Shown here: in pieces, positions 1 to 64,000 of the stretch
Layout of the letters: every line of letters starts with the position of its first letter
Position numbering within the stretch: position 1 is the first letter of the stretch
From: Thermococcus sp. P6
Lineage (GTDB): Archaea > Methanobacteriota_B > Thermococci > Thermococcales > Thermococcaceae
NCBI RefSeq assembly: GCF_002214525.1
Contig: NZ_CP015104.1
Coordinates: 806,001-870,000, forward strand
Reading direction: 5' to 3'
Length of the DNA stretch: 64,000 nucleotides
The notes under the pieces: generated by a model
What the model saw: only the letters and a program-made list of their open reading frames with translations
What the model was told of the DNA's origin: nothing
Database searches by the model: none
Program-made: the position numbers and the translations under genes

Positions 1-1
1 C

Positions 2-715
2 AGACTCATCGGCTACTTCGTCTCGGACGGACACTACACCGACAAGGACGTTCGCATAACGGTTGGCCATGATGATGTTGAAAGGGACATTCTCTCGATC
101 CTTGAGGAGCTCGGGGTTCCCCACAGTATTCTTCAAGCCGAAGGAAAGGCAAAGCAGATCGTGATTGGGAGCAGGTTGATGCGTCTCGTCTTTAAGTACG
201 CCCTCGGGATTCCGGAGAAAGCCGAGAACAAGAGGCTTCCGAGAGACTTCCTCAGCTATCCGCAGGAAGTCAGGAGGGCGTTGCTTTCTGGCCTGCTCAA
301 CGGCGATGGCTACGTCGTCAGGGGGGAGAGACATTTAAACGTTGGCTATGCCAGCGTCTCCCGCGGCCTCATAAGAGACATCCTCTATCTACTGGCATCC
401 TTTGGGATATTCGCAAGGGTATACACCGTTGAAAAGGAAAAGGTCAAAGGGGCAAATCACGACCTCTACAGGGTATACGTGGCTGGGAAGGACCTCGAGA
501 GGCTGGTTGAAATAGTCGAGCTCAGGGAAGGGCACAGGAAAAGACTTGGCGATGTCGGGGAGAGGAAACCCGCGAGGATAACGAAGGTCAGCGACTTCTA
601 CCTCGATCCCGTGGAAGGTATTGAAGAGGAGGAGTACTCGGGATACGTTTACGACGTTGAGGTTGAGAACCCCGGGCACTCGTTCGTAGCCTCCGACGGT
701 CTCCTGGTGAGCAAC
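2..715 (+). mobile_element. Intein (C-terminal part) with two-motif LAGLIDADG homing endonuclease
   Basis: The frame encodes a LAGLIDADG endonuclease: first motif LIGYFVSDG at 5-31, second motif LLSGLLNGDG at 281-310. Both keep the acidic residue needed for metal-dependent cleavage, so the endonuclease may be active. The C-terminal splicing block follows (YVYDVEVENPGHSFVASDG then LLVSN), ending with Asn at 713-715 and Cys at 716-718 as the +1 nucleophile. The penultimate residue is Ser, where most inteins have His. The N-terminal splicing block lies outside the window. Confidence 0.9.
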
Positions 716-2032
716 TGCTTTTTCTACGCCAAAGAGGGACAGCCGATATACGAGCCCACGTTAGAGCAGATAAGGATGATGCTCCGCAACGCAAAGAAGG
801 AGGAGCCCATAGGGGCCAACGCAGTCCAGTTCACCGGGGGAGAACCAACGCTGAGGGACGATTTAATTGAGATAATAAAGATCGCCAGGGAAGAGGGTTA
901 CGACCACGTGCAGCTCAACACCGATGGCATAAAGCTCGCCTTCGAGCCGGAACTGGTGAAGAAGATAAGGGAGGCTGGAGTCAACACGCTCTACATGAGC
1001 TACGACGGAATGACGCCCCAGACCAACTGGAAGAACCACTGGGAGGTCCCCCTGATCTTTGAGAACGTTAGAAAAGCTGGAGGGCCGGGCATAGTCCTCG
1101 TTCCAACGACCATAAGGAACGTGAACGACCACGAGCTCGGGGCAATAATAAACTTTGCCCTCAACAATCTGGACATCGTAAGGGGCGTTAACTTCCAGCC
1201 GATTTCCCTCGTTGGAAGGGTTCCGAAAAAGGAACGCCAGAGGTTCAGGATAACCATCCCCGGGGCAATAAAGAGGATAGAGGAGCAGACCCATGGAGCC
1301 ATAGCAAAGGGAGACTGGTATCCAATTCCCATAGCCGGACACATAGCGAGGTTCTTCGAGGCCTTCTCGGGAAGCAGATACTACATGACCTCCCACTTTG
1401 CGTGTGGTGCGGCAACCTACGTATTCCTTGACAGGGAGAAAAAGAGGGTCGTGCCGATAAGCAGGTTCCTTGACGTTGATGGCTTCGTCGAGTATCTGGA
1501 GAGCAAGGCCGAAGAGATAGAGGGCTGGAAGAAGATGGGCAAACTCCGCAAGCTCAAGCTCGGTGCCGAGATATTCATGAAGTTCAGGAGCTTCTACGAC
1601 GAGAAGTACGCCCCCAAGGGACTTGGAGTCCTCGACCTCATAAAGAACGCCTTCATCCACGGCAACTACGATGCCCTCGGAAAGTTCCACACGAACGCCC
1701 TCTTCCTCGGGATGATGCACTTCATGGACGAGTACAACTACGACGTCGAGAGGGTTGAACGCTGCGTTATCCACTACGCCATGCCTGACGGAAGGATCGT
1801 TCCCTTCTGTACCTTCAACGTCATTCCAGAGCTGTACAGGGACAAGGTGCAGGCCCAGTTCAGCTACTCGTGGGACGAATGGAAGGCCCTGCATCCGGAC
1901 TGGGACTACAAAAAGGACAAGTACATCAGGACCAAGGAGTTCGTCGAGAGGATGAAGAAGAGCGAGCTCTACAGGAAGACCTACATCGACATCGAGGACT
2001 ACCTCGGGCTATGGGGTGATCGGAATGATTAA
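2..2032 (+). CDS. Radical-SAM enzyme, probable tetraether lipid synthase (Tes), with intein; 5' end outside window
   Basis: The reading frame is open from base 2 to the TAA at 2030-2032. The first part (to 715) is an intein; the mature C-extein starts at Cys 716-718 (CFFYAKEGQP). It continues with the radical-SAM glycine-rich motif FTGGEPTLRDD, a barrel-like core and late cysteines (HFACGA, VERCVIH, VPFCTF) that look like auxiliary-cluster ligands. The pattern matches MoaA-like archaeal proteins of the GDGT/tetraether synthase group, which join the phytanyl tails of two archaeol lipids. That family assignment is from recognition of the sequence and was not searched. The N-extein, with the first two cluster cysteines, lies upstream of the window. 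A coupled 100-residue gene follows with an 8-base overlap. Confidence 0.75.
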   Translation, partial: RLIGYFVSDGHYTDKDVRITVGHDDVERDILSILEELGVPHSILQAEGKAKQIVIGSRLMRLVFKYALGIPEKAENKRLPRDFLSYPQEVRRALLSGLLNGDGYVVRGERHLNVGYASVSRGLIRDILYLLASFGIFARVYTVEKEKVKGANHDLYRVYVAGKDLERLVEIVELREGHRKRLGDVGERKPARITKVSDFYLDPVEGIEEEEYSGYVYDVEVENPGHSFVASDGLLVSNCFFYAKEGQPIYEPTLEQIRMMLRNAKKEEPIGANAVQFTGGEPTLRDDLIEIIKIAREEGYDHVQLNTDGIKLAFEPELVKKIREAGVNTLYMSYDGMTPQTNWKNHWEVPLIFENVRKAGGPGIVLVPTTIRNVNDHELGAIINFALNNLDIVRGVNFQPISLVGRVPKKERQRFRITIPGAIKRIEEQTHGAIAKGDWYPIPIAGHIARFFEAFSGSRYYMTSHFACGAATYVFLDREKKRVVPISRFLDVDGFVEYLESKAEEIEGWKKMGKLRKLKLGAEIFMKFRSFYDEKYAPKGLGVLDLIKNAFIHGNYDALGKFHTNALFLGMMHFMDEYNYDVERVERCVIHYAMPDGRIVPFCTFNVIPELYRDKVQAQFSYSWDEWKALHPDWDYKKDKYIRTKEFVERMKKSELYRKTYIDIEDYLGLWGDRND

Positions 2033-2327
2033 GGGGGACAAAAAACTAACCCTGCTCAGATTACGGTTCGGGAAGGTAGACTGGGAGAAAGCCACCGCGA
2101 AGCAGTACGAACTCCTGAAGGAGGATCGAGTGTGGAGAGCCTTTCTCAACGGCTACGCCAGGAGCGGCTTCATCGTTTTCGACGAGGAAAGCCTTCCGAG
2201 GGAGGAGGTCATGGAAATCCTGAAGGAACTGGAACCCATGATAGTCGAAGATAAGGAAATAACGGTTGAGGAACTGATAGAATCCAGCTACTCGTGGAAC
2301 AACGTGCGGAAAAGGGCAGGAGCATAA
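2025..2327 (+). CDS. Small hypothetical protein coupled to the Tes-like gene
   Basis: 100 residues, charged, no membrane segment or signal peptide, predicted mixed alpha/beta. I do not recognise a family. The ATG at 2025 is preferred over the GTG at 2016, because GGGGTGAT at 2013-2020 is a good ribosome binding site four bases before the ATG. The start overlaps the end of the radical-SAM gene by 8 bases, so the two are almost certainly translationally coupled. This suggests an accessory role for the lipid enzyme, but that is only inference from position. It converges on the DUF2139 gene. Confidence 0.8.
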   Translation: MIKGDKKLTLLRLRFGKVDWEKATAKQYELLKEDRVWRAFLNGYARSGFIVFDEESLPREEVMEILKELEPMIVEDKEITVEELIESSYSWNNVRKRAGA

Positions 2328-2336
2328 AAGAAAAAA
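2326..2336 (-). terminator. Oligo-T terminator for the DUF2139 gene
   Basis: On the minus strand, directly after the stop codon of the DUF2139 gene, the sequence reads as two T-runs (TTTTTTCTTTT). This is the usual archaeal termination signal. It falls in the short gap between two converging genes. Confidence 0.5.
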
Positions 2337-3782
2337 TCAGCGGAGTTCTATCCTCGCCTTTCCCTTTCCATCCTCTTTTTCCAGCTCGAAGCTCACGATG
2401 CCGCTGAAGGAATCCAGCTCAACGATGTTTCTGCCGGCTTTGAGGTCGAAGGTATCCTCGAAGGCACCGCCCGCGGGAAGGGATAGATCGTACTCCCTAA
2501 CGGTCAGCCTGTTGTCCCTGCTCAGGTAGAGGACCATCCTCGGCTCGCGGTAGCCCTCGAGGGGGATTCCTCCGAAGGCTTCCCTGCCCTGAAGGGCAAG
2601 GGGAACCGAGAAGCTCACCGCGGGAGGTCTCCTCTGAATCACGTCTTCATCGAGAACCACTATGTCCCTGTTTCCGGTGTCGAAGGGCGTCGCCTCCGTA
2701 GAGCCGGTGTTCGGGGCAGTGTTTGCTCCAAGGAGAATCTGTCCTCCCATTTTCTCAATGCTCGTTATTCTCGCCCCGAAAGCGCCGATTATCTTCACCA
2801 TCGGCGGGGCAACGTAGAGGAGAACGCTCGGGCCGACGATGGTGTTGGTGGTCGTCCATCCAAACCGGTCCTCGGGCCTGTAAACAGCGTCGTGGTAGGA
2901 GTTGTAAGCCGTCACGATACCGCCGCCGACGTTTATCGCGTTCACCCTGAAGGGGGCGTAGAAGGTGTGGAACTCGAAGAGCCGGAAGAACCTGAAGTCC
3001 TCCCCCATGAGGGGATTGCCCGCTACGATCCCCCCGCGGACGAAGGCAAAGGCCCTGTTGTAAGCGCTCGCGAGCGGACCGTACTCCGGTCTTACGTAGG
3101 GCCTTCCATCGACGCTCTCCCCGGGTTTAAAGGATTCCCACTTCCCCGTTATGAGGTCGAGGGCCTTTATCTCCCTTAGACCTCCGGCGAAGTTGTTCCC
3201 AACGCCGAAGAAGGCGCTGTCATGAAGGAGCGTGCCCTTGGCCGAGGGTTCCCCGAGTAAAGCCTCGGCCCTTTCGGTCCTTCTGTCGAGGGCGTAAACA
3301 CCGAGGTTCGCGTGGCCGTCCTCCCTCGCAAGGAGAAGCCTGTCGTTGTAGGGGTCGTAGATTATATCGCTCACCTCGCCGGCCCAGTCCGTTGGATGAT
3401 GTATGGAATCCTTCCAGAGGAGCCGTACCTCACCGCTGTCCGTATCGTAGGCATGCACGTGGGAGTACTTGTTCACAAAGCTTATCGTGGATTTTTCATT
3501 CTTCCCTTCATACACCGCGGGCGCGTGAACCCATCCCCCAAAGTATATGAATTCGTCCACGGTCTCCACCGCGTTGTAGGTATCGCCTCCGCTCGTCGGG
3601 GCCTTCCCAAGGAGCGTGAAGTCGTAAACCTTTTCACCCCCCTCCTTAATATCAAGGAAGCGGGCCTCGGCCTCAAAGGCGAGGGTGAAGTAGAGCACCC
3701 CTCTATGGTACCTGAGACCGAATATTCCACCACTGCCCCACTCCGGCCCGTACCTGCCCGGAAACCTGTAATGACTCAGCAT
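2337..3782 (-). CDS. DUF2139-like beta-propeller-type protein
   Basis: 481 residues, rich in beta-strand, aromatic residues and short repeating segments (ILLGANT, VLDEDV, LLLAREDGHANLGVY), as expected for a propeller. It matches my recollection of the archaeal DUF2139 family; no activity is known. No signal peptide or transmembrane segment is evident. The ATG at 3782 is chosen because GTGAT lies four bases upstream on the minus strand; a longer frame extends to 3839 without a comparable site. It follows a Tfx-type regulator on the same strand with a 31-base gap, so they may share a transcript. Confidence 0.65.
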   Translation of the reverse strand: MLSHYRFPGRYGPEWGSGGIFGLRYHRGVLYFTLAFEAEARFLDIKEGGEKVYDFTLLGKAPTSGGDTYNAVETVDEFIYFGGWVHAPAVYEGKNEKSTISFVNKYSHVHAYDTDSGEVRLLWKDSIHHPTDWAGEVSDIIYDPYNDRLLLAREDGHANLGVYALDRRTERAEALLGEPSAKGTLLHDSAFFGVGNNFAGGLREIKALDLITGKWESFKPGESVDGRPYVRPEYGPLASAYNRAFAFVRGGIVAGNPLMGEDFRFFRLFEFHTFYAPFRVNAINVGGGIVTAYNSYHDAVYRPEDRFGWTTTNTIVGPSVLLYVAPPMVKIIGAFGARITSIEKMGGQILLGANTAPNTGSTEATPFDTGNRDIVVLDEDVIQRRPPAVSFSVPLALQGREAFGGIPLEGYREPRMVLYLSRDNRLTVREYDLSLPAGGAFEDTFDLKAGRNIVELDSFSGIVSFELEKEDGKGKARIELR

Positions 3783-3813
3783 GGTATCACGGGAGAACCT
3801 ACGGAGAGGGACT

Positions 3814-4251
3814 TTATGGGCCTTTCGGGTCCTCCTCACCGGGCAGGTACTCGCCGATCCTGAGATTGTTTCCGCTGTCGAGGAAGAGAATGAAGTCCCT
3901 CCGGGCTATACGGTCCTCTATCGGGGCGTTCTCCACGAGATAGGCTATAACCTCGGCCGTGCTGTAGGGAACGTGAATCCCGAGCTCGTCGGCCTTTTTG
4001 AAAAGCCGCTCCGGAACCGTGAATATATCCTCTCCCCTTTTCACCCGGACGCTAAGCCGGGAGTTTATCTGCTCCCAGATCAGGATGGTGTTCCGGGCCT
4101 TTTCCACCTTTTCAAGGGCCCTTCTCTCAAGTATGCTCACGTTGGCCCTCGTCGTGCCGAGAAGCTCCGCTATCTCGCTCTGCTTCATGCCCCTCGCCCG
4201 AAGCTGAAGGATCCTGATCTGGTGCTTCGTGAAGAAGCTCTTACCCGACAT
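3814..4251 (-). CDS. Tfx family DNA-binding protein
   Basis: 145 residues. The N-terminal region has a sigma-like helix-turn-helix (KHQIRILQLRARGMKQSEIAELLGTTRANVSILERRA, about residues 8-45), typical of the Tfx family named after a Methanothermobacter protein that binds the fmd promoter. The remainder is a C-terminal domain with VPERLFKKADELGIHVPYSTAEVIAYL. The start at 4251 has GGTG upstream; an ATG four codons earlier lacks a site. The gene lies just upstream of the DUF2139 gene on the same strand, which may be its target. Its effector is unknown. Confidence 0.8.
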   Translation of the reverse strand: MSGKSFFTKHQIRILQLRARGMKQSEIAELLGTTRANVSILERRALEKVEKARNTILIWEQINSRLSVRVKRGEDIFTVPERLFKKADELGIHVPYSTAEVIAYLVENAPIEDRIARRDFILFLDSGNNLRIGEYLPGEEDPKGP

Positions 4252-4369
4252 ATTAAACACCATAATTTAACAGGACGTGAAAGGTTAAAAGGCTTACTCC
4301 AGTGGAAGCGAATCAGAAGGATTGACTCTCTGGTGCTCGGGATTCCAGAAGAGGTCCGGAGAATTCTGG

Positions 4370-4447
4370 TGGTCCCGCGGCCCGGATTTGAACCGGGGAC
4401 CTGCGGATCTACAGTCCGCCGCCGCTCCCAGGCTAGGCTACCGCGGG
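4370..4447 (-). tRNA. tRNA-Tyr (GTA)
   Basis: Read on the minus strand, the acceptor stem CCCGCGG pairs with CCGCGGG, the anticodon stem GCGGA/TCCGC holds loop CTGTAGA (anticodon GTA), and the T arm contains GGTTCAAATCC. C1:G72 is the identity pair expected of archaeal tRNA-Tyr. The discriminator is A and CCA is encoded. No intron is seen. A TATA-like ATTTATAAAC lies about 35 bases upstream near 4482-4492. Confidence 0.95.
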
Positions 4448-4519
4448 ACCAAAGGCCCGTTCCATAGTCGCTTGGGTAGGTTTATAAATTTTTCTCTCCA
4501 TAGTGGAGGGGGGAGTTCC

Positions 4520-5080
4520 ATGAGTCGGATTGCGAAGTCCCAGCTGATCCACTACTCAAGAAAAGCCCACGAACGGGGCCTTACCGCGGCCTTCGGCGGA
4601 AACCTCAGTCTCCTGTTCGGAGGGCTGGTTTTCATAAAATCCACGGGGGCGGTGATGGACGAGCTCAACGCCGGCGATATCGCGGTGATAGACCTCGATG
4701 GAAGGCAGGTCTCAGGGGTCAGGCCCTCCTCCGAGTACAGGATGCATCTGGCCATCTACAGGGAGAGGGAAGACGTTAGAGCCGTGGTCCACCTCCATCC
4801 GCCCTACTCGATAGCCGCATCCACGATGGCCGGAAAAGAACTGCCCATAATAACGCCGGAAGCCGAGCTCTACCTTGGAAGGATTCCCGTGGCGGAGTTC
4901 CGGCCCGCCGGAACACGGGAGCTTGCGGAGAAGGTGGCGGAAGCGATCAAGGAATCGGACGCTGTGATAATGGAGCGTCACGGCATAGTCACCGTCGGAA
5001 GAACCCTGAGGGAGGCCTTCTACAGGGCGGAACTCGTGGAGGAGAGCGCAAAATTATGGTACCTGGCGGAAAGGCGTTGA
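4520..5080 (+). CDS. Class II aldolase/adducin family protein (fuculose-phosphate aldolase-like)
   Basis: 186 residues. Class II aldolases of this fold use Zn2+ to cleave phosphorylated sugars. The metal ligands are visible: His91 and His93 (HLHPPYS), His154 (MERHGIV), and Glu72 (SSEYRMH) as the likely catalytic acid. Length and motifs fit archaeal L-fuculose-1-phosphate aldolase relatives, which supply lactaldehyde or act on related phosphosugars; the substrate here is not determined. The start ATG follows a strong purine-rich site (GGAGGGGGGAG). It stands alone, divergent from tRNA-Tyr and converging on the UPF0147 gene. Confidence 0.8.
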   Translation: MSRIAKSQLIHYSRKAHERGLTAAFGGNLSLLFGGLVFIKSTGAVMDELNAGDIAVIDLDGRQVSGVRPSSEYRMHLAIYREREDVRAVVHLHPPYSIAASTMAGKELPIITPEAELYLGRIPVAEFRPAGTRELAEKVAEAIKESDAVIMERHGIVTVGRTLREAFYRAELVEESAKLWYLAERR

Positions 5081-5142
5081 CGTCTTTTCCACAAATTTCA
5101 CGGTAGAAAGGGCGAGAAAATGCCCCGGGAAAAGGGAAAGGT

Positions 5143-5394
5143 TCACTTTATCTGCTCAAGGGCGCCGAGGACCTCCCATATGATCGTCCTCGTGTGCATG
5201 GGCATGTTGGGGTCCTCGCTTACCTCCTCGAGTATCGCTATCGCATCCGCCGCCCTGACGACGGGGTCTTTGCTCTTATCGAGAAGCACCTCTATGGCCC
5301 GCTCGGCCGCGCGCCTTATGTTCCTCGGAACAACCGTATCCTGAACGACCTGCTCGTTGAGAACCTGAACGATCTGATCGATGAGCTCGCTCAT
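5143..5394 (-). CDS. UPF0147 family protein
   Basis: 83 residues, all-helical, matching the UPF0147 family of Thermococcales (motifs VVPRNIRRAAERAIEVL and PNMPMHTRTIIWEVLG). No function is established. The ribosome binding site GGAGGTGGT immediately precedes the ATG. It sits 85 bases downstream of the cobalamin adenosyltransferase gene on the same strand; co-transcription is possible but there is no evidence of a shared pathway. Confidence 0.85.
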   Translation of the reverse strand: MSELIDQIVQVLNEQVVQDTVVPRNIRRAAERAIEVLLDKSKDPVVRAADAIAILEEVSEDPNMPMHTRTIIWEVLGALEQIK

Positions 5395-5479
5395 ACCACC
5401 ACCTCCTTTTCTAAAGAATTGTTACTAAAACAATCCCGGGTTACCTTCGCCTTCCGGACTAAAAAACTTTTCGGTCGGC

Positions 5480-6007
5480 TCAGAACTCGACGCCCCTCCT
5501 TGCGAGGATGCCGCGCGCGTAGGGATGCTTCACCTCCCTCATCTCGGTGACGTAGTCGGCGTATTCAAACAGCTCCTCCGGGCAGTACCTCCCCGTCAAA
5601 ACGAGCTCGGTGTGGGGGGCTTTCTTCTCGATGAGCTCGATAACCTCATCAACCTCGAGCATGCCGAAGCCGAGGGCGACGCATATCTCGTCGAGGATCA
5701 CCAGATCCCACTCACCGCTCGAGACGACCTCCCTCGAGCGTTTCAGGGCCCTTCTGGCGGCTTCAATGTCCTCCGGCTCGGGCTTACCGTGGACGAACTT
5801 CGGCAAACCGAAGGATTCTATAAGCGCGCCGCATTCGGCTATCTTCTTCTGCTCGCCGTAAACGTCCCCGGCCTTCATGAACTGAAGGATGATGACCCTC
5901 CCTCCAGAGCCAAGCATCCTGACGGCGAGACCAAAAGCTGCTGTCGTCTTTCCCTTACCGTTTCCGGTGTAGACGTGAACCATCCCAAGCTTCTCCTTCC
6001 ATGACAC
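5480..6007 (-). CDS. cobO: Cob(I)yrinic acid a,c-diamide adenosyltransferase (CobO/BtuR type)
   Basis: 175 residues. It transfers the adenosyl group of ATP to the cobalt of corrinoids in adenosylcobalamin synthesis or salvage. The P-loop TGNGKGKTT is at residues 14-22, the Walker-B-like strand WDLVILDEICVAL is in the middle, and LTGRYCPEEL near the C terminus is typical of this family. The GTG at 6007 was chosen because GGTGGG lies just upstream; it gives the N terminus MSWKEKLGMV. Starts at 6016 (GTG) or 5983 (ATG) are possible but less well supported. Confidence 0.9.
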   Translation of the reverse strand: MSWKEKLGMVHVYTGNGKGKTTAAFGLAVRMLGSGGRVIILQFMKAGDVYGEQKKIAECGALIESFGLPKFVHGKPEPEDIEAARRALKRSREVVSSGEWDLVILDEICVALGFGMLEVDEVIELIEKKAPHTELVLTGRYCPEELFEYADYVTEMREVKHPYARGILARRGVEF

Positions 6008-6079
6008 AGGACCCACCGGATGGACATAACATCCAGCAGATTTTAAGGGTATCGATAAGGCTTCAGAAGGGGAGAATTA

Positions 6080-6157
6080 TGGGGCCAGGGCCGGGATTTG
6101 AACCCGGGCTAGGGGATCCACAGTCCCCTGTGCTAACCAGGCTACACCACCCTGGCC
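6080..6157 (-). tRNA. tRNA-His (GTG)
   Basis: On the minus strand the acceptor GCCAGGG pairs with CCCTGGC. The anticodon stem GGGGA/TCCCC holds loop CTGTGGA (anticodon GTG), and the T loop region is GGTTCAAATCC. The discriminator is C and a G precedes position 1 in the DNA (6157), so the G-1:C73 pair diagnostic of tRNA-His is genomically encoded. CCA is encoded at 6080-6082. Confidence 0.95.
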
Positions 6158-6181
6158 ATTTCCGGCTAAACCTTCCGGGTT

Positions 6182-6195
6182 AACTTTATAAAGTT
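6182..6195 (-). promoter_or_regulatory. TATA box of the tRNA-His gene
   Basis: AACTTTATAAAGTT lies about 25-38 bases upstream of the tRNA-His 5' end on the minus strand. The spacing matches an archaeal TATA box that places the start of transcription close to the mature 5' end. The element is a perfect palindrome. Confidence 0.6.
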
Positions 6196-6294
6196 TTCGA
6201 AGGAGGGGCCTGAAAGAGCGCCCTGAGAGCTTTTGCCCGGGATAACTAAAAGCTAAGGGGAGATCGGAGGGAAAGAAGTTCAGGGGGTCCGGAT

Positions 6295-6918
6295 ATGAAG
6301 GCAAAGCGCGAGGCCCTTCAAAGCCTCTTCACGGCCATCCGGGAGGGAAAGGTGGACGATGACATAATCGATCTCCTGCTGCTCGTTAACTCGATCAAAG
6401 GCGTTTACACGACCAGTTCGTGCTCCGGAAGGATAGGGATAATTGAGGAACCGGATCTGGGTGCTAAACCCCTGAGCAGGTGGCTCCTGAAGGAGCACAG
6501 GCCGATCAGATTCGATGAAGCAAAGGAATCCCTCAAGAGGGCGGAAAGGGGCCTGATATTTCTGAAGAGCCAGCCACCGATCCTTCATGTAGTTGCCGAA
6601 GATCCGGAACTGGCGAAGAGGCTCCACGAGATCGGTCTGGCCAGCGGGTTCAAGTACACGACCTTCAAGGTGATATCCCGCCGGTATCTGGTGGAGATAA
6701 ACGCCACGGAGTACCTAACGGCGCCGCTCGGGAGGGACGGAAGGGTCATGGTGGACGATGAATACCTCCGCTTCGCCATCGAAGTTGGCAACTCCATGCT
6801 GAAGCGTTCAAAGGGAAGGCTCCCCCGCCTTGAGAAGAACTTCAAACGTCTCAGAGAGGAGGCAGGTAGCGATGAGCTTTTCTACGAGCTGGCGGAGAGG
6901 TTTAAGGAAAGAACCTAA
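6295..6918 (+). CDS. taw3: Taw3, wyosine-pathway N4-methyltransferase
   Basis: 207 residues. Taw3/TYW3 methylates the tricyclic yW base precursor at position 37 of tRNA-Phe, using S-adenosylmethionine. Family signatures visible are the N-terminal YTTSSCSGRIG, SRWLLKEHRPI and the C-terminal VEINATEYLTAPLG followed by EVGNSMLKRSKGRL. The ATG follows a TTCAGGGGGTCC stretch and gives the usual length. The stop codon overlaps that of the converging lipoate ligase gene by four bases. The other wyosine genes are not in this window. Confidence 0.92.
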   Translation: MKAKREALQSLFTAIREGKVDDDIIDLLLLVNSIKGVYTTSSCSGRIGIIEEPDLGAKPLSRWLLKEHRPIRFDEAKESLKRAERGLIFLKSQPPILHVVAEDPELAKRLHEIGLASGFKYTTFKVISRRYLVEINATEYLTAPLGRDGRVMVDDEYLRFAIEVGNSMLKRSKGRLPRLEKNFKRLREEAGSDELFYELAERFKERT

Positions 6919-7664
6919 CGCATAAGGTTCCATTCCGGGTTTCCGTATTTCTCCTCAACGAGTTTCCCCGCGAGTTCGAGCTCATAATCGGTCAGCTCGC
7001 CCTCCTCCAGAGGAAAGGCGTTGAAGAAGCTCTCCTTGAGCAACCGGTAGGTATCCCAGCGGTTGAGTTTTATCCCCTCGCGCTCAAGCGTGGTCACCCT
7101 CTCAAAGATGCTTGAGATGCCCTTGTCAGAGAGCTTTGCCTTCGAGACCTTCAGAACCCTTCCGAGTACCTCCAGCCGGGTGGAGTACATAAACGTCCCG
7201 TGCTGCAGGATCGTTCCCTTCCTCCGGGTCTGGGCCGAACCGCTTATCTTCCTTCCGTTCGCAACCACATCGTTGAGTCCCGAAAAACCGGCATCGAGGC
7301 CGAGCTCCCTCAGGGCATCCACAAGGGGACCGGCCAGATAGCGGTAGCTCGTTTCTATCTTTCCGAGCATCGGATGGTAGTCCTCCCCAACCACCACGGA
7401 GTACGTTATCTCTCCGAATTCGTCGTGGAAGACGGATCCACCGCCCGTTATCCTCCTGACAACCGGAACTCCGAGTTTCCTCGCCTCGTCGAGATCCACG
7501 TCGTGCCTGACGCTCTGGAAGCGCCCGATGGTTACAGAGCTGGGCGAGAAGGCGTAGAGCCGGACCGTGTCCGGGACCTTCCCCTCGATTCTGGCCCGGA
7601 GTATAGCCTCGTCTATGGCCATCTGGAGTTCGGGTTTCGCAACTATGAGCGGGACGAACCTCAT
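6915..7664 (-). CDS. Lipoate--protein ligase A family protein
   Basis: 249 residues. It probably activates lipoate and attaches it to an acceptor such as GcvH. The family motif RRITGGGSVFHD (residues 70-81) forms the lipoyl-AMP pocket, and Lys139 in NGRKISGSAQ is the expected catalytic lysine; YGNPEWN at the C terminus is also typical. Archaeal LplA often needs a separate C-terminal partner (LplB); no such gene is seen nearby. The biotin/lipoate ligase superfamily also includes octanoyltransferases, so the exact reaction is not proven. Confidence 0.85.
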   Translation of the reverse strand: MRFVPLIVAKPELQMAIDEAILRARIEGKVPDTVRLYAFSPSSVTIGRFQSVRHDVDLDEARKLGVPVVRRITGGGSVFHDEFGEITYSVVVGEDYHPMLGKIETSYRYLAGPLVDALRELGLDAGFSGLNDVVANGRKISGSAQTRRKGTILQHGTFMYSTRLEVLGRVLKVSKAKLSDKGISSIFERVTTLEREGIKLNRWDTYRLLKESFFNAFPLEEGELTDYELELAGKLVEEKYGNPEWNLMR

Positions 7665-7710
7665 GACACCACCAAAGTTAAAGGTTCTCCGGGACTTTTA
7701 AGTTCTCGGA

Positions 7711-8187
7711 TTATCCCAGACCGAGGCGTTCCCGTATCACGAGGGGTATGAGGCCTATCTTCGGGAAGACGATTAGAGCCCTGTCCTCAACGGCGTAGGC
7801 CGGTACGCAGGGTACCGTTCCGTAGGGGGTCGGATAGGCCGGATCCGGTGCCCAGTTGTTGTCCCCCCATGTGACGAAGCACTTCTCGACCTTCCCGCCG
7901 AGCTCGACGGTCTCTATCGCCCTAACGCGGTGGATTATCGGATATTCGTAACCGGGGCGCTTGTAGACGATAACGTCGTTCACCTTAACCTCGTCGATGT
8001 TCTCCTCGCTAACACCCTTGAGCAGGACCACGTCACCCCTGTAGAACACGGGCTCCATCGAACCGCTTACGACTATAACGAGGGGTGAATCCGTGTGGAG
8101 GGCCAGTTTCAGTCCCCACTGAAGGGCGAACACAAGGAGCAAAGCCGTTACCAGCCACGTTAGATCCTTCTTCCACGAGTCCTCCAT
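7711..8187 (-). CDS. Signal peptidase I (archaeal/ER type)
   Basis: 158 residues. It removes signal peptides at the outer face of the cytoplasmic membrane. A membrane anchor is at residues 10-27, the nucleophile Ser43 is in VVSGSMEPVF, His86 is in PIIHRV (the archaeal/ER enzymes use His rather than Lys), and Asp109 is in WGDNN. The GGAGGT site lies six bases before the ATG at 8187. The gene overlaps the end of the upstream DUF531 gene by 28 bases, suggesting translational coupling. Confidence 0.93.
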   Translation of the reverse strand: MEDSWKKDLTWLVTALLLVFALQWGLKLALHTDSPLVIVVSGSMEPVFYRGDVVLLKGVSEENIDEVKVNDVIVYKRPGYEYPIIHRVRAIETVELGGKVEKCFVTWGDNNWAPDPAYPTPYGTVPCVPAYAVEDRALIVFPKIGLIPLVIRERLGLG

Positions 8188-8711
8188 CTCAGGACCTCCA
8201 TGAGGGTGCTTATCCTAACGGCCACGGCCCCTATGGCTGTGCACGTCTCGAGGCTTACCCTCTTTCCCGTGATCTCAAGATGATGGTCCGCTCTCTTAAG
8301 TGTTTCCTTTGGAAGACCGCGCCTGCCGAGACCGATCAGGAGCAGAAAACTCTCACCCTTCAGGGCCCTCTCCGCGAGCTCGAGGGGGCTTATCTCCTTT
8401 CCCTCCCGGGGTTTGCTCGTGGTGGCAACCACCCTCCCGAACTGGGGCGGGAAGCCTCTTTCGGGAAAATCAAGGAGGTGGAACCGGTTCCCCCCGGCCA
8501 GCTCGATGAGGTACCTGCCACCCTCCCCTATGGTCGTGCTGGAACTCACCCTTTCGGCCACTTCAAGGGGCTTTCCCTCGAGCGGGAACCCGACCAGCGC
8601 CAGATGGAAACCGAAGGCGTACGCTACCGGGCCGGCTCTGGCTATCGCCCTGAGATGGGCCTCGTGAAGCCTTCCGGGGTCGTAGGTGTTATAGAGCCCA
8701 AGGGTCAGCAT
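8160..8711 (-). CDS. DUF531 protein, probable SPOUT-fold RNA methyltransferase
   Basis: 183 residues. The N terminus MLTLGLYNTYDPG and the following EAHLRAIARAGPVAYAFGFHLALVGFP are characteristic of archaeal DUF531. The C-terminal part, FLLLIGLGRRGLPKETLKRADHHLEITGKRVSLET, resembles the SPOUT trefoil-knot SAM-binding region, so an RNA methyltransferase role is plausible but unproven. The ATG at 8711 is the family start. The end overlaps the signal peptidase gene by 28 bases. A TATA-like CTTATAAG at about 8730 lies between it and the divergent repeat-protein gene. Confidence 0.75.
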   Translation of the reverse strand: MLTLGLYNTYDPGRLHEAHLRAIARAGPVAYAFGFHLALVGFPLEGKPLEVAERVSSSTTIGEGGRYLIELAGGNRFHLLDFPERGFPPQFGRVVATTSKPREGKEISPLELAERALKGESFLLLIGLGRRGLPKETLKRADHHLEITGKRVSLETCTAIGAVAVRISTLMEVLRWRTRGRRI

Positions 8712-8766
8712 GTTATAACCCTTCGGGGAAAACTTATAAGGGTTTGGAGCCAAGGGAAAGGTTAGG

Positions 8767-9843
8767 ATGACGACGCGAGAGGAAATAAAAACCCTGATCG
8801 AGAGGGGCCAGTACGAGGAGGCCATGTCCAGAATAGGTACTCTGGGGGATCCCCTCGAACAGGTACAGTCCCTTATGGACCTCGCGATTGCGGTGTACGA
8901 GAGGAAGGGGCCTCTGGACTGGATCCCCGATATAGTGGAAGATGCACTTTACATCTCAAAGAAGCTCAAAGAGCATGGCGAGAGAGCCGTGGCCTACTCA
9001 ACGATAGCCTCCACCCTGGCCCTAACGGGTTACGAAGACGACGCCATGGACCTCTTCGACAGGGCCATAAAGGAGAGTATGGGCATAGATGACCCCCTGA
9101 GGAAGGGATCCATTCTCTCGGAAATCGCCTACCGCCTGGCCATCGCCGGCTATTCCGAAGATGCCCTCGAGGTCTTTGACGTGGCCTTCAACACGATAAT
9201 GGGGGCAGAGGTGGATTACAACCTGAAGGTTGACGGGATAGTAGAGATGGGCAGACTCCTTGAGAAAGCCGGAGATGCGCTGCCGGCCGAGGAAGCCCTG
9301 AAATTCTACCGGACTGCCTTCGATATATTCGACAAGCTCCACGTCAACCAGCGCGCCGCGATAGTCGAGAAGAAGATTGACCTGAGCAGAACCGTTCGGG
9401 ACGTCGGCCTGCCTTCGATAAGGAGGGCACTGCTGGAGGGAAGGTTCCGCTACGCCCTCGCCCTCATCGAGATTAACTACTCCGGCGCCAGAAAGCTCAT
9501 AGGAAAACTTCAGGTCGCCCTCTGGATGAAGAAGGTGAACAGCGGGGGATACGATGACCTGGTGGAGAAGGCCTTTGAGGAGTCCGGCGATCTTAGTTTC
9601 ACCGAGGTCAGCGCCGGGAAGATAGCGAGCCTGCTTACAGAGCTCGGGGACCTTAGAAGGGCGCTTAAATTCGCGATGACCATAAAGGACGTTCAAAAGA
9701 GGAGCGAGGCACTTGGGGCCATAGCGATCGAACTGGCCCGGCGGAAAGAACTCTACGAAGCAAAGGAGATAGCAGGGATGATCCCCGATCCCGGGGTGAG
9801 GGAGGAGGTCCTGATGGAGATCTCCACGGAGGAAGGTCGGTGA
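8767..9843 (+). CDS. Helical-repeat (TPR-like) protein of unknown function
   Basis: 358 residues, almost entirely helical. It is built of about 35-residue repeats with Ala/Leu pairs (AYSTIASTLALTGYEDDAMDLFDRA, LSEIAYRLAIAGYSEDALEVFDVA, LGAIAIELARRKELYEAKEIA). This resembles tetratricopeptide-like scaffolds that mediate protein contacts. No catalytic motif, signal peptide or membrane segment is visible. A TATA box AACTTATAAG lies upstream. The stop codon touches the start region of the M19 dipeptidase gene, so the two are probably one transcript; a functional link is not known. Confidence 0.75.
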   Translation: MTTREEIKTLIERGQYEEAMSRIGTLGDPLEQVQSLMDLAIAVYERKGPLDWIPDIVEDALYISKKLKEHGERAVAYSTIASTLALTGYEDDAMDLFDRAIKESMGIDDPLRKGSILSEIAYRLAIAGYSEDALEVFDVAFNTIMGAEVDYNLKVDGIVEMGRLLEKAGDALPAEEALKFYRTAFDIFDKLHVNQRAAIVEKKIDLSRTVRDVGLPSIRRALLEGRFRYALALIEINYSGARKLIGKLQVALWMKKVNSGGYDDLVEKAFEESGDLSFTEVSAGKIASLLTELGDLRRALKFAMTIKDVQKRSEALGAIAIELARRKELYEAKEIAGMIPDPGVREEVLMEISTEEGR

Positions 9844-9848
9844 GTGAG

Positions 9849-10784
9849 ATGATATTCGACGCCCATTCCGATCTGCCGACGTTCGTGTACGATGAAAGGA
9901 AAGCGGGAAAGACGCGCGTTCTGGAGGAGAACTTCGAGCGGTTTTTTGGCCCGTGGATAAGTGCCCGGGTCATGAGCATCTGGACCCGTCCCGGGATGAG
10001 GGGCAACGCGACCGCCTACGGTCTGGAGGTCCTGAACGCCCTTCTGAAGGACGTTGCAGAGAGCGAGAGCTTCGAGATGGTCACGAACGTTGAGGGCATG
10101 GAGCGGAATGTCAAGGAGGGGAAGGTGGCGCTGTGGCTCGGGCTCGAGGGTGGCGAGCCCATCGGCGAGAGCCTCGACCTTCTCGAGGTGTTCCACCGCC
10201 TCGGTCTTCGCGTTCTGACGCTCACGTGGAGCCTGAGGAACGCCATAGGGGACGGCGTGTTCGAGAGAACCGGCGGCGGATTGACGAACTTCGGTCTGGA
10301 AGTGGTTGGCAAGGCCGAGGAGCTCGGGATAGTGGTTGACCTGAGTCACATCAACGAAGCCGGCTTCTGGGACGTTCTCGACACCACCGCCTTTCCGGTG
10401 ATAGCTTCGCACTCCAACTCGAGAAGCCTGTGCGACCACAGGAGAAACCTGACCGACGAGCAGATAAAGGCCATAGGGGAGAGGGACGGCGTAATTGGGG
10501 CCGTTGCGATCCCGGGATTCGTTGACAGCGAGAGACCGACGCTGGAAAAATACGTGGAGCACATAGCCCACATGGTGGACCTGGCAGGTTACAGACACGT
10601 CGGCCTCGGCTTTGATTTCGTCTACTACCTGTCCGGCTGGAGCGGGAGGGGCGTTAAGGGTTTTGAGAACGAGTCGAGGATACCCTCCCTCATCGAGAAG
10701 CTGATGGAAAGGTTCAGCGAGAAGGAAGTAAGGGCGATAACCTTCGAGAACTTCGAGCGCGTTTTTAGGGCGGTCGTGGGTTAG
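9849..10784 (+). CDS. Membrane-type dipeptidase, peptidase family M19
   Basis: 311 residues. M19 enzymes are binuclear zinc hydrolases that cleave dipeptides, including D-residues. Metal-site motifs are FDAHSDLPTF (His and Asp near the N terminus), the bridging Glu in LGLEGGEPIG, VVDLSHINEAGF, and PVIASHSNSR. There is no signal peptide, so it is cytoplasmic despite the family name. The ATG at 9849 is preferred because GGTGAG sits four bases before it; a GTG at 9840 in the same frame is also possible. Confidence 0.9.
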   Translation: MIFDAHSDLPTFVYDERKAGKTRVLEENFERFFGPWISARVMSIWTRPGMRGNATAYGLEVLNALLKDVAESESFEMVTNVEGMERNVKEGKVALWLGLEGGEPIGESLDLLEVFHRLGLRVLTLTWSLRNAIGDGVFERTGGGLTNFGLEVVGKAEELGIVVDLSHINEAGFWDVLDTTAFPVIASHSNSRSLCDHRRNLTDEQIKAIGERDGVIGAVAIPGFVDSERPTLEKYVEHIAHMVDLAGYRHVGLGFDFVYYLSGWSGRGVKGFENESRIPSLIEKLMERFSEKEVRAITFENFERVFRAVVG

Positions 10785-10804
10785 CCCGTCCGGGGGATTG
10801 AACC

Positions 10805-11653
10805 ATGGAAGAGCCATACCTCCTGACGGCAAGGGAAGCAAGGATACTCCTTCTGTCAAAGGCAGGGGCAAGGGTAAACCTCGATCTAAGGAAAACGAAC
10901 AGGTCGTGGCTCGTAACCATGCGTAACGGGGAGTTCATCTTTCCGGACGGAACGCGAGTTTCGAGGGAGACCCTCGAGAGGATAGCGGGGGATGAGGGGA
11001 GCGTTTACCTCGTTCGAAACGGCGTTTACAAAGCCGCCATAGCCGGTGAGCACTTCTACAAGCTCGTTCCAACGATCCCGCCGACGATAGAGATAAACGG
11101 GATCAGGATGCACAGAACCAAGGGGACGAACCCTCTGGAGGACACGAGGAACAAAGTGAACGCCATCAAACCCGGGGAAGGGGAGACGGTTCTGGACACG
11201 TGCATGGGGCTTGGTTACACGGCCATAGAGGCCGCAAAGAGGGGAGCGTACGTGATAACCGTGGAGAAGGATCCGAACGTTATAGCTCTGGCCCGGGTAA
11301 ACCCGTGGGGCAGGGAGCTCTTCAGGGGCGGGAAGGTTCAGGTCGTTCAGGGGGACGTGTATGAAATCGTGAAGCGCTTTGGCGACGGGAGTTTCGATGC
11401 CGTTATCCACGACCCCCCGCGCTTTTCTCTGGCGGGCCAGCTCTACTCGGAATCCTTCTACCGCGAGCTCTACCGGATTCTGAAGCCCGGCGGGAGGCTG
11501 TTCCACTACGTCGGAAACCCGGGGAAGAGGTACAGAAAAAAAGACCTGCAGAAGGGGGTTATGGAGCGCCTGAGAAAGGTGGGCTTCACCGGAATCAAGC
11601 GCGTTGAAGAGGCCTTGGGAGTTATAGCGAGGAAGCCGGAAAAGAAAAAATGA
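10805..11653 (+). CDS. SAM-dependent methyltransferase (COG2521-like archaeal family)
   Basis: 282 residues. An N-terminal domain of about 110 residues precedes a Rossmann methyltransferase: motif I VLDTCMGLGYTAIEAA, motif II VITVEKDP, and motif IV VIHDPPRFSL. DPPR is of the D/N-PP-x type seen in amino-group methyltransferases acting on nucleic acids, which suggests an RNA or DNA base substrate. It resembles the archaeal family COG2521. The target is not deduced. It starts 21 bases after the dipeptidase gene, likely in the same transcript. Confidence 0.8.
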   Translation: MEEPYLLTAREARILLLSKAGARVNLDLRKTNRSWLVTMRNGEFIFPDGTRVSRETLERIAGDEGSVYLVRNGVYKAAIAGEHFYKLVPTIPPTIEINGIRMHRTKGTNPLEDTRNKVNAIKPGEGETVLDTCMGLGYTAIEAAKRGAYVITVEKDPNVIALARVNPWGRELFRGGKVQVVQGDVYEIVKRFGDGSFDAVIHDPPRFSLAGQLYSESFYRELYRILKPGGRLFHYVGNPGKRYRKKDLQKGVMERLRKVGFTGIKRVEEALGVIARKPEKKK

Positions 11654-11662
11654 GGGTATAAC

Positions 11663-13552
11663 TTATTCCTCTGTTTTACCCTTAAGTATCTTCTCAACGT
11701 CAAATCCTTCCTCGTACCTCTTGAGTTTCCTCTCAAAAAACTCCAAAAAGAGTTTATAGCGCTTTGCCCTGTGCCTCGGACTCCCACGGAGGCTGTGTCC
11801 ATGGGCTCCCTTTTTGAAGATTGCAATGTATGCCTCCTTCCCCAGGTCCTTGAGCACGTGATAGAACATCACGCTCTGATCGAGGGGGCAGCGGTAGTCT
11901 TCGAGGGAGTGAATTATCAGCAGGGGCGCTTTAACATTTTTCGCATAGAAAAGCGGGCTTAATTTACGGTAGTTCTCATTTTCGAGCGGATTCTCGCCGA
12001 TGACCTCCTTATCGAACCAGAGGCCGATGTCCGAGAAAGCGTAGCTCGTCAGCCAGTAGCTTATGCCGTTCTCACTTATTCCGGCCTTGAAGAGGTCGCT
12101 CTGCGTTAGGGCCCAGTTGGTCATGAAACCGCCGTAGCTTATGCCCGTTATCCCAACGCGCTCCCCGTCCGCCTGAGGCTCGAGTTTGAGGAACTCCTTT
12201 ATTCCAGCCATTATGTCCTCAAAGTCCTCTAAACCCGTTCTCTCCAGCACGCGGAGGGCAAAGTCCTCACTGTAACCGTTGCTACCGCGCGGGTTGACAA
12301 AAACTACGTAAAAGCCTTTATCCGCGAGGAGCTGCATCTCATATTTGAAGTAGTATCCATACATGCCTTTGGGGCCGCCATGGACGAACACCACAACGGG
12401 AGCTTTCTCGCCTTCCTCTACGTCCGGCTTTATGTACCATCCGTCAATCTCCAGATCAAGGCTCTTAAAGCGGAAGTGCTTTATGGGTCTCCTCCTGAGC
12501 CCCTTCAAAACGGGCCCGTTGTAATCGGTGAGCTGCCTGAGCTCCCCATCCCAGAGAAAGACCTCACTCGGCATGGCCTCCGTCTGCTTTAGAAGGGCAA
12601 CCTTTCCATCATCGCTCACATCGAATCCCACAACCCAGGCCTTCTCATCAACTATTGGGGTCAGTTCTTCATTTTCGAGCCTGTATAATGTAACCTTCCC
12701 CTCCTTTGCCATCGTGAAGTACAGATTTCCTTTAACATCGAGCTTTCCCATGCCGTTGTTGTATACAAAGCGCTTCGTCAGGGGCTCAACCTTTGCGCCA
12801 TCCCAGATGTAAAGGTAATCGTGCTCGCTGAGTTTCTTCTTCTCCGGCTTTCCACGGAGGAGGACGAGCTTCCCGTTTGAGTCCACGGGAACGTAGGAGA
12901 CCTTCTCAAATACCCTCTCGCTCTCCCCGTCCCTATACCTGAAGATGTCATAGAACTTGAACATCAAGGGCTTTCCATCCTCCCTGTGGTGCTGTGCATA
13001 GAGCACCTCATCGCCGTGCCAGATGGCGGAGGCAAATTTTTCGGCAGTAAACTCCTCCAGAATTTCCTCACCTTCACTGTCGTAAATCCAGAATGTTGTT
13101 TTCTCACCGTCAAAGAAGCCTTTTGCATCAAACCACACGGGAACGTCGTTCTCAAAGATGAAGTCCTCATCATCGCGCCTCTTGAAGCCCGTGATTAGCA
13201 GGCGCCTGTCGTCTTTGTTCCAGCTCACGTCGAGGATGTTCTTGGTCTCCATGAGCTTTTTGGTGCTCATACTTCTCAGGTCAACAAGCCACAGCTCGCT
13301 CCTCCCCTCATTAGCTCTGACGAAGGTTAGCTTTGTTCCACTCGGAGAAAAGCGGGGCATTGAAGCGTTCTCCACGTATTTCCTCTCCCCACTTTCAAGC
13401 CCCTCAACGACAACCGTGTTTTCATACCTGTTGTTTTCCATGTTCGCCTTTGTAAGAAGGTAGGCAATTTGCCTCCCGTCCTTCGAAATCCGTATATCCC
13501 CCAGGTAGCTGAACTTAGAAAAGGTTTCATGGTTCCATTCGATTTTGCTCAT
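11663..13552 (-). CDS. S9 family peptidase (acylaminoacyl-peptidase-like)
   Basis: 629 residues. The N-terminal half (about 1-350) is a propeller with repeated strand motifs; the C-terminal half is an alpha/beta hydrolase. Catalytic residues: Ser472 in TGISYGG, Asp552 in HSLEDYRCP and His584 in KGAHGHS. The oxyanion-hole motif VFVHGGP is present. Prolyl-oligopeptidase-family enzymes of Pyrococcus of this type release N-acylated residues or cleave short peptides. It has no signal peptide. The coding sequence is visibly more A/T-rich than its neighbours. The intergenic region with the divergent membrane gene holds TATA-like elements. Confidence 0.9.
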   Translation of the reverse strand: MSKIEWNHETFSKFSYLGDIRISKDGRQIAYLLTKANMENNRYENTVVVEGLESGERKYVENASMPRFSPSGTKLTFVRANEGRSELWLVDLRSMSTKKLMETKNILDVSWNKDDRRLLITGFKRRDDEDFIFENDVPVWFDAKGFFDGEKTTFWIYDSEGEEILEEFTAEKFASAIWHGDEVLYAQHHREDGKPLMFKFYDIFRYRDGESERVFEKVSYVPVDSNGKLVLLRGKPEKKKLSEHDYLYIWDGAKVEPLTKRFVYNNGMGKLDVKGNLYFTMAKEGKVTLYRLENEELTPIVDEKAWVVGFDVSDDGKVALLKQTEAMPSEVFLWDGELRQLTDYNGPVLKGLRRRPIKHFRFKSLDLEIDGWYIKPDVEEGEKAPVVVFVHGGPKGMYGYYFKYEMQLLADKGFYVVFVNPRGSNGYSEDFALRVLERTGLEDFEDIMAGIKEFLKLEPQADGERVGITGISYGGFMTNWALTQSDLFKAGISENGISYWLTSYAFSDIGLWFDKEVIGENPLENENYRKLSPLFYAKNVKAPLLIIHSLEDYRCPLDQSVMFYHVLKDLGKEAYIAIFKKGAHGHSLRGSPRHRAKRYKLFLEFFERKLKRYEEGFDVEKILKGKTEE

Positions 13553-13624
13553 AACGCTATCACCAATATAATGACAAGCTTTTAAAGTATTTAAGCTTTA
13601 AGATTAAGGGAGCAGGTGGGGAGA

Positions 13625-13954
13625 ATGAAAGAGGAGCTTGCAGTTGCAGGAATTCTCGTTGCCGGGATAGTGATCTCGCTCGTCCTCAGGACCTACCTCG
13701 GGGTTGCGGTAGCGGCGCTTGGCATACCGGCTTACCTGTCCTACAGATCGAGGAGGCAGAACCTGCTCGCAAAATCGAGGCTCTACGACAGGGACCTGTT
13801 CATCATGATAGGCGTGGCCATCGTGACCATCCTCCTCTTCGACTACCTCTGGGATCCGAGGGTAGGGCTGATATCCATGGCGATCCTCGTGCCGCTGCTG
13901 GCGGCCTACGCGGACAGGCTAAAGGGTGGAAAGAACCCCCAGAAGACCCGATAG
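13625..13954 (+). CDS. Small membrane protein of unknown function
   Basis: 109 residues with about three or four hydrophobic segments (residues 6-33, 52-70, 78-95) and a basic C terminus. I do not recognise a family. The ATG at 13625 follows GGTGGGGAGA; a GTG three codons upstream lies inside that site. Its last 36 bases overlap the 3' end of the converging kinase gene. Confidence 0.7.
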   Translation: MKEELAVAGILVAGIVISLVLRTYLGVAVAALGIPAYLSYRSRRQNLLAKSRLYDRDLFIMIGVAIVTILLFDYLWDPRVGLISMAILVPLLAAYADRLKGGKNPQKTR

Positions 13955-14566
13955 CCTCCCGGTTTTTTTGTACGCCCTCACCTCATCCCTGAGTTCCTTA
14001 AGAAAGTCCCCGTCGATGCGGAACTTTGCCCTTACCCTGCGCGAGATCCGGTTGTCGTTGAGAAAGAGCATGGCCATGGCGGATGTAAGGTTTTTGGGCT
14101 TCCTCCAGCCGGCTTTCTCGAAGTCTATGAGGTAAACCCTTTCTCCGATTATCACGTGCTTGCCCCCCTGAATCTGGCCGTGGTCAAGCCCCATGGCGTC
14201 CAAAAGAGCCGTCTTCTCAACGATCTCAAAGAGGTGCCTTTTATCCGGGATGGCGTTGAGAATCATCTCCCCTCCGGCGAATTCCCTTATCAGGTAGTCG
14301 AGGCCCTCGAAGGTGCCCTGGGCAAGGAGTCGAGGGGTTACCCCGAAGGGCTCAAGGGTTTTGATTATCTCAGCTTCCCGGGACAGGGTTCTCCTCGGCG
14401 AATCCGGTCGCTGGAGCTTAACGATGACTTCCCTTTCCCCCAGCCTGCCCCTGAAGACGAGGCCGGTCGTTCCTCTAGAGTAGGGCCTTAGCCCATCCAA
14501 CCCGAGTGACCTCAGGTGGGAGTAGAACCGCTCCAGTGAAGCCCCATCGATGAGGTGGTCGAACAT
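13919..14566 (-). CDS. Small predicted Ser/Thr protein kinase (COG2112-like)
   Basis: 215 residues. It carries a minimal kinase fold: glycine-containing loop YSRGTTGLVFRG, catalytic Lys in REVIVKLQRP, Glu in LSREAEIIK, a catalytic-loop equivalent MGLDHGQIQGGKHVI and metal-binding YLIDFEKAGW. These fit the archaeal predicted Ser/Thr kinases (COG2112), related to RIO and Bud32 kinases. Substrates are unknown. The ATG at 14566 gives the normal N terminus, though no strong ribosome binding site is seen and the start could be further in. Confidence 0.75.
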   Translation of the reverse strand: MFDHLIDGASLERFYSHLRSLGLDGLRPYSRGTTGLVFRGRLGEREVIVKLQRPDSPRRTLSREAEIIKTLEPFGVTPRLLAQGTFEGLDYLIREFAGGEMILNAIPDKRHLFEIVEKTALLDAMGLDHGQIQGGKHVIIGERVYLIDFEKAGWRKPKNLTSAMAMLFLNDNRISRRVRAKFRIDGDFLKELRDEVRAYKKTGRLSGLLGVLSTL

Positions 14567-14618
14567 GGGTCTCGATAACCTTAAATACCTTTCCGATAAA
14601 ATACTTTTGGTGATAGCC

Positions 14619-14846
14619 ATGGTGACGGCTTTTATTTTGATGGTGACTGCCGCCGGAAAGGAAAGGGAAGTTATGGAGAAGCTCCTCGCCATGCCCGAGG
14701 TTAAGGAGGCTCACGTGGTTTACGGGGAATACGACGTCGTCATAAAGGTGGAAACCGACACCCTGAAGGCCCTCGATCAGTTCATCACGGAGAAGATAAG
14801 GAAGATGCCGGAGATCCAGATGACCTCGACCATGATAGCCATCTGA
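14619..14846 (+). CDS. Stand-alone RAM (Lrp/AsnC ligand-binding) domain protein
   Basis: 75 residues, equivalent to the C-terminal effector-binding domain of Lrp/AsnC regulators and without the DNA-binding part (VTAFILMVTAAGKEREV, PEVKEAHVVYGEYDVVIKVE, MTSTMIAI). In Pyrococcus, such proteins form ring assemblies and bind amino acids or partner with full Lrp proteins. TATA element CTTAAATACC at about 14579-14588 and GGTGAT before the ATG support this start. Confidence 0.88.
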   Translation: MVTAFILMVTAAGKEREVMEKLLAMPEVKEAHVVYGEYDVVIKVETDTLKALDQFITEKIRKMPEIQMTSTMIAI

Positions 14847-14848
14847 AC

Positions 14849-14886
14849 CTCTTTTCCCTTTTGGTACATTTAAAAAAGGAAAAAAG
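14849..14886. terminator. Bidirectional oligo-T terminator region
   Basis: Between two converging genes, the plus strand has CTCTTTTCCCTTTT at 14849-14862 and the minus strand has a second pair of T-runs at about 14872-14885. Both fit archaeal termination signals for the RAM-domain gene and the PhoU-like gene. Confidence 0.55.
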
Positions 14887-14887
14887 T

Positions 14888-15562
14888 TCACTTGTTCATC
14901 AACAGCCTTATCCTTTCCGCGGAGTCCTTCGCCCTGTCCGAGATGTTGCTGAGGGCTCTGGCCACGTTGAGGATGTAAAACCCCTCGCTCCAGCTCATGG
15001 AATCGGCCCTCTTAAAGACCTCCTCCATGAGTTTCGTGTCGAGGGCGTCTATCTCGTTCTCAACACCCTCTACCTGCTCGATTATCTCGTACTCCCTTTT
15101 TATCTCCCCATCGGAAAAGCCGCTTTCCACCACACGGTCCATCTGAACTATCGCTTCATAGACGAGCTTGGCAGCTTTGATGCTCTCAGTACCCATCTGA
15201 AGTATCAGCTCCTTTATCTCCCCGGGAATCCCGTCGGGTTTCCTGACGAACAGCCATTTGGCCGTGTCTTCCGCGGCATCTGCCACCTTGTCCTGCATGT
15301 GGAGGTAAATAAGAACGTCCTCCCTCGCGACGGCCATCATGAGCTTTGAGCTGAGGGAGTCCCTTATCTCCTCCTTCAGCCTGTCGGCAACGTCTTCGAG
15401 GCGATCGACCTCGACGGCCATCTTCCTCAGGCCCTCGTAATCTCCCTCATACCAGAGGCGGAGGGCCTTTTCGAGGGCCTCGACCGTACTCAGGACCGCT
15501 TCCGCGTGCTTTATGAGGGGCTTGAAGGGACTTTTCGCGAACAGCTTCGTCCATACCTGCAT
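14888..15562 (-). CDS. PhoU-like (DUF47) phosphate transport accessory protein
   Basis: 224 residues, all-helical and strongly charged, of the TIGR00153/DUF47 family. Motifs include EVDRLEDVADRLKEEIRDSL and YLHMQDKVADAAEDTAKWL, with the E/D-x3-D pattern that binds metal in PhoU proteins. Members are normally encoded next to Pit phosphate transporters, and here the pitA gene ends four bases upstream on the same strand. It probably regulates or assists phosphate uptake at the membrane. Confidence 0.9.
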   Translation of the reverse strand: MQVWTKLFAKSPFKPLIKHAEAVLSTVEALEKALRLWYEGDYEGLRKMAVEVDRLEDVADRLKEEIRDSLSSKLMMAVAREDVLIYLHMQDKVADAAEDTAKWLFVRKPDGIPGEIKELILQMGTESIKAAKLVYEAIVQMDRVVESGFSDGEIKREYEIIEQVEGVENEIDALDTKLMEEVFKRADSMSWSEGFYILNVARALSNISDRAKDSAERIRLLMNK

Positions 15563-15566
15563 GCTA

Positions 15567-16789
15567 TCACCCCATCATCATGAGCAACTTGAATATCATC
15601 CCGCTTATCAGACCCACCACGGGGACGGTAACGAACCACGAGATCACTATGTCCCTGACGACGTCCTTGTTTATTGCCTTTACCCCCCGGGCGAGGCCCA
15701 CACCGATGACGGCACCAACTACAGCGTGCGTTGTTGAAACCGGCAGACCCATCCAGCTCGCCACGAGAACCACCGTCGCGGCCGAGAAGTCGATGGTAAA
15801 GCCGCGCGTGTTCGTGAGTTCGGTTATCCTCTTCCCAACGGTCTCCATGACCCTGTAACCGTAGGTCGCCACGCCAACCGCTATTCCAAGGCCTCCGAGG
15901 GCGAGGATCCACCTCGGAACCGGAACCTTCATGCCGCTCAGCCCCATGGTCGCCACCGTGTAGACCGCAGCCACCGGACCCACCGCGTTGGCCACGTCGT
16001 TGGCACCGTGGGCCAGGGCAACGTAACCTGACGTTATGACCTGAACCCTCCTGAATATGGACTCCACCCCTATGAGGGGGTCATCCACGGGGAAGCGGAG
16101 TTTTATGAGGTAGTAAACCACGAAGAAAACCACTATACCCAGGGGGACGCCGTACATCAGGACGCCCCTCTTAAGGCTGCTCCCGTGGAGGACCTTGAGG
16201 TAGAACATGGTTCCGATTACGACGAAGGCCAGTCCCACCCAGAAGGGGGACCAGATGCGGGCGCCTCTGACCGGGTCCTTCCTCTCGAAAACGCTCTTCG
16301 TGAGGGCCTTGAACACGAGGTAGGCCATTATAGCACCGACTATCGGCGAGAGGATCCAGCTCAAAACAACCTGCGCCATCTTGCCCCAGTTAACTATATG
16401 GCCGTCCCGGCGTAAACGATACCGTAACCGGCTATTCCCCCCACGATGGAGTGGGTGGTTGAAACCGGCAGACCCATCCTGCTGGCTAAAACAAGCCACA
16501 CGGTAGCCGCCAGCAGCGCAGCCACGGAACCGTAGATGAGGACGTTCGGGTCCTTTATCATGCCCGGGTCGAGGATGCCCTTTCTGATGGTCTCCGTGAC
16601 GCTCTTTCCAAAGAAATAAGCCCCCGTGAACTCAAGGATTCCGGCTATCAACACGGCCTGTCTCGGGGTTATGGCCCTCGCCCCAACGGCGGTGCTCATC
16701 GAGTTGGCCGCGTCGTTGGCACCTATGCTCCAGGCCATGGCAAAGCCGACGATAAGGGTTATGATCAGCCACACGTCCATGATCGCCAC
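15567..16789 (-). pseudogene. pitA: Low-affinity phosphate transporter PitA, split by a frameshift
   Basis: The gene starts at 16789 (MAIMDVWLIITLIVGFAMAW). It contains the first Pit half with GANDAANSMST and GLPVSTTHSIVGG, then stops at TAG 16394-16396 after YAGTAI. The second half continues at once in another frame (VNWGKMAQVVLSWILSP) to 15567, with GANDVANAVGP and GLPVSTTHAVVGA. The junction on the minus strand reads GCCATATAGTTAAC, where GCCATAGTTAAC would keep the frame, so there are two extra bases (AT/TA). Everything else is intact with around ten hydrophobic segments. A recent mutation, a sequencing error or reinitiation at Met 16379 are all possible. Confidence 0.85.
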
Positions 16790-16794
16790 CGGAT

Positions 16795-16840
16795 GCCCCT
16801 AAAGGGATCTAAATAAATACTTTATCGCAATAAAATATAG
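16795..16840 (-). promoter_or_regulatory. Promoter region of pitA
   Basis: The gap between the phosphoesterase gene and pitA is A/T-rich. On the minus strand it contains AAAGTATTTATTTAG about 25 bases before the pitA start, a good TATA candidate. I found no clear inverted repeat that would mark a phosphate regulator. Confidence 0.4.
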
Positions 16841-16879
16841 TTAGCTACCGAGAGCTATATAGCAAAAATAGATAGAGGA

Positions 16880-18493
16880 TCAGGGGCTGACCTTCACGGG
16901 TTCGGCCTTTATCTCCCCCGAAGAGCTCAGGGAAAGCCTGACGTAGTGGTAGAAGCCGCCCTCGTCGGGTTCCGCGTAGAGGGGAGCCCCTCCGCCTCCC
17001 GTGATCACGTACCTGACGCCATCGATCTCCCCGTCCCAGAACATGTGAATGTGGCTGAAGATTCCAAAGGCGCCGTAGTCCCTCATGAGTTCGAGGAGCC
17101 TCTTCGCGTCCGCCGGATTCATGGCGTGGTCTCCGTTCTCCCTCGGGTCAACCGGTGGGGTGTGCATAACTATTATCGGCTTCCTGCCCGTTGCGTTGGC
17201 CCTCTCGAGCTCCTCCTCGAGCCACTTCCACTGCTCATCGCTCAGGCCGTAGTTGTGGTTGACGTTGTCCATGAAGATGTAGTAGTAACTCCCGAGGGCG
17301 AAGGAATAATCCGTCGGCCCGAAGAGCCTGTGGTAGACGTTCGTTCCCTCCACGCGGTACTCGTGGTTTCCGGCGGCGATGAAGATGGGCCTGTTCCACT
17401 TCCATTCCTTGAGCAGTTCGGCCCATTCGTCGACCCTACCGGAGTAGACGAGGTCGCCACCGTCCACGATGAAAACCCCTTCCTCGGAGTTGATGGCGTC
17501 CCTGATCCTGAGGAACACGGGCGGAAGCTCTTTCCCTCCGTCGGGCCTGTGGTCCCCGAAAACAAGAACCGTGTAGTTCCCGATGTCCTTCGGGGTCACG
17601 CTGAACGAGGGATCCGAAGTTTCGAACTCGACCCACGTCTCGCCCCTTCTGGCCCCGGTCGGGAGGTTGAGCACGGATGGATTGGTGTTCTCTATAACGT
17701 AGGTCAGCTTAACCCCCCGGGGATTCTTTATCTCCACGCTCACGTTGAACCCGAGGGCGTGGATGTGGACTTTTGAGCCGTTGACGAGCCTGATGAAACC
17801 GCCCCTGACGGTAACGTTCTCACCCTCGACGACGCGCCAGTAGTAGACGAAGGGTTCTTTGACATTAAAGGAGCTCAGGTACCAGTACTCGCCTTTATCG
17901 GGGATTCCATCCCAGTCGTTGTCCCCTATGACCTTCAGGAGAACCCCCTCGAACTCGCCGCTCCTCACAACGTCGTTAACGTTCGGAGCTTTGCCCCCCT
18001 TCAGTTCCATGGCGTACTCGAGGGCCGCCCCGACGCCGGCCTTGCCCGTTCCCGTGAAGACGAAGTTTGCCCTACCGTTGTCGTTGAAGGCCACGAAGAT
18101 GCCCTTATCCTCCCCAACGAACCTAATGCCCTGCCTGTAGGCGATGTAGCCGAAGTAGTCGTTGACCGTTATCAGGATCGGCCTTCCCCTGAGGAGCGAC
18201 CTCGCGTCCTTCGGCGATAGAATCGCCACCCCGCCGTCGTACTGATTTGCTGGAAGTATCTGAGCGCTGGGGAAGTAGTGTTCCGCGAGATCCTGGTAAC
18301 CCTCGCTCACGTAAACCTTGGAGATGTTGGCCAGTTCGTACCAGTGGGCGAGGACGTCTCCCTTACCGTAGGCCCCGAAGTCGATGCCGCTCGAGTGGGT
18401 CGTTTCCGTCGTGGTATCCGTCACCCGCTCGGAGCTCATGCATCCGGCCACGAGAACGACAAGGACCAGCAGGAATACCGCAACCTTCCTCAT
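16880..18493 (-). CDS. Secreted metallophosphoesterase lipoprotein
   Basis: 537 residues. It has a lipoprotein signal with lipobox VAGC (Cys18) followed by a Thr-rich linker, so it is anchored outside the cell. Residues about 40-300 are a poorly recognised extracellular region with beta-sandwich character. The rest is a calcineurin-type phosphoesterase: VFGDHRPDGG, VDGGDLVYSG, AAGNHEYR, VMHTPPVD and FSHIHMFW supply the dimetal ligands. Next to pitA and the PhoU-like gene it probably releases phosphate from external esters for uptake; that role is inferred. Minus-strand TATA GGTTTTAAGC and CCGGTGA precede the ATG. Confidence 0.88.
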   Translation of the reverse strand: MRKVAVFLLVLVVLVAGCMSSERVTDTTTETTHSSGIDFGAYGKGDVLAHWYELANISKVYVSEGYQDLAEHYFPSAQILPANQYDGGVAILSPKDARSLLRGRPILITVNDYFGYIAYRQGIRFVGEDKGIFVAFNDNGRANFVFTGTGKAGVGAALEYAMELKGGKAPNVNDVVRSGEFEGVLLKVIGDNDWDGIPDKGEYWYLSSFNVKEPFVYYWRVVEGENVTVRGGFIRLVNGSKVHIHALGFNVSVEIKNPRGVKLTYVIENTNPSVLNLPTGARRGETWVEFETSDPSFSVTPKDIGNYTVLVFGDHRPDGGKELPPVFLRIRDAINSEEGVFIVDGGDLVYSGRVDEWAELLKEWKWNRPIFIAAGNHEYRVEGTNVYHRLFGPTDYSFALGSYYYIFMDNVNHNYGLSDEQWKWLEEELERANATGRKPIIVMHTPPVDPRENGDHAMNPADAKRLLELMRDYGAFGIFSHIHMFWDGEIDGVRYVITGGGGAPLYAEPDEGGFYHYVRLSLSSSGEIKAEPVKVSP

Positions 18494-18586
18494 GTTTTCA
18501 CCGGGGGAACTGGGGTGGAAAGCTTAAAACCGTTTTGAATCCGGCAGGTTTAAATAAAGGCGCTCCAACTACCTCCGGGTGATACC

Positions 18587-18952
18587 ATGTTCGTGGGCCA
18601 TTACAGGGACGTCCCTGAGAAGGATACGGGTTTTGAGGGCGTTACCATCAGGTGGCTCGTTTCTCCAAAGCTCGGGGCGAGGAACTACGCCATGCGCTAC
18701 TTCACCCTGAGGAAAGATGCCGAGATTCCGATCCACCAGCACGACTGGGAGCACGAGATATTCATCGTCAAAGGGGAAGGAGCCATAACCAACGGCGAGA
18801 AAACGGTGAGGGTGAAGGCCGGGGATTTCCTCTACGTTCCCCCCAACGAGCCCCACGGTTACAGAGCTCTGGGCGAGACCTTCGAATTCCTCTGCATAAT
18901 CCCCGCCAGAAAGGAGGCCATACCTGAAGAGGAATGGGCTGGGGATGTGTGA
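18587..18952 (+). CDS. Cupin-domain protein
   Basis: 121 residues forming one cupin barrel. Metal ligands are His50, His52 and Glu57 (IHQHDWEHEIFIVKGEG) and His90 (VPPNEPHGYRA). Small archaeal cupins can be isomerases, dioxygenases or sugar-binding proteins; the substrate is not evident. A TATA box GTTTAAATAAA at about 18550 lies upstream, with GGTGATACC before the ATG. T-rich sequence after the stop (18954-18958) is a likely terminator. Confidence 0.85.
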   Translation: MFVGHYRDVPEKDTGFEGVTIRWLVSPKLGARNYAMRYFTLRKDAEIPIHQHDWEHEIFIVKGEGAITNGEKTVRVKAGDFLYVPPNEPHGYRALGETFEFLCIIPARKEAIPEEEWAGDV

Positions 18953-19000
18953 CTTTTTGTTCCAACACTCTTTTGGATATTCCATCGCCTTACGTCCCGG

Positions 19001-20275
19001 TTAGAGGGCTGTCCCTTTAAGATAGGTCGAGCCGGCCTGATCGACGCGGGCCCTCAGGAACTCGCCGGGCTCACCGGAGTCGAGGATTATCTCCTTGTAG
19101 TTGAAGGTTCTTCCCTCAACCCCTCCCTTCTTGCCCTCCCCGTGGACGAGGACCTCAACCTCCCTGCCGAGGTACGTCTCGTTTATCTCGTGGGCTATCC
19201 TGAGCCTGAGCCTGTGGAGGGTCCTCGAGCGCTCCTTGACCTTCCAGCCGGGCAACTGCTTCCACCTCGCGGCCACCGTTCCCGGCCTCGGCGAGTAGCG
19301 GGAGACGTTTACCTTGTCCGGCCTCACCCTCTCCACGAGTTCAAGGGTGTTCTTAAAGGCCTCATCGTCCTCTCCCGGAAAGCCGACTATAACGTCCGTG
19401 TTGAGGTTCAGATGGGGAATCCTCCTGCGGAAGGCCCTCACTATCTCCTCGAACTCCTCAACGGTGTAGCCTCTCCCCATCCTCCTGAGGACCCCGTCGT
19501 CCCCGCTCTGGACCGGAAGGTGAAGGAACCTGTAAACCTTCGGGTTGAGGTACGCCTCAAGGAGTTCGTCGAGCATGTCCAGAACATGATCGGGGTTCAT
19601 CATCCCGACCCTTATCCTGAAGTCGCCTTCGATGGCCGTTATCTCATCGAGAAGCTCCGCCAGATTCGTCCCTATATCGAACCCGTAACAGCCCGTATCC
19701 TCGGCCGACAGCCTTATCTCCCTGTAGCCTCTCGCCAGCGCTTCTTTAACCCAGCGTACAACAAGCTCAGGCCTGTAACTCTTCAGAACGCCCCTCGCAA
19801 AGCGGGTGGCGCAGTAGGTGCACCCTCCGAGACAGCCCTCCGCTATGGGCACGGTGAAGGCCACGCTTTCCTTCCAGAGGCGGGGGAAGAGGAGCTTATC
19901 GGGGTTTCTCTCACGCCATCCCTCAACGCTGACGAGTTTCTCACCGCGCTCGGCAAGGCTCACCGCTTCGGCTATTCTGTCGATGCTCTTCACTCCGAGA
20001 ATGGCAGAAACCCGGGGGTCTATGGCAGCTGGGTTAACGTGGGGCAGGCAACCGGTGGCGATGACCTTCTTACCCGAGTTCAGCAGTTCCTTTATCCTTT
20101 TGCTCATATGCCTTTCAGTGGGATCCTTCACGGCGCAGGTGTTGACCACCACGTAGTCGGCCTTCTCGGGGCTCTCCACGAGCTCGTAACCAGCATCGAG
20201 GAGGATGGCCTCCATGATCTCAGCATCGGCCCTGTTTCTGGCGCAACCGTAGGTCTCGACGTGAACCCTTACCAT
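19001..20275 (-). CDS. tRNA t6A methylthiotransferase (e-MtaB/CDKAL1 type)
   Basis: 424 residues. It adds a methylthio group to t6A37 of ANN-decoding tRNAs. The UPF0004 domain has Cys11, Cys47 and Cys76; the radical-SAM motif CLGGCTYC has Cys148, 152 and 155; a TRAM domain ends the protein (from about residue 365). The substrate class (t6A rather than i6A) is inferred from the archaeal e-MtaB group. It fits with the t6A gene kae1 found further along the window. Confidence 0.92.
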   Translation of the reverse strand: MVRVHVETYGCARNRADAEIMEAILLDAGYELVESPEKADYVVVNTCAVKDPTERHMSKRIKELLNSGKKVIATGCLPHVNPAAIDPRVSAILGVKSIDRIAEAVSLAERGEKLVSVEGWRERNPDKLLFPRLWKESVAFTVPIAEGCLGGCTYCATRFARGVLKSYRPELVVRWVKEALARGYREIRLSAEDTGCYGFDIGTNLAELLDEITAIEGDFRIRVGMMNPDHVLDMLDELLEAYLNPKVYRFLHLPVQSGDDGVLRRMGRGYTVEEFEEIVRAFRRRIPHLNLNTDVIVGFPGEDDEAFKNTLELVERVRPDKVNVSRYSPRPGTVAARWKQLPGWKVKERSRTLHRLRLRIAHEINETYLGREVEVLVHGEGKKGGVEGRTFNYKEIILDSGEPGEFLRARVDQAGSTYLKGTAL

Positions 20276-20369
20276 CCCTGTCCGCTGGGAAAGTTGACTT
20301 AAAAAGTGTGCGGTTAGAAGGCAAATAGGGGGAATTCAGAATGAGGAATAAGAATGAAAGGAAGGAAAA

Positions 20370-20582
20370 TCAGATGACTTCCGCGAAAGCGAACCTTCTC
20401 TTGACGGAGTTGATAACCACTTCAACCTCGTCTCCAACTTTCGTGTTCGGGACGAAGATGACAAACCCCTTTATCTTGGCGATACCATCGCCACCCTTTC
20501 CAAGGCTCTCTATCCTAACCCTGTACCTTTCTCCAACCTTAACGGGGGCTTCGTAGCCACCGCCAAACCTATCTCCATACAT
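20370..20582 (-). CDS. TRAM-domain RNA-binding protein
   Basis: 70 residues: a glycine-rich N terminus followed by one TRAM domain ([31 protein letters not shown]). Stand-alone archaeal TRAM proteins bind RNA and act like cold-shock chaperones. The ATG at 20582 is preceded by GGTG at the right spacing. The frame continues to a GTG at 20645, which also has an upstream GGAGGGG, so a 91-residue form cannot be excluded. A minus-strand TATA CTTTATAAAC lies at about 20665-20674. Confidence 0.85.
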
Positions 20583-20698
20583 TTCCGACACCAACTCTTT
20601 CGAATTTTTGGAACTCCCTCGAAGAGACCCCGAGAAGAGTCCCACTGACTGGTCCCCTCCAGAGTTTATAAAGCTTTGGGTGACTTTCTAAACCTTTG

Positions 20699-20715
20699 GT
20701 TGACAACGAACCGTT
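20699..20715. promoter_or_regulatory. SurR-type site upstream of mbh operon
   Basis: GTTGACAACGAACCGTT matches the extended SurR consensus GTT-N3-AAC-N5-GTT exactly. SurR is the redox-sensitive regulator of Pyrococcus/Thermococcus that activates hydrogenase operons in the absence of sulfur. A T/A-rich TATA-like element (about 20721-20733) follows directly, giving the upstream-of-TATA arrangement expected for activation. The implied leader before mbhA is about 80-90 bases. Confidence 0.8.
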
Positions 20716-20836
20716 TCCTACTTTTATTTTAAATTCTAAGCTTTAAAAAACCCTTTTAAAAGCATAGAATCTATAAAAGAACGGAAATAAAAAAACAAAG
20801 ACCTAAAATTATTCCTTGCGGAGAGGGGGTGTTAAG

Positions 20837-21337
20837 GTGTCGTTCATCGTTGCCTTCCTCTGGAGCTACGTCCTCTGGCTGGTGCTGACCGCGGGCAGTG
20901 AGGGGATGCTCTGGAGCACGGAGGAGCTCGTTGCGGGTGTTCTGTTCTCAGCGGTAGTGGCGTTCGCCACGAGGAACCTGATAGGGGAAAAAGCGGGTCG
21001 TTTCCTCAATCCGGTGAAGTGGGCGGGCTTTGTGATCTACGCGATCGGTCCTCTCTTCTGGGGAATGGTCAGGGCAAACTTCGACGTTGCCTACAGGGTC
21101 ATAACGGGAAAGATAAAGCCCGGGATAGTTCGGGTTCCCGTTGAGCTGGAAAACGACGCCCAGTATACACTGCTGAGCAACTCAATAACCCTGACCCCCG
21201 GAACCCTGACGATAGACGCCTGTCCCGAAGAGAAGGCGCTCTACGTTCACTGGATAAACGTTACCGAGAGGGAACCCAAAGATTCCAGTGTCGTGGCGGG
21301 CTCCTTTGAGAAATGGGCGAGGTGGCTGGGAAGATGA
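20837..21337 (+). CDS. mbhA: Membrane-bound hydrogenase subunit MbhA (MrpE-like)
   Basis: 166 residues. It is the first gene of the 14-gene mbh operon. It has two N-terminal hydrophobic segments and an MrpE/MnhE-type cytoplasmic region (SITLTPGTLTIDACPEEKALYVHWINV). It belongs to the Na+/H+ antiporter-like module of the complex. The GTG at 20837 is chosen because GGGGGTG lies six bases before it; a TTG seven codons upstream lacks a site. It overlaps mbhB by four bases. Confidence 0.92.
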   Translation: MSFIVAFLWSYVLWLVLTAGSEGMLWSTEELVAGVLFSAVVAFATRNLIGEKAGRFLNPVKWAGFVIYAIGPLFWGMVRANFDVAYRVITGKIKPGIVRVPVELENDAQYTLLSNSITLTPGTLTIDACPEEKALYVHWINVTEREPKDSSVVAGSFEKWARWLGR

Positions 21338-21597
21338 TGGCCCCGGAGTTCTTTTACGCGGTGGTGGTCATAGTTATAAGCGCATTTCTGGCGCTTTTCA
21401 GGGTGCTACTGGGCCCGAGCGTGCCCGACAGGGTCGTTGGGGTTGACACGGTAAACACCCTCATCGTCGCCGCCATGGTTCTCCTTGGAGCGGCCTACGA
21501 CAGGACGATATACATCGACATAGCCATCGTTTACGCCCTCCTGAGCTACGTTGGAACGCTGGCCATAGCGAGGTACCTTCAGGGGGGATTGAAGTGA
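21334..21597 (+). CDS. mbhB: Membrane-bound hydrogenase subunit MbhB (MrpF-like)
   Basis: 87 residues, three transmembrane helices, MrpF family (RVLLGPSVPDRVVGVDTVNTLIV). It is part of the antiporter-like module. Two adjacent ATGs (21334 and 21337) overlap the mbhA stop codon; an in-frame ATG at 21313 inside mbhA lacks good spacing. It overlaps mbhC by four bases. Confidence 0.9.
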   Translation: MMAPEFFYAVVVIVISAFLALFRVLLGPSVPDRVVGVDTVNTLIVAAMVLLGAAYDRTIYIDIAIVYALLSYVGTLAIARYLQGGLK

Positions 21598-21962
21598 ACG
21601 CCGTTACGTACCTGATCTACGCCTTTCTGGGGATAAGCATCGCCTTCAACCTTCTCGGCAGCTTTGCCCTTCACAGGTTCCCCGACGTTTACACGAGACT
21701 CCACGGGGCCACGAAGTGCACGACCTTCGGGACCATCTTCGCGATTCTGGCGGTGGTCCTCCACGGGGCCTACAGATTAAACCTCACCGGCGACCCCAAG
21801 TACCTCCAGATGGCGCTTCACGCTCTGGTTGCTCTGATAGCGCTCCTTATCACGAACCCCACGGGAGCCCATGCCATAGCAAAAGCGGCCCATCTCAGCG
21901 GGTACAAACCGGTGAAAGCGGTCGTCGATGCCTACGAAGAGAAGATGGGGGGTGCGAAATGA
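21594..21962 (+). CDS. mbhC: Membrane-bound hydrogenase subunit MbhC (MrpG-like)
   Basis: 122 residues, MrpG/MnhG family. It has three membrane helices and the conserved HRFPDVYTRLHGATKCTTFG. It starts at a GTG overlapping the mbhB stop (GTGA). It belongs to the ion-translocating module of the hydrogenase. Confidence 0.92.
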   Translation: MNAVTYLIYAFLGISIAFNLLGSFALHRFPDVYTRLHGATKCTTFGTIFAILAVVLHGAYRLNLTGDPKYLQMALHALVALIALLITNPTGAHAIAKAAHLSGYKPVKAVVDAYEEKMGGAK

Positions 21963-22225
21963 ACGCCCTTTCCCTCGACATGGCGGTGCAGTTCGGGATA
22001 CTCCTCGGGATACTGCTGGCAACCTACGTGACCATAACCATGCGCGACCTCCTCAGCGCGGCCATAGCCTCGGCCACGATGAGCCTGCTCCTCAGCCTCG
22101 AGTTCTACATGCTCCACGCCCCGGACGTTGCCATAGCCGAAGCCGCCGTTGGGGCGGGGGTCGTCACGGCCGTGGTGGTTTACGGGATAGCCAAGACCGA
22201 GAGATGGGAGCGTGAGGGACCATGA
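21959..22225 (+). CDS. mbhD: Membrane-bound hydrogenase subunit MbhD
   Basis: 88 residues with three hydrophobic helices, matching the C-terminal fragment of MrpA (DUF4040-type: MSLLLSLEFYMLHAPDVAIAEAAVGAG). It carries acidic and histidine residues on the proposed ion path. ATGA overlap with mbhC and four-base overlap with mbhE fit a tightly coupled operon. Confidence 0.9.
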   Translation: MNALSLDMAVQFGILLGILLATYVTITMRDLLSAAIASATMSLLLSLEFYMLHAPDVAIAEAAVGAGVVTAVVVYGIAKTERWEREGP

Positions 22226-22521
22226 ACCGGACCTTTGGAGGCCTCGCACTGCTGTTCCTCCTCGGAGTCCTTCTGGCGGTTGCGAACCCCTCAACGGGGA
22301 TAAAGTTCGGTCCCGGCGGGGACGAGTGGATGAAGTACCGCTATACGGATCAGTATTACATAGACCACGGTCCCGAAGAAACCGGCGGGGCGAACGTGGT
22401 TACGGACATAGTCTTCGACTACCGTGGTTACGATACCCTCGGGGAAGCCACGGTTCTTTTCACGGCCATAGCGGGGGCCGTTGCCCTTCTCAGACCATGG
22501 AGGAGGGATGGGGATGAGTGA
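22222..22521 (+). CDS. mbhE: Membrane-bound hydrogenase subunit MbhE
   Basis: 99 residues. One N-terminal helix, an extracytoplasmic stretch (YRYTDQYYIDHGPEETGGANVVTDIVFDYRGYDTLGE) and a C-terminal helix, as in MrpA/MrpB-derived MbhE. It is part of the membrane antiporter module. The ATG overlaps the mbhD stop. Confidence 0.9.
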   Translation: MNRTFGGLALLFLLGVLLAVANPSTGIKFGPGGDEWMKYRYTDQYYIDHGPEETGGANVVTDIVFDYRGYDTLGEATVLFTAIAGAVALLRPWRRDGDE

Positions 22522-22966
22522 GGAACGCGGGATGGGTATCATAGTGGAAACCATCGCGAGGGCCACCATCCCTCTCATAGGTATATTCGGAGCTTACGTG
22601 GTCTCGCACGGTCACCTCACCCCGGGGGGTGGCTTTCAGGGAGGGGCCACCATAGCGGGAGCCGGGATACTCTTCCTCATAGCCTTCGGCCTCGGCGAGA
22701 TGAAGCAACACTACAATAAAAACCTCTACTCCATTCTGGAGGGTCTCGGCGGGCTGGCGTTCCTCGGCATGGCCATGCTGGGCATTGGCGTGGCCTTTTT
22801 CTACAACACGCTCTGGCACAACGGACCCATCTTCAACGGTCGGCCCGGAACACTGCTTTCCGCCGGGTACCTGCCCGTGATGAACATCGCCGTGGGGCTG
22901 AAGGTCTTCGCGGGACTGGTAAGCGCGATGGTTGCCATAGCCTCTTACAGGAGGTGGGGTAAATGA
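22514..22966 (+). CDS. mbhF: Membrane-bound hydrogenase subunit MbhF (MrpB-like)
   Basis: 150 residues, MrpB family, with four predicted helices and the signature SHGHLTPGGGFQGGATIAGAGILF. The ATG at 22514 is chosen because AGGAGGG lies seven bases before it; the ATG at 22508 directly abuts that site. It overlaps the 3' end of mbhE and the start of mbhG. Confidence 0.9.
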   Translation: MSEERGMGIIVETIARATIPLIGIFGAYVVSHGHLTPGGGFQGGATIAGAGILFLIAFGLGEMKQHYNKNLYSILEGLGGLAFLGMAMLGIGVAFFYNTLWHNGPIFNGRPGTLLSAGYLPVMNIAVGLKVFAGLVSAMVAIASYRRWGK

Positions 22967-23322
22967 TACCCTTCCAGTTCATCACGGCCTTCCTCATGGT
23001 GGGGATGGGAACGTACGCGCTCCTTTACAAGAGGAACCTCATCAAGCTGATTCTAGCCCTCAACATAATCGACTCCGGCGTGCACCTTCTCCTCATAAGC
23101 CTCGGCTACAGGATAGAACTCAAGAGCTTACCAACGGCACCGATTTACACGGGCTACGAGACGGTAAAAACGGCCATGGTGGGCCCGCTTCCTCAGGCTC
23201 TAACGCTCACCAGCATCGTCATAGGCGTCTGCGTGCTCTCGCTTGCGATGGCCCTGACCATAAACGCCTACAGGCATTACGGAAGCCTTGACATCAACAA
23301 ACTCAGGAGGTTGAGAGGATGA
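22963..23322 (+). CDS. mbhG: Membrane-bound hydrogenase subunit MbhG (MrpC/NuoK-like)
   Basis: 119 residues with three helices, homologous to MrpC and NuoK (GTYALLYKRNLIKLILALNIIDSGVHLLLISLGY). It is part of the ion pump adjoining MbhH. It overlaps mbhF and mbhH by four bases each. Confidence 0.92.
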   Translation: MIPFQFITAFLMVGMGTYALLYKRNLIKLILALNIIDSGVHLLLISLGYRIELKSLPTAPIYTGYETVKTAMVGPLPQALTLTSIVIGVCVLSLAMALTINAYRHYGSLDINKLRRLRG

Positions 23323-24848
23323 TCCCGTACCTCATAATAATCCCGCTCCTCGGGGCCTTCGCCATGCCCCTGATGGGCCTCGCCGGAAGAAAGGCCGGGG
23401 AGCTCTGGGCGGTCATCGTTACGCTCCTGACCTTCGGAGTCTCAATCGACGTTTTCAACACCGTCTGGAAGAAGGGGATCCTCGTTTACACCCTCGGGGC
23501 AAAGAGCCCGATAGGGAAGGGCGTGGACTTCCCCGTGAGGATAGTCTGGGAGGTCGACCTGCTGGGAGCCCTGCTGGCCCTCGTGGTGGCCTTCGTAACC
23601 CTCGTGGTGGTGGTGTACTCGATCGAGTACATGAAGCACGATACCGGATTGGAGAAGTACTACACCCTCGTCATGCTCCTCGAGGTCGGGATGCTCGGCA
23701 TAGCGATGACCGGCGACCTCTTCAACTTCTACGTCTTCTTTGAGATAACGGGGATAGCGAGCTACGCCCTCGTCGCCTTCAGGAACGACACATGGGAGGG
23801 CATCGAGGCGGGCATAAAGTACATGTTCGCCGGCTCTCTCGCGAGCTCCCTCGTCCTCCTCGGGGTAGTCCTCCTCTACGGCCAGTACGGAACGCTGACG
23901 ATGGCCTACCTCTCAAAGATGATAACCGGGAACCCGACGTTCACATCCCGGGTTGCCCTTGGACTGCTCATCGGGGGGCTTCTCTTCAAGAGCGGTGCCG
24001 TTCCCGTCCACATGTGGCTCGCCGATGCCCATCCGGCGGCGCCCAGCTCCATCAGTGCCATGCTCTCCGGTCTCGTCATCAAACTGGGCGGGGTCTACGC
24101 CATTACAAGGCTCGCCTTCAGCGTTTTCGGCGGGGGAACGAACCTCAGAACGCTGGGCTGGGTGGTGATACTCTTCGCCTGCGCCACCCTGATAGTGGGC
24201 AACGCGATGGCAGTGGTCCAGACGGACATGAAGAGACTGCTGGCCTATTCCAGCGTCGGTCAGATCGGTTACATCCTGCTGGGGGTTGGGATAGGTCTCG
24301 CAGCCTACGGAAGCGAAGTGGGGAACGTGGCCCTCGCGGGGGCCATATACCATACCGTCAACCACGCCCTCATCAAGGCCCTTCTCTTCCTGATCGCCGG
24401 AGCGGTTATACATAACCTCGGAACGAGGAACCTCAACGAGCTGAGCGGCATAGCCAGGAGGATGCCCATCACGAGCTTCGCCTTCCTCGTGGGCGCGATG
24501 GCCATAATCGGCGTTCCACCCATGAACGGTTTCGCGAGCAAGTGGCTCATCTACGAGAGCTCCGCGCTCTTCAACCCGCTCGTGGGTGTTATAGCGATAA
24601 TCGGAACGGCCTTCAGCTTCGCCGCCTACATAAGGGTGGTCTTCACCTTCCTTGGAAGGCCCTGCGAGAGGGTTATGCAGGCCCAAGAGCCCGGAAAGGC
24701 CATGTTGCTTCCGATGCTCATTCTCGTGGCCGCTATAGTACTCACAGGACTCTTCCCGTGGATAATCAGCGACAGGGTGATGCTGCCCGCGGCAAAAATG
24801 CTCGAAAACACCGGAAATTACGTATCGGCCGTGCTTGGAGGTGCCTGA
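23319..24848 (+). CDS. mbhH: Membrane-bound hydrogenase subunit MbhH (MrpD/NuoL-M-N antiporter subunit)
   Basis: 509 residues with about 14 helices, the large antiporter-like subunit. Conserved features are EVGMLGIAMTGDLFNFYVFFEITGIASY (key Glu/Asp), LLFKSGAVPVHMWLADAHPAAPS with the lysine of the broken helix, and HTVNHALIKALLFLIAGAV. It couples proton reduction to ion translocation. One copy only is present; the related Mbx/Mbs sulfane reductase has two, which helps identify this operon as Mbh. Confidence 0.95.
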   Translation: MIPYLIIIPLLGAFAMPLMGLAGRKAGELWAVIVTLLTFGVSIDVFNTVWKKGILVYTLGAKSPIGKGVDFPVRIVWEVDLLGALLALVVAFVTLVVVVYSIEYMKHDTGLEKYYTLVMLLEVGMLGIAMTGDLFNFYVFFEITGIASYALVAFRNDTWEGIEAGIKYMFAGSLASSLVLLGVVLLYGQYGTLTMAYLSKMITGNPTFTSRVALGLLIGGLLFKSGAVPVHMWLADAHPAAPSSISAMLSGLVIKLGGVYAITRLAFSVFGGGTNLRTLGWVVILFACATLIVGNAMAVVQTDMKRLLAYSSVGQIGYILLGVGIGLAAYGSEVGNVALAGAIYHTVNHALIKALLFLIAGAVIHNLGTRNLNELSGIARRMPITSFAFLVGAMAIIGVPPMNGFASKWLIYESSALFNPLVGVIAIIGTAFSFAAYIRVVFTFLGRPCERVMQAQEPGKAMLLPMLILVAAIVLTGLFPWIISDRVMLPAAKMLENTGNYVSAVLGGA

Positions 24849-24849
24849 A

Positions 24850-25197
24850 ATGTTCGGCTACTGGGATGCCCTCTACTTCGTTTACGTCTTCACCGTAAGC
24901 CTGATCATCGCGTACCTCATCTACCTATGGGCCGAGCGCTCAAGCATGGGGACGAGAAGGGCAGGGGATGGAACGAAGATCTTCCTGAGCGGCGAGGATC
25001 AGGACATGGAGGTACCCCAATTCGAACACCTGAAGGGCCACGTAACCGGGAGGCACGTGATGTGGGGCCTCATCAGGGGAATTCAAAGGGTCTTCCTCTA
25101 CTTCCGGAGGGAGCACACCGGTCTGTTGAGCGATTACGTAAGCTACCTGCTCGTCACCACCGCCATAGTGGTCGGGGTACTCGTGGTGTGGGGGTGA
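24850..25197 (+). CDS. mbhI: Membrane-bound hydrogenase subunit MbhI
   Basis: 115 residues. An N-terminal helix, a hydrophilic central part and a C-terminal helix (YVSYLLVTTAIVVGVLVVWG). In the Mbh structure this subunit links the antiporter module to the hydrogenase module; here it lies exactly between the two gene groups. The ATG at 24850 follows the mbhH stop. Confidence 0.9.
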   Translation: MFGYWDALYFVYVFTVSLIIAYLIYLWAERSSMGTRRAGDGTKIFLSGEDQDMEVPQFEHLKGHVTGRHVMWGLIRGIQRVFLYFRREHTGLLSDYVSYLLVTTAIVVGVLVVWG

Positions 25198-25201
25198 GAG
25201 G

Positions 25202-25714
25202 ATGGCCATAAAGATTCCTCCGGAGAACGTTCAGGAGAAGGATACTGGCAATCGCGAGAAGCTTGAGAAGGAGATCTCCAAACTCTGCAGGTACATAGGA
25301 CGATCCCCCTGGGCCTTTCACGTTAACAGCGGTAGCTGCAACGGTTGCGATATAGAGATAATAGCGGCCCTGACGCCGAGATACGACGCCGAGCGCTTCG
25401 GCGTGAAACTGGTCGGGACTCCGAGGCATGCGGATCTGCTCCTCGTCACCGGCCCCGTGACCAACCAGAGCCTCGAAAGGGTCAAGCTGATCTACGAGCA
25501 GACGCCCGACCCGAAGGTGGTTGTTGCCGTTGGTGCGTGCCCCACGGGTGGAAGCGTCTTCTACGAGAGCCCCTTCACCAACGCACCGCTGGACAGACAC
25601 ATACCAGTTGACGTGTTCGTTCCGGGCTGTCCGCCGAGGCCGGAGGCCATACTCTACGGCGTCGTACTCGCCCTCAGGAAGCTTATCGAAAAGATTGAGG
25701 AGGGTAAGGAATGA
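25202..25714 (+). CDS. mbhJ: Hydrogenase small subunit MbhJ (NuoB-like)
   Basis: 170 residues. It carries the proximal [4Fe-4S] cluster: Cys pair in SGSCNGCDIE, one Cys in GACPTGGS and one in VPGCPPRPEA. It passes electrons from MbhN to the NiFe site in MbhL. The N terminus has no signal, consistent with the cytoplasm-facing arm of the complex. Confidence 0.95.
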   Translation: MAIKIPPENVQEKDTGNREKLEKEISKLCRYIGRSPWAFHVNSGSCNGCDIEIIAALTPRYDAERFGVKLVGTPRHADLLLVTGPVTNQSLERVKLIYEQTPDPKVVVAVGACPTGGSVFYESPFTNAPLDRHIPVDVFVPGCPPRPEAILYGVVLALRKLIEKIEEGKE

Positions 25715-26238
25715 ACGTTGAAGAATTCACGGGGATTCTAAAAGAGAAGTTCCCCGGGGCGGAAATAAGGGTTAGCGAGAACAGAGAGCCCCATCCGAGG
25801 AAGAGGGTGTGGGTCACCGTGGACAGGGAGATTTTCCACGATGCGATGGAATTCATAAAAAAGATCGATCCGGAGGTGCAGTTCTCCGTAATCATCGCCA
25901 GGGACGCGGGAGAAGTTCTCGAGGCCAAATACCACCTCGAGCTGTTCTGGGAGGAGGGTGAGAGCATCTCCCTTATAATCGGCACCTCGGCTCCAAAGGA
26001 CGATCCAAAGATCCCAACCGTCACGGACATCTTCCCGGGAGCGCTGGCCTACGAAAGGGAAGTTCAGGAGTTCCTCGGACTGTTCTTCGAGGGAATACCC
26101 GACCCCAGAAAGCTCTTCCTTCCGGACGACTGGCCGGAGGGCGTTTACCCGCTCAGGCTGGACGAGACCGGGATCACGCCGGAGATGGTCAAAAACTCGG
26201 GGCATCCCTACAGGATCGAGAGGGGGGCTTCAAAATGA
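25711..26238 (+). CDS. mbhK: Hydrogenase subunit MbhK (NuoC-like)
   Basis: 175 residues, homologous to the 30-kDa/NuoC subunit (VTDIFPGALAYEREVQEFLGLFFEGIPDPRKLFLPDDWPEGVYPLR). It has no cofactor and supports assembly of the hydrogenase arm. Four-base overlaps with mbhJ and mbhL. Confidence 0.93.
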   Translation: MNVEEFTGILKEKFPGAEIRVSENREPHPRKRVWVTVDREIFHDAMEFIKKIDPEVQFSVIIARDAGEVLEAKYHLELFWEEGESISLIIGTSAPKDDPKIPTVTDIFPGALAYEREVQEFLGLFFEGIPDPRKLFLPDDWPEGVYPLRLDETGITPEMVKNSGHPYRIERGASK

Positions 26239-27530
26239 ACGAGAAGATTGAATACTGGGTGAAAGTTCCCGTGGGCCCAATTCATCCCGCACTCGAGGAG
26301 CCCGAGAAGTTCATCCTGACGCTCGACGGAGAGCGGATAATCAACGTTGACGTGAAGCTCGGCTACAACCTCAGGGGAATAGAATGGATAGGCATGAGAA
26401 GGAACTACATTCAGCTGCTCTATCTGGCGGAACGGATGTGCGGGATCTGCTCCTTTTCCCACAACCACACCTACTCGAGGGCAGTGGAGGAGATGGCCGG
26501 CATAGAGGTTCCGGAAAGGGCAGAGTACATACGCGTTATCGTGGGCGAGCTCGAGAGGATCCATTCCCACCTCCTGAACCTCGGGGTTGTGGGCCACAGC
26601 ATAGGCTACGACACGGTCCTCCACCTCACGTGGCTCGCCAGAGAGAGGGTCATGGACGTTCTGGAGTTAATAGGCGGCAACAGGGTCAACTACTCCATGA
26701 ACATGATAGGCGGCGTCAGGAGGGACGTTGAGGAGAAGCACGTCAGAGCTATGAAAGACATGATCGAGTACTACCGCAGGGAGGTTCTGCCCAAGGTTGA
26801 GGAGGTCTTCCTCTACGATCCAACGATCGAGGCGAGACTGAGGGACACGAGCGTTATCCCGAAGAGGATGGCGATTGAGTACAGCGCTCAGGGGCCGACG
26901 GCGAGGGGGAGCGGTGTGAAGAAGGACGTTAGGTACAACGAAAAGCTCGGCGTTTACCCCGATCTCGGGATAAAACCGGTAACCCCCAAGGAGTTCACCG
27001 GGACCGTAAAGGGAGACGTCTTCGACAGGATGGTGGTTCGTGTCGGGGAGCTGTGGCAGAGCCTCGAACTCATCGAGCGGGCACTGGATGAGATGCCGGA
27101 GGGAAGGATAAAGGCCGTTCCCAAGGACAACGCCCTTCTCTTTCAGCTCAAGAAGGCCGAAGGGGAAGGGGTGGGCCGTTACGAGGCCCCGAGGGGCGAG
27201 TTAATCCACTACGTCCTGGCCCAGAAAGGCAAAGACGGGCCGGTACGGTGGAAGATGAGGGAGCCAACCTTCCCCAACCTGTTTGCAGTTGCCAGGGCAC
27301 TGATCGGTGAACAGGTGGCCGACGTTCCGGTTGCGATAGCCTCGATAGATCCCTGCCTGAGCTGTACCGACAGGGTGGCGGTGATAGACGCGAACACCGG
27401 GAAGAAAAGGGTCCTCACGGAGAAGGACCTCCTCAAGCTATCGATCGAGAAGACGAAGGAGACAAACCCCGAGGTAAAAGGAAAGCCCGAGGTTGTTGGA
27501 GTGGGCTGCCCAAGGGGTGGGGTGCTATGA
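26235..27530 (+). CDS. mbhL: [NiFe] hydrogenase large subunit MbhL
   Basis: 431 residues. It reduces protons to H2 at a NiFe centre. Four cysteine ligands are present: Cys69 and Cys72 (ERMCGICSFSH) and Cys374 and Cys377 (DPCLSCTDR), matching the P. furiosus Mbh arrangement. The intact CxxC pairs rule out the sulfane-reductase paralogue, whose metal site is changed. The C terminus ends soon after VGCPRGGVL, with no obvious long maturation extension. Confidence 0.96.
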   Translation: MNEKIEYWVKVPVGPIHPALEEPEKFILTLDGERIINVDVKLGYNLRGIEWIGMRRNYIQLLYLAERMCGICSFSHNHTYSRAVEEMAGIEVPERAEYIRVIVGELERIHSHLLNLGVVGHSIGYDTVLHLTWLARERVMDVLELIGGNRVNYSMNMIGGVRRDVEEKHVRAMKDMIEYYRREVLPKVEEVFLYDPTIEARLRDTSVIPKRMAIEYSAQGPTARGSGVKKDVRYNEKLGVYPDLGIKPVTPKEFTGTVKGDVFDRMVVRVGELWQSLELIERALDEMPEGRIKAVPKDNALLFQLKKAEGEGVGRYEAPRGELIHYVLAQKGKDGPVRWKMREPTFPNLFAVARALIGEQVADVPVAIASIDPCLSCTDRVAVIDANTGKKRVLTEKDLLKLSIEKTKETNPEVKGKPEVVGVGCPRGGVL

Positions 27531-28516
27531 ACCTTCTCTACGCTACCCTTGAATTCATCGGAGTTTACGTTTACGTCTCCCTCGCCTCGCTACTCTGGGC
27601 GGGCATTGACAGAAAGCTCGTGGCGAGGATGCAGCGGCGCATTGGTCCCCCGTTACTCCAGCCCTTCTACGACTTCCTCAAACTGGCGGGCAAGGAATCG
27701 ATAATACCGAGGGATGCGAACAGGTTCTTTGAACTCGCACCGCTGTTGGCACTGGCGACCTCGATAGCGCTCCTGGCCTACACGCCTCTGGGCTTCGAGC
27801 CCATCTTCGGGACGAAGGGCGACGTCGTGGTCTTCATATACCTCCTCACCTTAGTGGGATTCGTCCGGATGGCGGGTGCCGTGAGCTCGGGTTCTCCCTA
27901 CGCCCAGGTGGGTGCCCAGAGGGAGATGACCATCCTCGCCTCGAGGGAGCCCCCGATGATGCTCGCCCTCTTCGCAATCCTCTGGCGCCTTAAGGGGCTC
28001 GGCGTTGAAAAACCCTTCAGCATGGGCACGTTCTACGAGCACAGCGTGTGGGAGCTGGGAACTCCTCTAAGCGTCATAGGAGCACTCCTGCTCCTCGTGG
28101 CGTTCCTATTCTGGCTCTCCAGCGAGATAGAGGTGGGTTACTTCGACATACCTGAGGCCGAGACGGAGCTGGCCGAGGGTCCCATGGCGGAGTACAGCGG
28201 CCGGCACCTGGCCATGTTCGAACTCGCCGGCGCAATAAAGACCTTCGTGAGCGCAAGTCTCGTAGTGGCGATATTCTTCCCGTGGGGAATCTCGGGGCAA
28301 CTCGGCCTTACGGGACTCCCAGCAACGGTTGTGGAGCTCCTGTTCCACACCCTGAAGGTCTTCGCGGTGCTCTTCGTGAGCATGAGCCTCTTCAGGGCAA
28401 CGACCGGACGGCTGAGGATAACGCAGGCTGTCAACATGCTGTGGGCGAGGCTCCTGCCGGCGAGCGTGGTCGGAACCCTGCTCCTGATCATAGACACGCT
28501 GGGGGTGGTGGCATGA
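27527..28516 (+). CDS. mbhM: Hydrogenase membrane subunit MbhM (NuoH-like)
   Basis: 329 residues with about eight helices, NuoH family (RRIGPPLLQPFYDFLKL, AQVGAQREMT, DIPEAETELAEGPMAEYSG). It anchors the hydrogenase arm to the membrane and links it to ion pumping. Acidic residues in PEAETELAEG correspond to the E-channel region of complex I. Confidence 0.95.
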   Translation: MNLLYATLEFIGVYVYVSLASLLWAGIDRKLVARMQRRIGPPLLQPFYDFLKLAGKESIIPRDANRFFELAPLLALATSIALLAYTPLGFEPIFGTKGDVVVFIYLLTLVGFVRMAGAVSSGSPYAQVGAQREMTILASREPPMMLALFAILWRLKGLGVEKPFSMGTFYEHSVWELGTPLSVIGALLLLVAFLFWLSSEIEVGYFDIPEAETELAEGPMAEYSGRHLAMFELAGAIKTFVSASLVVAIFFPWGISGQLGLTGLPATVVELLFHTLKVFAVLFVSMSLFRATTGRLRITQAVNMLWARLLPASVVGTLLLIIDTLGVVA

Positions 28517-28914
28517 AGCTCCCAACGACCCTATCGACGGTCCTCGGCAACCTCTTCAAAAAGCCCGCCACCAATCCATTCCCGAAGACCGAACCCGTTC
28601 CGGTTCCGGAGAAGTTCAGGGGCAAGCTCGTCTACGACGTGGACAGGTGCGTCGGATGTAAGCTCTGCGTTACCGTGTGCCCCGCCGGCGTCATAGAGTA
28701 CGTTCCCGAGGTGAGGAAGGTCACCTTCTGGCTCGGGAGATGCGTCTTCTGCCAGCAGTGCGTTGACGTTTGCCCCGTTAACGCCCTCAGCATGAGCGAC
28801 GAGTTCCTGCTCGCAACCACCGACAAGTACGACGACAATCTGAGATGGTTCCACGGGGAGGAGATCGAGAGGCTCAAGGAGAAACTCGCCGAAAAGAAGA
28901 AGACAAAAGCCTAA
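28513..28914 (+). CDS. mbhN: Hydrogenase ferredoxin-like subunit MbhN (NuoI-like)
   Basis: 133 residues with two [4Fe-4S] motifs, CVGCKLCVTVCPA and CVFCQQCVDVCPV. It accepts electrons from reduced ferredoxin. The last gene of the operon; it starts at the mbhM stop and its own stop overlaps the convergent ferritin-like gene by four bases. Confidence 0.94.
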   Translation: MKLPTTLSTVLGNLFKKPATNPFPKTEPVPVPEKFRGKLVYDVDRCVGCKLCVTVCPAGVIEYVPEVRKVTFWLGRCVFCQQCVDVCPVNALSMSDEFLLATTDKYDDNLRWFHGEEIERLKEKLAEKKKTKA

Positions 28915-29405
28915 CCCCGTCTTTCCTTTATTTCCTCATACATCTTGCGGAGCATCTCGTAGTGACCCTTCTCCACCTCGGCCAGCTTCCTGTAGAGTTC
29001 CGCCAGTTCCGGATCATCAACCCTCTCAGCCAGAGCCCTGTAGGACCTGTGGGCTATAAGCTCGCTCTCCATGGCAAACCTCAGAACCTCCTCCAGCCGG
29101 TCCGCCCTTTCCAGCCCGTCTATCACGGGCAGAACCTCGATCGGTTGCAGATCGGGTGCCTTCACGGGATTGTCCCCATATCTTGACTTCAGATAACGCT
29201 CCAGCTCTCTGGCATGATTGAGCGAATCCTCCGAGAGCTTTTCGAAGGTTTTCACGGGTTCCTCACCGAGGCCGAGGTCCCTCGCTCTCGTGGCCAGCTC
29301 CCTGTAAAAGCCGGCCTCCTCCCTTTCGCCCTTTATCCAGTAGGCCAGCACCTCATCGTAGCCGAGCCTCGCCAGCCCTTCGATGATCTCATCAACGTCG
29401 TACAT
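28911..29405 (-). CDS. Ferritin-like (rubrerythrin-type) diiron protein
   Basis: 164 residues forming a four-helix bundle with two Glu/ExxH sets: EREEAGFYREL with LSEDSLNHARELE, and ESELIAHRSYRAL with AEVEKGHYEML. No rubredoxin domain is attached. Such proteins handle peroxide or iron in anaerobes; its position after mbh may be coincidental since it is on the other strand. An ATG at 29405 has GGGGATG upstream; the ATG at 29411 is an alternative. Confidence 0.82.
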   Translation of the reverse strand: MYDVDEIIEGLARLGYDEVLAYWIKGEREEAGFYRELATRARDLGLGEEPVKTFEKLSEDSLNHARELERYLKSRYGDNPVKAPDLQPIEVLPVIDGLERADRLEEVLRFAMESELIAHRSYRALAERVDDPELAELYRKLAEVEKGHYEMLRKMYEEIKERRG

Positions 29406-29456
29406 TTTCATCCCCTGGAGAGTGTTCGCTGGAAACGGATAAGACTTTCGGTCGTC

Positions 29457-29942
29457 TCATTCCTTAACCTCAAAGCGCAGCATCTCGCCCCTCCTCAGTA
29501 CACCTATCCCGGCCTTCCTTCCAAGGACCTCAACGACGACCGTATAATCCGGATCGCTCAGGTTGACCTTCAGGCCGTAACGATCCACGATGAGGGAGCC
29601 AAGTCCAACCTCGAGTTCCCTCCCGGAAAGTCTCCGGTTCCCCCTGACCCTGACCCGGACCGCGAAGGTGCCCCTTATCCTGCCCGCAACTTCGAGCACG
29701 GCCCTTTCTATCTCATCCCCCTTCGCCGGAACTAACCTCTCGAGGGGGACGACGCGCTGTATCGCCTGTGTCTCGAAATCCTTCAGTCGTTTAAGGGCCT
29801 CGTCCCTTTCGAGGGGCGTCTCGGCGAGGAGAACGCCCTTCCAGTCCGTCCCCCTGACCCTGACCTTCTCCAGAGCCCACTCCAGCTCGAGTATGGCATC
29901 CCCCTGCCTGTTGTGGGGGGCCGTAACGAGGAGGATCGTCAT
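29457..29942 (-). CDS. THUMP-domain protein (Tan1-like)
   Basis: 161 residues with a stand-alone THUMP domain (IERAVLEVAGRIRGTFAVRVRVRGNRRLSGRELEVGLGSLIVDRYGLKVNLSDPDYTVVVEVL). It probably binds the tRNA acceptor region as a partner of a modification enzyme; in eukaryotes Tan1/THUMPD1 assists N4-acetylcytidine formation. No catalytic domain is present. The partner is not encoded next to it. It is divergent from the ATPase gene. Confidence 0.85.
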   Translation of the reverse strand: MTILLVTAPHNRQGDAILELEWALEKVRVRGTDWKGVLLAETPLERDEALKRLKDFETQAIQRVVPLERLVPAKGDEIERAVLEVAGRIRGTFAVRVRVRGNRRLSGRELEVGLGSLIVDRYGLKVNLSDPDYTVVVEVLGRKAGIGVLRRGEMLRFEVKE

Positions 29943-30002
29943 CTTCGCTCACCAATGGACAACTTTTTATATTCCGGCTTCATAAAGCGTGTGGTGAATC
30001 AA

Positions 30003-31205
30003 ATGGAAACCGGTGGCCTTAAGCTTTACCCCCATCAATCATACGAAGTTTACGGCATCTCTCGAAATCCCTTCGAACAGCTCGCCAGTGAGGGAATAAA
30101 GGACGTGGAGAGCATACACGTCTATCAGGAAGTTGACATGCGCCTGCAGATGATACTCTCCGAGGTCATAGGGAACAAAAGTTCAATAGCGTTCAGCATC
30201 GTCGGGCCCCTCGGAACCGGAAAGACCCAGAGGCTCAAGACGGTGATGAAGGGCATAGAGGAGAACCGCGGAAAGGCGATATACGTCAAGGTTGATACCA
30301 ACGACATCCTCAAGCTTACCAGAGACGTATTTCATGCCCTGAAGCCCCCGAAGAGCCGCACGAACCTGTTCCTCGAAAACATCTCACGAAAGCTCGGCTT
30401 CATAGACCGCCTCGAGAGGATGCTAAGCGACAGGAAGGAGTACAAGAGCAGGGACATAGCGGAACTCCTCGCGGAACAGCTCGGGAAGTACCCCTACTGC
30501 GCCCTGCTCCTCGACGAGCTTGAGAACATGCAGAGCGCCGGCGAGAGGGAGAAGATACAGTTCTTCGAGATGCTCCGGCACTTCATAAGCAACATGCCAC
30601 AGGGCTGCGTCGTGGCCTTCGCATGCGTTCCCGAAGCTTACGAGGAGTACACGAAGCTCTTCCCGGCCTTCTTCATGCGCCTCCACTACGAGTTCAGGCT
30701 CAGGACCATGAGCGTCGAGGAAACCTACGAACTCGTGAAGAAGAGGCTCAACCTCGTGAGGGTGAGGGATACTGACGATCCCCTTTATCCCTTTACGGAG
30801 GAGGCGGTAAAGCTCATCCACGAGCTCGGGAAAGGAAACCCCAGACAGATCCTGAGGTTGCTCCACTACGTCCTCAGCGAGGCCGCAAAGCACAGGTTCG
30901 ATCCGATAGATGACTACGTCGTCACGACCATCCTCGAGGAGCCGAAGAGCCTCGAGGAATACCTAACGAGGATTCCGAAGGATTACAGGGATCTGGTCGA
31001 TGCCATAGTCAATGAGTTCAACGGCGGACCCGTGAGCTACATCCAGATAGCCAAGGCCGTCAAGAGGCCCGGGATACAGGTTTACGATCAGCTGAACGAG
31101 CTCATAAGACTCGGTTTCCTTGTTGGGGACCCCAAGGGTAACTACAAGGTTCCGGAGTACGTGAGAAAGTTCCTCGAGGAAGAAGCGGAAGAGAGCGGGG
31201 AGTGA
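30003..31205 (+). CDS. AAA+ ATPase with C-terminal winged helix (Orc1/Cdc6-like fold)
   Basis: 400 residues. Walker A VGPLGTGKTQ (about 68-77), Walker B CALLLDELEN (about 160), sensor region VVAFACVPEA, and a C-terminal winged-helix domain (DLVDAIVNEFNGGPVSYIQIAKAVKRPGIQVYDQLNELIRLGFL). The layout resembles Orc1/Cdc6 or STAND-like archaeal ATPases; it is not the replication initiator as far as I can tell. A TATA element CTTTTTATATTC near 29966 and GTGGTG before the ATG support this start. It may be co-transcribed with the next gene. Confidence 0.8.
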   Translation: METGGLKLYPHQSYEVYGISRNPFEQLASEGIKDVESIHVYQEVDMRLQMILSEVIGNKSSIAFSIVGPLGTGKTQRLKTVMKGIEENRGKAIYVKVDTNDILKLTRDVFHALKPPKSRTNLFLENISRKLGFIDRLERMLSDRKEYKSRDIAELLAEQLGKYPYCALLLDELENMQSAGEREKIQFFEMLRHFISNMPQGCVVAFACVPEAYEEYTKLFPAFFMRLHYEFRLRTMSVEETYELVKKRLNLVRVRDTDDPLYPFTEEAVKLIHELGKGNPRQILRLLHYVLSEAAKHRFDPIDDYVVTTILEEPKSLEEYLTRIPKDYRDLVDAIVNEFNGGPVSYIQIAKAVKRPGIQVYDQLNELIRLGFLVGDPKGNYKVPEYVRKFLEEEAEESGE

Positions 31206-31209
31206 TCCA

Positions 31210-31749
31210 ATGCCGAACTACGATACCCACGTGCTGAGCGGGGTAGTATCCTATCCGCTCGTCGTTTTTATCGCCTTCATCCTCAGGGACCATGCGGGCA
31301 TTCCATTCGTCCTGAGCAGCATGGCGATGGTCGTGGGCTACGCGTTCTACGTCCTTGGAGCGGATCTGCCGGACGTGGACCATCCCAGTGCACTTATCCA
31401 CAGGGGGACGAAGCCGATAGTGGCGGTGGCCGTTGGAAGTGCCGTCTTCATGAAGGTTCCCGATTACATAAACCTTAACCTTGGAAGCGAAGGCCTCAAC
31501 GTTACCGCCGCATGGCTGCTCGGGGCACTGACTGCTGTTGTTGCATGGTACGGTTTCACCGCCCTAATGCCCAGACACAGGGGAATAGTGCACTCACTGC
31601 TGGCCGCTGCAGTATACGGTCTCCTCGCCTACGCCCTGATGGAATTCGGTCTGGGGATGGGAACGGGGGAGTCCCTCTTCGTGGGCTTCTCGGCCTTCAG
31701 TGGCTACACCCTGCACCTCCTCCTCGACCGGGAGGTATCGCTCCTCTGA
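31210..31749 (+). CDS. YdjM-type membrane-bound metal-dependent hydrolase (DUF457)
   Basis: 179 residues with about four or five hydrophobic segments. The family signature residues are NYDTHVLSG, GADLPDVDHPSA and MPRHRGIVHSLLAA, which bring His and Asp together at the membrane as in YdjM/LexA-binding hydrolases. The function is not established. It starts five bases after the ATPase gene. Confidence 0.82.
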   Translation: MPNYDTHVLSGVVSYPLVVFIAFILRDHAGIPFVLSSMAMVVGYAFYVLGADLPDVDHPSALIHRGTKPIVAVAVGSAVFMKVPDYINLNLGSEGLNVTAAWLLGALTAVVAWYGFTALMPRHRGIVHSLLAAAVYGLLAYALMEFGLGMGTGESLFVGFSAFSGYTLHLLLDREVSLL

Positions 31750-31794
31750 TCCTTCCAGTGGTTGCCATTGAATACCCATATCCGGGTAGTAATG

Positions 31795-31806
31795 TTTTTA
31801 AATATA
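31795..31806 (+). promoter_or_regulatory. TATA box of thioredoxin reductase gene
   Basis: TTTTTAAATATA lies about 30-40 bases before the trxB start, followed by the strong ribosome binding site GGAGGTGA. No SurR consensus (GTT-N3-AAC) was found in this gap. Confidence 0.55.
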
Positions 31807-31835
31807 CCACCCAAGGCAGATCGGAGGTGAAGGAG

Positions 31836-32825
31836 ATGTTCAGCATCGGAGGATTCTCAAGGGGAGGCGAATACGAGAACAAAACGTGGGACCTGCTCAT
31901 CATCGGGGCCGGTCCGGCCGGATTCACGGCAGCCATATACGCGGCGCGCTTCGGACTGGAGACCCTCATCATCAGCAAGGACCTCGGTGGCAACATGGCC
32001 CTGACGGACGTCATAGAGAACTACCCCGGCTTCGTAAGGATAAGCGGTTCTGAGCTCACCAGCAGAATGCACGAACAGATCAAGAACCTCGGCGTTGATG
32101 TGATCTTCGACGAGGTGGAGAAGGTAGACCTCTCCGAGTGCCCCTACTACGAAGGGCCCTGCAAGTTCTCCGTCATAACGAAGAACGGGAAGGTCTACAA
32201 GAGCAGGACGGTGATAGTGGCCGTTGGTGCGGCACCGAGGAAGCTCCACGTTCCGGGGGAGGAAGAGCTCACCGGGAAGGGTGTCTCCTACTGTGCAACC
32301 TGCGACGGACCCCTCTTCAAGGGCAAGAGGGTTATAGTAGTGGGCGGTGGGAACACGGCCCTGCAGGAGGCCCTCTACCTCAAGAGCATAGGGGTCGACG
32401 TCACCCTCGTCCACAGGCGCGACCAGTTCAGGGCGGATAAGATCCTTCAGGACCGCTTCAGGGAAAGCGGAATCCCGACCATCCTCAACACCGTTGTGAC
32501 GGAGATAATCGGGAAGGAGAAGGTCGAAGCGGTGAGGCTGAAGAACCGCGTTACGGGTGAGGAGAGCGAGATGAAAGTGGACGGGGTCTTCATCTTCATA
32601 GGCTACGAGCCAAAGACCGACTTCGTGAAGCACCTCGGCATCACGGACGAATACGGCTACATCCCCGTGGACATGCACATGCGCACACGGGTAAGGGGCC
32701 TCTTTGCCGCGGGGGATATAACCAACGTCTTCAAGCAGATAGCCGTGGCCGTGGGTCAGGGAGCCATAGCGGCCAACTCGGCCAAGGAGCTCCTCGAAGA
32801 GTGGAACTCAAAGACCGGGGAGTGA
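31836..32825 (+). CDS. trxB: Thioredoxin reductase
   Basis: 329 residues. A flavoprotein that passes electrons from NAD(P)H to thioredoxin or the protein disulfide oxidoreductase. FAD site LIIGAGPAGFTAAIYAAR, redox CATC motif with Cys153 and Cys156, NAD(P) site VIVVGGGNTALQEALYL followed by HRRDQFRA, and C-terminal FAD motif GLFAAGDITNV. The N-terminal extension of about 18 residues is typical of Thermococcales. The ATG follows GGAGGTGAAGGAG. Confidence 0.94.
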   Translation: MFSIGGFSRGGEYENKTWDLLIIGAGPAGFTAAIYAARFGLETLIISKDLGGNMALTDVIENYPGFVRISGSELTSRMHEQIKNLGVDVIFDEVEKVDLSECPYYEGPCKFSVITKNGKVYKSRTVIVAVGAAPRKLHVPGEEELTGKGVSYCATCDGPLFKGKRVIVVGGGNTALQEALYLKSIGVDVTLVHRRDQFRADKILQDRFRESGIPTILNTVVTEIIGKEKVEAVRLKNRVTGEESEMKVDGVFIFIGYEPKTDFVKHLGITDEYGYIPVDMHMRTRVRGLFAAGDITNVFKQIAVAVGQGAIAANSAKELLEEWNSKTGE

Positions 32826-32905
32826 CCCCCTCCTTCACCTTTTCGAGTTACCCGGATTCATCATGCGGTTCTCCCGAAAATTTACCGAAAATTCTTCGAT
32901 CAAAG

Positions 32906-32936
32906 ATGTTCAGTTATGAACATAAGGTTATATAGT
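32906..32936 (+). promoter_or_regulatory. Aminotransferase promoter with SurR-like site and palindrome
   Basis: GTTATGAACATAAGGTT (32913-32929) matches the SurR consensus GTT-N3-AAC-N5-GTT exactly. It overlaps a perfect inverted repeat, ATGTTCA-GTTA-TGAACAT (32906-32923). The TATA box GGTTATATAG follows at once (32927-32936), and the predicted leader is short, with GGTGAT before a TTG start. Confidence 0.6.
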
Positions 32937-32966
32937 GCAAGCCCTATAGTCGGCCGGTGATGTGAA

Positions 32967-34301
32967 TTGATCAGACCGAAGGTTAAAGAGCTTCCGGGAC
33001 CGAAGGCCAGGGAGGTCATAGAGAAGAACTTCGAGGCCCTCGCATACACCACGCAGGATCCGGAGACCCTGCCGATAGTTATAGACCACGGTGATGGCAT
33101 ACTCGTCTACGACGTCGATGGAAACACCTTCTACGACTTCGGAAGCGGTGTGGGTGTGCTGAACGTCGGCCACGCCCACCCGAGGGTCGTTGAGGCCATA
33201 AAGAGGCAGGCCGAGAGGTTCACACACTTCGCACTCAACGACTTCTTCTACGAGAACGCGATTATTCTGGCGAACAAACTCGCCGAGCTGGCTCCGGGCG
33301 ACTTCAAGAAGAAGGTCGTTTACCAGAACAGCGGGGCGGAAGCGAACGAGGCCATGATGAAGCTCGTCAAGTACGGCACGAAGAGAAAGAGGTTCATAGC
33401 CTTCTACCACGCCTTCCACGGAAGAACCCAGGCGGTACTGTCGCTAACGGCCAGCAAGTGGGTTCAGCAGGACGGCTTCTTCCCGACCATGCCGGGAGTG
33501 GAGCACATCCCCTACCCGAACCCCTACCGGAACCCGTGGCACATAGACGGTTACGCAGAGCCGGACGAACTCATCAACAGGGTTCTGGAGTTCATTGAGG
33601 AGTACGTTTTCAGGCACGTTCCACCGGAGGAGGTTGGGGCCATAGTCTTCGAGCCGATACAGGGCGAAGGCGGCTACGTCGTTCCACCGAAGAACTTCTT
33701 CAGGGAACTCAAGAAGCTCGCCGACAGCTACGGCATCCTTCTGGCCGACGACGAGGTCCAGATGGGCGTCGGAAGGACGGGAAGGTTCTGGGCCATAGAG
33801 AACTTCGGCGTTGCCCCCGACACGATCCAGTTCGGCAAGGCCATAGGCGGGGGAATACCCCTGGCCGGTGTTATCCACAGGGCTGACATAACCTTCGACA
33901 AGCCCGGCAGGCACGCCTCCACCTTCGCCGGCAACCCCGTTGCGATAGCGGCTGGAATAGAGGTCGTGGACCTGGTCAAGGAGCTCCTCCCGCACGTCAG
34001 GGAGGTCGGAGATTACCTGCACGGCTACCTCAAGGAGTTCGAGGAGAAGTATGAGGTTATCGGGGACGCGAGGGGCATCGGACTGGCACAGGCGGTGGAG
34101 ATCGTCAAGAACAAGGACACCAAGGAGAAGAACCCCAAGCTCAGGAACGCCATCGTTAAGGAAGCCGTTAAGAGGGGCCTCATACTCCTCGGATGCGGTG
34201 ACAACAGCATACGCTTCATACCCCCGCTGATCATCGGGAAGGAAGAGATCGACGTTGCCATGGAGATATTCGAGGAGAGCCTCAAGGCGGCCCTCGGCTA
34301 A
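32967..34301 (+). CDS. Class III aminotransferase, probably ornithine/basic amino acid omega-aminotransferase
   Basis: 444 residues, fold-type I PLP enzyme. Motifs: [49 protein letters not shown] and the PLP lysine in [10 protein letters not shown] (about residue 292). It closely resembles the Thermococcales enzyme shown to be an ornithine delta-aminotransferase, but related proteins in this group are amino acid racemases, so the reaction should be tested. It starts at TTG (32967) five bases after GGTGAT; no ATG or GTG fits. Confidence 0.82.
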
Positions 34302-34311
34302 TTTCCTTACC

Positions 34312-34317
34312 TTTTTT
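34312..34317 (+). terminator. Oligo-T terminator after the aminotransferase
   Basis: CTTTTTTAGG begins ten bases after the TAA stop; a T6 run without a hairpin, as expected for archaeal termination. Confidence 0.5.
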
Positions 34318-34343
34318 AGGATCCCGGAATCCGAGGGTAAGGT

Positions 34344-34363
34344 TTTAAAGTTTAAACTTTAAA
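34344..34363. promoter_or_regulatory. 20-bp perfect palindrome over the ECF S-component promoter
   Basis: TTTAAAGTTTAAACTTTAAA is a perfect palindrome covering the TATA region of the following gene; GGTGAT and the ATG follow 7-17 bases later. It may be an operator, or an unusually symmetric TATA box. Confidence 0.45.
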
Positions 34364-34380
34364 TCAGGCCGGTGATGGAG

Positions 34381-34980
34381 ATGACCGATCTGACTCAAAT
34401 CCTTGAGCCCTACGGACTCTACGTAATCGCGGGTGCCACGATCCTTTTCATAGTCTACATATTTGCCCGAAGAAGGGAATACAGCGGACCTTCGGTCATA
34501 GCGGTTTCGGCGATAATGGCGACCCTTGTGGGCGTGGTTACCAACCTCATAAAGGTGCCCACCCCTGCCACTGGAGGGTACATAAACCTCGGGGACACGA
34601 TGGTAATGTTCTCGGCAATGCTCTTCGGACCGGTGGTCGGTGCCTTTGCCGGAGGCGTTGGCTCGGCCCTCGGGGACATCCTCGGCGGTTACGCGGGATG
34701 GGCCCCGATAACCCTCATCGTCAAGGGGCTTGAGGGACTGGTCGTAGGCTACATAGCCAGAAGAAGCGATAGGACCCCGGTACTCGTGGTTGCGGGAACC
34801 ATCGGCGGGATCGTAATGGTCCTCGGCTACTTTACCTTCGAGGCCTACATGTTCGGGGTCCCGAACGCTATGGTGGAGGTTCCCGGAAACACCCTTCAGG
34901 CCGTTACCGGAATAATTGTCGGAACCGCTCTGGCGGAGGCAATAAAAAAGAAGTACCCGGAAGTCGTGGATATGCTCTAA
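34381..34980 (+). CDS. ECF transporter S component (substrate-specific subunit)
   Basis: 199 residues with about six helices. The family signature GGYINLGDTMVMFSAMLFGPVVGAFAGGVGSALGDILGGY marks energy-coupling-factor S components, which bind vitamins or related small molecules and share EcfA/EcfT partners encoded elsewhere. The ligand is not evident from the sequence. GGTGAT lies four bases before the ATG at 34381, preferred over upstream GTG and ATG codons at 34372 and 34375. Converges with the encapsulin-like gene, overlapping by four bases. Confidence 0.85.
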   Translation: MTDLTQILEPYGLYVIAGATILFIVYIFARRREYSGPSVIAVSAIMATLVGVVTNLIKVPTPATGGYINLGDTMVMFSAMLFGPVVGAFAGGVGSALGDILGGYAGWAPITLIVKGLEGLVVGYIARRSDRTPVLVVAGTIGGIVMVLGYFTFEAYMFGVPNAMVEVPGNTLQAVTGIIVGTALAEAIKKKYPEVVDML

Positions 34981-35270
34981 ACCTCCAGATCTTTCAGCTG
35001 TTCCCACACCTCTTTCTCCTCAAGGAGGGGTTCCACCGAGATCCTTTTCGAGCCCCTCTTTACCTGACCGAGGTAACCCGAGTCCGCCACCACCGCATCG
35101 TACCCCAGCTCATCTATCCTGTACACCTTGAGCCTGCAGTTCTTCAGGGCCTCGCCGGAGTACTTGAGAAAGCCCGGACCGGCGAGGAGTATGTCCGGTT
35201 CAAGGCCGGCCTCACGGAGCTCGGACAGGGCCTTCTCGAGGATGTCCCTTACCTCCTTAATCCCGGGCAT
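34977..35270 (-). CDS. A-domain (family 4) encapsulin-like shell protein
   Basis: 97 residues. The arrangement [35 protein letters not shown] and [10 protein letters not shown] resembles the small P. furiosus DUF1884-type proteins, whose structure is the A-domain of the HK97 phage capsid/encapsulin fold. These were proposed computationally as family 4 encapsulins. The ATG at 35270 has GGAGGGTG six bases upstream and overlaps the end of deoC by 14 bases, so the pair is translationally coupled. DeoC is among the enzymes linked to such genes, which supports the identification. No assembly is proven. Confidence 0.7.
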
Positions 35271-35934
35271 TTTTCGCACCCTCCATTATCTTTACACCGC
35301 TTGACGTTCCGATTCTGGTTGCACCGGCCTCTATCATCGCAAGGGCCTGCTCGTAGGTTCTTATTCCGCCTGCTGCTTTAACTCCCATCCCGTCTCCAAC
35401 GACCCGCCTCATGAGCCTGACGTCCTCGACGGTGGCCCCCCCGGTTCCAAAGCCCGTGGAGGTCTTCACGAAGTCCGCCCCGGCTTCCTTCGCCAGCTCG
35501 CAGGCCTTTATTTTCTCCTCCTCCGTCAAATAGCAGGTTTCGATTATGACCTTAACGATCGCACCCCGCTCGTGGGCGAGCTCCACGACCGCCTTTATGT
35601 CCTCCCGGACGTAGTCGTAGTCCCCATCCTTGAGGGCGCCGATGTTGATGACCATGTCGAGCTCATCCGCTCCATCTTCCAGTGCCCTTCTGGCCTCGAA
35701 GGCCTTAACCTCCGTGGGCGTTGCGCCGAGCGGGAAGCCTATGACGGTTGCAACCTTCACGTTGGAACCCCTGAGGAGCTCCTTCGCCAGCTTCACCCTG
35801 TAGGGATTGACGCAGACCGCGTAGAAGTCGTACTCCCTCGCCTCGTTACAGAGCCTGACTATGTCCTCGGCTCTCGCGTAAGGTTTGAGGTTCGTGTGGT
35901 CGATATACCTGTTGATATCGAGGTGATCGTCCAT
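35257..35934 (-). CDS. deoC: Deoxyribose-phosphate aldolase
   Basis: 225 residues, class I TIM-barrel aldolase converting 2-deoxyribose-5-phosphate to acetaldehyde and glyceraldehyde-3-phosphate. The Schiff-base lysine is Lys157 in [10 protein letters not shown], with Lys186 in [10 protein letters not shown] and Asp93 in [10 protein letters not shown] completing the active site. The C-terminal tail after GTSSGVKIM (EGAKNARD) is short and charged. It heads a two-gene unit with the A-domain shell-like gene, so it is the candidate cargo enzyme. Confidence 0.94.
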
Positions 35935-36031
35935 GGTCCCACCACCCTTCGTTCTCCTCTAAGGTATTTTAGGCTTTCCCCTTCAACGAATGGGAACCCG
36001 AAACTAAAACCTTTTATGCCCCCCGGGGGAA

Positions 36032-36048
36032 TATCACCCGAGGTGATT
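36032..36048 (+). promoter_or_regulatory. TGM (glycolytic motif) in the enolase promoter
   Basis: TATCAC-CCGAG-GTGATT matches the Thermococcales glycolytic motif TATCAC-N5-GTGATA at 11 of 12 positions. It lies downstream of the TATA-like CCTTTTATGCC (36010-36020), over the expected start of transcription, and overlaps the ribosome binding site. In Thermococcus, Tgr/TrmBL1 bound downstream of TATA represses glycolytic genes during gluconeogenesis. Confidence 0.7.
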
Positions 36049-36051
36049 GAG

Positions 36052-37344
36052 ATGGAGAACCCCTTTGAGATAACAGGAGTCCTTGCCCGGGAAATACTCG
36101 ACAGCAGGGGAAACCCGACGATCGAGGTCGAGGTTTACACGCCGGTAAGCATGGGAAGGGCCGCCGTTCCGAGTGGAGCCTCCACCGGAACGCACGAAGC
36201 ACTGGAGCTCCGCGACGGCGGAAAGCGCTACCACGGAAAGGGCGTCAGAAGGGCCGTGGAGAACGTCAACAAGATCATAGCCCCCGAGATCACGGGCATG
36301 GACGTCACGTGGCAGAGGGAGATAGATTCCCTCATGATAGAGCTCGACGGAACCGAGAACAAGAGCAACCTCGGGGCCAACGCGATGCTCGGGGTCTCGC
36401 TGGCCGTTGCCAAGGCGGCCGCCAACGCTCTGGCTTTGCCGCTCTACCAGTACGTAGGAGGAACCAACACCTACGTAATGCCCGTCCCGATGAGCAACGT
36501 CATCAACGGCGGTGTGCACGCCGGAAACGAGCTCGACTTTCAGGAGTTCATGATCATGCCCATCGGTGCCGACTCCTTCAGGGAGGGGATAAGGTGGGTC
36601 TCCGAGACCTACCACGTTCTCAAGGGCGTTATAGCGGATAGGTACGGCAAGGACGCGGTCAACGTCGGTGACGAGGGTGGCTTCGCCCCGCCACTGAAGG
36701 AACCCCACGAGCCCCTTGAGCTTCTCATAAAGGCCATTGAGGAAGCCGGCTACAAACCGGGCGATGAGATAGCCTTCGCCATGGATCCGGCATCGAGCGA
36801 GTTCTTCCACCCGGACAAAGGAAAGTACGTTGTCAACGGGAGGGAATACGATAGCGGAGAACTGTTAGAGCTCTACAGGGAGCTCGTCTCGAGCTATCCG
36901 GTGGTCTCCATCGAGGATCCCTTCCACGAGGAGGACTGGGATGGCTTCGTGGCCATAACGAGAGAACTCGGAAGAAAAGTGCAGATAGTCGGGGACGACC
37001 TCTTCGTCACCAACCCGAAGAGGATACGGAAGGGCATAGAGATGGGCGCCGCCAACGCCCTCCTCCTCAAGGTCAACCAGATCGGAACGCTGAGCGAGGC
37101 CATAGACGCAGCCTACACGGCCTTCAGGGCTGGCTACGGCGTCGTCGTGTCCCACAGGAGCGGGGAAACCGAGGACTCAACCATAGCCGATCTGGCCGTT
37201 GCTCTCAACGCCGGGCAGATAAAGACCGGTGCCCCGGCGAGGAGCGACAGGAACGCCAAGTACAACCAGCTCATCAGGATAGAGGAGGAGCTCGAGGGGG
37301 TAGCCCTTTATCCGGGAAGGAAGTTCCGCAACCCCTTCCTCTGA
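36052..37344 (+). CDS. eno: Enolase
   Basis: 430 residues. It interconverts 2-phosphoglycerate and phosphoenolpyruvate. Signatures: [33 protein letters not shown], Mg2+ ligands in [20 protein letters not shown] and [10 protein letters not shown], the catalytic lysine in [10 protein letters not shown], and [20 protein letters not shown]. The ATG at 36052 follows AGGTGATTGAG. A longer frame upstream to 35572 is only the antisense of deoC. Confidence 0.97.
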
Positions 37345-37373
37345 GCTTTTCTTTAACGGACCTTTGTCCTCCA

Positions 37374-37379
37374 TTTTTT
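37374..37379 (+). terminator. Oligo-T terminator after enolase
   Basis: CCATTTTTTAG follows the stop codon by about 30 bases; an additional CTTTTCTTT occurs directly after the stop. Confidence 0.45.
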
Positions 37380-37393
37380 AGCGGGTGGTCGGA

Positions 37394-38224
37394 GTGGGCA
37401 GTAGAAAGCTCAAGGTGTACATCCCGGGCGTTAAGTTCCCCTCGATCTCCCTCACCGGGAACTACTGCCACCTCAACTGCGCCCACTGCGGGAGGCACTA
37501 CCTCAGGGGCATGAAGAAGCCCCGCGGGAGCCTGCTCGACTACTGCCTGAACCTCGAAGGGAGGGGTTACACGGGTTGCCTGCTCAGTGGAGGCATGGAT
37601 TCCCGGCTGAAGGTTCCCATAGATAGATACGCCCCCCAGATCAGGGAGATAAAAAGGAGAACGAACCTGAAGCTCAACGCCCACGTCGGCTTCGTGGATG
37701 AAGACGATCTGGAGTGGATTAAATACGTTGACGTCGTTTCCCTCGACTTCGTGGGCGACGACGGGGTGATAAAAAGGGTTTACAGGATAGATAAAACCGC
37801 CGACGATTACCGGAAGGTTCTCGACCTCCTGACCGATGCCGGAGTGAGGGTGGCACCCCACCTAACGATAGGGCTCGACTTCGGGAGGATCCACTGGGAG
37901 TTCAAAACCATAGACCTGCTGGCGAGCTATCCCATAGACGTTCTCGTTCTGGACGTGCTGATCCCAACGAGGGGAACGGAGATGGAAGGTCTAAACCCGC
38001 CGGACGTTGGGGAGAGCCTGAAGGTCGTTGAGTACGCCCGGGAACGCTTCGACGGGGAGGTGAGCATAGGCTGCATGCGACCCCCCGGGAAATGGCGCCT
38101 CGAGTTCGACAGAGGGGCCGTTCTGGCCGGCGTTGACAGGCTGACGAACCCGCCGAAGGAGATCATCCGGTGGGCGAGGGGAATAAGGGACGTCGAGATA
38201 ATCTACGAGTGCTGCGTTATGTAA
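37394..38224 (+). CDS. Radical-SAM protein (COG1856, BioB-like)
   Basis: 276 residues. The radical-SAM cluster motif is CHLNCAHC in SLTGNYCHLNCAHCGRHYL; other features are LLSGGMDS (replacing GGE), VDVVSLDFVGDD, and APHLTIGLDFG. The layout matches the archaeal family described as uncharacterised biotin-synthase homologues (COG1856). The C terminus YECCVM adds two cysteines that could bind a second cluster. The reaction is unknown. The GTG at 37394 has GGGTGG upstream; a GTG at 37385 is an alternative. Confidence 0.82.
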   Translation: MGSRKLKVYIPGVKFPSISLTGNYCHLNCAHCGRHYLRGMKKPRGSLLDYCLNLEGRGYTGCLLSGGMDSRLKVPIDRYAPQIREIKRRTNLKLNAHVGFVDEDDLEWIKYVDVVSLDFVGDDGVIKRVYRIDKTADDYRKVLDLLTDAGVRVAPHLTIGLDFGRIHWEFKTIDLLASYPIDVLVLDVLIPTRGTEMEGLNPPDVGESLKVVEYARERFDGEVSIGCMRPPGKWRLEFDRGAVLAGVDRLTNPPKEIIRWARGIRDVEIIYECCVM

Positions 38225-38232
38225 AAAGCGGG

Positions 38233-38288
38233 CTCACCCAACCTCGCATCATCACGAAATCAGAAAGGAGAACGCCGATCATCGCCCG
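38233..38288 (-). ncRNA. Possible C/D box sRNA
   Basis: On the minus strand there are, in order: C-like GCGATGA (38279-38285), D' CTGA (38260-38263), perfect C' GTGATGA (38249-38255), and a D-like GTGA (38234-38237). Guide lengths are 15 and 11 bases, with a 4-base D'-C' spacer, and a T-run follows near 38222-38227. Two boxes deviate from consensus, so this is only a candidate. Confidence 0.25.
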
Positions 38289-38294
38289 AAACGG

Positions 38295-38747
38295 TCAGAG
38301 CTCCTCCTTAACCGTAACGAAGGAAACCATCGTGACAGTCTGACCGATACCCCTTATCTCCCTCAGTCTGTCGACGACTATCTTACCAACTTCCTCAGAA
38401 TTTGGAGCCCTCACCTTTATGAGGAGATCCCATTCACCGGCTATTATGTGGACCTCGTAGACCCCATCGAGGGCGGCTATCCTTTTGGCAACCTCCCTCT
38501 GGCTCAACCCCGACTCCGGCTCGTATCTGGCAAGGATAAAGGCCGTTGTTCCGAGGTCGAGCTTCTTGTAGTTGGGCTTAACGGTGAACTTCTCTATGAC
38601 TCCATCCTCGACGAGCTTCTTGATACGGTAGTGGACGGTGGTCCTCGGTATTCCAACCTTCCTGCTGAGGCTCGCTATGTTCTCCCTCGCGTTCTCCTTC
38701 AGTTCCTTCAACAGCTTCAGATCGATGTTATCGAGTGCTGCCCCCAT
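38295..38747 (-). CDS. Lrp/AsnC family transcriptional regulator
   Basis: 150 residues. N-terminal helix-turn-helix (DNIDLKLLKELKENARENIASLSRKVGIPRTTVHYRIKKL) and C-terminal RAM effector domain (VYEVHIIAGEWDLLIKVRAP). These proteins sense amino acids and control amino acid metabolism; the targets are not evident. The ATG at 38747 is preceded by GGGGGT. It is in series with the ITPase gene upstream on the same strand. Confidence 0.9.
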   Translation of the reverse strand: MGAALDNIDLKLLKELKENARENIASLSRKVGIPRTTVHYRIKKLVEDGVIEKFTVKPNYKKLDLGTTAFILARYEPESGLSQREVAKRIAALDGVYEVHIIAGEWDLLIKVRAPNSEEVGKIVVDRLREIRGIGQTVTMVSFVTVKEEL

Positions 38748-38802
38748 TCCTACCCCCTTCGTCACTATTTCAACGATGACCTTTAGCTTCTGTACCGATG
38801 GC

Positions 38803-39357
38803 TTATTTAAGGTTTTCCTTTAACCAATCAGCAAAGGCCCTCAGCGCCCGACCCCTGTGGGAGATCGTGTTCTTCTCAGCGGTTGTCATCTGGGCAAAGG
38901 TTCTGTCGAATCCCTCGGGTTTGAAGATGGGATCGAAGCCGAAACCCTCGGTTCCCATGGGAGCGTTTGTGATCTCACCGTCGACCCTTCCAGTGAATAA
39001 GTGAGCCTCACCGTCCCAGTAGGCTATAACGCTCCTGAAGTGGGCTTTCCTGTTCTCAACACCCTCCATTAACTTAAGTAGTCCTTCTATCCCGAGGGTT
39101 CTGTAAACGTAGGCCGAGTAAACCCCGGGAAAGCCGGAAAGGGCTTCCACGAACAGCCCGGAATCATCGAGAAAGAACGGTCCTTTAATTTTTTTCGCAA
39201 GCCATTCAACGCCGAAGAGGGCAACCTCCTCGAGGGTATCCGCCTGTATCTCGGGATAGGCAACGGGAAGCCGATACACCCGAACGCCGAGCGGTTCGAA
39301 GTACTTCCGGGCCTCTTCGACCTTTCCGGTGTTGGAGGTGACGAAAGCCAGTTCCAT
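38803..39357 (-). CDS. XTP/dITP pyrophosphatase (HAM1/RdgB type)
   Basis: 184 residues. It removes non-canonical purine nucleotides (ITP, XTP) from the pool. Motifs: [38 protein letters not shown] with the catalytic acids, [19 protein letters not shown] and [14 protein letters not shown]. Normal family length. Confidence 0.95.
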
Positions 39358-39398
39358 GGAATCACCGGATTCAGGGGGGAGGGAACAATAAAAAGGTT

Positions 39399-39887
39399 TC
39401 AGTCTATCCTGTATCCTATCCTCTCAACTAACTCCCTGCGTTCCTTCTTGAGCTCATCGTCTTCGATCCTGCTGGCGGCCTTACCGTCCACCACTCCCAG
39501 AACAGCCCTTCCGAGGTCAGTTTCGGCCACTATCACCTGGAAGGGGTTTTCACTGGCCCCGTAGACCATGGCAACGGCCGGGTGGTCCTTAACGGCGTTG
39601 AGCACGTTTATGGGGAAGGCGTTCTTCATGAGTATGACGAACACGTGACCAGCGCCTATCCTGAGGGCGTTCTTAGCTGCGAGCTTCTCAAGCTCCTTAT
39701 CGTTGCCTGTGAAGCGCGTGAGCTGGGGCTTGGCCTCGTTCATCGCTATTCCGAACTTTATGCCCGGGACCGTCGTAAGGAGAACCTTGGCGAGGTCGTC
39801 AACCGTGAATATGGAGAAGTTTCCCTGCCCGATGATGACCTCAACGCCCTCCGGTTTTTCGATCTCAACAACCTCTATCTTCACCAT
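39399..39887 (-). CDS. Adenosine-specific kinase family protein
   Basis: 162 residues, matching the archaeal adenosine-specific kinase family (Pfam PF04008 as recalled): [45 protein letters not shown] and [28 protein letters not shown]. Biochemical evidence for the family is limited. The ATG at 39887 has GGTGGT four bases upstream. Confidence 0.85.
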
Positions 39888-39958
39888 AGCGACCACCGGA
39901 AGGGTTTAATACCACGGGGGATATAACTTTTTCCGTCAGGGCCCAACGGTGAGGTGAG

Positions 39959-40876
39959 ATGAGCGAACCACTCCCTGATGAGCTTGAATTTCTTGAGGAG
40001 ATCCTGAACAGGCACCCGGTAGAGAGTCTGAAGCGGATAGCCGAGGAGGAGGGCATAAACTATTACAGGCTCAAGAGGTTGTACGACAGGTACTACGGGA
40101 AATACATCTCCGTCAATGCCTTTTACAATCCGAGGTTGATAGGCCTCCGAAGTTACCTCGCCTTTCTGAGCGTCCCCCCGGACAGGATACTTGAAACCGG
40201 ATACAGGATGACCCGGAACCCCTTCGTTGGATACGTGAACCCTGCCTTCGGGTTCAAAAACGGGCTATCGGCCATACTCTACATACCCGACGATCAGAGG
40301 GGAGATATAGACGGGATGCTGTCAAAGTACTCTGACGACTACGAGTACCACGAGGTGAGGGGGTACCCCTACACCGGCGAAGACGACTTTGGAAGGTGGG
40401 ATTTAAGCTACAAGTACGCGGTACTTATGGACATCCTGAAGGCGGACGCCCGAACGCCCCTGACAAGGATCGCAGAACGGCTGAAAAAAAGCCGCCCCAC
40501 CGTGAAGTTTATGATAAAACGACTCGAGGAAATGGACATCCTGAGGGGTTTTGCGGCTGTAATAGAGAACAGCTTCCACGATAGGAGCGTGCTGGGAATA
40601 ACGGAGAAGCTCGACGAATCCGTTATTGAGAGGTTCAAAGAGCACGAGGTGAGAATCGGCGTATTCCCGGGGGAGGGATACGTCATAGAATGGTTCTTCT
40701 CGTCAAAAGAAGATCTGGGGGCGAAGATACTGGAGTTCAGCAACTACGTGGATAAACTCGTGATCCAGTACTTTGACCCGACCTTCAAGGAGCTGAACGA
40801 TAGAAACGGAACGACCAGATACTCGAGAATGGTAAAAAAAGACGGGAGCGGTTATCATTCCATCCTCGAATTTTGA
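39959..40876 (+). CDS. Predicted Lrp-like transcriptional regulator with two winged-helix regions
   Basis: 305 residues. The N-terminal region (PVESLKRIAEEEGINYYRLKRLYDRYY) and the middle (DILKADARTPLTRIAERLKKSRPTVKFMIKRLEEMDILRGFAAVI) each look like a helix-turn-helix. The segments between and after resemble alpha/beta effector domains. This archaeal type is annotated as Lrp/AsnC-like; no ligand is known. Its 3' end overlaps that of the convergent SPASM protein gene by 22 bases, and it could control that gene. The ATG follows GGTGAGGTGAG. Confidence 0.72.
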   Translation: MSEPLPDELEFLEEILNRHPVESLKRIAEEEGINYYRLKRLYDRYYGKYISVNAFYNPRLIGLRSYLAFLSVPPDRILETGYRMTRNPFVGYVNPAFGFKNGLSAILYIPDDQRGDIDGMLSKYSDDYEYHEVRGYPYTGEDDFGRWDLSYKYAVLMDILKADARTPLTRIAERLKKSRPTVKFMIKRLEEMDILRGFAAVIENSFHDRSVLGITEKLDESVIERFKEHEVRIGVFPGEGYVIEWFFSSKEDLGAKILEFSNYVDKLVIQYFDPTFKELNDRNGTTRYSRMVKKDGSGYHSILEF

Positions 40877-41799
40877 AGGGCTACCGGGCAGTATTCGAGG
40901 CCGTCTATCTCGCCCGTAGCCTGATACTCCAGCGCCCTGCAGTCGTGGCAGATGTACCTGAACGGACAGGTGCTGCAGGCGGGTACCTTGTCCTTGGTCA
41001 GCCTCCAGAACCTTTTGAGTCTCTTTCTCCTCAGAACCTTCCCAAGCCCGACCTCTCTCAGGTCCCCAACCACGTAGTTCCTGAGGAGCGGACAGGGGAG
41101 CGCGTACCCGTCGGCGGTCACAGCGATGGTACCGGCCAAACAGTCGTTGTATTCACCCGTACTCGGGTTCAATATCCTCCTGAGTTCCAGAACGTTGAAG
41201 CCCAGCCTTCTGGCCGAACCCGGGAAGAGAACGTCAACGTAGACCTCCCCGGGGAAGGAGGTCCTGAGGCTCCTGAGCTCGTCCACCTCATGGGGCCTTG
41301 CCACTACGAGTCCCCCGTGGAGCCACCCGTGGGCCTCAAGCTTCCGGAAATTCTCCCTGCTGTACTCCAGCTCTGCGATGAAACGAACCCCTTCAACGGG
41401 GTTGACCATCTCAAGATCCTCGATCCTCACCACGGCGTAGACTTCTGGAATGCCCAGCTCGGAGGCGCGGGCGGCGATGGCAGTGAGGTACTCCACCCTG
41501 TCGTAGTTGGTGAGCCAGAGCTCTCTGCCCCCCAGCTGACCGAACTCCCGGATCAGATCCATGACCCGCTCGGGGCTGAGGGGTTCCCTCCTCAGGATAA
41601 AGGAATTGTTGCCTATGCACCCTATGGAACGGGGTATGCCCTCCACCTCGGAGAACCGGCCTTTTCCCGCGCCCAGCTGAAGTATCAGACGCTCAAGCTT
41701 ACCTTTATGGGGGGTGTTACTCCATGGGGGCTTTCCCACAGAAACCACCTTTGGAACGTTCCCGAAATCGGTAACCGCATCGGTTACTGCCCTCTCCAT
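40855..41799 (-). CDS. SPASM-domain protein lacking the radical-SAM cluster motif
   Basis: 314 residues. The C-terminal SPASM domain is well formed: CLAGTIAVTADGYALPC, then CSTCPFRYICHDC and a final EYCP. The N-terminal two thirds keeps the radical-SAM barrel layout (LSPERVMDLIREFGQLGGRELWLTNYD), but where CxxxCxxC should be there is only GIPRSIGCIGNNSF with one cysteine. It therefore cannot bind a normal SAM-linked cluster, though it may still bind auxiliary clusters. Possibly a peptide-maturation relative that has become a binding or carrier protein. The ATG at 41799 has GGTGGGG upstream. Confidence 0.7.
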   Translation of the reverse strand: MERAVTDAVTDFGNVPKVVSVGKPPWSNTPHKGKLERLILQLGAGKGRFSEVEGIPRSIGCIGNNSFILRREPLSPERVMDLIREFGQLGGRELWLTNYDRVEYLTAIAARASELGIPEVYAVVRIEDLEMVNPVEGVRFIAELEYSRENFRKLEAHGWLHGGLVVARPHEVDELRSLRTSFPGEVYVDVLFPGSARRLGFNVLELRRILNPSTGEYNDCLAGTIAVTADGYALPCPLLRNYVVGDLREVGLGKVLRRKRLKRFWRLTKDKVPACSTCPFRYICHDCRALEYQATGEIDGLEYCPVALQNSRME

Positions 41800-41821
41800 A
41801 AACCCCACCGTAGAATAGACG

Positions 41822-41881
41822 GCGCCATCGTATATATACCTTTTCTATTCCGATTTTGCATACTATTGGAAGTAGTTTGCA
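41822..41881 (-). promoter_or_regulatory. Promoter and inverted repeat upstream of the SPASM gene
   Basis: A minus-strand TATA box AGGTATATATACG lies at about 41828-41840. Upstream of it is an inverted repeat, TGCATACTA (41857-41865) and TAGTTTGCA (41873-41881), with 8 of 9 positions complementary and a 7-base spacer. The location just upstream of TATA suits an activator site. Confidence 0.5.
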
Positions 41882-41893
41882 AAAAACGAAAAG

Positions 41894-42322
41894 TCACTCC
41901 CCGGGAATCAGACGATCCCCCTCGATCCAGAAGGTCCCCTCGTCCGTAACCTCCTTCTTCCAGATGGGGACACGATGCTTCACCTCTTCCACGGCCCACA
42001 TGCAGGCATCGAAGGCTTCCTTCCTGTGCCTTCCGCTCGCGATTATCAGCATGGTGTCCTGACCGACCTCAAGCTCCCCGTAACGGTGCCATATCAGAAT
42101 ATCGAGGATTGGAAAGCGCTTCAAAGCTTCCTCCCTGATCCTCTCCATCTCCCCAAGGGCCATCTCCGGATAGGCCTCGTAAACGAGCTTCTTCACCCTC
42201 CTGCCGCGGTTCTCGTTCCTCACCCTTCCGAGGAAGATGACGTAACCCCCGGCCTCAGGGACGGACAGGTAGCCGAGGGCCTCCCCGAGGTCGAAGGCTT
42301 CTTTTGTTATCCTGACCTTCAT
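41894..42322 (-). CDS. moaE: Molybdopterin synthase catalytic subunit MoaE
   Basis: 142 residues. It inserts sulfur from MoaD into precursor Z to form molybdopterin, used in Thermococcales mainly for tungsten enzymes. Active-site residues are visible: SGRHRKEAFDAC (His99, Arg100), and Lys122/Lys123 in PIWKKEVTDEG. FLGRVRNENRGRRVKKLVYEAYPEMA is typical. The start MKVRITKEAF at 42322 is chosen over longer forms on family length. Confidence 0.94.
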   Translation of the reverse strand: MKVRITKEAFDLGEALGYLSVPEAGGYVIFLGRVRNENRGRRVKKLVYEAYPEMALGEMERIREEALKRFPILDILIWHRYGELEVGQDTMLIIASGRHRKEAFDACMWAVEEVKHRVPIWKKEVTDEGTFWIEGDRLIPGE

Positions 42323-42418
42323 CCCGATCCCCGAATGAGGTAAGGCTCCGGGAATTAAAACCTTCGGGTTAAAGAAAAAGTTTAAGTGGTCCCGATGGAA
42401 GCCCCTCCGGTGAGATTC

Positions 42419-43282
42419 ATGAGGAGGCACGCTCTAATCATCCTTCTGGTGGCGATCATAATCACCTCCGGCTGCCTCGGGGGTAAGGACACGACCGGCT
42501 CCAGCCCGGCTATCGAGGAGACGAAGGTCACCCCCTCAACCACCACAACGACCACAATGGAAACCACCACAACCCAGACCAGCTCTCCCCTTCAAAGGCC
42601 GGGAGAAACCCGGGAAAAGCTCCTTCAGGAAGTCTCGGGTATGGAACGCTACACCTACACCGCCAACACCACGATATCAATGATCGTCGTGGTTACGGAG
42701 GAGAACCTCTCCCAGAGGGACAACGTTACCCTTAGAATAATCGAGGAAGGTTACCTGGACCTCGAATCGGGAGATGCGTGGATAAACACGACAACGACGA
42801 GCGTCCCCGACGGAGCATCCACCAACACCTCAAGGATAGTGGTCGGCAACGTTACCTACCTTCTCACCCCGGCCGGATGGGTAAAGGAGGACCCCAACGC
42901 TTCCCGGCTCCTCTGGGAGTACAACATCGTGAGCCTCGCCCGGAGGTATCTGAAGAAGGAACCCGACGAAAGGGAAACCGGAGAAAGGCTGCTCCTTAGA
43001 TACGTCCTCGGGGGGGACGAGATCGAACCCCTCGGGAGGGCCTACTTCGCAATGACACCCGACACGGAGGTAGAGGTAAGGGATGGCCTCCTCGAGCTTT
43101 ACTTTGAGGGGGGCAAACTCGCGGGTGGCAGGATAAGCTTCCGGATAAGAACCGTGACCTCGATAAACGATCCAAACCTCGGGTCGATGACGATAACTCA
43201 GGACGGTTCATGGAGTCAAACCGTACGGATAACGTCGGTAAACGAAAGGAGAAAGGTCGAGGCGCCGGCCTCGTCCCCCTGA
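42419..43282 (+). CDS. Lipoprotein of unknown function
   Basis: 287 residues. The signal peptide MRRHALIILLVAIIITSGC has a lipobox with Cys19, followed by a Thr/Ser-rich linker (about residues 20-60). The rest is beta-rich and has many N-x-T/S sequons. It resembles LolA/LppX-like lipoproteins of Thermococcus in general layout, but I cannot name a family. GGTGAG lies six bases upstream of the ATG. It lies between moaE and moeB but on the other strand, so it is probably unrelated to them. Confidence 0.75.
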   Translation: MRRHALIILLVAIIITSGCLGGKDTTGSSPAIEETKVTPSTTTTTTMETTTTQTSSPLQRPGETREKLLQEVSGMERYTYTANTTISMIVVVTEENLSQRDNVTLRIIEEGYLDLESGDAWINTTTTSVPDGASTNTSRIVVGNVTYLLTPAGWVKEDPNASRLLWEYNIVSLARRYLKKEPDERETGERLLLRYVLGGDEIEPLGRAYFAMTPDTEVEVRDGLLELYFEGGKLAGGRISFRIRTVTSINDPNLGSMTITQDGSWSQTVRITSVNERRKVEAPASSP

Positions 43283-43286
43283 TGTT

Positions 43287-43976
43287 CTACCCCAGCTCAA
43301 CGACGTCAAAGCTGTTGTGGGCGAGGTCAACTATGAGGAGCCTGTTTAAGAGGGGCTCACCGATCCCGGTGAGCAGTTTTATCACCTCCATGGCCTGAAT
43401 CGACCCGATGACCCCTGCTGTAGGGCCAAGTATCGGAAATTTGCCCTTTTTCTCCCTCACGTTCGGAAATATCCCGCGCAGGCTAAGAGTTTTCCCGGGA
43501 ACGATCGTGGTGACCTGACCGAAGGTTCCCTCGACGGCCCCGTGAACGAGGGGTATGCCCGCTTCCTGAACGTAGTCATCCAGCAGGAACCTCGTCTCGA
43601 AGTTATCGAGGCAGTCAACGACGACGTCGACGCCGTTGAGCACGCGGTGGACGTTCTCCCGGGCTAATCTCCCGACGAAGGTCTCGATTTTAACGTCCGA
43701 ATTGAACCTCTCAAGCTTCCATTTAGCAGACAGGGGCTTGGGATTCCTTCCCAGATCCTCCTCCCAGTGGAGTATCTGCCTGTTCAGGTTGCTCAGCTCG
43801 GGCTTCTGCTCATCGATCAGGAGTATCGTCCCGACGCCCGCGGCCGTGAGGTAGTAAGCCACGGGGCTCCCGAGACCGCCGACGCCGACAACGGCGACCT
43901 TTGAGCCGGCCAGCCTCTTCTGGCCCTCGACACCGAAGATCATGATCTGCCTGTCGTACCTCTCAAACCTTACCAT
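43287..43976 (-). CDS. MoeB/ThiF-family E1-like adenylyltransferase
   Basis: 229 residues. It should adenylate the C-terminal Gly-Gly of MoaD. Nucleotide site VAVVGVGGLGSPVAYYL, NLNRQILH, and VVDCLDNFETRFLLDD fit. The two CxxC zinc pairs of bacterial MoeB are absent and the only cysteine is in VDCLDN. The ATG at 43976 follows the moaD stop by two bases, with GGTGGTTGA as a ribosome binding site, so moaD and this gene form an operon. In Thermococcales it may also serve tRNA thiolation carriers. Confidence 0.88.
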   Translation of the reverse strand: MVRFERYDRQIMIFGVEGQKRLAGSKVAVVGVGGLGSPVAYYLTAAGVGTILLIDEQKPELSNLNRQILHWEEDLGRNPKPLSAKWKLERFNSDVKIETFVGRLARENVHRVLNGVDVVVDCLDNFETRFLLDDYVQEAGIPLVHGAVEGTFGQVTTIVPGKTLSLRGIFPNVREKKGKFPILGPTAGVIGSIQAMEVIKLLTGIGEPLLNRLLIVDLAHNSFDVVELG

Positions 43977-43978
43977 TC

Positions 43979-44242
43979 TCAACCACCACTCACCGGCGGA
44001 AAGAGGGCCACCACGTCGCCCTCCTTCAAGACCTCGTCGAAGGAAGCGTACCTGCCGTTCCGCGAGACGTTCACATCGGCCAGATCATCCTCGCCAAAGA
44101 CCTCCTCCCTCAACGCTGGATGTCTCTCCTTCAGCCTTTCCACCAGCTCCCGGACGGTCGTCCCATCTGGAACCTCGAGCTCTTCCTCACCCGTGCCGGT
44201 AAGGGAACGGAAACGGGCAAAGTAACGGACGCGGATCTTCAC
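43979..44242 (-). CDS. moaD: MoaD/ubiquitin-like sulfur carrier
   Basis: 87 residues with a beta-grasp fold ending VALFPPVSGG; the terminal Gly-Gly is the site of adenylation and thiocarboxylation. It donates sulfur to MoaE. The GTG at 44242 (MKIRVRYFARFRSLTG) is preceded by GGTGGTT; further in-frame GTG codons upstream to 44266 lack a site. It is coupled to the downstream E1-like gene. Confidence 0.9.
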   Translation of the reverse strand: MKIRVRYFARFRSLTGTGEEELEVPDGTTVRELVERLKERHPALREEVFGEDDLADVNVSRNGRYASFDEVLKEGDVVALFPPVSGG

Positions 44243-44340
44243 ACCAACCACCACCCCGGAGTTCACCCAGGGATTAAAAAGGATTATCGGACGGGGGACA
44301 AAGGTTAAATCTTCCTCCTCCTACCACCTGCGGTGCCGGG

Positions 44341-44359
44341 GATGAAGGTCGATCTGAAT
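44341..44359 (+). repeat. 19-bp direct repeat, copy 1 (vestigial pxpA start)
   Basis: GATGAAGGTCGATCTGAAT is identical to 46280-46298, where it forms the start codon region of pxpA (MKVDLN). Here it also has its own TATA-like AAGGTTAAATC near 44300 and GGTG before the ATG, but the frame stops after 12 codons. It looks like the original pxpA start left behind when the symporter cassette was inserted. Confidence 0.85.
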
Positions 44360-44444
44360 AAAAAAACGCCTCTAAGCTCATAAACTAAAGCGAGAACTTC
44401 AACATTTGCTTCACCCCAGCTCCCCGGAGATTATGGGGGACGAA

Positions 44445-44458
44445 ACCTTTATATGGAC
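44445..44458 (+). promoter_or_regulatory. Promoter of the symporter cassette
   Basis: AAACCTTTATATGG is a clear TATA box about 35 bases before the small membrane gene, and GAGGTG provides its ribosome binding site. This gives the cassette its own promoter. Confidence 0.5.
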
Positions 44459-44489
44459 AAATGACAATCTCTCCAAGAGGTGTTCCAGA

Positions 44490-44693
44490 ATGCCTCGCTT
44501 TATAAATGACAAAAACCTGGCAATTCTAACAGTAGTTCTATGGATATTCCCCTTTGCAGTGTATCTCTTCAACACACCAGAGCCGTCAGTTCTCCACATG
44601 AGCAAGCCCTTTGCTTATTCAGTGATATGGTGGATAATAGCCCTATCCCTCTTTACAGTATGGGCTTACTACGATCTCAGGGGTGGTGAATAA
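44490..44693 (+). CDS. Small membrane protein of DUF3311 type, symporter partner
   Basis: 67 residues with two hydrophobic helices separated by a short loop (LAILTVVLWIFPFAVYLF and SVIWWIIALSLFTVWAYYDL). Small proteins of this type commonly precede sodium:solute symporter genes. Its TAA stop overlaps the first base of the symporter ATG. AGGTG precedes the ATG at 44490. Codons are more A/T-rich than in flanking genes. Confidence 0.75.
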   Translation: MPRFINDKNLAILTVVLWIFPFAVYLFNTPEPSVLHMSKPFAYSVIWWIIALSLFTVWAYYDLRGGE

Positions 44694-46237
44694 TGGAAGC
44701 TTGGCAGATCGCCACCACAATCATCTTCTTCTACAGCTTGCTCGTGATAGGCATCGGAGTCTGGGCAGGGAAAATCATGAAGAAGTCTATGGAAGACTTT
44801 TACATTCTTGGCAGGAGAGGGAGTACAATCGTGACATTTCTCGCAACTGCCGCAACCTACCACAGCGCCTTTGCCTTCCTGACGAGCGTGGCGGTTTTTT
44901 CAACGGCAGGAGTTACTTTTTGGATAGCCGCATCTGCCTGGACAGTGCTAGCGGGAATATTCATGTACCTGGTCGGACCAAGGATATGGAAGATAGGAAA
45001 AGCAAGGGGGCACATGACACCCGCCGATATGCTGAGCGACTTTTATGATAGCAAAGCCCTCGGAGTGATAACCGCAACCGTCATGGCGCTTTTCATAATT
45101 GCATACATAGTAGTCCAGGCCGTTGGCCTTGGAATAATCCTCGATGTTGCAAGCCAGGGACATGTTCCCTACCAATGGGCATCACTGGTCCTTATACTCG
45201 TTGCAGCTACCTACCTGTTCCTCGGAGGACTCAGGGCAGCCTACTGGACAGACGTCCTTCAGGGGGTTTGGATGTACCTCGGAATCTTTGTGGCGGCCTT
45301 TGTGATAGTTGGCAAAATTGTACCCGGGGGCTTCACGGCCCTAATGGATTCCGTTAGGGCGGTCAATCCAAAACTTTTAACAATGAACTGGACATCCCAA
45401 AAGATGCTCGGTGCAATCCTCATATACGGCCCCGGTCTCATGCTCCTCCAGCAACTCTGGATTAAGTATTACATAGCCAAAGACGAAAAAATCCTAAAGA
45501 CCTCCGCCGTTGGTACTGCGATTTACCTGAGCACCTACTACATTGCAGCAGCGTTGATAGGACTTTCGGCCGCTGTTGCCAACGTTAAAGGGATTCCGGG
45601 AGTCCTCAGTCCGGGATTCATATCAGCACTTAAAGCCCAATACGGAAGTGCAGACGCCGTTGCGGCGGTGATGATATACAAGCTCCTCAATCCAGTTCTG
45701 GCCGGATTCCTGCTTGCCGGGGCCGCAGCGGCAGCAATGTCAACCCTCGATTCGTTCCTGGGTTCAACTTCCATGATTCTGGTCAGAGATATCTATCAAA
45801 AGCACATCAAACCGGGAGCGAGCGAAGGCCATTACGTACTGGTCAGCAGGGCATTCATGATAATCTGGGCCCTTATAGGATGGTACTTTGCCCTTTTAAA
45901 GCCCGGCTTAATATTCAACATAGCCTCGATAGCCTGTGCCGGTGGACTGCAATTCCTGCCGCTTCTCCTTCCAGCAATCGTCCCAACCACAAAGAGGTAC
46001 ATAAACAGAAACGGTGCCATATGGGGATTGATAGTTGGAAGCTTCCTTGCAGCGTTCCTCTCACCGCAGATTGGAGGAAAGCTCGGCCTTCCAGTGCTTG
46101 AACACCCGGCGGTAGCGGGACTGGTGGCGGTGATAGTTAACACCATAGTCGCACTCCTGATTTCAGCAATCACAAAGGCAAGCGAAAGGGAGCTCAAGGT
46201 TATGGAAGAATACAAGGAAGTTCTTACGAAAGCTTAA
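44693..46237 (+). CDS. Sodium:solute symporter family transporter, candidate 5-oxoproline importer
   Basis: 514 residues with about 13 helices, SSS family ([74 protein letters not shown]). It co-transports a small solute with Na+. It sits directly upstream of pxpABC, which hydrolyse 5-oxoproline to glutamate, so pyroglutamate is the simplest guess for its substrate. The sequence is richer in A/T codons than its neighbours, a sign of acquisition from elsewhere. GGTGGTGA precedes the ATG. Confidence 0.85.
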
Positions 46238-46238
46238 A

Positions 46239-46272
46239 TTTTTATTTTACCAATTACTAATTTTTACAGAGG
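46239..46272 (+). terminator. T-rich terminator after the symporter
   Basis: TTTTTATTTTACC follows the stop codon, with another T-run at 46260-46265. Termination here would separate the cassette from pxpA; readthrough would give one transcript. Confidence 0.4.
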
Positions 46273-46279
46273 GTGATCT

Positions 46280-46298
46280 GATGAAGGTCGATCTGAAT
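46280..46298 (+). repeat. 19-bp direct repeat, copy 2 (start of pxpA)
   Basis: Identical to 44341-44359. It holds the ATG and first six codons of the intact pxpA gene. The flanking bases on both sides differ between the two copies, so the repeat ends are sharp. Confidence 0.85.
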
Positions 46299-47048
46299 TC
46301 CGATCTGGGTGAAAGCTTCGGAAGGTACAGGCTCGGCATGGATGAAGAAGTCATGAGGTACGTAACCTCGGCGAACGTTGCCTGTGGCTGGCACGCCGGG
46401 GATCCGCTGGTGATGAGGAGAACCGTAAGGCTCGCAAGGGAGATGAAGGTTGAAGTCGGGGCCCATCCCGGCTACCCCGATCTTCTCGGCTTCGGGAGGA
46501 GGTACATGGACCTAACGCGGGAGGAGGCGAGGAACTACGTTCTCTACCAGATAGGCGCCCTTTACGCCTTCGCAAAAGCCGAAGGTTTGACCCTGCAGCA
46601 CGTTAAACCCCATGGGGCCCTTTACAACGCCCTTGCAAAGGATGAAGAGCTCGCGAGGGGCGTTCTTGAAGGAATAGCGGACTTCGAGAGGAAACTCATT
46701 TTCGTCGGGCTCTCAAACTCGAAACCCCTCGAGATAGCGGAGGAAATGGGATTGAGTGTTGCCCACGAGGTTTTTGCCGACAGGGCCTACAACCCCGACG
46801 GAACCCTCGTCTCAAGGCGCCTGAAGGGGGCGGTTATTCATGACAAAGAGGCCATAGCGGAAAGGGTGATCTCAATGGTTAAAGACGGGGGCGTTAAAGC
46901 CATCAACGGCGAGTGGGTGGATCTAAAAGCGGACACCGTCTGCGTCCACGGTGACAATCCAAAGGCCCTCGAGATAACTGCCCACGTAAGAAAACGCCTT
47001 GAGGAGGAAGGGGTGAAGGTTCTGCCCATGAAGGACTTCATACGGTGA
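46281..47048 (+). CDS. pxpA: 5-oxoprolinase subunit A (LamB/YcsF family)
   Basis: 255 residues. With PxpB and PxpC it forms the ATP-dependent 5-oxoprolinase that opens pyroglutamate to glutamate. Family motifs: [69 protein letters not shown] and [16 protein letters not shown] lies four bases before the ATG. Four bases separate it from pxpB. Confidence 0.95.
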
Positions 47049-47052
47049 TCCC

Positions 47053-47748
47053 ATGTTCCCCCTTTTCAAGCCGGCCGGGGATTCCGCGCTCGCGGTTATC
47101 TTCGGCGATGAAATAGACGAGGGGATAAACGAAAAGGTGCATGCCGTGGCCAGGGCAATGGAAAAGGCATCCCCGGAATGGCTGATCGAGGTAGTTCCCA
47201 CCTACACGAGCCTCTACATCTACTACGATCCTTTGAGAATCTCCTATTCGGAAGTTGCCGGGGCTGTGGGACCTTTCCTGGGGACAAAGCCTGAGAAGGG
47301 TAAGAGAAGGGTTGTGAAGATTCCAGTAGCTTACGGCGGCGACTTCGGGCCGGATATAGGGTTCGTTGCGGAATACAACGGTCTAAGCGTCGATGAAGTT
47401 ATTGAGATCCACTCGAAGCCCCTCTACAGGGTTTACATGCTCGGCTTCCTTCCGGGTTTTGCATACCTCGGGGGGATGGACGAGAGGATAGCCACACCAA
47501 GGCTGGAGAAACCGCGCTTAAAGGTTCCAGCAGGAAGCGTGGGGATAGCCGGGAAACAGACGGGATGGTACGCAATAGAGAGCCCCGGAGGGTGGAGGCT
47601 GATAGGAAGAACACCCCTGAAAACCTTCGACCCCCTGAAAACCCCGCCGAGCATCGTAACCCCCGGGGATTACGTTAAGTTCGTTCCCATAGGCGAAGAG
47701 GAATTCCGGGAGATCTATGAAGGGAACCGGGGGAAGGAGGATGATTGA
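47053..47748 (+). CDS. pxpB: 5-oxoprolinase subunit B (KipI-like)
   Basis: 231 residues, allophanate-hydrolase-subunit-1/KipI family. GDSALAVIFGDEID at the N terminus, VYMLGFLPGFAYLGGMD, RLKVPAGSVGIAGKQTGWYAIESPGGWRLIGRTP. Its end overlaps the start of pxpC by 8 bases, so the two products are probably made together. Confidence 0.94.
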   Translation: MFPLFKPAGDSALAVIFGDEIDEGINEKVHAVARAMEKASPEWLIEVVPTYTSLYIYYDPLRISYSEVAGAVGPFLGTKPEKGKRRVVKIPVAYGGDFGPDIGFVAEYNGLSVDEVIEIHSKPLYRVYMLGFLPGFAYLGGMDERIATPRLEKPRLKVPAGSVGIAGKQTGWYAIESPGGWRLIGRTPLKTFDPLKTPPSIVTPGDYVKFVPIGEEEFREIYEGNRGKEDD

Positions 47749-48736
47749 ACTCCTGAGCGTTCCATCCCTAACGACCGTTCAGGATTCCGGAAGGAGGGGC
47801 TATCAGAGGTTCGGGGTCCCCGTGGGAGGGGTGATGGACGAGGTAAGCGCGAGGCTGGCGAATTACCTGGTCGGAAACGACGATAAAGCCCCCCTGCTGG
47901 AGTTTGCTTTAAAGGGACCCACGCTGAGGTTCAACGCCTCGGCCGTCTTTGCTGTTGGTGGGGATGCTGAGGTAAGGCTGAACGGAGTTGAAATAAGCCC
48001 CTGGAGGAGTTACTGGGCAAAGAGGGGGGACGTTCTGGAGATAGGCATCTTAAAAAGCGGTTTTTATGGATACGTAGCTTTCGCCGGGGGAATAAAATGC
48101 GAGCCGATCCTCGGCAGCTGCTCCACCTATCTAAGGGCAAATTTTGGAAAGGCCCTGAAGGCCGGGGAGGGGCTGAAACTCGGGTATGCTATTCTCACGG
48201 GCAAAGCGGGAAAAGAACTCCCGGAGGAGTTCATACCTGTCTATGCGGAGGAGAGTGAGATAAGGGTCATTCCGGGCCCTCAGGAGGACCACTTTACCAA
48301 GAAGGGTATTGAAACCTTCCTGAATTCGACCTACGAGGTAACCCCCGAATCCGACAGGATGGGGTACCGTCTTGAGGGGCCCGAGATAGAGCACTCGGAA
48401 AAGGGAGCGGAGGTAATCACCGATGCCGTCCCTCCGGGAGCGGTTCAGGTCCCGAAGAACGGTAAACCAATAATAATGCTCGCCGACGGGCAGACGACCG
48501 GGGGCTATCCAAAGATCGGGGTTGTTGCGAGGGTTGATATACCAAAGGTTGCCCAGACGAGACCCGGCGGGAGGCTCAGGTTTAAAGCTGTAAGCGTGGA
48601 GGAAGCTCAAGAGAGATTGAGGAAGCGGGAAAAGATCATGGAGGCCATAAAGGGGTTTATCCGAGGTGAAATGAAGGCCTACAGGCTGAAGGTTGGGGAG
48701 CGGGTGGTGGCCTTTACAAAGGTGGAGAAGAGGTAA
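47741..48736 (+). CDS. pxpC: 5-oxoprolinase subunit C (KipA-like)
   Basis: 331 residues, allophanate-hydrolase-subunit-2/KipA family. SVPSLTTVQDSGRRGYQRFGVPVGGVMDE, YVAFAGGI, VIPGPQEDHF, SDRMGYRLEGP and IIMLADGQTTGGYPKIG are characteristic. The ATG at 47741 follows GGAAGGAGG. It completes the pxpABC operon. Confidence 0.94.
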   Translation: MIELLSVPSLTTVQDSGRRGYQRFGVPVGGVMDEVSARLANYLVGNDDKAPLLEFALKGPTLRFNASAVFAVGGDAEVRLNGVEISPWRSYWAKRGDVLEIGILKSGFYGYVAFAGGIKCEPILGSCSTYLRANFGKALKAGEGLKLGYAILTGKAGKELPEEFIPVYAEESEIRVIPGPQEDHFTKKGIETFLNSTYEVTPESDRMGYRLEGPEIEHSEKGAEVITDAVPPGAVQVPKNGKPIIMLADGQTTGGYPKIGVVARVDIPKVAQTRPGGRLRFKAVSVEEAQERLRKREKIMEAIKGFIRGEMKAYRLKVGERVVAFTKVEKR

Positions 48737-48738
48737 GC

Positions 48739-49245
48739 TCACCACGGCACGCTCTTCCATCCCATCCTGTAGGCGAGGTAGTTCGCCCCCCAGTGGACGA
48801 AGGGGGTCACCACGAGCAGGAAGAGGATCCCACCGCTGGGGAGGGTCTTAACCGGATAGGCAAAGACCATGGCGCTTATTACAAAGCCCAGCTGGTCGAG
48901 GCCCAAGGCGGGGGCACCCCGGGGCAGGTTCACACGCCTCTTGATAAAGCTCCCGATGAGGTCGCCCACAAGGGCACCGAGGGAGAGCAGGAAGGCGAGA
49001 AGGAGAGCTACCTTCAGGGTGCCGTAATAATCGGGAGTGATAACGTACTGAACCGCTCCGGTAAGGGTGCCCAGCGCGATCCCTCCGAAGAACCCCCTCC
49101 ACGTCTTTCCATCACCAAGGAGTCTCCTGCCGTCCCGCCAGTTTCTGCCGCCGTCCATGGGTTCTCCACCGCCGACGAGAACCGGGGATGCGTTGGCAAC
49201 GTAAGCCGGAAGGATGTACCATAGAGCCCACAGCACCGATGACAC
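48739..49245 (-). CDS. carS: CDP-archaeol synthase
   Basis: 168 residues with four or five helices. CarS transfers CMP from CTP to 2,3-bis-geranylgeranyl-glycerol phosphate, a committed step of archaeal phospholipid synthesis. YVANASPVLVGGGEPMDGGR, LLGDGKTWRGFFGG, LGALVGDLIGSFIKRRV and LDQLGFV fit the family. The gene runs opposite to pxpC and just misses overlapping it. Confidence 0.94.
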   Translation of the reverse strand: MSSVLWALWYILPAYVANASPVLVGGGEPMDGGRNWRDGRRLLGDGKTWRGFFGGIALGTLTGAVQYVITPDYYGTLKVALLLAFLLSLGALVGDLIGSFIKRRVNLPRGAPALGLDQLGFVISAMVFAYPVKTLPSGGILFLLVVTPFVHWGANYLAYRMGWKSVPW

Positions 49246-49278
49246 GATTTCACCCCGTTTGAGTGCTAACTTAGGGTT

Positions 49279-49806
49279 TTAAAGTCTGCCGCCTTCCTCC
49301 AGTCCGAAGCACTTCAAAAGCTTCTCGAGGACCTCCTCATCATCGTGCTCCATAAGGAACCTGACTATCCTCTCGATGAGCGCGTTCCTCCTCATGACCA
49401 GCTCAATGTCCCCCCTCATCGCCCGGGCTTCCTCGCTCCCGTCCCCCTCGAGTTCCCTGAGGGCCCGCTCGAAGTTCCTCCTCATCTGTTTGATGTCTTC
49501 AATTATGCTGGAGTAATAGGCCGCCTGCCGCCAGTCCCTCAGACCCTTTATTACCCTGTAATAGGCCTTCTTATCGCCGGGCTTCTTGATCCTCACGACC
49601 AGACCTATGCGCTCCATGGATTTGAGGGCGGTGCTCACGTGGGACAGGGAGTAACCCGTGGCTTCAGCGATCTCGCCCAGACTCATCGGCTCTCTGGCAA
49701 GGAAAAGAACGCCGTAGATGTAACCGTAGAGTTCTTTGAAGCCAAACCTCCTCGCCGTCCCTGCGAAATGCTCCATGAGTATTCTTCGGGCCTCTTCAAC
49801 CCCCAT
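49279..49806 (-). CDS. GbsR/MarR-like transcriptional regulator
   Basis: 175 residues. Winged helix-turn-helix at the N terminus (FGFKELYGYIYGVLFLAREPMSLGEIAEATGYSLSHVSTALKSMERIGLVVRIKKPGDKKAYYRVI), then a long helical dimerisation part. The resemblance is to GbsR-type regulators. It is transcribed divergently from the MMPL/CARDB/LEA14 genes across a 117-base gap that carries a large inverted repeat, so those genes are its probable targets. The ATG at 49806 has GGGTG upstream. Confidence 0.82.
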   Translation of the reverse strand: MGVEEARRILMEHFAGTARRFGFKELYGYIYGVLFLAREPMSLGEIAEATGYSLSHVSTALKSMERIGLVVRIKKPGDKKAYYRVIKGLRDWRQAAYYSSIIEDIKQMRRNFERALRELEGDGSEEARAMRGDIELVMRRNALIERIVRFLMEHDDEEVLEKLLKCFGLEEGGRL

Positions 49807-49869
49807 CCCCGACACCCTGCTTTGTGCGATAACCCGGATAGGGTAACCTACGAAAGGTTTTTAAATTTT

Positions 49870-49903
49870 GTATATTTAAAACTTTCGGAAAATTCCGAAA
49901 GTT
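49870..49903. promoter_or_regulatory. Operator and promoter of the MMPL exporter genes
   Basis: A TATA element TATATTTAAAA (49871-49881) is followed by a perfect inverted repeat with 11-base arms, AACTTTCGGAA (49880-49890) and TTCCGAAAGTT (49893-49903), separated by AA. It spans the expected transcription start of the MMPL gene, so binding should repress. A partial half-site, GAAAGG, lies nearer the regulator gene at about 49850. Confidence 0.75.
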
Positions 49904-49923
49904 CAGAAAATGGGGGAGGGACC

Positions 49924-52179
49924 ATGGACCCGCTGAAAGCGACGGCGAGGATCATCGTGAGGTACAGGGTTGCCTTCGTGCTGGTGGCGATCTTCCTTCT
50001 GGTACTCTCGGGTTACGGGATCCAGAAGCTCCGCTTTGAGAGCGACATTAACAGCATGCTTCCCGAAAACCACCCGGCGATAAACGACTACAAAACCTTC
50101 CAGAACGAGTTCCAGGGTGGCGACAGCGTGCTGATAATGGTGAAGGTGGATTCCATAAGGCCGGGCGGGGTCTACGACATCCGCGATCCCGAGGTCATAA
50201 AGTCGATCTACGAACTCGAGCAGAGGCTCGAAAAGAGGGAGTACGTAACCGGCACCGTGAGCATCGCGGACCTCTACGTGAACGTCCTTGGGAGACTTCC
50301 GGACAGCGAAGAGGAGGTGAAGTTCGTTCTCGAGATGATCCCGCCGGAGGAGAGGTACTCACTGGTGAGCCGGGATTACACGAGCACGATAATGGTAGTA
50401 ACGCTGAGCAGGGAGAAGAACAGTGAAACCCTAAAAAAGGTCTACGAGGGAATAGAAGAGGATATAGAAAGCGTCAGGTTCCCTCAGAACGTCGAGGTTG
50501 TCCAGACCGGAAGCATTGGCATAACGTACCGCATACTCCAGCTACTCCAGAGTGACCTCAACAGAACCATCGCGATAGCCTTCATCCTCATCGTGGCGCT
50601 CCTCGTGTACTTCTACCGCTCCCCCGTAAAGGCCGCCATCCCCCTCATCCCGCTCGTTTTCGGAGTGGTTATGACGCTCGGCTTCATGGGGCTGATGGGG
50701 ATACCCCTCGACATGGCAACGACAACCGTGGGGGCCATGATGATAGGGATGGGCATAGACTACGGTATCCACGTGACCAACCGCTATTACGAGGAGAGAA
50801 GGCGCGGAAGAAGCATAGAGGAGGCCTCCGAGGAGGCGGTGGCTGAGACCGGAAAGGCCCTGCTCGGGGCGGCCCTCACGACCATAGCCGGTTTTGCCGC
50901 AATTTACCTCTCGAGCCTCCCGATACTTCACCACCTCGCAACCGCCCTGATTCTGGGCCTGAGCCTCTCCGCCGTCAACGCCGTGGTCATAACCCCGGCC
51001 ATCATAATCCTCGAGGAAGACGTGACCAAACGCCTAAAGGGCCACTACAGCGTTCCGGAGGTTCGCTCGCAGTCGGGGTTCGTGGGTAAGGCCTTCCACA
51101 ACCTCGGTGAGGCCATAAGGAAGAGACCGACGGGTTTCCTTGGGGTCGTTCTCATCCTGACCCTCATCTTCGCCTACGGGACAACTCTGGTGACGACGGA
51201 GGTGAGACTCGAAAAGCTCGCCCCCAAGGGGGTGCCCGAGATAGAGGCCATAGGGGAAATAACGAACACCTTCGGCGGACAGGACGAGCTTTACATAATG
51301 GTCAGGGGGGAGGACGTCAGGGACCCTGGGGTGATAAGGGGGATATACCGCTTCGAAAACGAGTTGAAGGCCGATTCTTACTACAACGGCATTACAGAAA
51401 CCGAGAGCATCGCCGATGAGGTTTATGACAGGTACGGCTACCTACCCGCCGATAGGGAGAAGATAAACGAAGCCCTCGAGGGGAGCAACCTCATCTCAAG
51501 GGATTACTCAACCACTTACATCACCCTCAAGGGGAGCTTCGGTGGGTCTCCGGACGAATTCAGGAGGATCATGAGGTACTTTGAGGAGGAAACGGAGAGG
51601 GCCGAAAAGACCGAGTTTCCGCCGGGAGTTGAGCTCTCCCTTACGGGGGACACCTACCTTAACTACGTCCTCGACGGGCTCACAAGCAACGAGATAAACA
51701 GAATCTCAACTTACGGAACGGTCTTTGTGGTGCTTATAGTCCTTCTTCTATTCAGAAGGCCGAAGGTCTCGGTGGCGATGATAACCCCAATGTTCCTCGG
51801 TGCCCTCTGGACGATCGGATTTATGGGCCTCGCGGGGATTCCCTTTACTCAGACGCTGGCGGGGGTTATATCGATGATAGTGGGTCTGGGAGTTGACTAC
51901 GGTATGCACCTGACCCACCGCTTCCTCGAAGAGATGAGGGAGGGCAACCCGAGGGCGATGGTTACCTCCGTGGAGACCGTGGGGCCCGGCATACTGGCGG
52001 GAGCTTTGACGACGGCCGGAGGTTTTCTTGCCCTGCTCTCGGGCGAACTGCCCCCGATACACGACTTCGGAAAGACGCTGGCCTTTGGAATATTCGCGTC
52101 AATGTTTGCCGCGTACCTCGTAACCCCAGCGTTACTGCAGATTTTTTACGGAAGGAAAAATGGAGGTGAGGATGAATGA
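49924..52179 (+). CDS. RND/MMPL-family exporter
   Basis: 751 residues made of two similar halves of about 375 residues. Each has one leading helix, a large extracytoplasmic domain (about 40-220 and 410-570) and five helices. The conserved acidic motifs GMGIDYGIHVTNRYYEE and GLGVDYGMHLTHRFLEE sit in the fourth helix of each half and carry the proton-relay Asp. This is the archaeal MMPL/HpnN-like type (COG1033), which moves lipids or hydrophobic compounds with the ion gradient. The substrate is unknown. ATG 49924 follows GGGGGAGGGACC. Confidence 0.88.
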   Translation: MDPLKATARIIVRYRVAFVLVAIFLLVLSGYGIQKLRFESDINSMLPENHPAINDYKTFQNEFQGGDSVLIMVKVDSIRPGGVYDIRDPEVIKSIYELEQRLEKREYVTGTVSIADLYVNVLGRLPDSEEEVKFVLEMIPPEERYSLVSRDYTSTIMVVTLSREKNSETLKKVYEGIEEDIESVRFPQNVEVVQTGSIGITYRILQLLQSDLNRTIAIAFILIVALLVYFYRSPVKAAIPLIPLVFGVVMTLGFMGLMGIPLDMATTTVGAMMIGMGIDYGIHVTNRYYEERRRGRSIEEASEEAVAETGKALLGAALTTIAGFAAIYLSSLPILHHLATALILGLSLSAVNAVVITPAIIILEEDVTKRLKGHYSVPEVRSQSGFVGKAFHNLGEAIRKRPTGFLGVVLILTLIFAYGTTLVTTEVRLEKLAPKGVPEIEAIGEITNTFGGQDELYIMVRGEDVRDPGVIRGIYRFENELKADSYYNGITETESIADEVYDRYGYLPADREKINEALEGSNLISRDYSTTYITLKGSFGGSPDEFRRIMRYFEEETERAEKTEFPPGVELSLTGDTYLNYVLDGLTSNEINRISTYGTVFVVLIVLLLFRRPKVSVAMITPMFLGALWTIGFMGLAGIPFTQTLAGVISMIVGLGVDYGMHLTHRFLEEMREGNPRAMVTSVETVGPGILAGALTTAGGFLALLSGELPPIHDFGKTLAFGIFASMFAAYLVTPALLQIFYGRKNGGEDE

Positions 52180-54545
52180 AGAAGATCGGACTCATCGTGG
52201 CCATGATGGTAACCTTTGCGTTGTTCCCGGGAGGCGTGAGTGCCTCAACGGGAAGTCCGCTCTTTGAAGGCTACCTGACAAAGGGCGAGGCCGTTCTCGT
52301 GGGCCCGCTCATAGTTACCCTCGCGGACACCCAAAAGGACTACGGTAACGGCGAGTACTACGCCTTCCTCATCGTAATGAAGGATGGAAGGATCCTTAAC
52401 GCGGAGTACAAAACGATACTCGTCCCGGATCCGAACAAAATAAACCGCCTTCTCATGAACCCGGATTTCCTCATAGCCATGGCCGAGACGCAGGGTTACG
52501 ACGCCAGTCAGTGCGAGCAGTACGTTAACAACAGCGCCGCCTTTACCTCCTGCCTCGTGGGAACCGCCGCCGGATTCTACCAGTGGCTGAACTCCGCATC
52601 ACCTTTGGAGCTGGCGGATGCGATTATGGAAACCATCGAGGAGCACCCGGAACTGGGGATAAGTAAGGAAGACGTGCTGATGGAGGTAACGTATCCGGAT
52701 GTAACTCCCGTAAGGGAGGGAGAAACCGTCGAGGTAAACGTGGACAACCAGACGGTTTACGTTACGGCAAACGAGATCTATCCCAACGGCGCCAGAGTGA
52801 GCATAAGCGGACCCCCCGAGTGGAGGGCCGCGACCCTGCCCGGGATGATAACCTCAAGCGTCGAGATGCCGGAAGTCGTTCACCCCGGAGATACGGTCAC
52901 CGTTAAAGTCCACCTCAGAAACGTGGGTGCACGTGAGGTGCGGTACGTAAACGTCTTCCTGAGCCCCACGCCGGTGAGCTTCAACGAGAGCTCCTCGATA
53001 GCGAGTGCGCTTTCGATGGCCCTGAGCGGAAGCGGGATGGCCCAGAGTGTCTTCTATCCCGAGGGGAGTTCCATGAAGTACATCGAGTACCTCGAGGGGA
53101 AGGAGAACGCCACCCTGACCTTCAGGATAAAGATAAACCCCAACGCTGACGTCGGAACGTACCCGCTCTACGTCGGCGTCGTTTACTCAACCGGCCTCGG
53201 GTCCAGCATGAGGATGATGCAGGGCTACAACTTCGTGGCGCTCAACGTGGAAAAGCTCAGGGAAGGCTTCGTGGAGATAAAGAAGGTCGAGACCTCCCCG
53301 GAGGAGATAAGCCCGGGGGATTCCTTCACGGTAAGGTTCACCCTCGAGAACACCGGAGCCGAGAAGGTCAGAGCGCTCAGTCTGAAGATAAACTCCTATC
53401 AGGTCCCGGTGCAGGGGGAGATAAAGAAGGTCGATACCTCCGCTCTGGGCCAGCTTCCCATTCAGGGGAGCCAGCAGCTGAGCCAGAACCTTCAGGATGC
53501 CCTGAACCAGATAATGACCCAGCTCGCCAAACAGAACGTTGATGCCTTCCTTCCGATCGGGGAGGACAACGTGAAGTACGTGGCGGAGCTCGAGCCCGGG
53601 GAAGAAGTTACCCTCGAGTTCAGGGTCAGGGCCAACGACAGGCTCGAGAACGGCATCTACCCCCTCAGGATAGAGCTAAGCTACCTCACGGAGCCGAACG
53701 GAAAGGAGATAACTGACGAGAGGCTCGTTGGAATAGACGTTACGGGGAGGGCAAGGCTGATAATCTCAAAGGTTTCCACCTCACCGGGCAGGATAATCCC
53801 GGGAACGGACAACGTGGAGATTGATTTCCAGCTGAACAACGTCGGGACCGGAACTGCCAGGGAAGTGGTGGTCAGACCCCTGCCGAAGTGGCCCTTCTCA
53901 CTCAGCGACAGCGGCCAGCAGGTCATAGGAGTGGGAAGTCTGGGAAAGGGGGACTCGGCGAGTGCCTCCTTCAAGGTCAACGTGGCCGGGAACGCCAGTT
54001 CCGGAACCTACAGCCTGCCCCTGCTCGTGAGCTACACAAACGACCTCGGGATGGAGAAGAACGTTACCCTTGAAATCCCCGTGGTGATTGGCTCGAAGCC
54101 GAATGTGGAGATCGTCGCCGTCCGCTTCGATCCCGAGCCCCTTCAGGGGGAGAGCACGCACGTGTACATAAAGCTGAAGAACACCGGCGGCGAGAAGGCC
54201 ACGAGCGTGGTTATCGAGGGTGTCGTAAAGGCCGACCAGCCCTTCACTCTGGACAAGAGAACCGACTACGTGGGCAATCTGGAGCCCGGTCAGACCGGTG
54301 AGGGGGTGCTGATCCTCAGCATCGAGGACGATGCGATACCCAAGGATTACAACCTCCAGCTGCGCATAAGGGCGGTTGGGGATCCGGAGGAAGGAGACGA
54401 CAACGTTTACGTCTTCGAAAAAACGATAAGCGTGAGCGTAAAGGAGAACACGAAAACACAAACCAACCTCAGGAACCTCGCCATCGTGGTCGGGGTGCTG
54501 GCGGTGGTTGCGGTGATTTACACCTACAGGAGGACAAGGAGGTGA
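52176..54545 (+). CDS. Secreted CARDB/COG1361-type surface protein with C-terminal anchor
   Basis: 789 residues. A signal peptide (MKKIGLIVAMMVTFALFPGG then VSASTG) is followed by a unique region to about 220. Then come at least four beta-sandwich repeats of CARDB/COG1361 type (EVVHPGDTVTVKVHLRNVGA, EEISPGDSFTVRFTLENTGA, NVEIDFQLNNVGTGTA, ESTHVYIKLKNTGG). The C terminus is a single helix with a basic tail (LAIVVGVLAVVAVIYTYRRTRR). It starts inside the end of the exporter gene (four-base overlap), so it is a likely partner at the outer face of the membrane. Confidence 0.85.
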   Translation: MKKIGLIVAMMVTFALFPGGVSASTGSPLFEGYLTKGEAVLVGPLIVTLADTQKDYGNGEYYAFLIVMKDGRILNAEYKTILVPDPNKINRLLMNPDFLIAMAETQGYDASQCEQYVNNSAAFTSCLVGTAAGFYQWLNSASPLELADAIMETIEEHPELGISKEDVLMEVTYPDVTPVREGETVEVNVDNQTVYVTANEIYPNGARVSISGPPEWRAATLPGMITSSVEMPEVVHPGDTVTVKVHLRNVGAREVRYVNVFLSPTPVSFNESSSIASALSMALSGSGMAQSVFYPEGSSMKYIEYLEGKENATLTFRIKINPNADVGTYPLYVGVVYSTGLGSSMRMMQGYNFVALNVEKLREGFVEIKKVETSPEEISPGDSFTVRFTLENTGAEKVRALSLKINSYQVPVQGEIKKVDTSALGQLPIQGSQQLSQNLQDALNQIMTQLAKQNVDAFLPIGEDNVKYVAELEPGEEVTLEFRVRANDRLENGIYPLRIELSYLTEPNGKEITDERLVGIDVTGRARLIISKVSTSPGRIIPGTDNVEIDFQLNNVGTGTAREVVVRPLPKWPFSLSDSGQQVIGVGSLGKGDSASASFKVNVAGNASSGTYSLPLLVSYTNDLGMEKNVTLEIPVVIGSKPNVEIVAVRFDPEPLQGESTHVYIKLKNTGGEKATSVVIEGVVKADQPFTLDKRTDYVGNLEPGQTGEGVLILSIEDDAIPKDYNLQLRIRAVGDPEEGDDNVYVFEKTISVSVKENTKTQTNLRNLAIVVGVLAVVAVIYTYRRTRR

Positions 54546-54591
54546 AGGAAAAAGTTAAAGCCAGCCCCGGGGAAGTAGAACGGTGGGAAGG

Positions 54592-55491
54592 ATGAAGTGG
54601 GGCCACCTCATACTCGGTCTGGTGCTGATACTCCTAATCTGGACGGCCTACGTGGCGTACGCCCTCGCAACCGCCAGTCCCGAGATTCGCGCGAGCTGGG
54701 GCTACGTGGACGAAAAGACCACGGAGATATGGGTGGAGGGAAAGCTGAGCAAACCCCTCCTGATCCCCTTAAAGGTGGAGAACCTGAGCCTGAGCTTCAT
54801 GGGGATTGAGGTCGCGAGGGGTGCAAGGTTCGACTACGGGGCCACGAAACGCGGGGTGGGCATGGTCCTCGTGATGGACAACGAAAAGCTCGTCCGCTCC
54901 CTCGTGGCCTACCTGAAAAACGATCAGACGGGGGAGGCCAGAATCCACCTGAAGGGAAGCCTCCTCTGGGCAGTGCCCCTGAACCTCAACGTGAAGCAAA
55001 CCGTCCACGAGGACATCCTCTCCAAGCTCAACTTCACGGTGGAGAGCAGGGAAGTGGCGGGAGGTCTGGTCAAAAGCCCAGCACTCGTGGGGACGACCTT
55101 CGAGTGGGCGGGAGAGCGGGACGGAAAGGCCATTCTGATGGCCCACCTTAAACTCCACAACCCCAACGGCTTCCCCGTTCCTGTGGGGAACGCGAGCTTC
55201 GAGGTTTACGCCAACGGCGTGAAGGTCATGGAAGGAAAAACCCTGAAGACGGTGGTGATCCCGGCGAAGGGCTACGCCACCCTGAACGTGGAGGTGTACA
55301 TTGACGAGAACGCCCTTCCGGGAGTATGGGCCACCCACGTGAAGAACGGCGAGGTCAGCATGGTTAAGGGCGACCTCTACTTGGACGCGACCCTCCTCGG
55401 GGTTAACTACAGGATCAAACTGGTGAGCTACGAAAGGAAGGTGGAGACTAACATCCTCGGGACGATCAACGAGATGCTTGAGTCCGGATGA
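54592..55491 (+). CDS. Membrane-anchored protein with LEA14/WHy-like domains
   Basis: 299 residues. One N-terminal helix (HLILGLVLILLIWTAYVAYAL), then two beta-sandwich regions: SKPLLIPLKVENLSLSFMGIEVARGARFDY and ILMAHLKLHNPNGFPVPVGNASFEVYANGVKV. The second resembles the LEA14/WHy (water stress/hypersensitive) fold, which in prokaryotes is tied to the cell surface and membranes. GGTGGG precedes the ATG at 54592. It follows the CARDB protein gene by 46 bases and probably belongs to the same unit. Confidence 0.75.
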   Translation: MKWGHLILGLVLILLIWTAYVAYALATASPEIRASWGYVDEKTTEIWVEGKLSKPLLIPLKVENLSLSFMGIEVARGARFDYGATKRGVGMVLVMDNEKLVRSLVAYLKNDQTGEARIHLKGSLLWAVPLNLNVKQTVHEDILSKLNFTVESREVAGGLVKSPALVGTTFEWAGERDGKAILMAHLKLHNPNGFPVPVGNASFEVYANGVKVMEGKTLKTVVIPAKGYATLNVEVYIDENALPGVWATHVKNGEVSMVKGDLYLDATLLGVNYRIKLVSYERKVETNILGTINEMLESG

Positions 55492-55533
55492 AGGTTTTTA
55501 AACCTGTTCCATTTTCTATTTCCGGTGAAAGGG

Positions 55534-56052
55534 ATGAAGGCAAGGGAGATCCACGAGTTTCTTAACCGCATGTGGGAAGACATCCTCAGGCTTAACGAAG
55601 AGCTCAGGTCCGAACTCTCTGAGAAAGGCTTCAAAGTGGAGGACGTTGAGGAGGTCTTTGGAGCGTACATATTCCTCGACGGCGAGTGGAAGGTTATGAA
55701 ATACCCCCATCCGGCCTTCGAGATAAAGCCTCAGATGGAGGCCGGGGCAACGCCGGAGAGCTATTACCTCGTGGTTGCGGTGCCGAGGGAGAGGATAAAC
55801 GAGAACTTCACCGGAGCGTTCATCGAGATCTTCCCGAGGAGCTTCATCTACGGCAGCGACGATTTTCTCAACGACGTTTACAACTGGAGACGCGACGGGA
55901 GGGTCTCCCCCGTGGAAGTACTCGGAAGGATAGAGGAGAGCGATGAGAGAGTCTTCCAGTTCGAGGCCAACTTCGGAAGCGTTGAAGCTTTGAAGAGGGG
56001 GATCCTGAGGACGATAGACCTCGGAAAGCGCTTTGGGATATTCGATCTCTGA
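55534..56052 (+). CDS. DUF3201-like conserved archaeal protein
   Basis: 172 residues, cytoplasmic, alpha/beta. I recall the pattern (EIHEFLNRMWEDILRLNEELRSEL, ESYYLVVAVPRERINENFTGAFIEIFPRSFIYGSDDFLNDVYNWRRDG) as the Thermococcales DUF3201 family. No function is known. A TATA-like TTTTTAAACC lies at about 55496. GGTGA precedes the ATG at 55534. Confidence 0.65.
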   Translation: MKAREIHEFLNRMWEDILRLNEELRSELSEKGFKVEDVEEVFGAYIFLDGEWKVMKYPHPAFEIKPQMEAGATPESYYLVVAVPRERINENFTGAFIEIFPRSFIYGSDDFLNDVYNWRRDGRVSPVEVLGRIEESDERVFQFEANFGSVEALKRGILRTIDLGKRFGIFDL

Positions 56053-56062
56053 GGTTGTTACC

Positions 56063-57214
56063 ATGGACTACAGGGAGGCCTTTCCGGAGAAGCTCAGGGA
56101 TTACTACCGAAGGCTCTTCGGAGACGAAGCGGAGGAGATAATGGCATCCCTCAGAACGCCCGTGGAGAAGTACTACATCAGGGTGAACACGCTCAAGACG
56201 AGCCGTTCGAAGCTGATGGGGATTCTGAGAAAGGAGGGACTCAGGCCGAAGAGGAGCCCCTACCTGAAGGAGGGGATATACTTCGAGCGCGAGGGCCCGA
56301 ACTTTCCCGATGACTTCGAACCCGAACTGCCGGTGGTGAGGGCCAACAAGTTCGCGAGCGAGAGCGTCTATCAGGGGGCCATGCTCTACGCTCCGGGCGT
56401 TCTGCAGGCCGACAGGAAAATAAAACCGGGTGACGAGGTCGAGATCCGCGATCCAAGGGGCCTTCTGGTTGGTATCGGCATCGCAAGGATGAGCGCAAAG
56501 GAGATGATCCTCTCAAAGAGGGGTCTAGCTGTCAAGGTCACGCTCCCCAAGTTCAGGCTCCCGAGTCTCAGCGAGCTGGAGAGCTTTAGGGAGGGTCTCT
56601 TCTACGCCCAGAGCCTGCCGTCGATGGTGGTGGCCCATATCCTCGAGCCCGGGGAGGGGGAGGTTATAGTGGACATGGCCGCGGCCCCCGGCGGGAAAAC
56701 GTCCCACATTGCCCAGCTCATGGAGAACAGGGGAGAGATAATAGCGATAGACAAGTCGAAAAACAGGCTCAGGAAAATGGAGGAGGAGCTTGGAAGACTC
56801 GGGGTGAAGAACGTTAAGCCGGTCCTCATGGACTCCCGGAAGCTTCCCGAACTTGGAATAAAGGCAGATAAGATACTCCTCGATGCACCCTGCACCGCCC
56901 TTGGGATAAGGCCCAAACTCTGGGAAACGAGGAAGCCGAAGGACATAAACGCAACGGCACGCTACCAGAGGCAGTTCATCGACTCCGCCATAAAGTCCCT
57001 CAGAAAGGGGGGCGTTCTCGTTTACTCCACCTGCACGCTGAGCTACGAGGAGAACGAGGCCAACGTGAGGTACATGCTCGAAAAAGGTTTAAAACTCGAG
57101 GAGCAGAGCGTGTTCATAGGCTCCGGGGGCATAGGGATGGAGGGGGTTCAGAGGTTCTACCCCAACAGACACCTCACTCAGGGCTTCTTCATCGCCCGCC
57201 TGAGGAGGGTATAA
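56063..57214 (+). CDS. RNA cytosine-C5 methyltransferase with PUA domain (NSUN6-like)
   Basis: 383 residues. An N-terminal RsmB-type domain is interrupted by a PUA domain (GDEVEIRDPRGLLVGIGIARMS, about 122-165). The catalytic domain has SAM site VDMAAAPGGKTSHIA, catalytic Cys277 in DAPCTALG and release Cys324 in STCTLSYEE. The PUA arrangement matches the P. horikoshii NSUN6 homologue that methylates C72 of tRNA. The ATG at 56063 follows a weak GAGGTTGTT and gives the family N terminus. Confidence 0.88.
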   Translation: MDYREAFPEKLRDYYRRLFGDEAEEIMASLRTPVEKYYIRVNTLKTSRSKLMGILRKEGLRPKRSPYLKEGIYFEREGPNFPDDFEPELPVVRANKFASESVYQGAMLYAPGVLQADRKIKPGDEVEIRDPRGLLVGIGIARMSAKEMILSKRGLAVKVTLPKFRLPSLSELESFREGLFYAQSLPSMVVAHILEPGEGEVIVDMAAAPGGKTSHIAQLMENRGEIIAIDKSKNRLRKMEEELGRLGVKNVKPVLMDSRKLPELGIKADKILLDAPCTALGIRPKLWETRKPKDINATARYQRQFIDSAIKSLRKGGVLVYSTCTLSYEENEANVRYMLEKGLKLEEQSVFIGSGGIGMEGVQRFYPNRHLTQGFFIARLRRV

Positions 57215-57216
57215 TC

Positions 57217-58224
57217 ATGGGCTGGAAGAAATACCTCCTGTCGGGCTTCGGTTTAATCGTGATCCTGCTTCTCCTGTGGTGGGCCGGGATAGGAAGCGTG
57301 GTGGAGATACTGAAGACATCGCGGCTCGATTACTTCCTCCTGGCGGTTCTGGCATACCTTCTGGGACTCATAGCGTGGGCCCTCAGGTGGCACGTCCTGA
57401 TAAGGACACTCGGGATAAGGGCCTCACCGTGGACGATAATAGAGATCCTCATGAGCGGCGTCTTCGTGAACAACATCACCCCCGGAATGCGGGGCGGTGG
57501 CGAGGCCCTGAGGGTGTACTACCTCTCCAAGAAAACCGGTGAGCCCTACGCCAACGTCTTCGCGACCGTGATGATGGACAGGATAATGGACGTCGTTCCC
57601 ATTGTGATAATGCTCCTCCTGGCGACGGTTCACACCTACAGGCTCGGTTCCCGGAGCCTAACGCTGACCATCCTGCTCATGGATTTCATCTTCTTCTCCC
57701 TGCTGATGGCCACCCTTGGGGTCTCCCTCAGCGAGAGTAGAACCCGGAGGGTTCTCCACTGGATCTATCGCCTGTTTGTGAGGGTAGTCCCCAAGAAAGC
57801 ATCGAAGTACGAGGCGAAGTTCCTGAAGATGGTGGACGTGGACGTCCCGGCGTTCCAGCGGAACTTCAGGTTTCTCCTGAAACACCGCAGGGCCTTTCTA
57901 ATTTCCCTCCTCTACTCCTTTGTCTCGTGGTTCTTCGTGCTCCTGCGCTCCTACTTCATCTTCATGAGCATAAAACATCCCGTGGGGCTTCCCGATGTGA
58001 TGGTGGTCCAGATGATAGGAACCGTGATCGGAATGCTGTCGGTCGTACCCGGCGGGGCGGGGCTCGTGGAAACGGTGAATTCCACGGCCTACATACTCAT
58101 CGGCATAGAAAGGGAGGTGGCGGTAACAGCGACCCTTCTGGAAAGGCTCGTATCCTACTGGGCCCCCACGGCGATAGGAGCGATCGTTACGGCCCGCTTC
58201 AGCGTGAAGATAAAGAGAGGATGA
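57217..58224 (+). CDS. Flippase-like membrane protein (UPF0104/LPG synthase TM family)
   Basis: 335 residues with about eight helices. Typical segments are ALRWHVLIRTLGI, VFVNNITPGMRGGGEALRVYYLSKKTG, VMMDRIMDVVPIV and MLSVVPGGAGLVETVNSTAYILIG. Archaeal members of this group are thought to act in lipid-linked glycan handling or lipid translocation (AglR-like). It begins three bases after the methyltransferase stop. Confidence 0.85.
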   Translation: MGWKKYLLSGFGLIVILLLLWWAGIGSVVEILKTSRLDYFLLAVLAYLLGLIAWALRWHVLIRTLGIRASPWTIIEILMSGVFVNNITPGMRGGGEALRVYYLSKKTGEPYANVFATVMMDRIMDVVPIVIMLLLATVHTYRLGSRSLTLTILLMDFIFFSLLMATLGVSLSESRTRRVLHWIYRLFVRVVPKKASKYEAKFLKMVDVDVPAFQRNFRFLLKHRRAFLISLLYSFVSWFFVLLRSYFIFMSIKHPVGLPDVMVVQMIGTVIGMLSVVPGGAGLVETVNSTAYILIGIEREVAVTATLLERLVSYWAPTAIGAIVTARFSVKIKRG

Positions 58225-58282
58225 GGGAAAGGTATAAATTCACCTTTCGGTATCTCCCAGTTAAAGTCCGGAGAGGAAGGGT

Positions 58283-60186
<1,904 letters not shown>

Positions 60187-61521
60187 TCACTCCCCCTTCG
60201 CATCATTCCTGAGGCTGAGCCATTTCAACGCCCGCGCGGCCCTCTCGGGTGTGGGGAAGTTCTTTATGTTACGCTCCTCGAGGAGCCTGACGCCTTCCCT
60301 CACGAGATCGCCGGCCATGAAGTTGACCACCACCGGTTTGTCACAGCGGGCATCGATAACCGCCCTGGCCACCTCCCCGGCTGGAACGAAGATCGGCGGC
60401 ACGCAGATGACGAGGAGCGCATCCACGTTTTCATCCCTGCATACGGTCTCGATGGCTTTCCTATACCTCCCGTAGTCCGCGTCGGCTATCAGATCCACCG
60501 GATTCCTCAGTGAGCACTGGGGCGGTAGGAAGGAACCGAGGGTTTTCACGGTCTCTTCCCCCAGTTCGGCAACCTGAAGGCCGAGCGCCTCGAGTTTATC
60601 CGTCGCGAGAACCCCCGGGCCGCCTGAGTTGGTGATGATAGCAACTCTCCTCCCCGCTCCGGGATACATCTCGAAAGCCTTGGCGGCGTCGAAGAGCTCC
60701 TCCATCTCCTCGACCTCTATAGCTCCCGCCTGTCTGAAGGCGGCCCTGTAGATCTCGTAGCTTCCCGCGAGGGAACCCGTGTGGGATGAGGCGGCCTCGG
60801 CTCCCCTCGAGCTCTTTCCGGCCTTCAAGACGATGACGGGTTTTCTTCGGGAGGCGTAGCGAAGGGCTTCCATGAACCTCCTCCCGTCTTTAACCCCCTC
60901 TATGTAAAGGGCTATCGCTCTGGTGTTTTCATCGTCGGCGAAGTACTCGAGGAAGTCGCTCTCGTTGAGGTCCGAGGCGTTTCCATAGGAAACGAAGGCG
61001 GAGAAGCCTATGCCCTCCTCGTTGCCCATCGCCAGAGCGGCCCCCCCAAAGGCACCGCTCTGACTTATCAGCGCCAGTCCGCCGGGTTTTACGCGAACCT
61101 CAAAGGACCCAAAGAACTTTCCGTGAACTCCAAAGATCCCGGCACAGTTCGGACCGATCAGCCGGACGTTATGCCTCCTTGCCCTCTCAACCAGCTCGCG
61201 CTCAAGCTCCTCCTTTCCGGCCTCGGAGAAACCGGCGCTTATGACCACGGCACCCCTGATGAGGGGCCCTATCTCATCGATCAGCGGCGGAACTAAAGGC
61301 GCAGGGATCGCTATTATGGCAACGTCAACGGCTTCCTCGAGCCGCTCCCTGATCTTAAGGACTCGCCCGGCCACCTCAACGGTTCCGCCCTTCGGGTTGA
61401 CCGGAAGGACCCTCCCTTCGAAACCCCCTTCGAGGACGTTCCGGAGGATCTCCCGGGCTATCGCTCCCTCCCGAAATGAGCCGAAGATGGCGACGCTGGA
61501 AGGATAAAAGAAGAAGTCCAT
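60187..61521 (-). CDS. Acetate/acyl--CoA ligase (ADP-forming), alpha subunit
   Basis: 444 residues. The enzyme makes ATP while releasing acid from acyl-CoA, the main substrate-level phosphorylation route of peptide- and sugar-fermenting Thermococcales. CoA-binding domain IFGSFREGAIAREIL, LIGPNCAGIF, LALISQSGAFGGA, and the phosphohistidine His247 in SSHTGSLAGS. Several isoenzymes with different acyl preferences exist; this alpha subunit cannot be assigned to one. The beta subunit gene is not in the window. Confidence 0.92.
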   Translation of the reverse strand: MDFFFYPSSVAIFGSFREGAIAREILRNVLEGGFEGRVLPVNPKGGTVEVAGRVLKIRERLEEAVDVAIIAIPAPLVPPLIDEIGPLIRGAVVISAGFSEAGKEELERELVERARRHNVRLIGPNCAGIFGVHGKFFGSFEVRVKPGGLALISQSGAFGGAALAMGNEEGIGFSAFVSYGNASDLNESDFLEYFADDENTRAIALYIEGVKDGRRFMEALRYASRRKPVIVLKAGKSSRGAEAASSHTGSLAGSYEIYRAAFRQAGAIEVEEMEELFDAAKAFEMYPGAGRRVAIITNSGGPGVLATDKLEALGLQVAELGEETVKTLGSFLPPQCSLRNPVDLIADADYGRYRKAIETVCRDENVDALLVICVPPIFVPAGEVARAVIDARCDKPVVVNFMAGDLVREGVRLLEERNIKNFPTPERAARALKWLSLRNDAKGE

Positions 61522-62694
61522 TCACTCACCTCCGCCCTCTGGCTCTTCGGAGGGGTTTTCCGGTTCGGCTCCCTGAGAGGCCTCGCCTTCCTCCCCGGGA
61601 GTCCTGCCCCTTCTCCTCCACAGGAGGAAGACGGCAACTCCAACCAGACCGGCGCCGGCCCCGTAGAGGTAGATCCTCCCGCGGGATTTCTTCTCCCTGA
61701 CGGTTATCACAACCGTATGATCAGGCGCTATGGTGTAGCTTCCACCCACAACTGAGATACTGTCAAAGGACCCGGGAAGCTTAACCATCGCCCTCCACAC
61801 CCGTTCCGAGGAGGTCTCCGCGTAGGCAACCTCGGGACGTGCTATTCCCACCACCACGAGGGAGCCGTTCCTCTGCAGGGCGTCTATGCTCATGATTTGC
61901 ATGGTGTCCTTAAAGCTGGCGAGGAGCTGGTTAACCACGACGGAAGTCGCGTTGGCCCCGCTGAAAGTCGCGTTGAACTGGACGTAGCCCTCCTCAGGGT
62001 CGTAGAGGAGAGATATCTCCTTTCTGGTCGAGTTGAGGAACTCCACGTAGGAGTAGAGCGGGGTGTAGAGCTCTATCAGGGGGATGAAGTCCCCTCCGTT
62101 CCATACTGCAACGTTATCGCTCAGCTCGTCGGGAACCGGAGCCAGAGTCTCTATCTCATAATCCCTCGGAAGGATCAGGGTGAACCGGTCCCAGCTGTAA
62201 TCGAAGACGTGCCCCCTGTAGACGAAATCGAGGGGACCCGAAAGGGGACAGCGAAGCACCCTCCAGTCACCCACGAGGAAGTTCGTGACCGAGAAGGTCA
62301 CAAGGGCCGACCAGTTGTCCAGAACCCTGACGGGGCCCTCCGGGGGAAGGTATATCGTGCTGCTAACGTTAACCCCTTCAAACCCCCGCTCTATGTCGTC
62401 TTTCAGGTTCTCGTAGATAAGCTGCTCCACGAAGTTGCTGAAACGCTCCCTCGCGTAGGTGCTGTTGTTGGCCGCGAGGTATTCGAAGTAGGCCCTCATA
62501 CCGGGGTCCTTCAGGTGTGCGTGTATTTTGAAGGTTCCCAGCCACGTGGTGGAGTTCCCGATCCGAACCTGATTCACGGTAAGGGTTATCCCCACCTCGA
62601 AAAGCGGTTGGGGGTTATCAACCGCACCCGCGGCGACTCGCGAGAGGGGAGTAAGAAGCAGGAACACCATCAACGCCGTCATCAATCGCCTCAT
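61522..62694 (-). CDS. Membrane-anchored extracellular protein of unknown function
   Basis: 390 residues. A signal peptide (MRRLMTALMVFLLLTPLSRVAAG), a beta-rich extracellular region with several N-x-S/T sequons, a C-terminal helix (IYLYGAGAGLVGVAVFLLW), a basic stop-transfer and an acidic Pro/Glu/Gly-rich tail. I do not recognise it with confidence. GGAGGTG precedes the ATG at 62694. It ends directly at the start of the acyl-CoA ligase gene, suggesting co-transcription, but a link in function is not apparent. Confidence 0.75.
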   Translation of the reverse strand: MRRLMTALMVFLLLTPLSRVAAGAVDNPQPLFEVGITLTVNQVRIGNSTTWLGTFKIHAHLKDPGMRAYFEYLAANNSTYARERFSNFVEQLIYENLKDDIERGFEGVNVSSTIYLPPEGPVRVLDNWSALVTFSVTNFLVGDWRVLRCPLSGPLDFVYRGHVFDYSWDRFTLILPRDYEIETLAPVPDELSDNVAVWNGGDFIPLIELYTPLYSYVEFLNSTRKEISLLYDPEEGYVQFNATFSGANATSVVVNQLLASFKDTMQIMSIDALQRNGSLVVVGIARPEVAYAETSSERVWRAMVKLPGSFDSISVVGGSYTIAPDHTVVITVREKKSRGRIYLYGAGAGLVGVAVFLLWRRRGRTPGEEGEASQGAEPENPSEEPEGGGE

Positions 62695-62764
62695 CCGACC
62701 ACCTCCGTCGAAATCTCCCGGTATGATAAAAAAGCTTATTGGTTCAACCCTCCGAGATGGTATC

Positions 62765-63965
<1,201 letters not shown>

Positions 63966-63983
63966 GGGAGGGTGACCTCGGCC

Positions 63984-64000
63984 ATGGCCTTGTTCATCCT
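63984..64000 (+). CDS. Possible start of a further gene, cut by the window end
   Basis: GGGTGACCTCGGCC precedes an ATG at 63984, and the frame reads MALFI to the end. Only five codons are visible, so this may be chance. Confidence 0.25.

Follow-up and report, generated by a model that had tools for sequence, protein, structure and literature searches.

A symporter cassette and a 19-bp repeat at the start of a foreign pxpABC operon in Thermococcus sp. P6

Overview of the locus

The pxpABC operon of Thermococcus sp. P6, a hyperthermophilic archaeon of the Thermococcales, and the sodium:solute symporter gene upstream of it occupied the gap between a moaD-like and a carS-like gene, where we consider it somewhat probable that an operon of g13 type was captured and that a symporter cassette then recombined with it, one-sidedly within pxpA and by illegitimate joining at the left. 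The preliminary description had proposed that only about 1.9 kb of foreign DNA was put into a resident pxpA; this was not supported, as pxpABC itself was a newcomer at moaD-carS, from another genus, and the block that it belongs to measured about 4.44 kb. Coordinates (Table 1) are positions in the window, the 64-kb stretch of DNA that was analysed, from a genome of 1.52 Mb. The genus of this genome is designated g1; G108 belongs to g13, G111 and G114 belong to g14, and L035 is a contig of G114.

Table 1. Features of the moaD-carS region in window coordinates
Feature	Position	Strand	Evidence or remark
moaD-like gene of the ThiS family, to the left of the foreign block	43979..44266	-	Pfam ThiS 1.6e-22
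Left end of the block, pxpA-type promoter/leader	44295..44340	+	AAAGGTTAAATC and GCGGTG before copy 1
Copy 1 of the 19-bp repeat	44341..44359	+	Start of truncated pxpA, 13-aa ORF MKVDLNKKTPLSS
Inter-repeat segment (symporter cassette, 1920 bp)	44360..46279	+	Orthologous cassette in G108, G111, G114 (= L035), L034
67-aa hydrophobic small protein gene	44490..44693	+	78-83% identity to orthologues in L082-L084
SSS-family sodium:solute symporter, 514 aa	44693..46237	+	Pfam SSF 1.8e-36
Copy 2 of the repeat	46280..46298	+	Start of intact pxpA
pxpA, 5-oxoprolinase subunit A	46281..47048	+	NCBIfam NF003814 2e-124, 413.9 bits vs cut-off 226
pxpB	47053..47748	+	Homologous to, and colinear with, pxpB in relatives including L035
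pxpC, right end of the block	47741..48736	+	Empty-site homology resumes ~48737
carS-like gene, right neighbour	48739..49245	-	77-80% identical in L091, L093, L096, L097

The direct repeat

The 19-bp sequence GATGAAGGTCGATCTGAAT occurred as an exact direct repeat with an offset of 1939 bp, 1920 bp separating the copies. When up to three mismatches were allowed, only these two sites were found in the window (shuffled sequences gave a mean of 0.02), and with up to two mismatches only the same two were found in the whole genome, in line with the repeat as first described. The 18-mer starting at the ATG was present in 0 of the 93 other Thermococcales genomes searched, and the pxpA starts of the other fetched loci were unlike it at 2-7 of 18 positions. 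The genome-wide chance of a second copy of a given 19-mer was about 1e-5, which, taken with the exactness of the repeat and the absence of the 18-mer from the 93 genomes, indicated that copy 1 came from this lineage's own pxpA.

Copy 1 began at the start codon, with the TATA-like AAAGGTTAAATC and a GCGGTG ribosome site upstream. Its pxpA reading was cut after six codons, and the ORF closed as MKVDLNKKTPLSS; the 12 codons noted earlier are those after the start. The most fitting reading of copy 1 is as the former pxpA start.

Genes and composition of the cassette

Between the copies, the cassette held its own TATA-like box (ACCTTTATATGG, near 44446-44457), a 67-aa gene that is a conserved partner of the symporter, and the symporter itself. 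The small protein had no Pfam match at 0.001, its best hit at a loosened threshold being MatE (E 0.079), and the DUF3311 test likewise gave no membership, leaving its earlier assignment as a DUF3311-type gene unproven. The symporter passed the PF00474 threshold (126.4 bits against a cut-off of 22.8, over profile positions 1-406 of 406). Judged by NCBIfam equivalog or subfamily cut-offs for the SSS subfamilies PutP, PanF, MctP and ActP, it lay below every one reported (PutP, 109 bits against 515.5; PanF, 102 against 328), and its match to solved sodium/glucose cotransporters was a distant one (4e-10). The window symporter shares with the SSS family a full-length Pfam SSF match; it differs in travelling with a small gene that has no known family.

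The G+C content at fourfold sites was 0.535 in the symporter, compared with a window mean of 0.72 (sd 0.08) over 42 long ORFs, picked mechanically and with a few spurious frames among them, and with 0.65-0.70 in the window's pxpABC. The A/T-rich codons reported earlier were thus real relative to the window, but the argument built on them was weak, since a similar offset was present in other carriers of the cassette: in G108, G111 and L035 the symporter had 0.19-0.23 against 0.25-0.38 in pxpABC. Because of this similar offset, composition does not show that the symporter arrived later than the operon. Low G+C was likewise set aside as proof of a recent symporter entry, as the margin between the symporter and pxpB/pxpC was similar in those three carriers.

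A stem-loop scan between the symporter and pxpA found T-rich runs only, and the terminator described earlier was not upheld; the combined scan for sigma-70 promoters and stem-loop terminators, ill suited to archaea, yielded nothing relevant. An RNA family search returned no match. Searches for the origin of 44360-44489 gave only self-matches and chance-level matches. A match of 12 of 13 bases between the letters after copy 1 and the 3' end of pxpA (46987-46999) was out of frame and A-rich, and was rejected as chance.

Origin and position of the pxpABC operon

The order pxpA-pxpB-pxpC was present and PxpA scored above its cut-off, placing the operon among PxpABC 5-oxoprolinases. In genomes of g1, g13, g14 and g15, the usual place of pxpABC was between nob1 and a DUF473-like gene. 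In the window genome, nob1 adjoined the DUF473-like gene without pxpABC (L085, 5980-6130), and this vacated site retained a promoter-like CTTTTTTAGTTTTCCGT, resembling the gap between nob1 and pxpA in relatives. The g1-type pxpABC was thus gone from nob1-duf473, and the 4.44-kb block occupied the moaD-carS gap instead.

The window PxpA shared 83-88% identity with its counterparts in g13, g14, g15, a single g11 genome and two unusual g1 MAGs; with most members of g1 and g12 the figure was 75-82%. The concatenated PxpABC tree made the window sister to g13 (support 0.978), while in the tree of nob1, duf473 and egsA it fell within g1 (support 0.947). Since pxpABC grouped with g13, and the neighbours of the vacated site with g1, the operon is foreign, from another genus, in the g13 lineage. 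Two g1 MAGs, G030 and G016 (L086 and L087), had pxpABC on the g14 side of the tree, a placement that may reflect contamination or a further transfer.

In the g1 relatives L091, L093, L096 and L097, moaD lay about 60 bp from the next gene, which we take to be carS-like, with nothing of the block between them. Window homology to this empty site ended at GGACGG (44294) and resumed at about 48737, at the carS stop, so the foreign block, its edges drawn from relatives about 80% alike, comprises leader, copy 1, small gene, symporter and pxpABC. The empty site anticipated by the preliminary description, a moaD-pxpA interval with one copy of the repeat, had no counterpart in the sample, where no relative carried a moaD-pxpA interval. 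Adjacency of moeB and pxpA, for which coordinates were compared by eye, was seen in none of the other genomes where both were located.

The 46-bp leader had a TATA-to-ATG spacing resembling that of g13 pxpA leaders, and showed no clear homology to any single relative's leader. The one notable match, to the leader of G062, was the best among 20 leaders compared and was itself weak (1 of 2000 shuffles); of 56 window gene leaders, 12 did equally well in comparison with g13/g14 pxpA leaders and 18 in comparison with those of g1.

The cassette in other genomes

The symporter had no match (E 1e-60) in any other sampled g1 genome. Orthologues 86-88% identical were found directly upstream of pxpA in G108, G111 and G114, members of sister genera that are AT-richer than the window genome, and the collection search returned L035, the contig of G114, and L034. 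The cassette was thus recovered with other flanks, as had been looked for. In G108 and G111/G114, the cassette lay between nob1 and pxpA, in G111/G114 together with an Lrp-like regulator. Cassette-free close relatives of these two lineages supplied the empty sites at pxpA: compared with L114, G108 kept the pxpA promoter and diverged about 22 nt before the ATG, and compared with L112, G111 kept it and diverged about 19 nt before the ATG, whereas the left joint in the window lay 18 nt after the ATG. The cassette therefore stood between pxpA promoter and start in three lineages (the window, G108 and G111/G114), and the view that the small gene and symporter form an acquired cassette, inserted between a pxpA-like promoter/start and pxpA and absent from other sampled g1 genomes, was sustained. 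The symporter-pxpA order and spacer of the window recurred in L035, the two aligning without a break over 4.1 kb (72.6%).

In G108, the opening 380 bp of pxpA contained 17 of its 23 private sites, compared with 12 of 37 in four sisters, an excess suggestive of an imported tract; 11 of the 17 formed one 60-bp cluster at nt 301-360 (L082, 8837-8896). In an otherwise near-identical pxpA, this cluster resembled a conversion patch.

Some further arrangements were seen. On L034, a contig labelled Thermoplasmata archaeon B1_G16 (MAG), the symporter was 79% identical and stood head-to-head with a pxpA 70% identical, by mis-binning or transfer. A second SSS symporter, with about 28% identity and in divergent orientation to pxpA, was present in G030, G110, G113 and G088 (L086, L107, L109 and L140), and coordinates suggested the same one beside pxpA in G002. 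On L112, L125, L128 and L132, a frame of about 130 aa with a PIN domain (VapC-like by eye) lay in a pxpA-pxpB gap of about 600 bp, indicating that the pxp operon takes other insertions too. On L105 (G100), a transposase-like frame, also by eye, stood between pxpA and pxpB.

The exact direct repeat on both sides of the cassette would suit a mobile element or integrase that brought in 1920 bp and duplicated a 19-bp target site, but no transposase or integrase frame was evident among the ORFs of 44360-46279, and none of the inverted repeats there matched one end of the insert to the other, as the preliminary description had also remarked; moreover, the right end reproduced the donor symporter-pxpA spacer and ribosome site, and the carriers G108 and G111 had no such duplication. 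Such an insertion is very improbable. We give scarcely any credence to a symporter ancestral at the locus and lost in relatives, with the repeat as a selected regulatory or leader-peptide copy: copy 1 does encode a 13-aa ORF with a ribosome site, but no other sampled g1 genome had the symporter or a moaD-pxpA neighbourhood, and the g1 site of pxpABC was nob1-duf473.

Proposed history of the locus

In the two-step history, moaD-carS would first have received a pxpABC operon of g13 type together with its promoter, after which a fragment carrying small gene, symporter and pxpA would have recombined with the captured operon. On the right side, pairing would have been by pxpA homology, with the crossover stalled at the start codon, where homology ends; on the left side, illegitimate joining would have occurred six codons into the resident pxpA. 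The resulting order would be promoter, six-codon stub, symporter and intact pxpABC. With the joint downstream of the start codon, the codons between would be duplicated, while joints upstream, as in G108 and G111, give no duplication. Donors likewise have the symporter ahead of pxpA, separated by a similar spacer; homology can therefore account for the right end, and no mystery element is needed. The right side was colinear with donor-type genomes, and no homology was found at the left joint. A seamless right side in pxpA with a variable left joint near its start was the common pattern among carriers, and one-sided homology would be the best model for it.

The two-step history is favored by the empty moaD-carS site in four relatives, the lack of moeB-pxpA adjacency in the genomes where both were located, and the vacated nob1-duf473 site holding CTTTTTTAGTTTTCCGT, by the conflicting placements of pxpABC and nob1-duf473-egsA, by the same place of the cassette in G108 and G111/G114 with the continuous L035 alignment, and by the position of copy 1 at a start codon behind a promoter-like box and GGTG, together with the skew of private sites in G108. 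Against it, the two copies carry one and the same allele, found in this genome only, and the simple form, with copy 1 resident and copy 2 from the donor, needs a crossover at the very edge of homology or a later conversion; a crossover that came to rest at the start codon, beside an unlike leader, would account for the identity, a step that is itself inferred. In addition, if the cassette were as old as pxpABC, an identical non-coding 19-mer would be unlikely (P 0.005 at 0.3 substitutions/site), the similar composition shifts of symporter and pxpABC relative to other carriers hint at similar residence times, the leader is without clear homology, and the 11 private sites of G108 are one 60-bp cluster.

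The main rival, which we consider unlikely, is a single capture, in which small gene, symporter and pxpABC entered moaD-carS as a unit and copy 1 was generated during repair at the left joint, either as a local duplication or through template switching, with the pxpA start of the block itself as its source. Donor genera have symporter and pxpABC together in a single colinear block, both have shifted similarly toward host G+C, and a copy 1 of the same allele as copy 2, unique to the window genome, is easily explained. It remains unexplained by a single capture, however, why copy 1 begins at the start codon behind 46 bp with a promoter-like box and GGTG, and why the cassette follows a retained pxp promoter in G108 and G111. 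As to timing, a neutral 19-bp copy is rarely identical beyond about 0.16 substitutions/site (P 0.05), and by this limit the duplication looks young relative to the window pxpABC branch, which measured 0.177 amino-acid changes per site. The hints from composition offset and from copy identity thus pull apart.

Predicted function and comparison with known systems

The symporter is most likely an importer of 5-oxoproline for PxpABC, a prediction from gene context, namely its linkage to pxpA; PxpABC would turn the imported 5-oxoproline into glutamate. Secondary transporters are linked to pxpABC in the pxpTABC operon of Corynebacterium glutamicum and the ycsG-pxpA region of Bacillus subtilis, and PxpT and YcsG are needed for 5-oxoproline use (PMC13274462). 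The window locus is alike in its linkage of a transporter gene to pxpABC; it differs in that PxpT and YcsG are NRAMP members within the APC superfamily, whereas the transporter here is of the SSS family with a function predicted from gene context. Uptake genes may also have been captured repeatedly at the start of pxpA in Thermococcaceae, an idea we put forward tentatively, in which the orthologous cassette taken up by pxpA-anchored homology in three lineages and the unrelated, about 28% identical SSS symporter head-to-head with pxpA in others would be two independent archaeal 5-oxoproline importers.

The locus is a readable scar, in which an operon gains a transporter and keeps its promoter and first gene; it supports homology on one side with end joining on the other, a route rarely caught in archaea, and its symporter is a specific candidate for 5-oxoproline import in archaea. 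The locus also calls for caution, as a local repeat and AT-rich codons can mimic a small insertion when a whole operon was replaced and moved. The scar is unusual; the process, gene transfer into an operon, is of a kind already known. In xenologous gene displacement, a foreign orthologous operon replaces the resident one, as here, with the difference that the replacement stands at another locus with an added transporter. Homology-facilitated illegitimate recombination (HFIR), in which one junction forms by homology and the other illegitimately, has been described for naturally competent bacteria and for E. coli conjugation, and predicts one seamless and one arbitrary junction, as proposed for the window locus (PMC3240628). 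By comparison with the cases described there, the present one is read from a scar in an archaeal genome and has a tiny duplication (PMC3240628).

Follow-up and report, generated by a model that had tools for sequence, protein, structure and literature searches.

In the Thermococcales, an HAE3/MMPL-family RND transporter is always accompanied by a membrane-anchored NEW3/CARDB protein encoded by an overlapping gene, and these two form, together with a MarR-type regulator, the core unit of a removable cassette that is kept as a set across six genera. From its sequence features, we read the module, at roughly even odds (probability about 0.5), as an exporter that would be inducible, draw on the proton gradient, carry hydrophobic or amphiphilic compounds and work with a dedicated anchored partner under the control of one repressor. 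Gene coordinates from a first-pass annotation of the locus were confirmed in the window, that is, the whole 64,000-nt stretch of DNA that was analysed.

The pump and its CARDB partner

Across 94 genomes of the order Thermococcales, the pump was present in 54 and not found in 40. The CARDB gene lay directly 3′ of the pump in 54/54 pump genomes (co-presence across the 94 genomes, Fisher p about 5e-23), the divergent MarR-type regulator adjoined the pump in 47/54, and conservation of the CARDB protein was at about the same level as that of the pump. CARDB matches of equal strength outside the pump genomes were confined to G052, G083 and G085, which are 73, 77 and 61% complete, respectively, and in which the matches fall at, or apparently near, contig ends. 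The earlier grouping was thus upheld for pump, CARDB protein and regulator by the gene-order test across these genomes, while the LEA14-like gene and carS, which it had also included, turned out to be neighbours of the cassette.

The pump gene (49,924–52,179, + strand; 751 aa) starts at 49,924 with an ATG preceded by a ribosome-binding site, the start in the open reading frame list being too early. Its product had been described as a two-half RND/MMPL pump, in agreement with matches to Pfam MMPL (PF03176; 3e-60, two MMPL stretches) and to TIGR00921, the HAE3 model (721.2 bits, cut-off 351.9; 1.2e-216), in which residues 14–742 aligned with model positions 1–733 of 733. Twelve membrane helices and two extracytoplasmic domains were predicted, and in the secondary structure of the AlphaFold2 model (pLDDT 86.5, pTM 0.80) each half comprised one helix, an extracytoplasmic domain and five helices. 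The model shared its whole-chain fold with mycobacterial MmpL4, MmpL5 and MmpL3 (Foldseek, TM 0.73–0.80 over full length) at 14–20% identity in the structural alignments; for MmpL4 (9b43), 689 residues were aligned with Z 43.9, rmsd 3.6 and TM 0.79/0.80. AcrB-type chains matched with equally high Z but larger rmsd, and the closest solved relatives were MmpL3/4/5, HpnN and NPC1-type transporters, most of which handle hydrophobic molecules. Two Asp-Tyr pairs were found, D279-Y280, aligned with the DY pair in TM4 of MmpL3, and D658-Y659, in the corresponding motif of the second half (TM10); the role of these dyads is taken from the available part of PMC6463170. The pump therefore resembles the HAE3 family in its full-length match, its two homologous halves and the dyads in both of them, and taken alone it is nothing new. 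The HAE3 family definition includes neither a dedicated CARDB partner nor this regulator and operator.

The partner gene (52,176–54,545, + strand) overlaps the pump stop by 4 nt and encodes 789 residues with matches to NEW3 (NPCBM_assoc; 5.7e-17, 62.1 bits against a cut-off of 24.4) and CARDB (4.5e-12, 46.5 bits against 22.7). A signal-like helix at the N-terminus and a membrane helix at the C-terminus (residues 760–788) bear out its description as a secreted CARDB-like protein with a C-terminal anchor. In the structure model (pLDDT 80.7), an alpha/beta N-terminal domain (about residues 30–211) is followed by the Ig-like NEW3/CARDB domains, and a fold search returned generic Ig-like proteins covering residues 223–757, with none of the listed matches over the N-terminal domain. 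No solved relative was found by sequence search, and the PACE-CTERM putative S-layer model (NF033506) reached 52.5 bits against a cut-off of 110.

The calculated mass of the CARDB protein of T. barophilus is 101.5 kDa, and we take it, by mass and position and not by accession, to be most probably TERMP_01807. In the available part of PMC10667668, through which we drew on Vannier et al. (2015), TERMP_01807 is reported only in the supernatant and at a higher level at 0.1 than at 40 MPa, and the neighbouring gene is read as a sugar transporter. Together with the size, Ig-like build and surface-directed nature of the protein, this reported location would suit an improbable alternative in which the CARDB protein itself is central, as a surface or S-layer component needing the pump for its secretion, release or assembly. 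However, the protein has its own signal-like helix and anchor and so requires no special exporter, its presence in the medium may reflect shedding, and we know of no export of folded proteins by HAE3/MMPL pumps.

Regulator, putative operator and promoters

The regulator gene (49,279–49,815, − strand) encodes 178 aa as called, though the start is likely an ATG near 49,806 since homologues align only from residue 3 or 4. A divergent regulator had been placed beside the pump, and its product is a MarR-type winged helix (PF01047; 4.4e-8, 33.3 bits, cut-off 24.6); IclR and TrmB helix-turn-helix models also scored above cut-off, and a solved relative is MJ223 (1ku9; 2.1e-13). Because the model for choline regulators of the CudC/GbsR type (NF047500) gave 33.1 bits against a cut-off of 218, we class the protein only as a MarR-type winged helix.

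A 20-bp palindrome, CTTTCGGAAAATTCCGAAAG, lies at 49,882–49,901, 22 bp 5′ of the pump ATG, and is a putative operator; it was absent from the first-pass annotation. This is the sole site in the source genome with up to 3 mismatches, and the same 20-bp palindrome occurs 9–26 bp 5′ of the pump in 54/54 pump genomes. Over the 94 genomes, 66/69 palindrome sites were at the pump or the regulator unit, sites for a reversed-pattern control were far rarer, and the 18 non-central columns of the palindrome were 99% conserved, compared with 78% for the 31 bp upstream. We infer that the MarR-type regulator binds this palindrome (CTTTCGGAAANTTCCGAAAG).

The palindrome sits between the TATA-like box of the predicted pump promoter (TTTTTAAA; 49,858–49,865, + strand; about 25 bp 5′ of the palindrome) and the start codon, and it is abutted by the TATA-like box of the predicted divergent regulator promoter (TTTTAAATATAC; 49,870–49,881, − strand). 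Spacing between the pump TATA box and the palindrome was 24–26 bp in 38/38 intergenic rows (31 distinct; some genomes are represented twice, as in L024/L042, and the window itself is included as L001). The palindrome is near the expected transcription start, including in genomes where the regulator has moved away: at L036–L039, it stays at the pump, radical SAM or other genes lie between pump and regulator, and the regulator-side flank of the palindrome is altered. Five pump-less genomes, presumably including T. kodakarensis, keep the regulator and palindrome, such that the regulator may have a further role.

Local repressors of efflux pumps are known as a class among MarR-type proteins, and the arrangement described here is similar in its divergent gene, its shared palindromic operator at the promoters and its presumed autoregulation. 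It differs in having an archaeal-type promoter and in that, in some genomes, the regulator is preceded by a stand-alone Lrp/AsnC ligand-binding protein.

Neighbouring genes outside the core

The gene at 54,583–55,491 (+ strand; 302 aa) had been called LEA14/WHy-like, an identity that stands (LEA_2, PF03168; 2.3e-13, 50.9 bits against a cut-off of 25.4). Its constant membership in the set was refuted by the gene-order test across the 94 genomes: the gene is a resident neighbour found in 89/94 genomes with or without the pump, including 36/40 pump-less genomes, with no link to the pump (p 0.16). On the other side of the core is carS, encoding CDP-archaeol synthase (48,739–49,245, − strand; CarS-like, 1.9e-60). 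The presence of carS beside the set was confirmed, but its value as a hint to function was not, as the gene has a TATA-like box of its own, situated in the terminal part of the regulator gene; genomes with and genomes without the cassette retain it, among them the cassette-less G027, where a remnant of the regulator gene is found. This box weakens the case for carS as a co-regulated lipid gene. A four- or five-gene envelope system in which the LEA14-like protein (and carS) would take part is accordingly a very improbable reading, even though the LEA14-like gene follows the pump within 4 kb, in the same orientation, in 42/54 pump genomes. Besides its occurrence in pump-less genomes, the LEA14-like gene is distant from the pump in all eight genus-g3 genomes where it was found, carS adjoins it in the three pump-less genomes examined (L044, L045 and L050), one of which has a regulator remnant, and neither gene is beside the cassette in the g3 genomes L040 and L046.

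Radical SAM genes near the regulator in some genomes were considered as Gms (GMGT synthase), which was rejected on two grounds: according to the available part of PMC11186832, Gms belongs to the SPASM proteins, has a helical domain at its N-terminus and was found by a different presence pattern, and the genes seen here match radical SAM models of the B12 type, with scores that stay below cut-off. Nor were they supported as targets of the regulator: at the loci examined, the palindrome is located after the radical SAM stop and ahead of the AsnC-domain/regulator unit. rSAM1 occurred without the regulator in at least five genomes (G027, G016, G072, G041 and G042), in a comparison that took in only portions of L052, L054 and L074–L077 and nothing of L053.

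Partners of related pumps and candidate function

CARDB partners recur next to HAE3 pumps in Nanoarchaeia, Altiarchaeales and haloarchaea, as seen at L087, L094, L120 and L126, and a CARDB gene adjoins the pump in the class relatives L073/L074. Among haloarchaeal pump loci, 5/16 had CARDB beside the pump; two of these, L184 and L187, are the same as L120 and L126, both in the CARDB profile, and the independent finds are L188, L192 and L196. No recognisable CARDB neighbour was found in 16/20 other archaeal loci (e.g. L089–L093, L095, L098 and L103), indicating that the HAE3 family as a whole does not need the partner.

MmpL4 and MmpL5, like the pump studied here, have an extracytoplasmic partner, MmpS4 and MmpS5, whereas the pump described here is accompanied by an Ig-repeat protein of 789 aa. 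Some MmpL4/5 entries include a coiled-coil domain or an AcpM partner, neither of which was seen for the 751-aa pump. Next to the HAE3-type pump of a bacterial relative (L108) are genes for a LolA_like protein (PF17131) and DUF1302, with the gene for the presumed extracytoplasmic partner directly 3′, as here, but the partner is LolA-like in the bacterium and CARDB/NEW3 in the archaea. Surface proteins with CARDB/Ig domains also occur within Thermococcales in the VARTIG islands, which, in the available part of PMC8416519, are hypervariable with no RND pump named, while the CARDB protein described here is conserved. We found no description of the archaeal pump-CARDB-regulator set in the literature searched, which was mostly without subscription papers, nor in the available parts of PMC10667668, PMC10694973, PMC7997004, PMC6463170, PMC8595942, PMC8416519 and PMC12713403, in line with the initial remark that no such system was known in Thermococcales.

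In the mechanism that we propose, the MarR-type regulator would bind the palindrome as a dimer and block transcription of both the pump operon and its own gene, until binding of a hydrophobic or amphiphilic effector releases it. The pump, driven by the proton gradient through the Asp-Tyr dyads in TM4 and TM10, would then take up a membrane-soluble compound and expel it outward from the membrane. Held outside by its C-terminal anchor, the CARDB protein may receive the cargo or guide it on its way from membrane to S-layer, a position taken beside bacterial MMPL pumps by MmpS or LolA-like proteins. Since the module is patchily lost and has a local regulator of its own, it most likely serves to relieve the cell of harmful hydrophobic compounds or excess membrane amphiphiles under stress rather than to supply an essential lipid constitutively.

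Delivery of an endogenous lipid is an alternative that we regard as possible but unlikely; here the pump would export a lipid of archaeal or polyprenol type, which the CARDB protein would insert into the envelope or store there, essentially the idea of the first-pass annotation with LEA14 and carS taken out. It is consistent with the presence of the lipid exporters MmpL3 and HpnN and of NPC1-type sterol transporters among the closest solved relatives, with the assignment of MmpL3/7/11 to the HAE3 family (PMC6463170, available part), with the LolA-like partner at L108, which points to lipid handling, and with the position of the cassette, which in many genomes is flanked by carS and LEA14. However, the linkage to carS is positional, with the gene having its own TATA-like box and with L040 and L046 having neither carS nor LEA14 nearby, the pump was not found in 40/94 genomes, and a constitutive lipid route would not usually come with a local MarR-type regulator. 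The fold alone, moreover, does not give the cargo, since MmpL4/5 are named siderophore exporters.

A bolder and less probable reading is an archaeal class of two-part MMPL exporters in which an Ig-repeat protein (CARDB/NEW3) would replace the MmpS- or LolA-type partner and carry hydrophobic cargo across the gap that separates membrane and S-layer. In Thermococcales, a dedicated repressor acting at a single operator would turn the exporter on as membrane amphiphiles accumulate, for example under pressure stress. To our knowledge, little study has been devoted to how archaea convey hydrophobic compounds out of the tetraether membrane and onto or across the S-layer. With a minimal set defined (regulator, operator, pump and anchored partner), and with the neighbours to exclude and natural plus and minus backgrounds named, archaeal MMPL export and its requirement for a partner become directly testable.

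The pump and its partner protein

In the window, carS (48739-49245, minus strand) is leftmost in a row of genes that continues with a MarR-type regulator (49279-49815, minus), an HAE3/MMPL pump (49924-52179, plus; a TIGR00921 match), a NEW3/CARDB protein directly after the pump (52176-54545, plus; four-base overlap) and a LEA_2, or LEA14-like, protein (54583-55491, plus), with a DUF3201 gene to its right. At 44693-48736 lie a sodium:solute-symporter-like gene and then three genes that by eye resemble the 5-oxoprolinase set pxpA, pxpB and pxpC.

Judged by its sequence, the pump, the only one of its kind in this genome, is a member of an already known family (TIGR00921 score 721 bits vs. a cut-off of 352). 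MmpL3, MmpL5, MmpL4 and HpnN were the solved structures nearest to it by sequence, and its AlphaFold2 model (pLDDT 86.5, pTM 0.80) matched MmpL4/5/3 along the whole chain (TM 0.73-0.80); AcrB-type chains gave Z similar to the MmpL matches, with larger rmsd. An Asp-Tyr pair in TM4 aligned with that of MmpL3, and the second half holds another. The consulted part of PMC6463170 assigns MmpL3/7/11 to the HAE3 'archaeal family' and describes these Asp-Tyr dyads as the proton path.

From the N terminus on, the CARDB protein has a signal-like helix, then an alpha/beta domain (residues ~30-211; 52263-52808) and several Ig-like domains in series, and last a C-terminal helix. Its fold matches were generic Ig-like proteins, none among those listed covering the alpha/beta domain, which is missing from the Nanoarchaeia and Altiarchaeales rows. 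A relative of 916 aa (computed mass 101.5 kDa), in a genome assigned to T. barophilus by its chromosome length, is presumably TERMP_01807, going by mass, position and that length. PMC10667668 gives TERMP_01807 an equal mass of 101.5 kDa, reports finding it in the supernatant only, calls its neighbour an MFS transporter and cites Vannier et al. 2015 for a level that is higher at 0.1 MPa than at 40 MPa. Two S-layer protein genes of T. piezophilus, unnamed in the part of PMC8595942 consulted, were higher at 0.1 MPa.

Gene order and loss across Thermococcales

Each of the four proteins (regulator, pump, CARDB and LEA14) was searched in 94 genomes of the order and its places tabulated. The pump (E below 1e-280) occurred in 54 of 94 genomes and, by our count, in 48 of the 74 of good quality. 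In all 54 the CARDB gene came next, in the same orientation and no more than 80 bp away as measured between match coordinates. Pump-less genomes gave CARDB matches as strong as these only in three incomplete assemblies (G052, G083, G085), where the matches sit at or apparently near contig ends. The regulator was adjacent and divergent to the pump in 47 of 54, lay 2.7-5.0 kb away in four (L036-L039) with radical SAM-type or other genes in the gap, was on a different contig in two and was not found in one incomplete pump genome. The intervening radical SAM genes at L036-L039 resemble the B12 type. Co-presence with the pump was tied for CARDB (p ~5e-23) and the regulator (p ~2e-17) and was not for LEA14 (p = 0.16). 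These values ignore relatedness among the genomes and therefore exaggerate the association; the gene-order moves are independent of them. The pairing of pump and CARDB protein proposed in the first-pass annotation is thus borne out by adjacency and tied presence.

LEA14 and carS, which the same annotation had drawn into the system, are instead resident neighbours of a dispensable regulator-pump-CARDB cassette. LEA14 occurred in 89 of 94 genomes, and 42 of the 54 pump genomes have it close to the pump; within one genus (g3) it lay away from the pump in eight of nine genomes and was not found in the ninth, G010. carS and LEA14 stand side by side in pump-less G027, G025 and G069 (L044, L045, L050), and the cassette has neither of them beside it at L040 and L046, in two g3 genomes that were read completely. 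A TATA-like box for carS lies inside or next to the regulator tail where the cassette is present, and one is also found where it is absent. In G027 a broken 3' tail of the regulator gene remains between carS and LEA14 (L044:4937-5180), which indicates that the cassette was lost there. Because all six genera have the cassette, the simplest account is that the ancestor of the order carried it and that many Thermococcus have lost it.

A fixed operator before the pump

The regulator-pump intergene contains a near-perfect 20-bp palindrome, CTTTCGGAAANTTCCGAAAG (49882-49901), unique in this genome when as many as three mismatches are allowed. With two allowed, 69 sites were found in 62 of the 94 genomes searched: 54 lie 9-26 bp before the pump, one per pump genome, 12 precede a regulator unit that has no pump beside it, and the other three (G017, G033, G057) fall at neither place. 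The distance from the start of a TATA-like box to the operator is 24-26 bp in 38 of 38 rows. In the 31 rows that are distinct, conservation was 99% over the 18 non-central columns of the operator and 78% over the 31 bp upstream, a stretch that itself holds two promoter boxes. Where other genes separate regulator and pump (L036-L039), the operator has remained with the pump and the abutting regulator-promoter box has changed, which argues that it is kept for the pump's sake. From this position, the MarR-type protein is probably a repressor acting at the palindrome.

Five pump-less genomes (G018, G021, G024, G028, G051; L031-L035) yet retain regulator and operator, adjoining a radical SAM gene, and no second operator was found in them at up to two mismatches. 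In pump-less genomes a ~540-aa radical SAM gene, the same as that between regulator and pump elsewhere, lies upstream of the regulator. In several genera the regulator gene comes after one for a free-standing Lrp/AsnC ligand-binding protein of ~75 aa (PF01037; L157:10524-10751, L079:5684-5911, L034:7127-7480), which most of the window's genus appears to have lost; it could be an effector sensor for the switch.

Distant relatives and the proposed cargo

A scan with the pump alignment, one genome per species, returned 79 loci. CARDB adjoins the pump in all nine from Thermococcales and was recognised beside it in four of 20 from other archaea, as assigned by titles (L087, L094, L120, L126), with no CARDB neighbour recognised in the remaining 16. 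In the class relatives L073 (4871-7034) and L074 (5377-7542) the pump is encoded in two parts, by genes of ~360 aa each, with a CARDB gene alongside, and a PadR-type regulator, confirmed in L073, replaces the MarR type. Among 16 pump loci in four haloarchaeal genomes, five had CARDB beside the pump (two being L120 and L126 again); two further loci have a neighbour (L189:1356-3299, 647 aa; L195:190-2199, 669 aa) whose ends are hydrophobic and for which Pfam returned no match, perhaps a second type of partner. Neighbours were scanned at one bacterial locus, L108, and there the genes after the pump encode a LolA_like protein (2.6e-56) and a protein with DUF1302; the genes at that place in other bacterial loci are of similar sizes.

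The pump's family, its modelled fold, the constant pairing with CARDB, the constant operator and the dispensability of the set are established by these results. In the mechanism we propose, the regulator would repress the cassette and release it on binding an effector, proton coupling would drive the pump, the pump would carry a hydrophobic or amphiphilic compound outward, and the CARDB protein would take over the cargo by hand-over. The main rival keeps the cargo first suggested for this locus, a lipid. Because the regulator is local, the operator single and losses many, conditional efflux appears the better reading, ahead of constitutive lipid supply.
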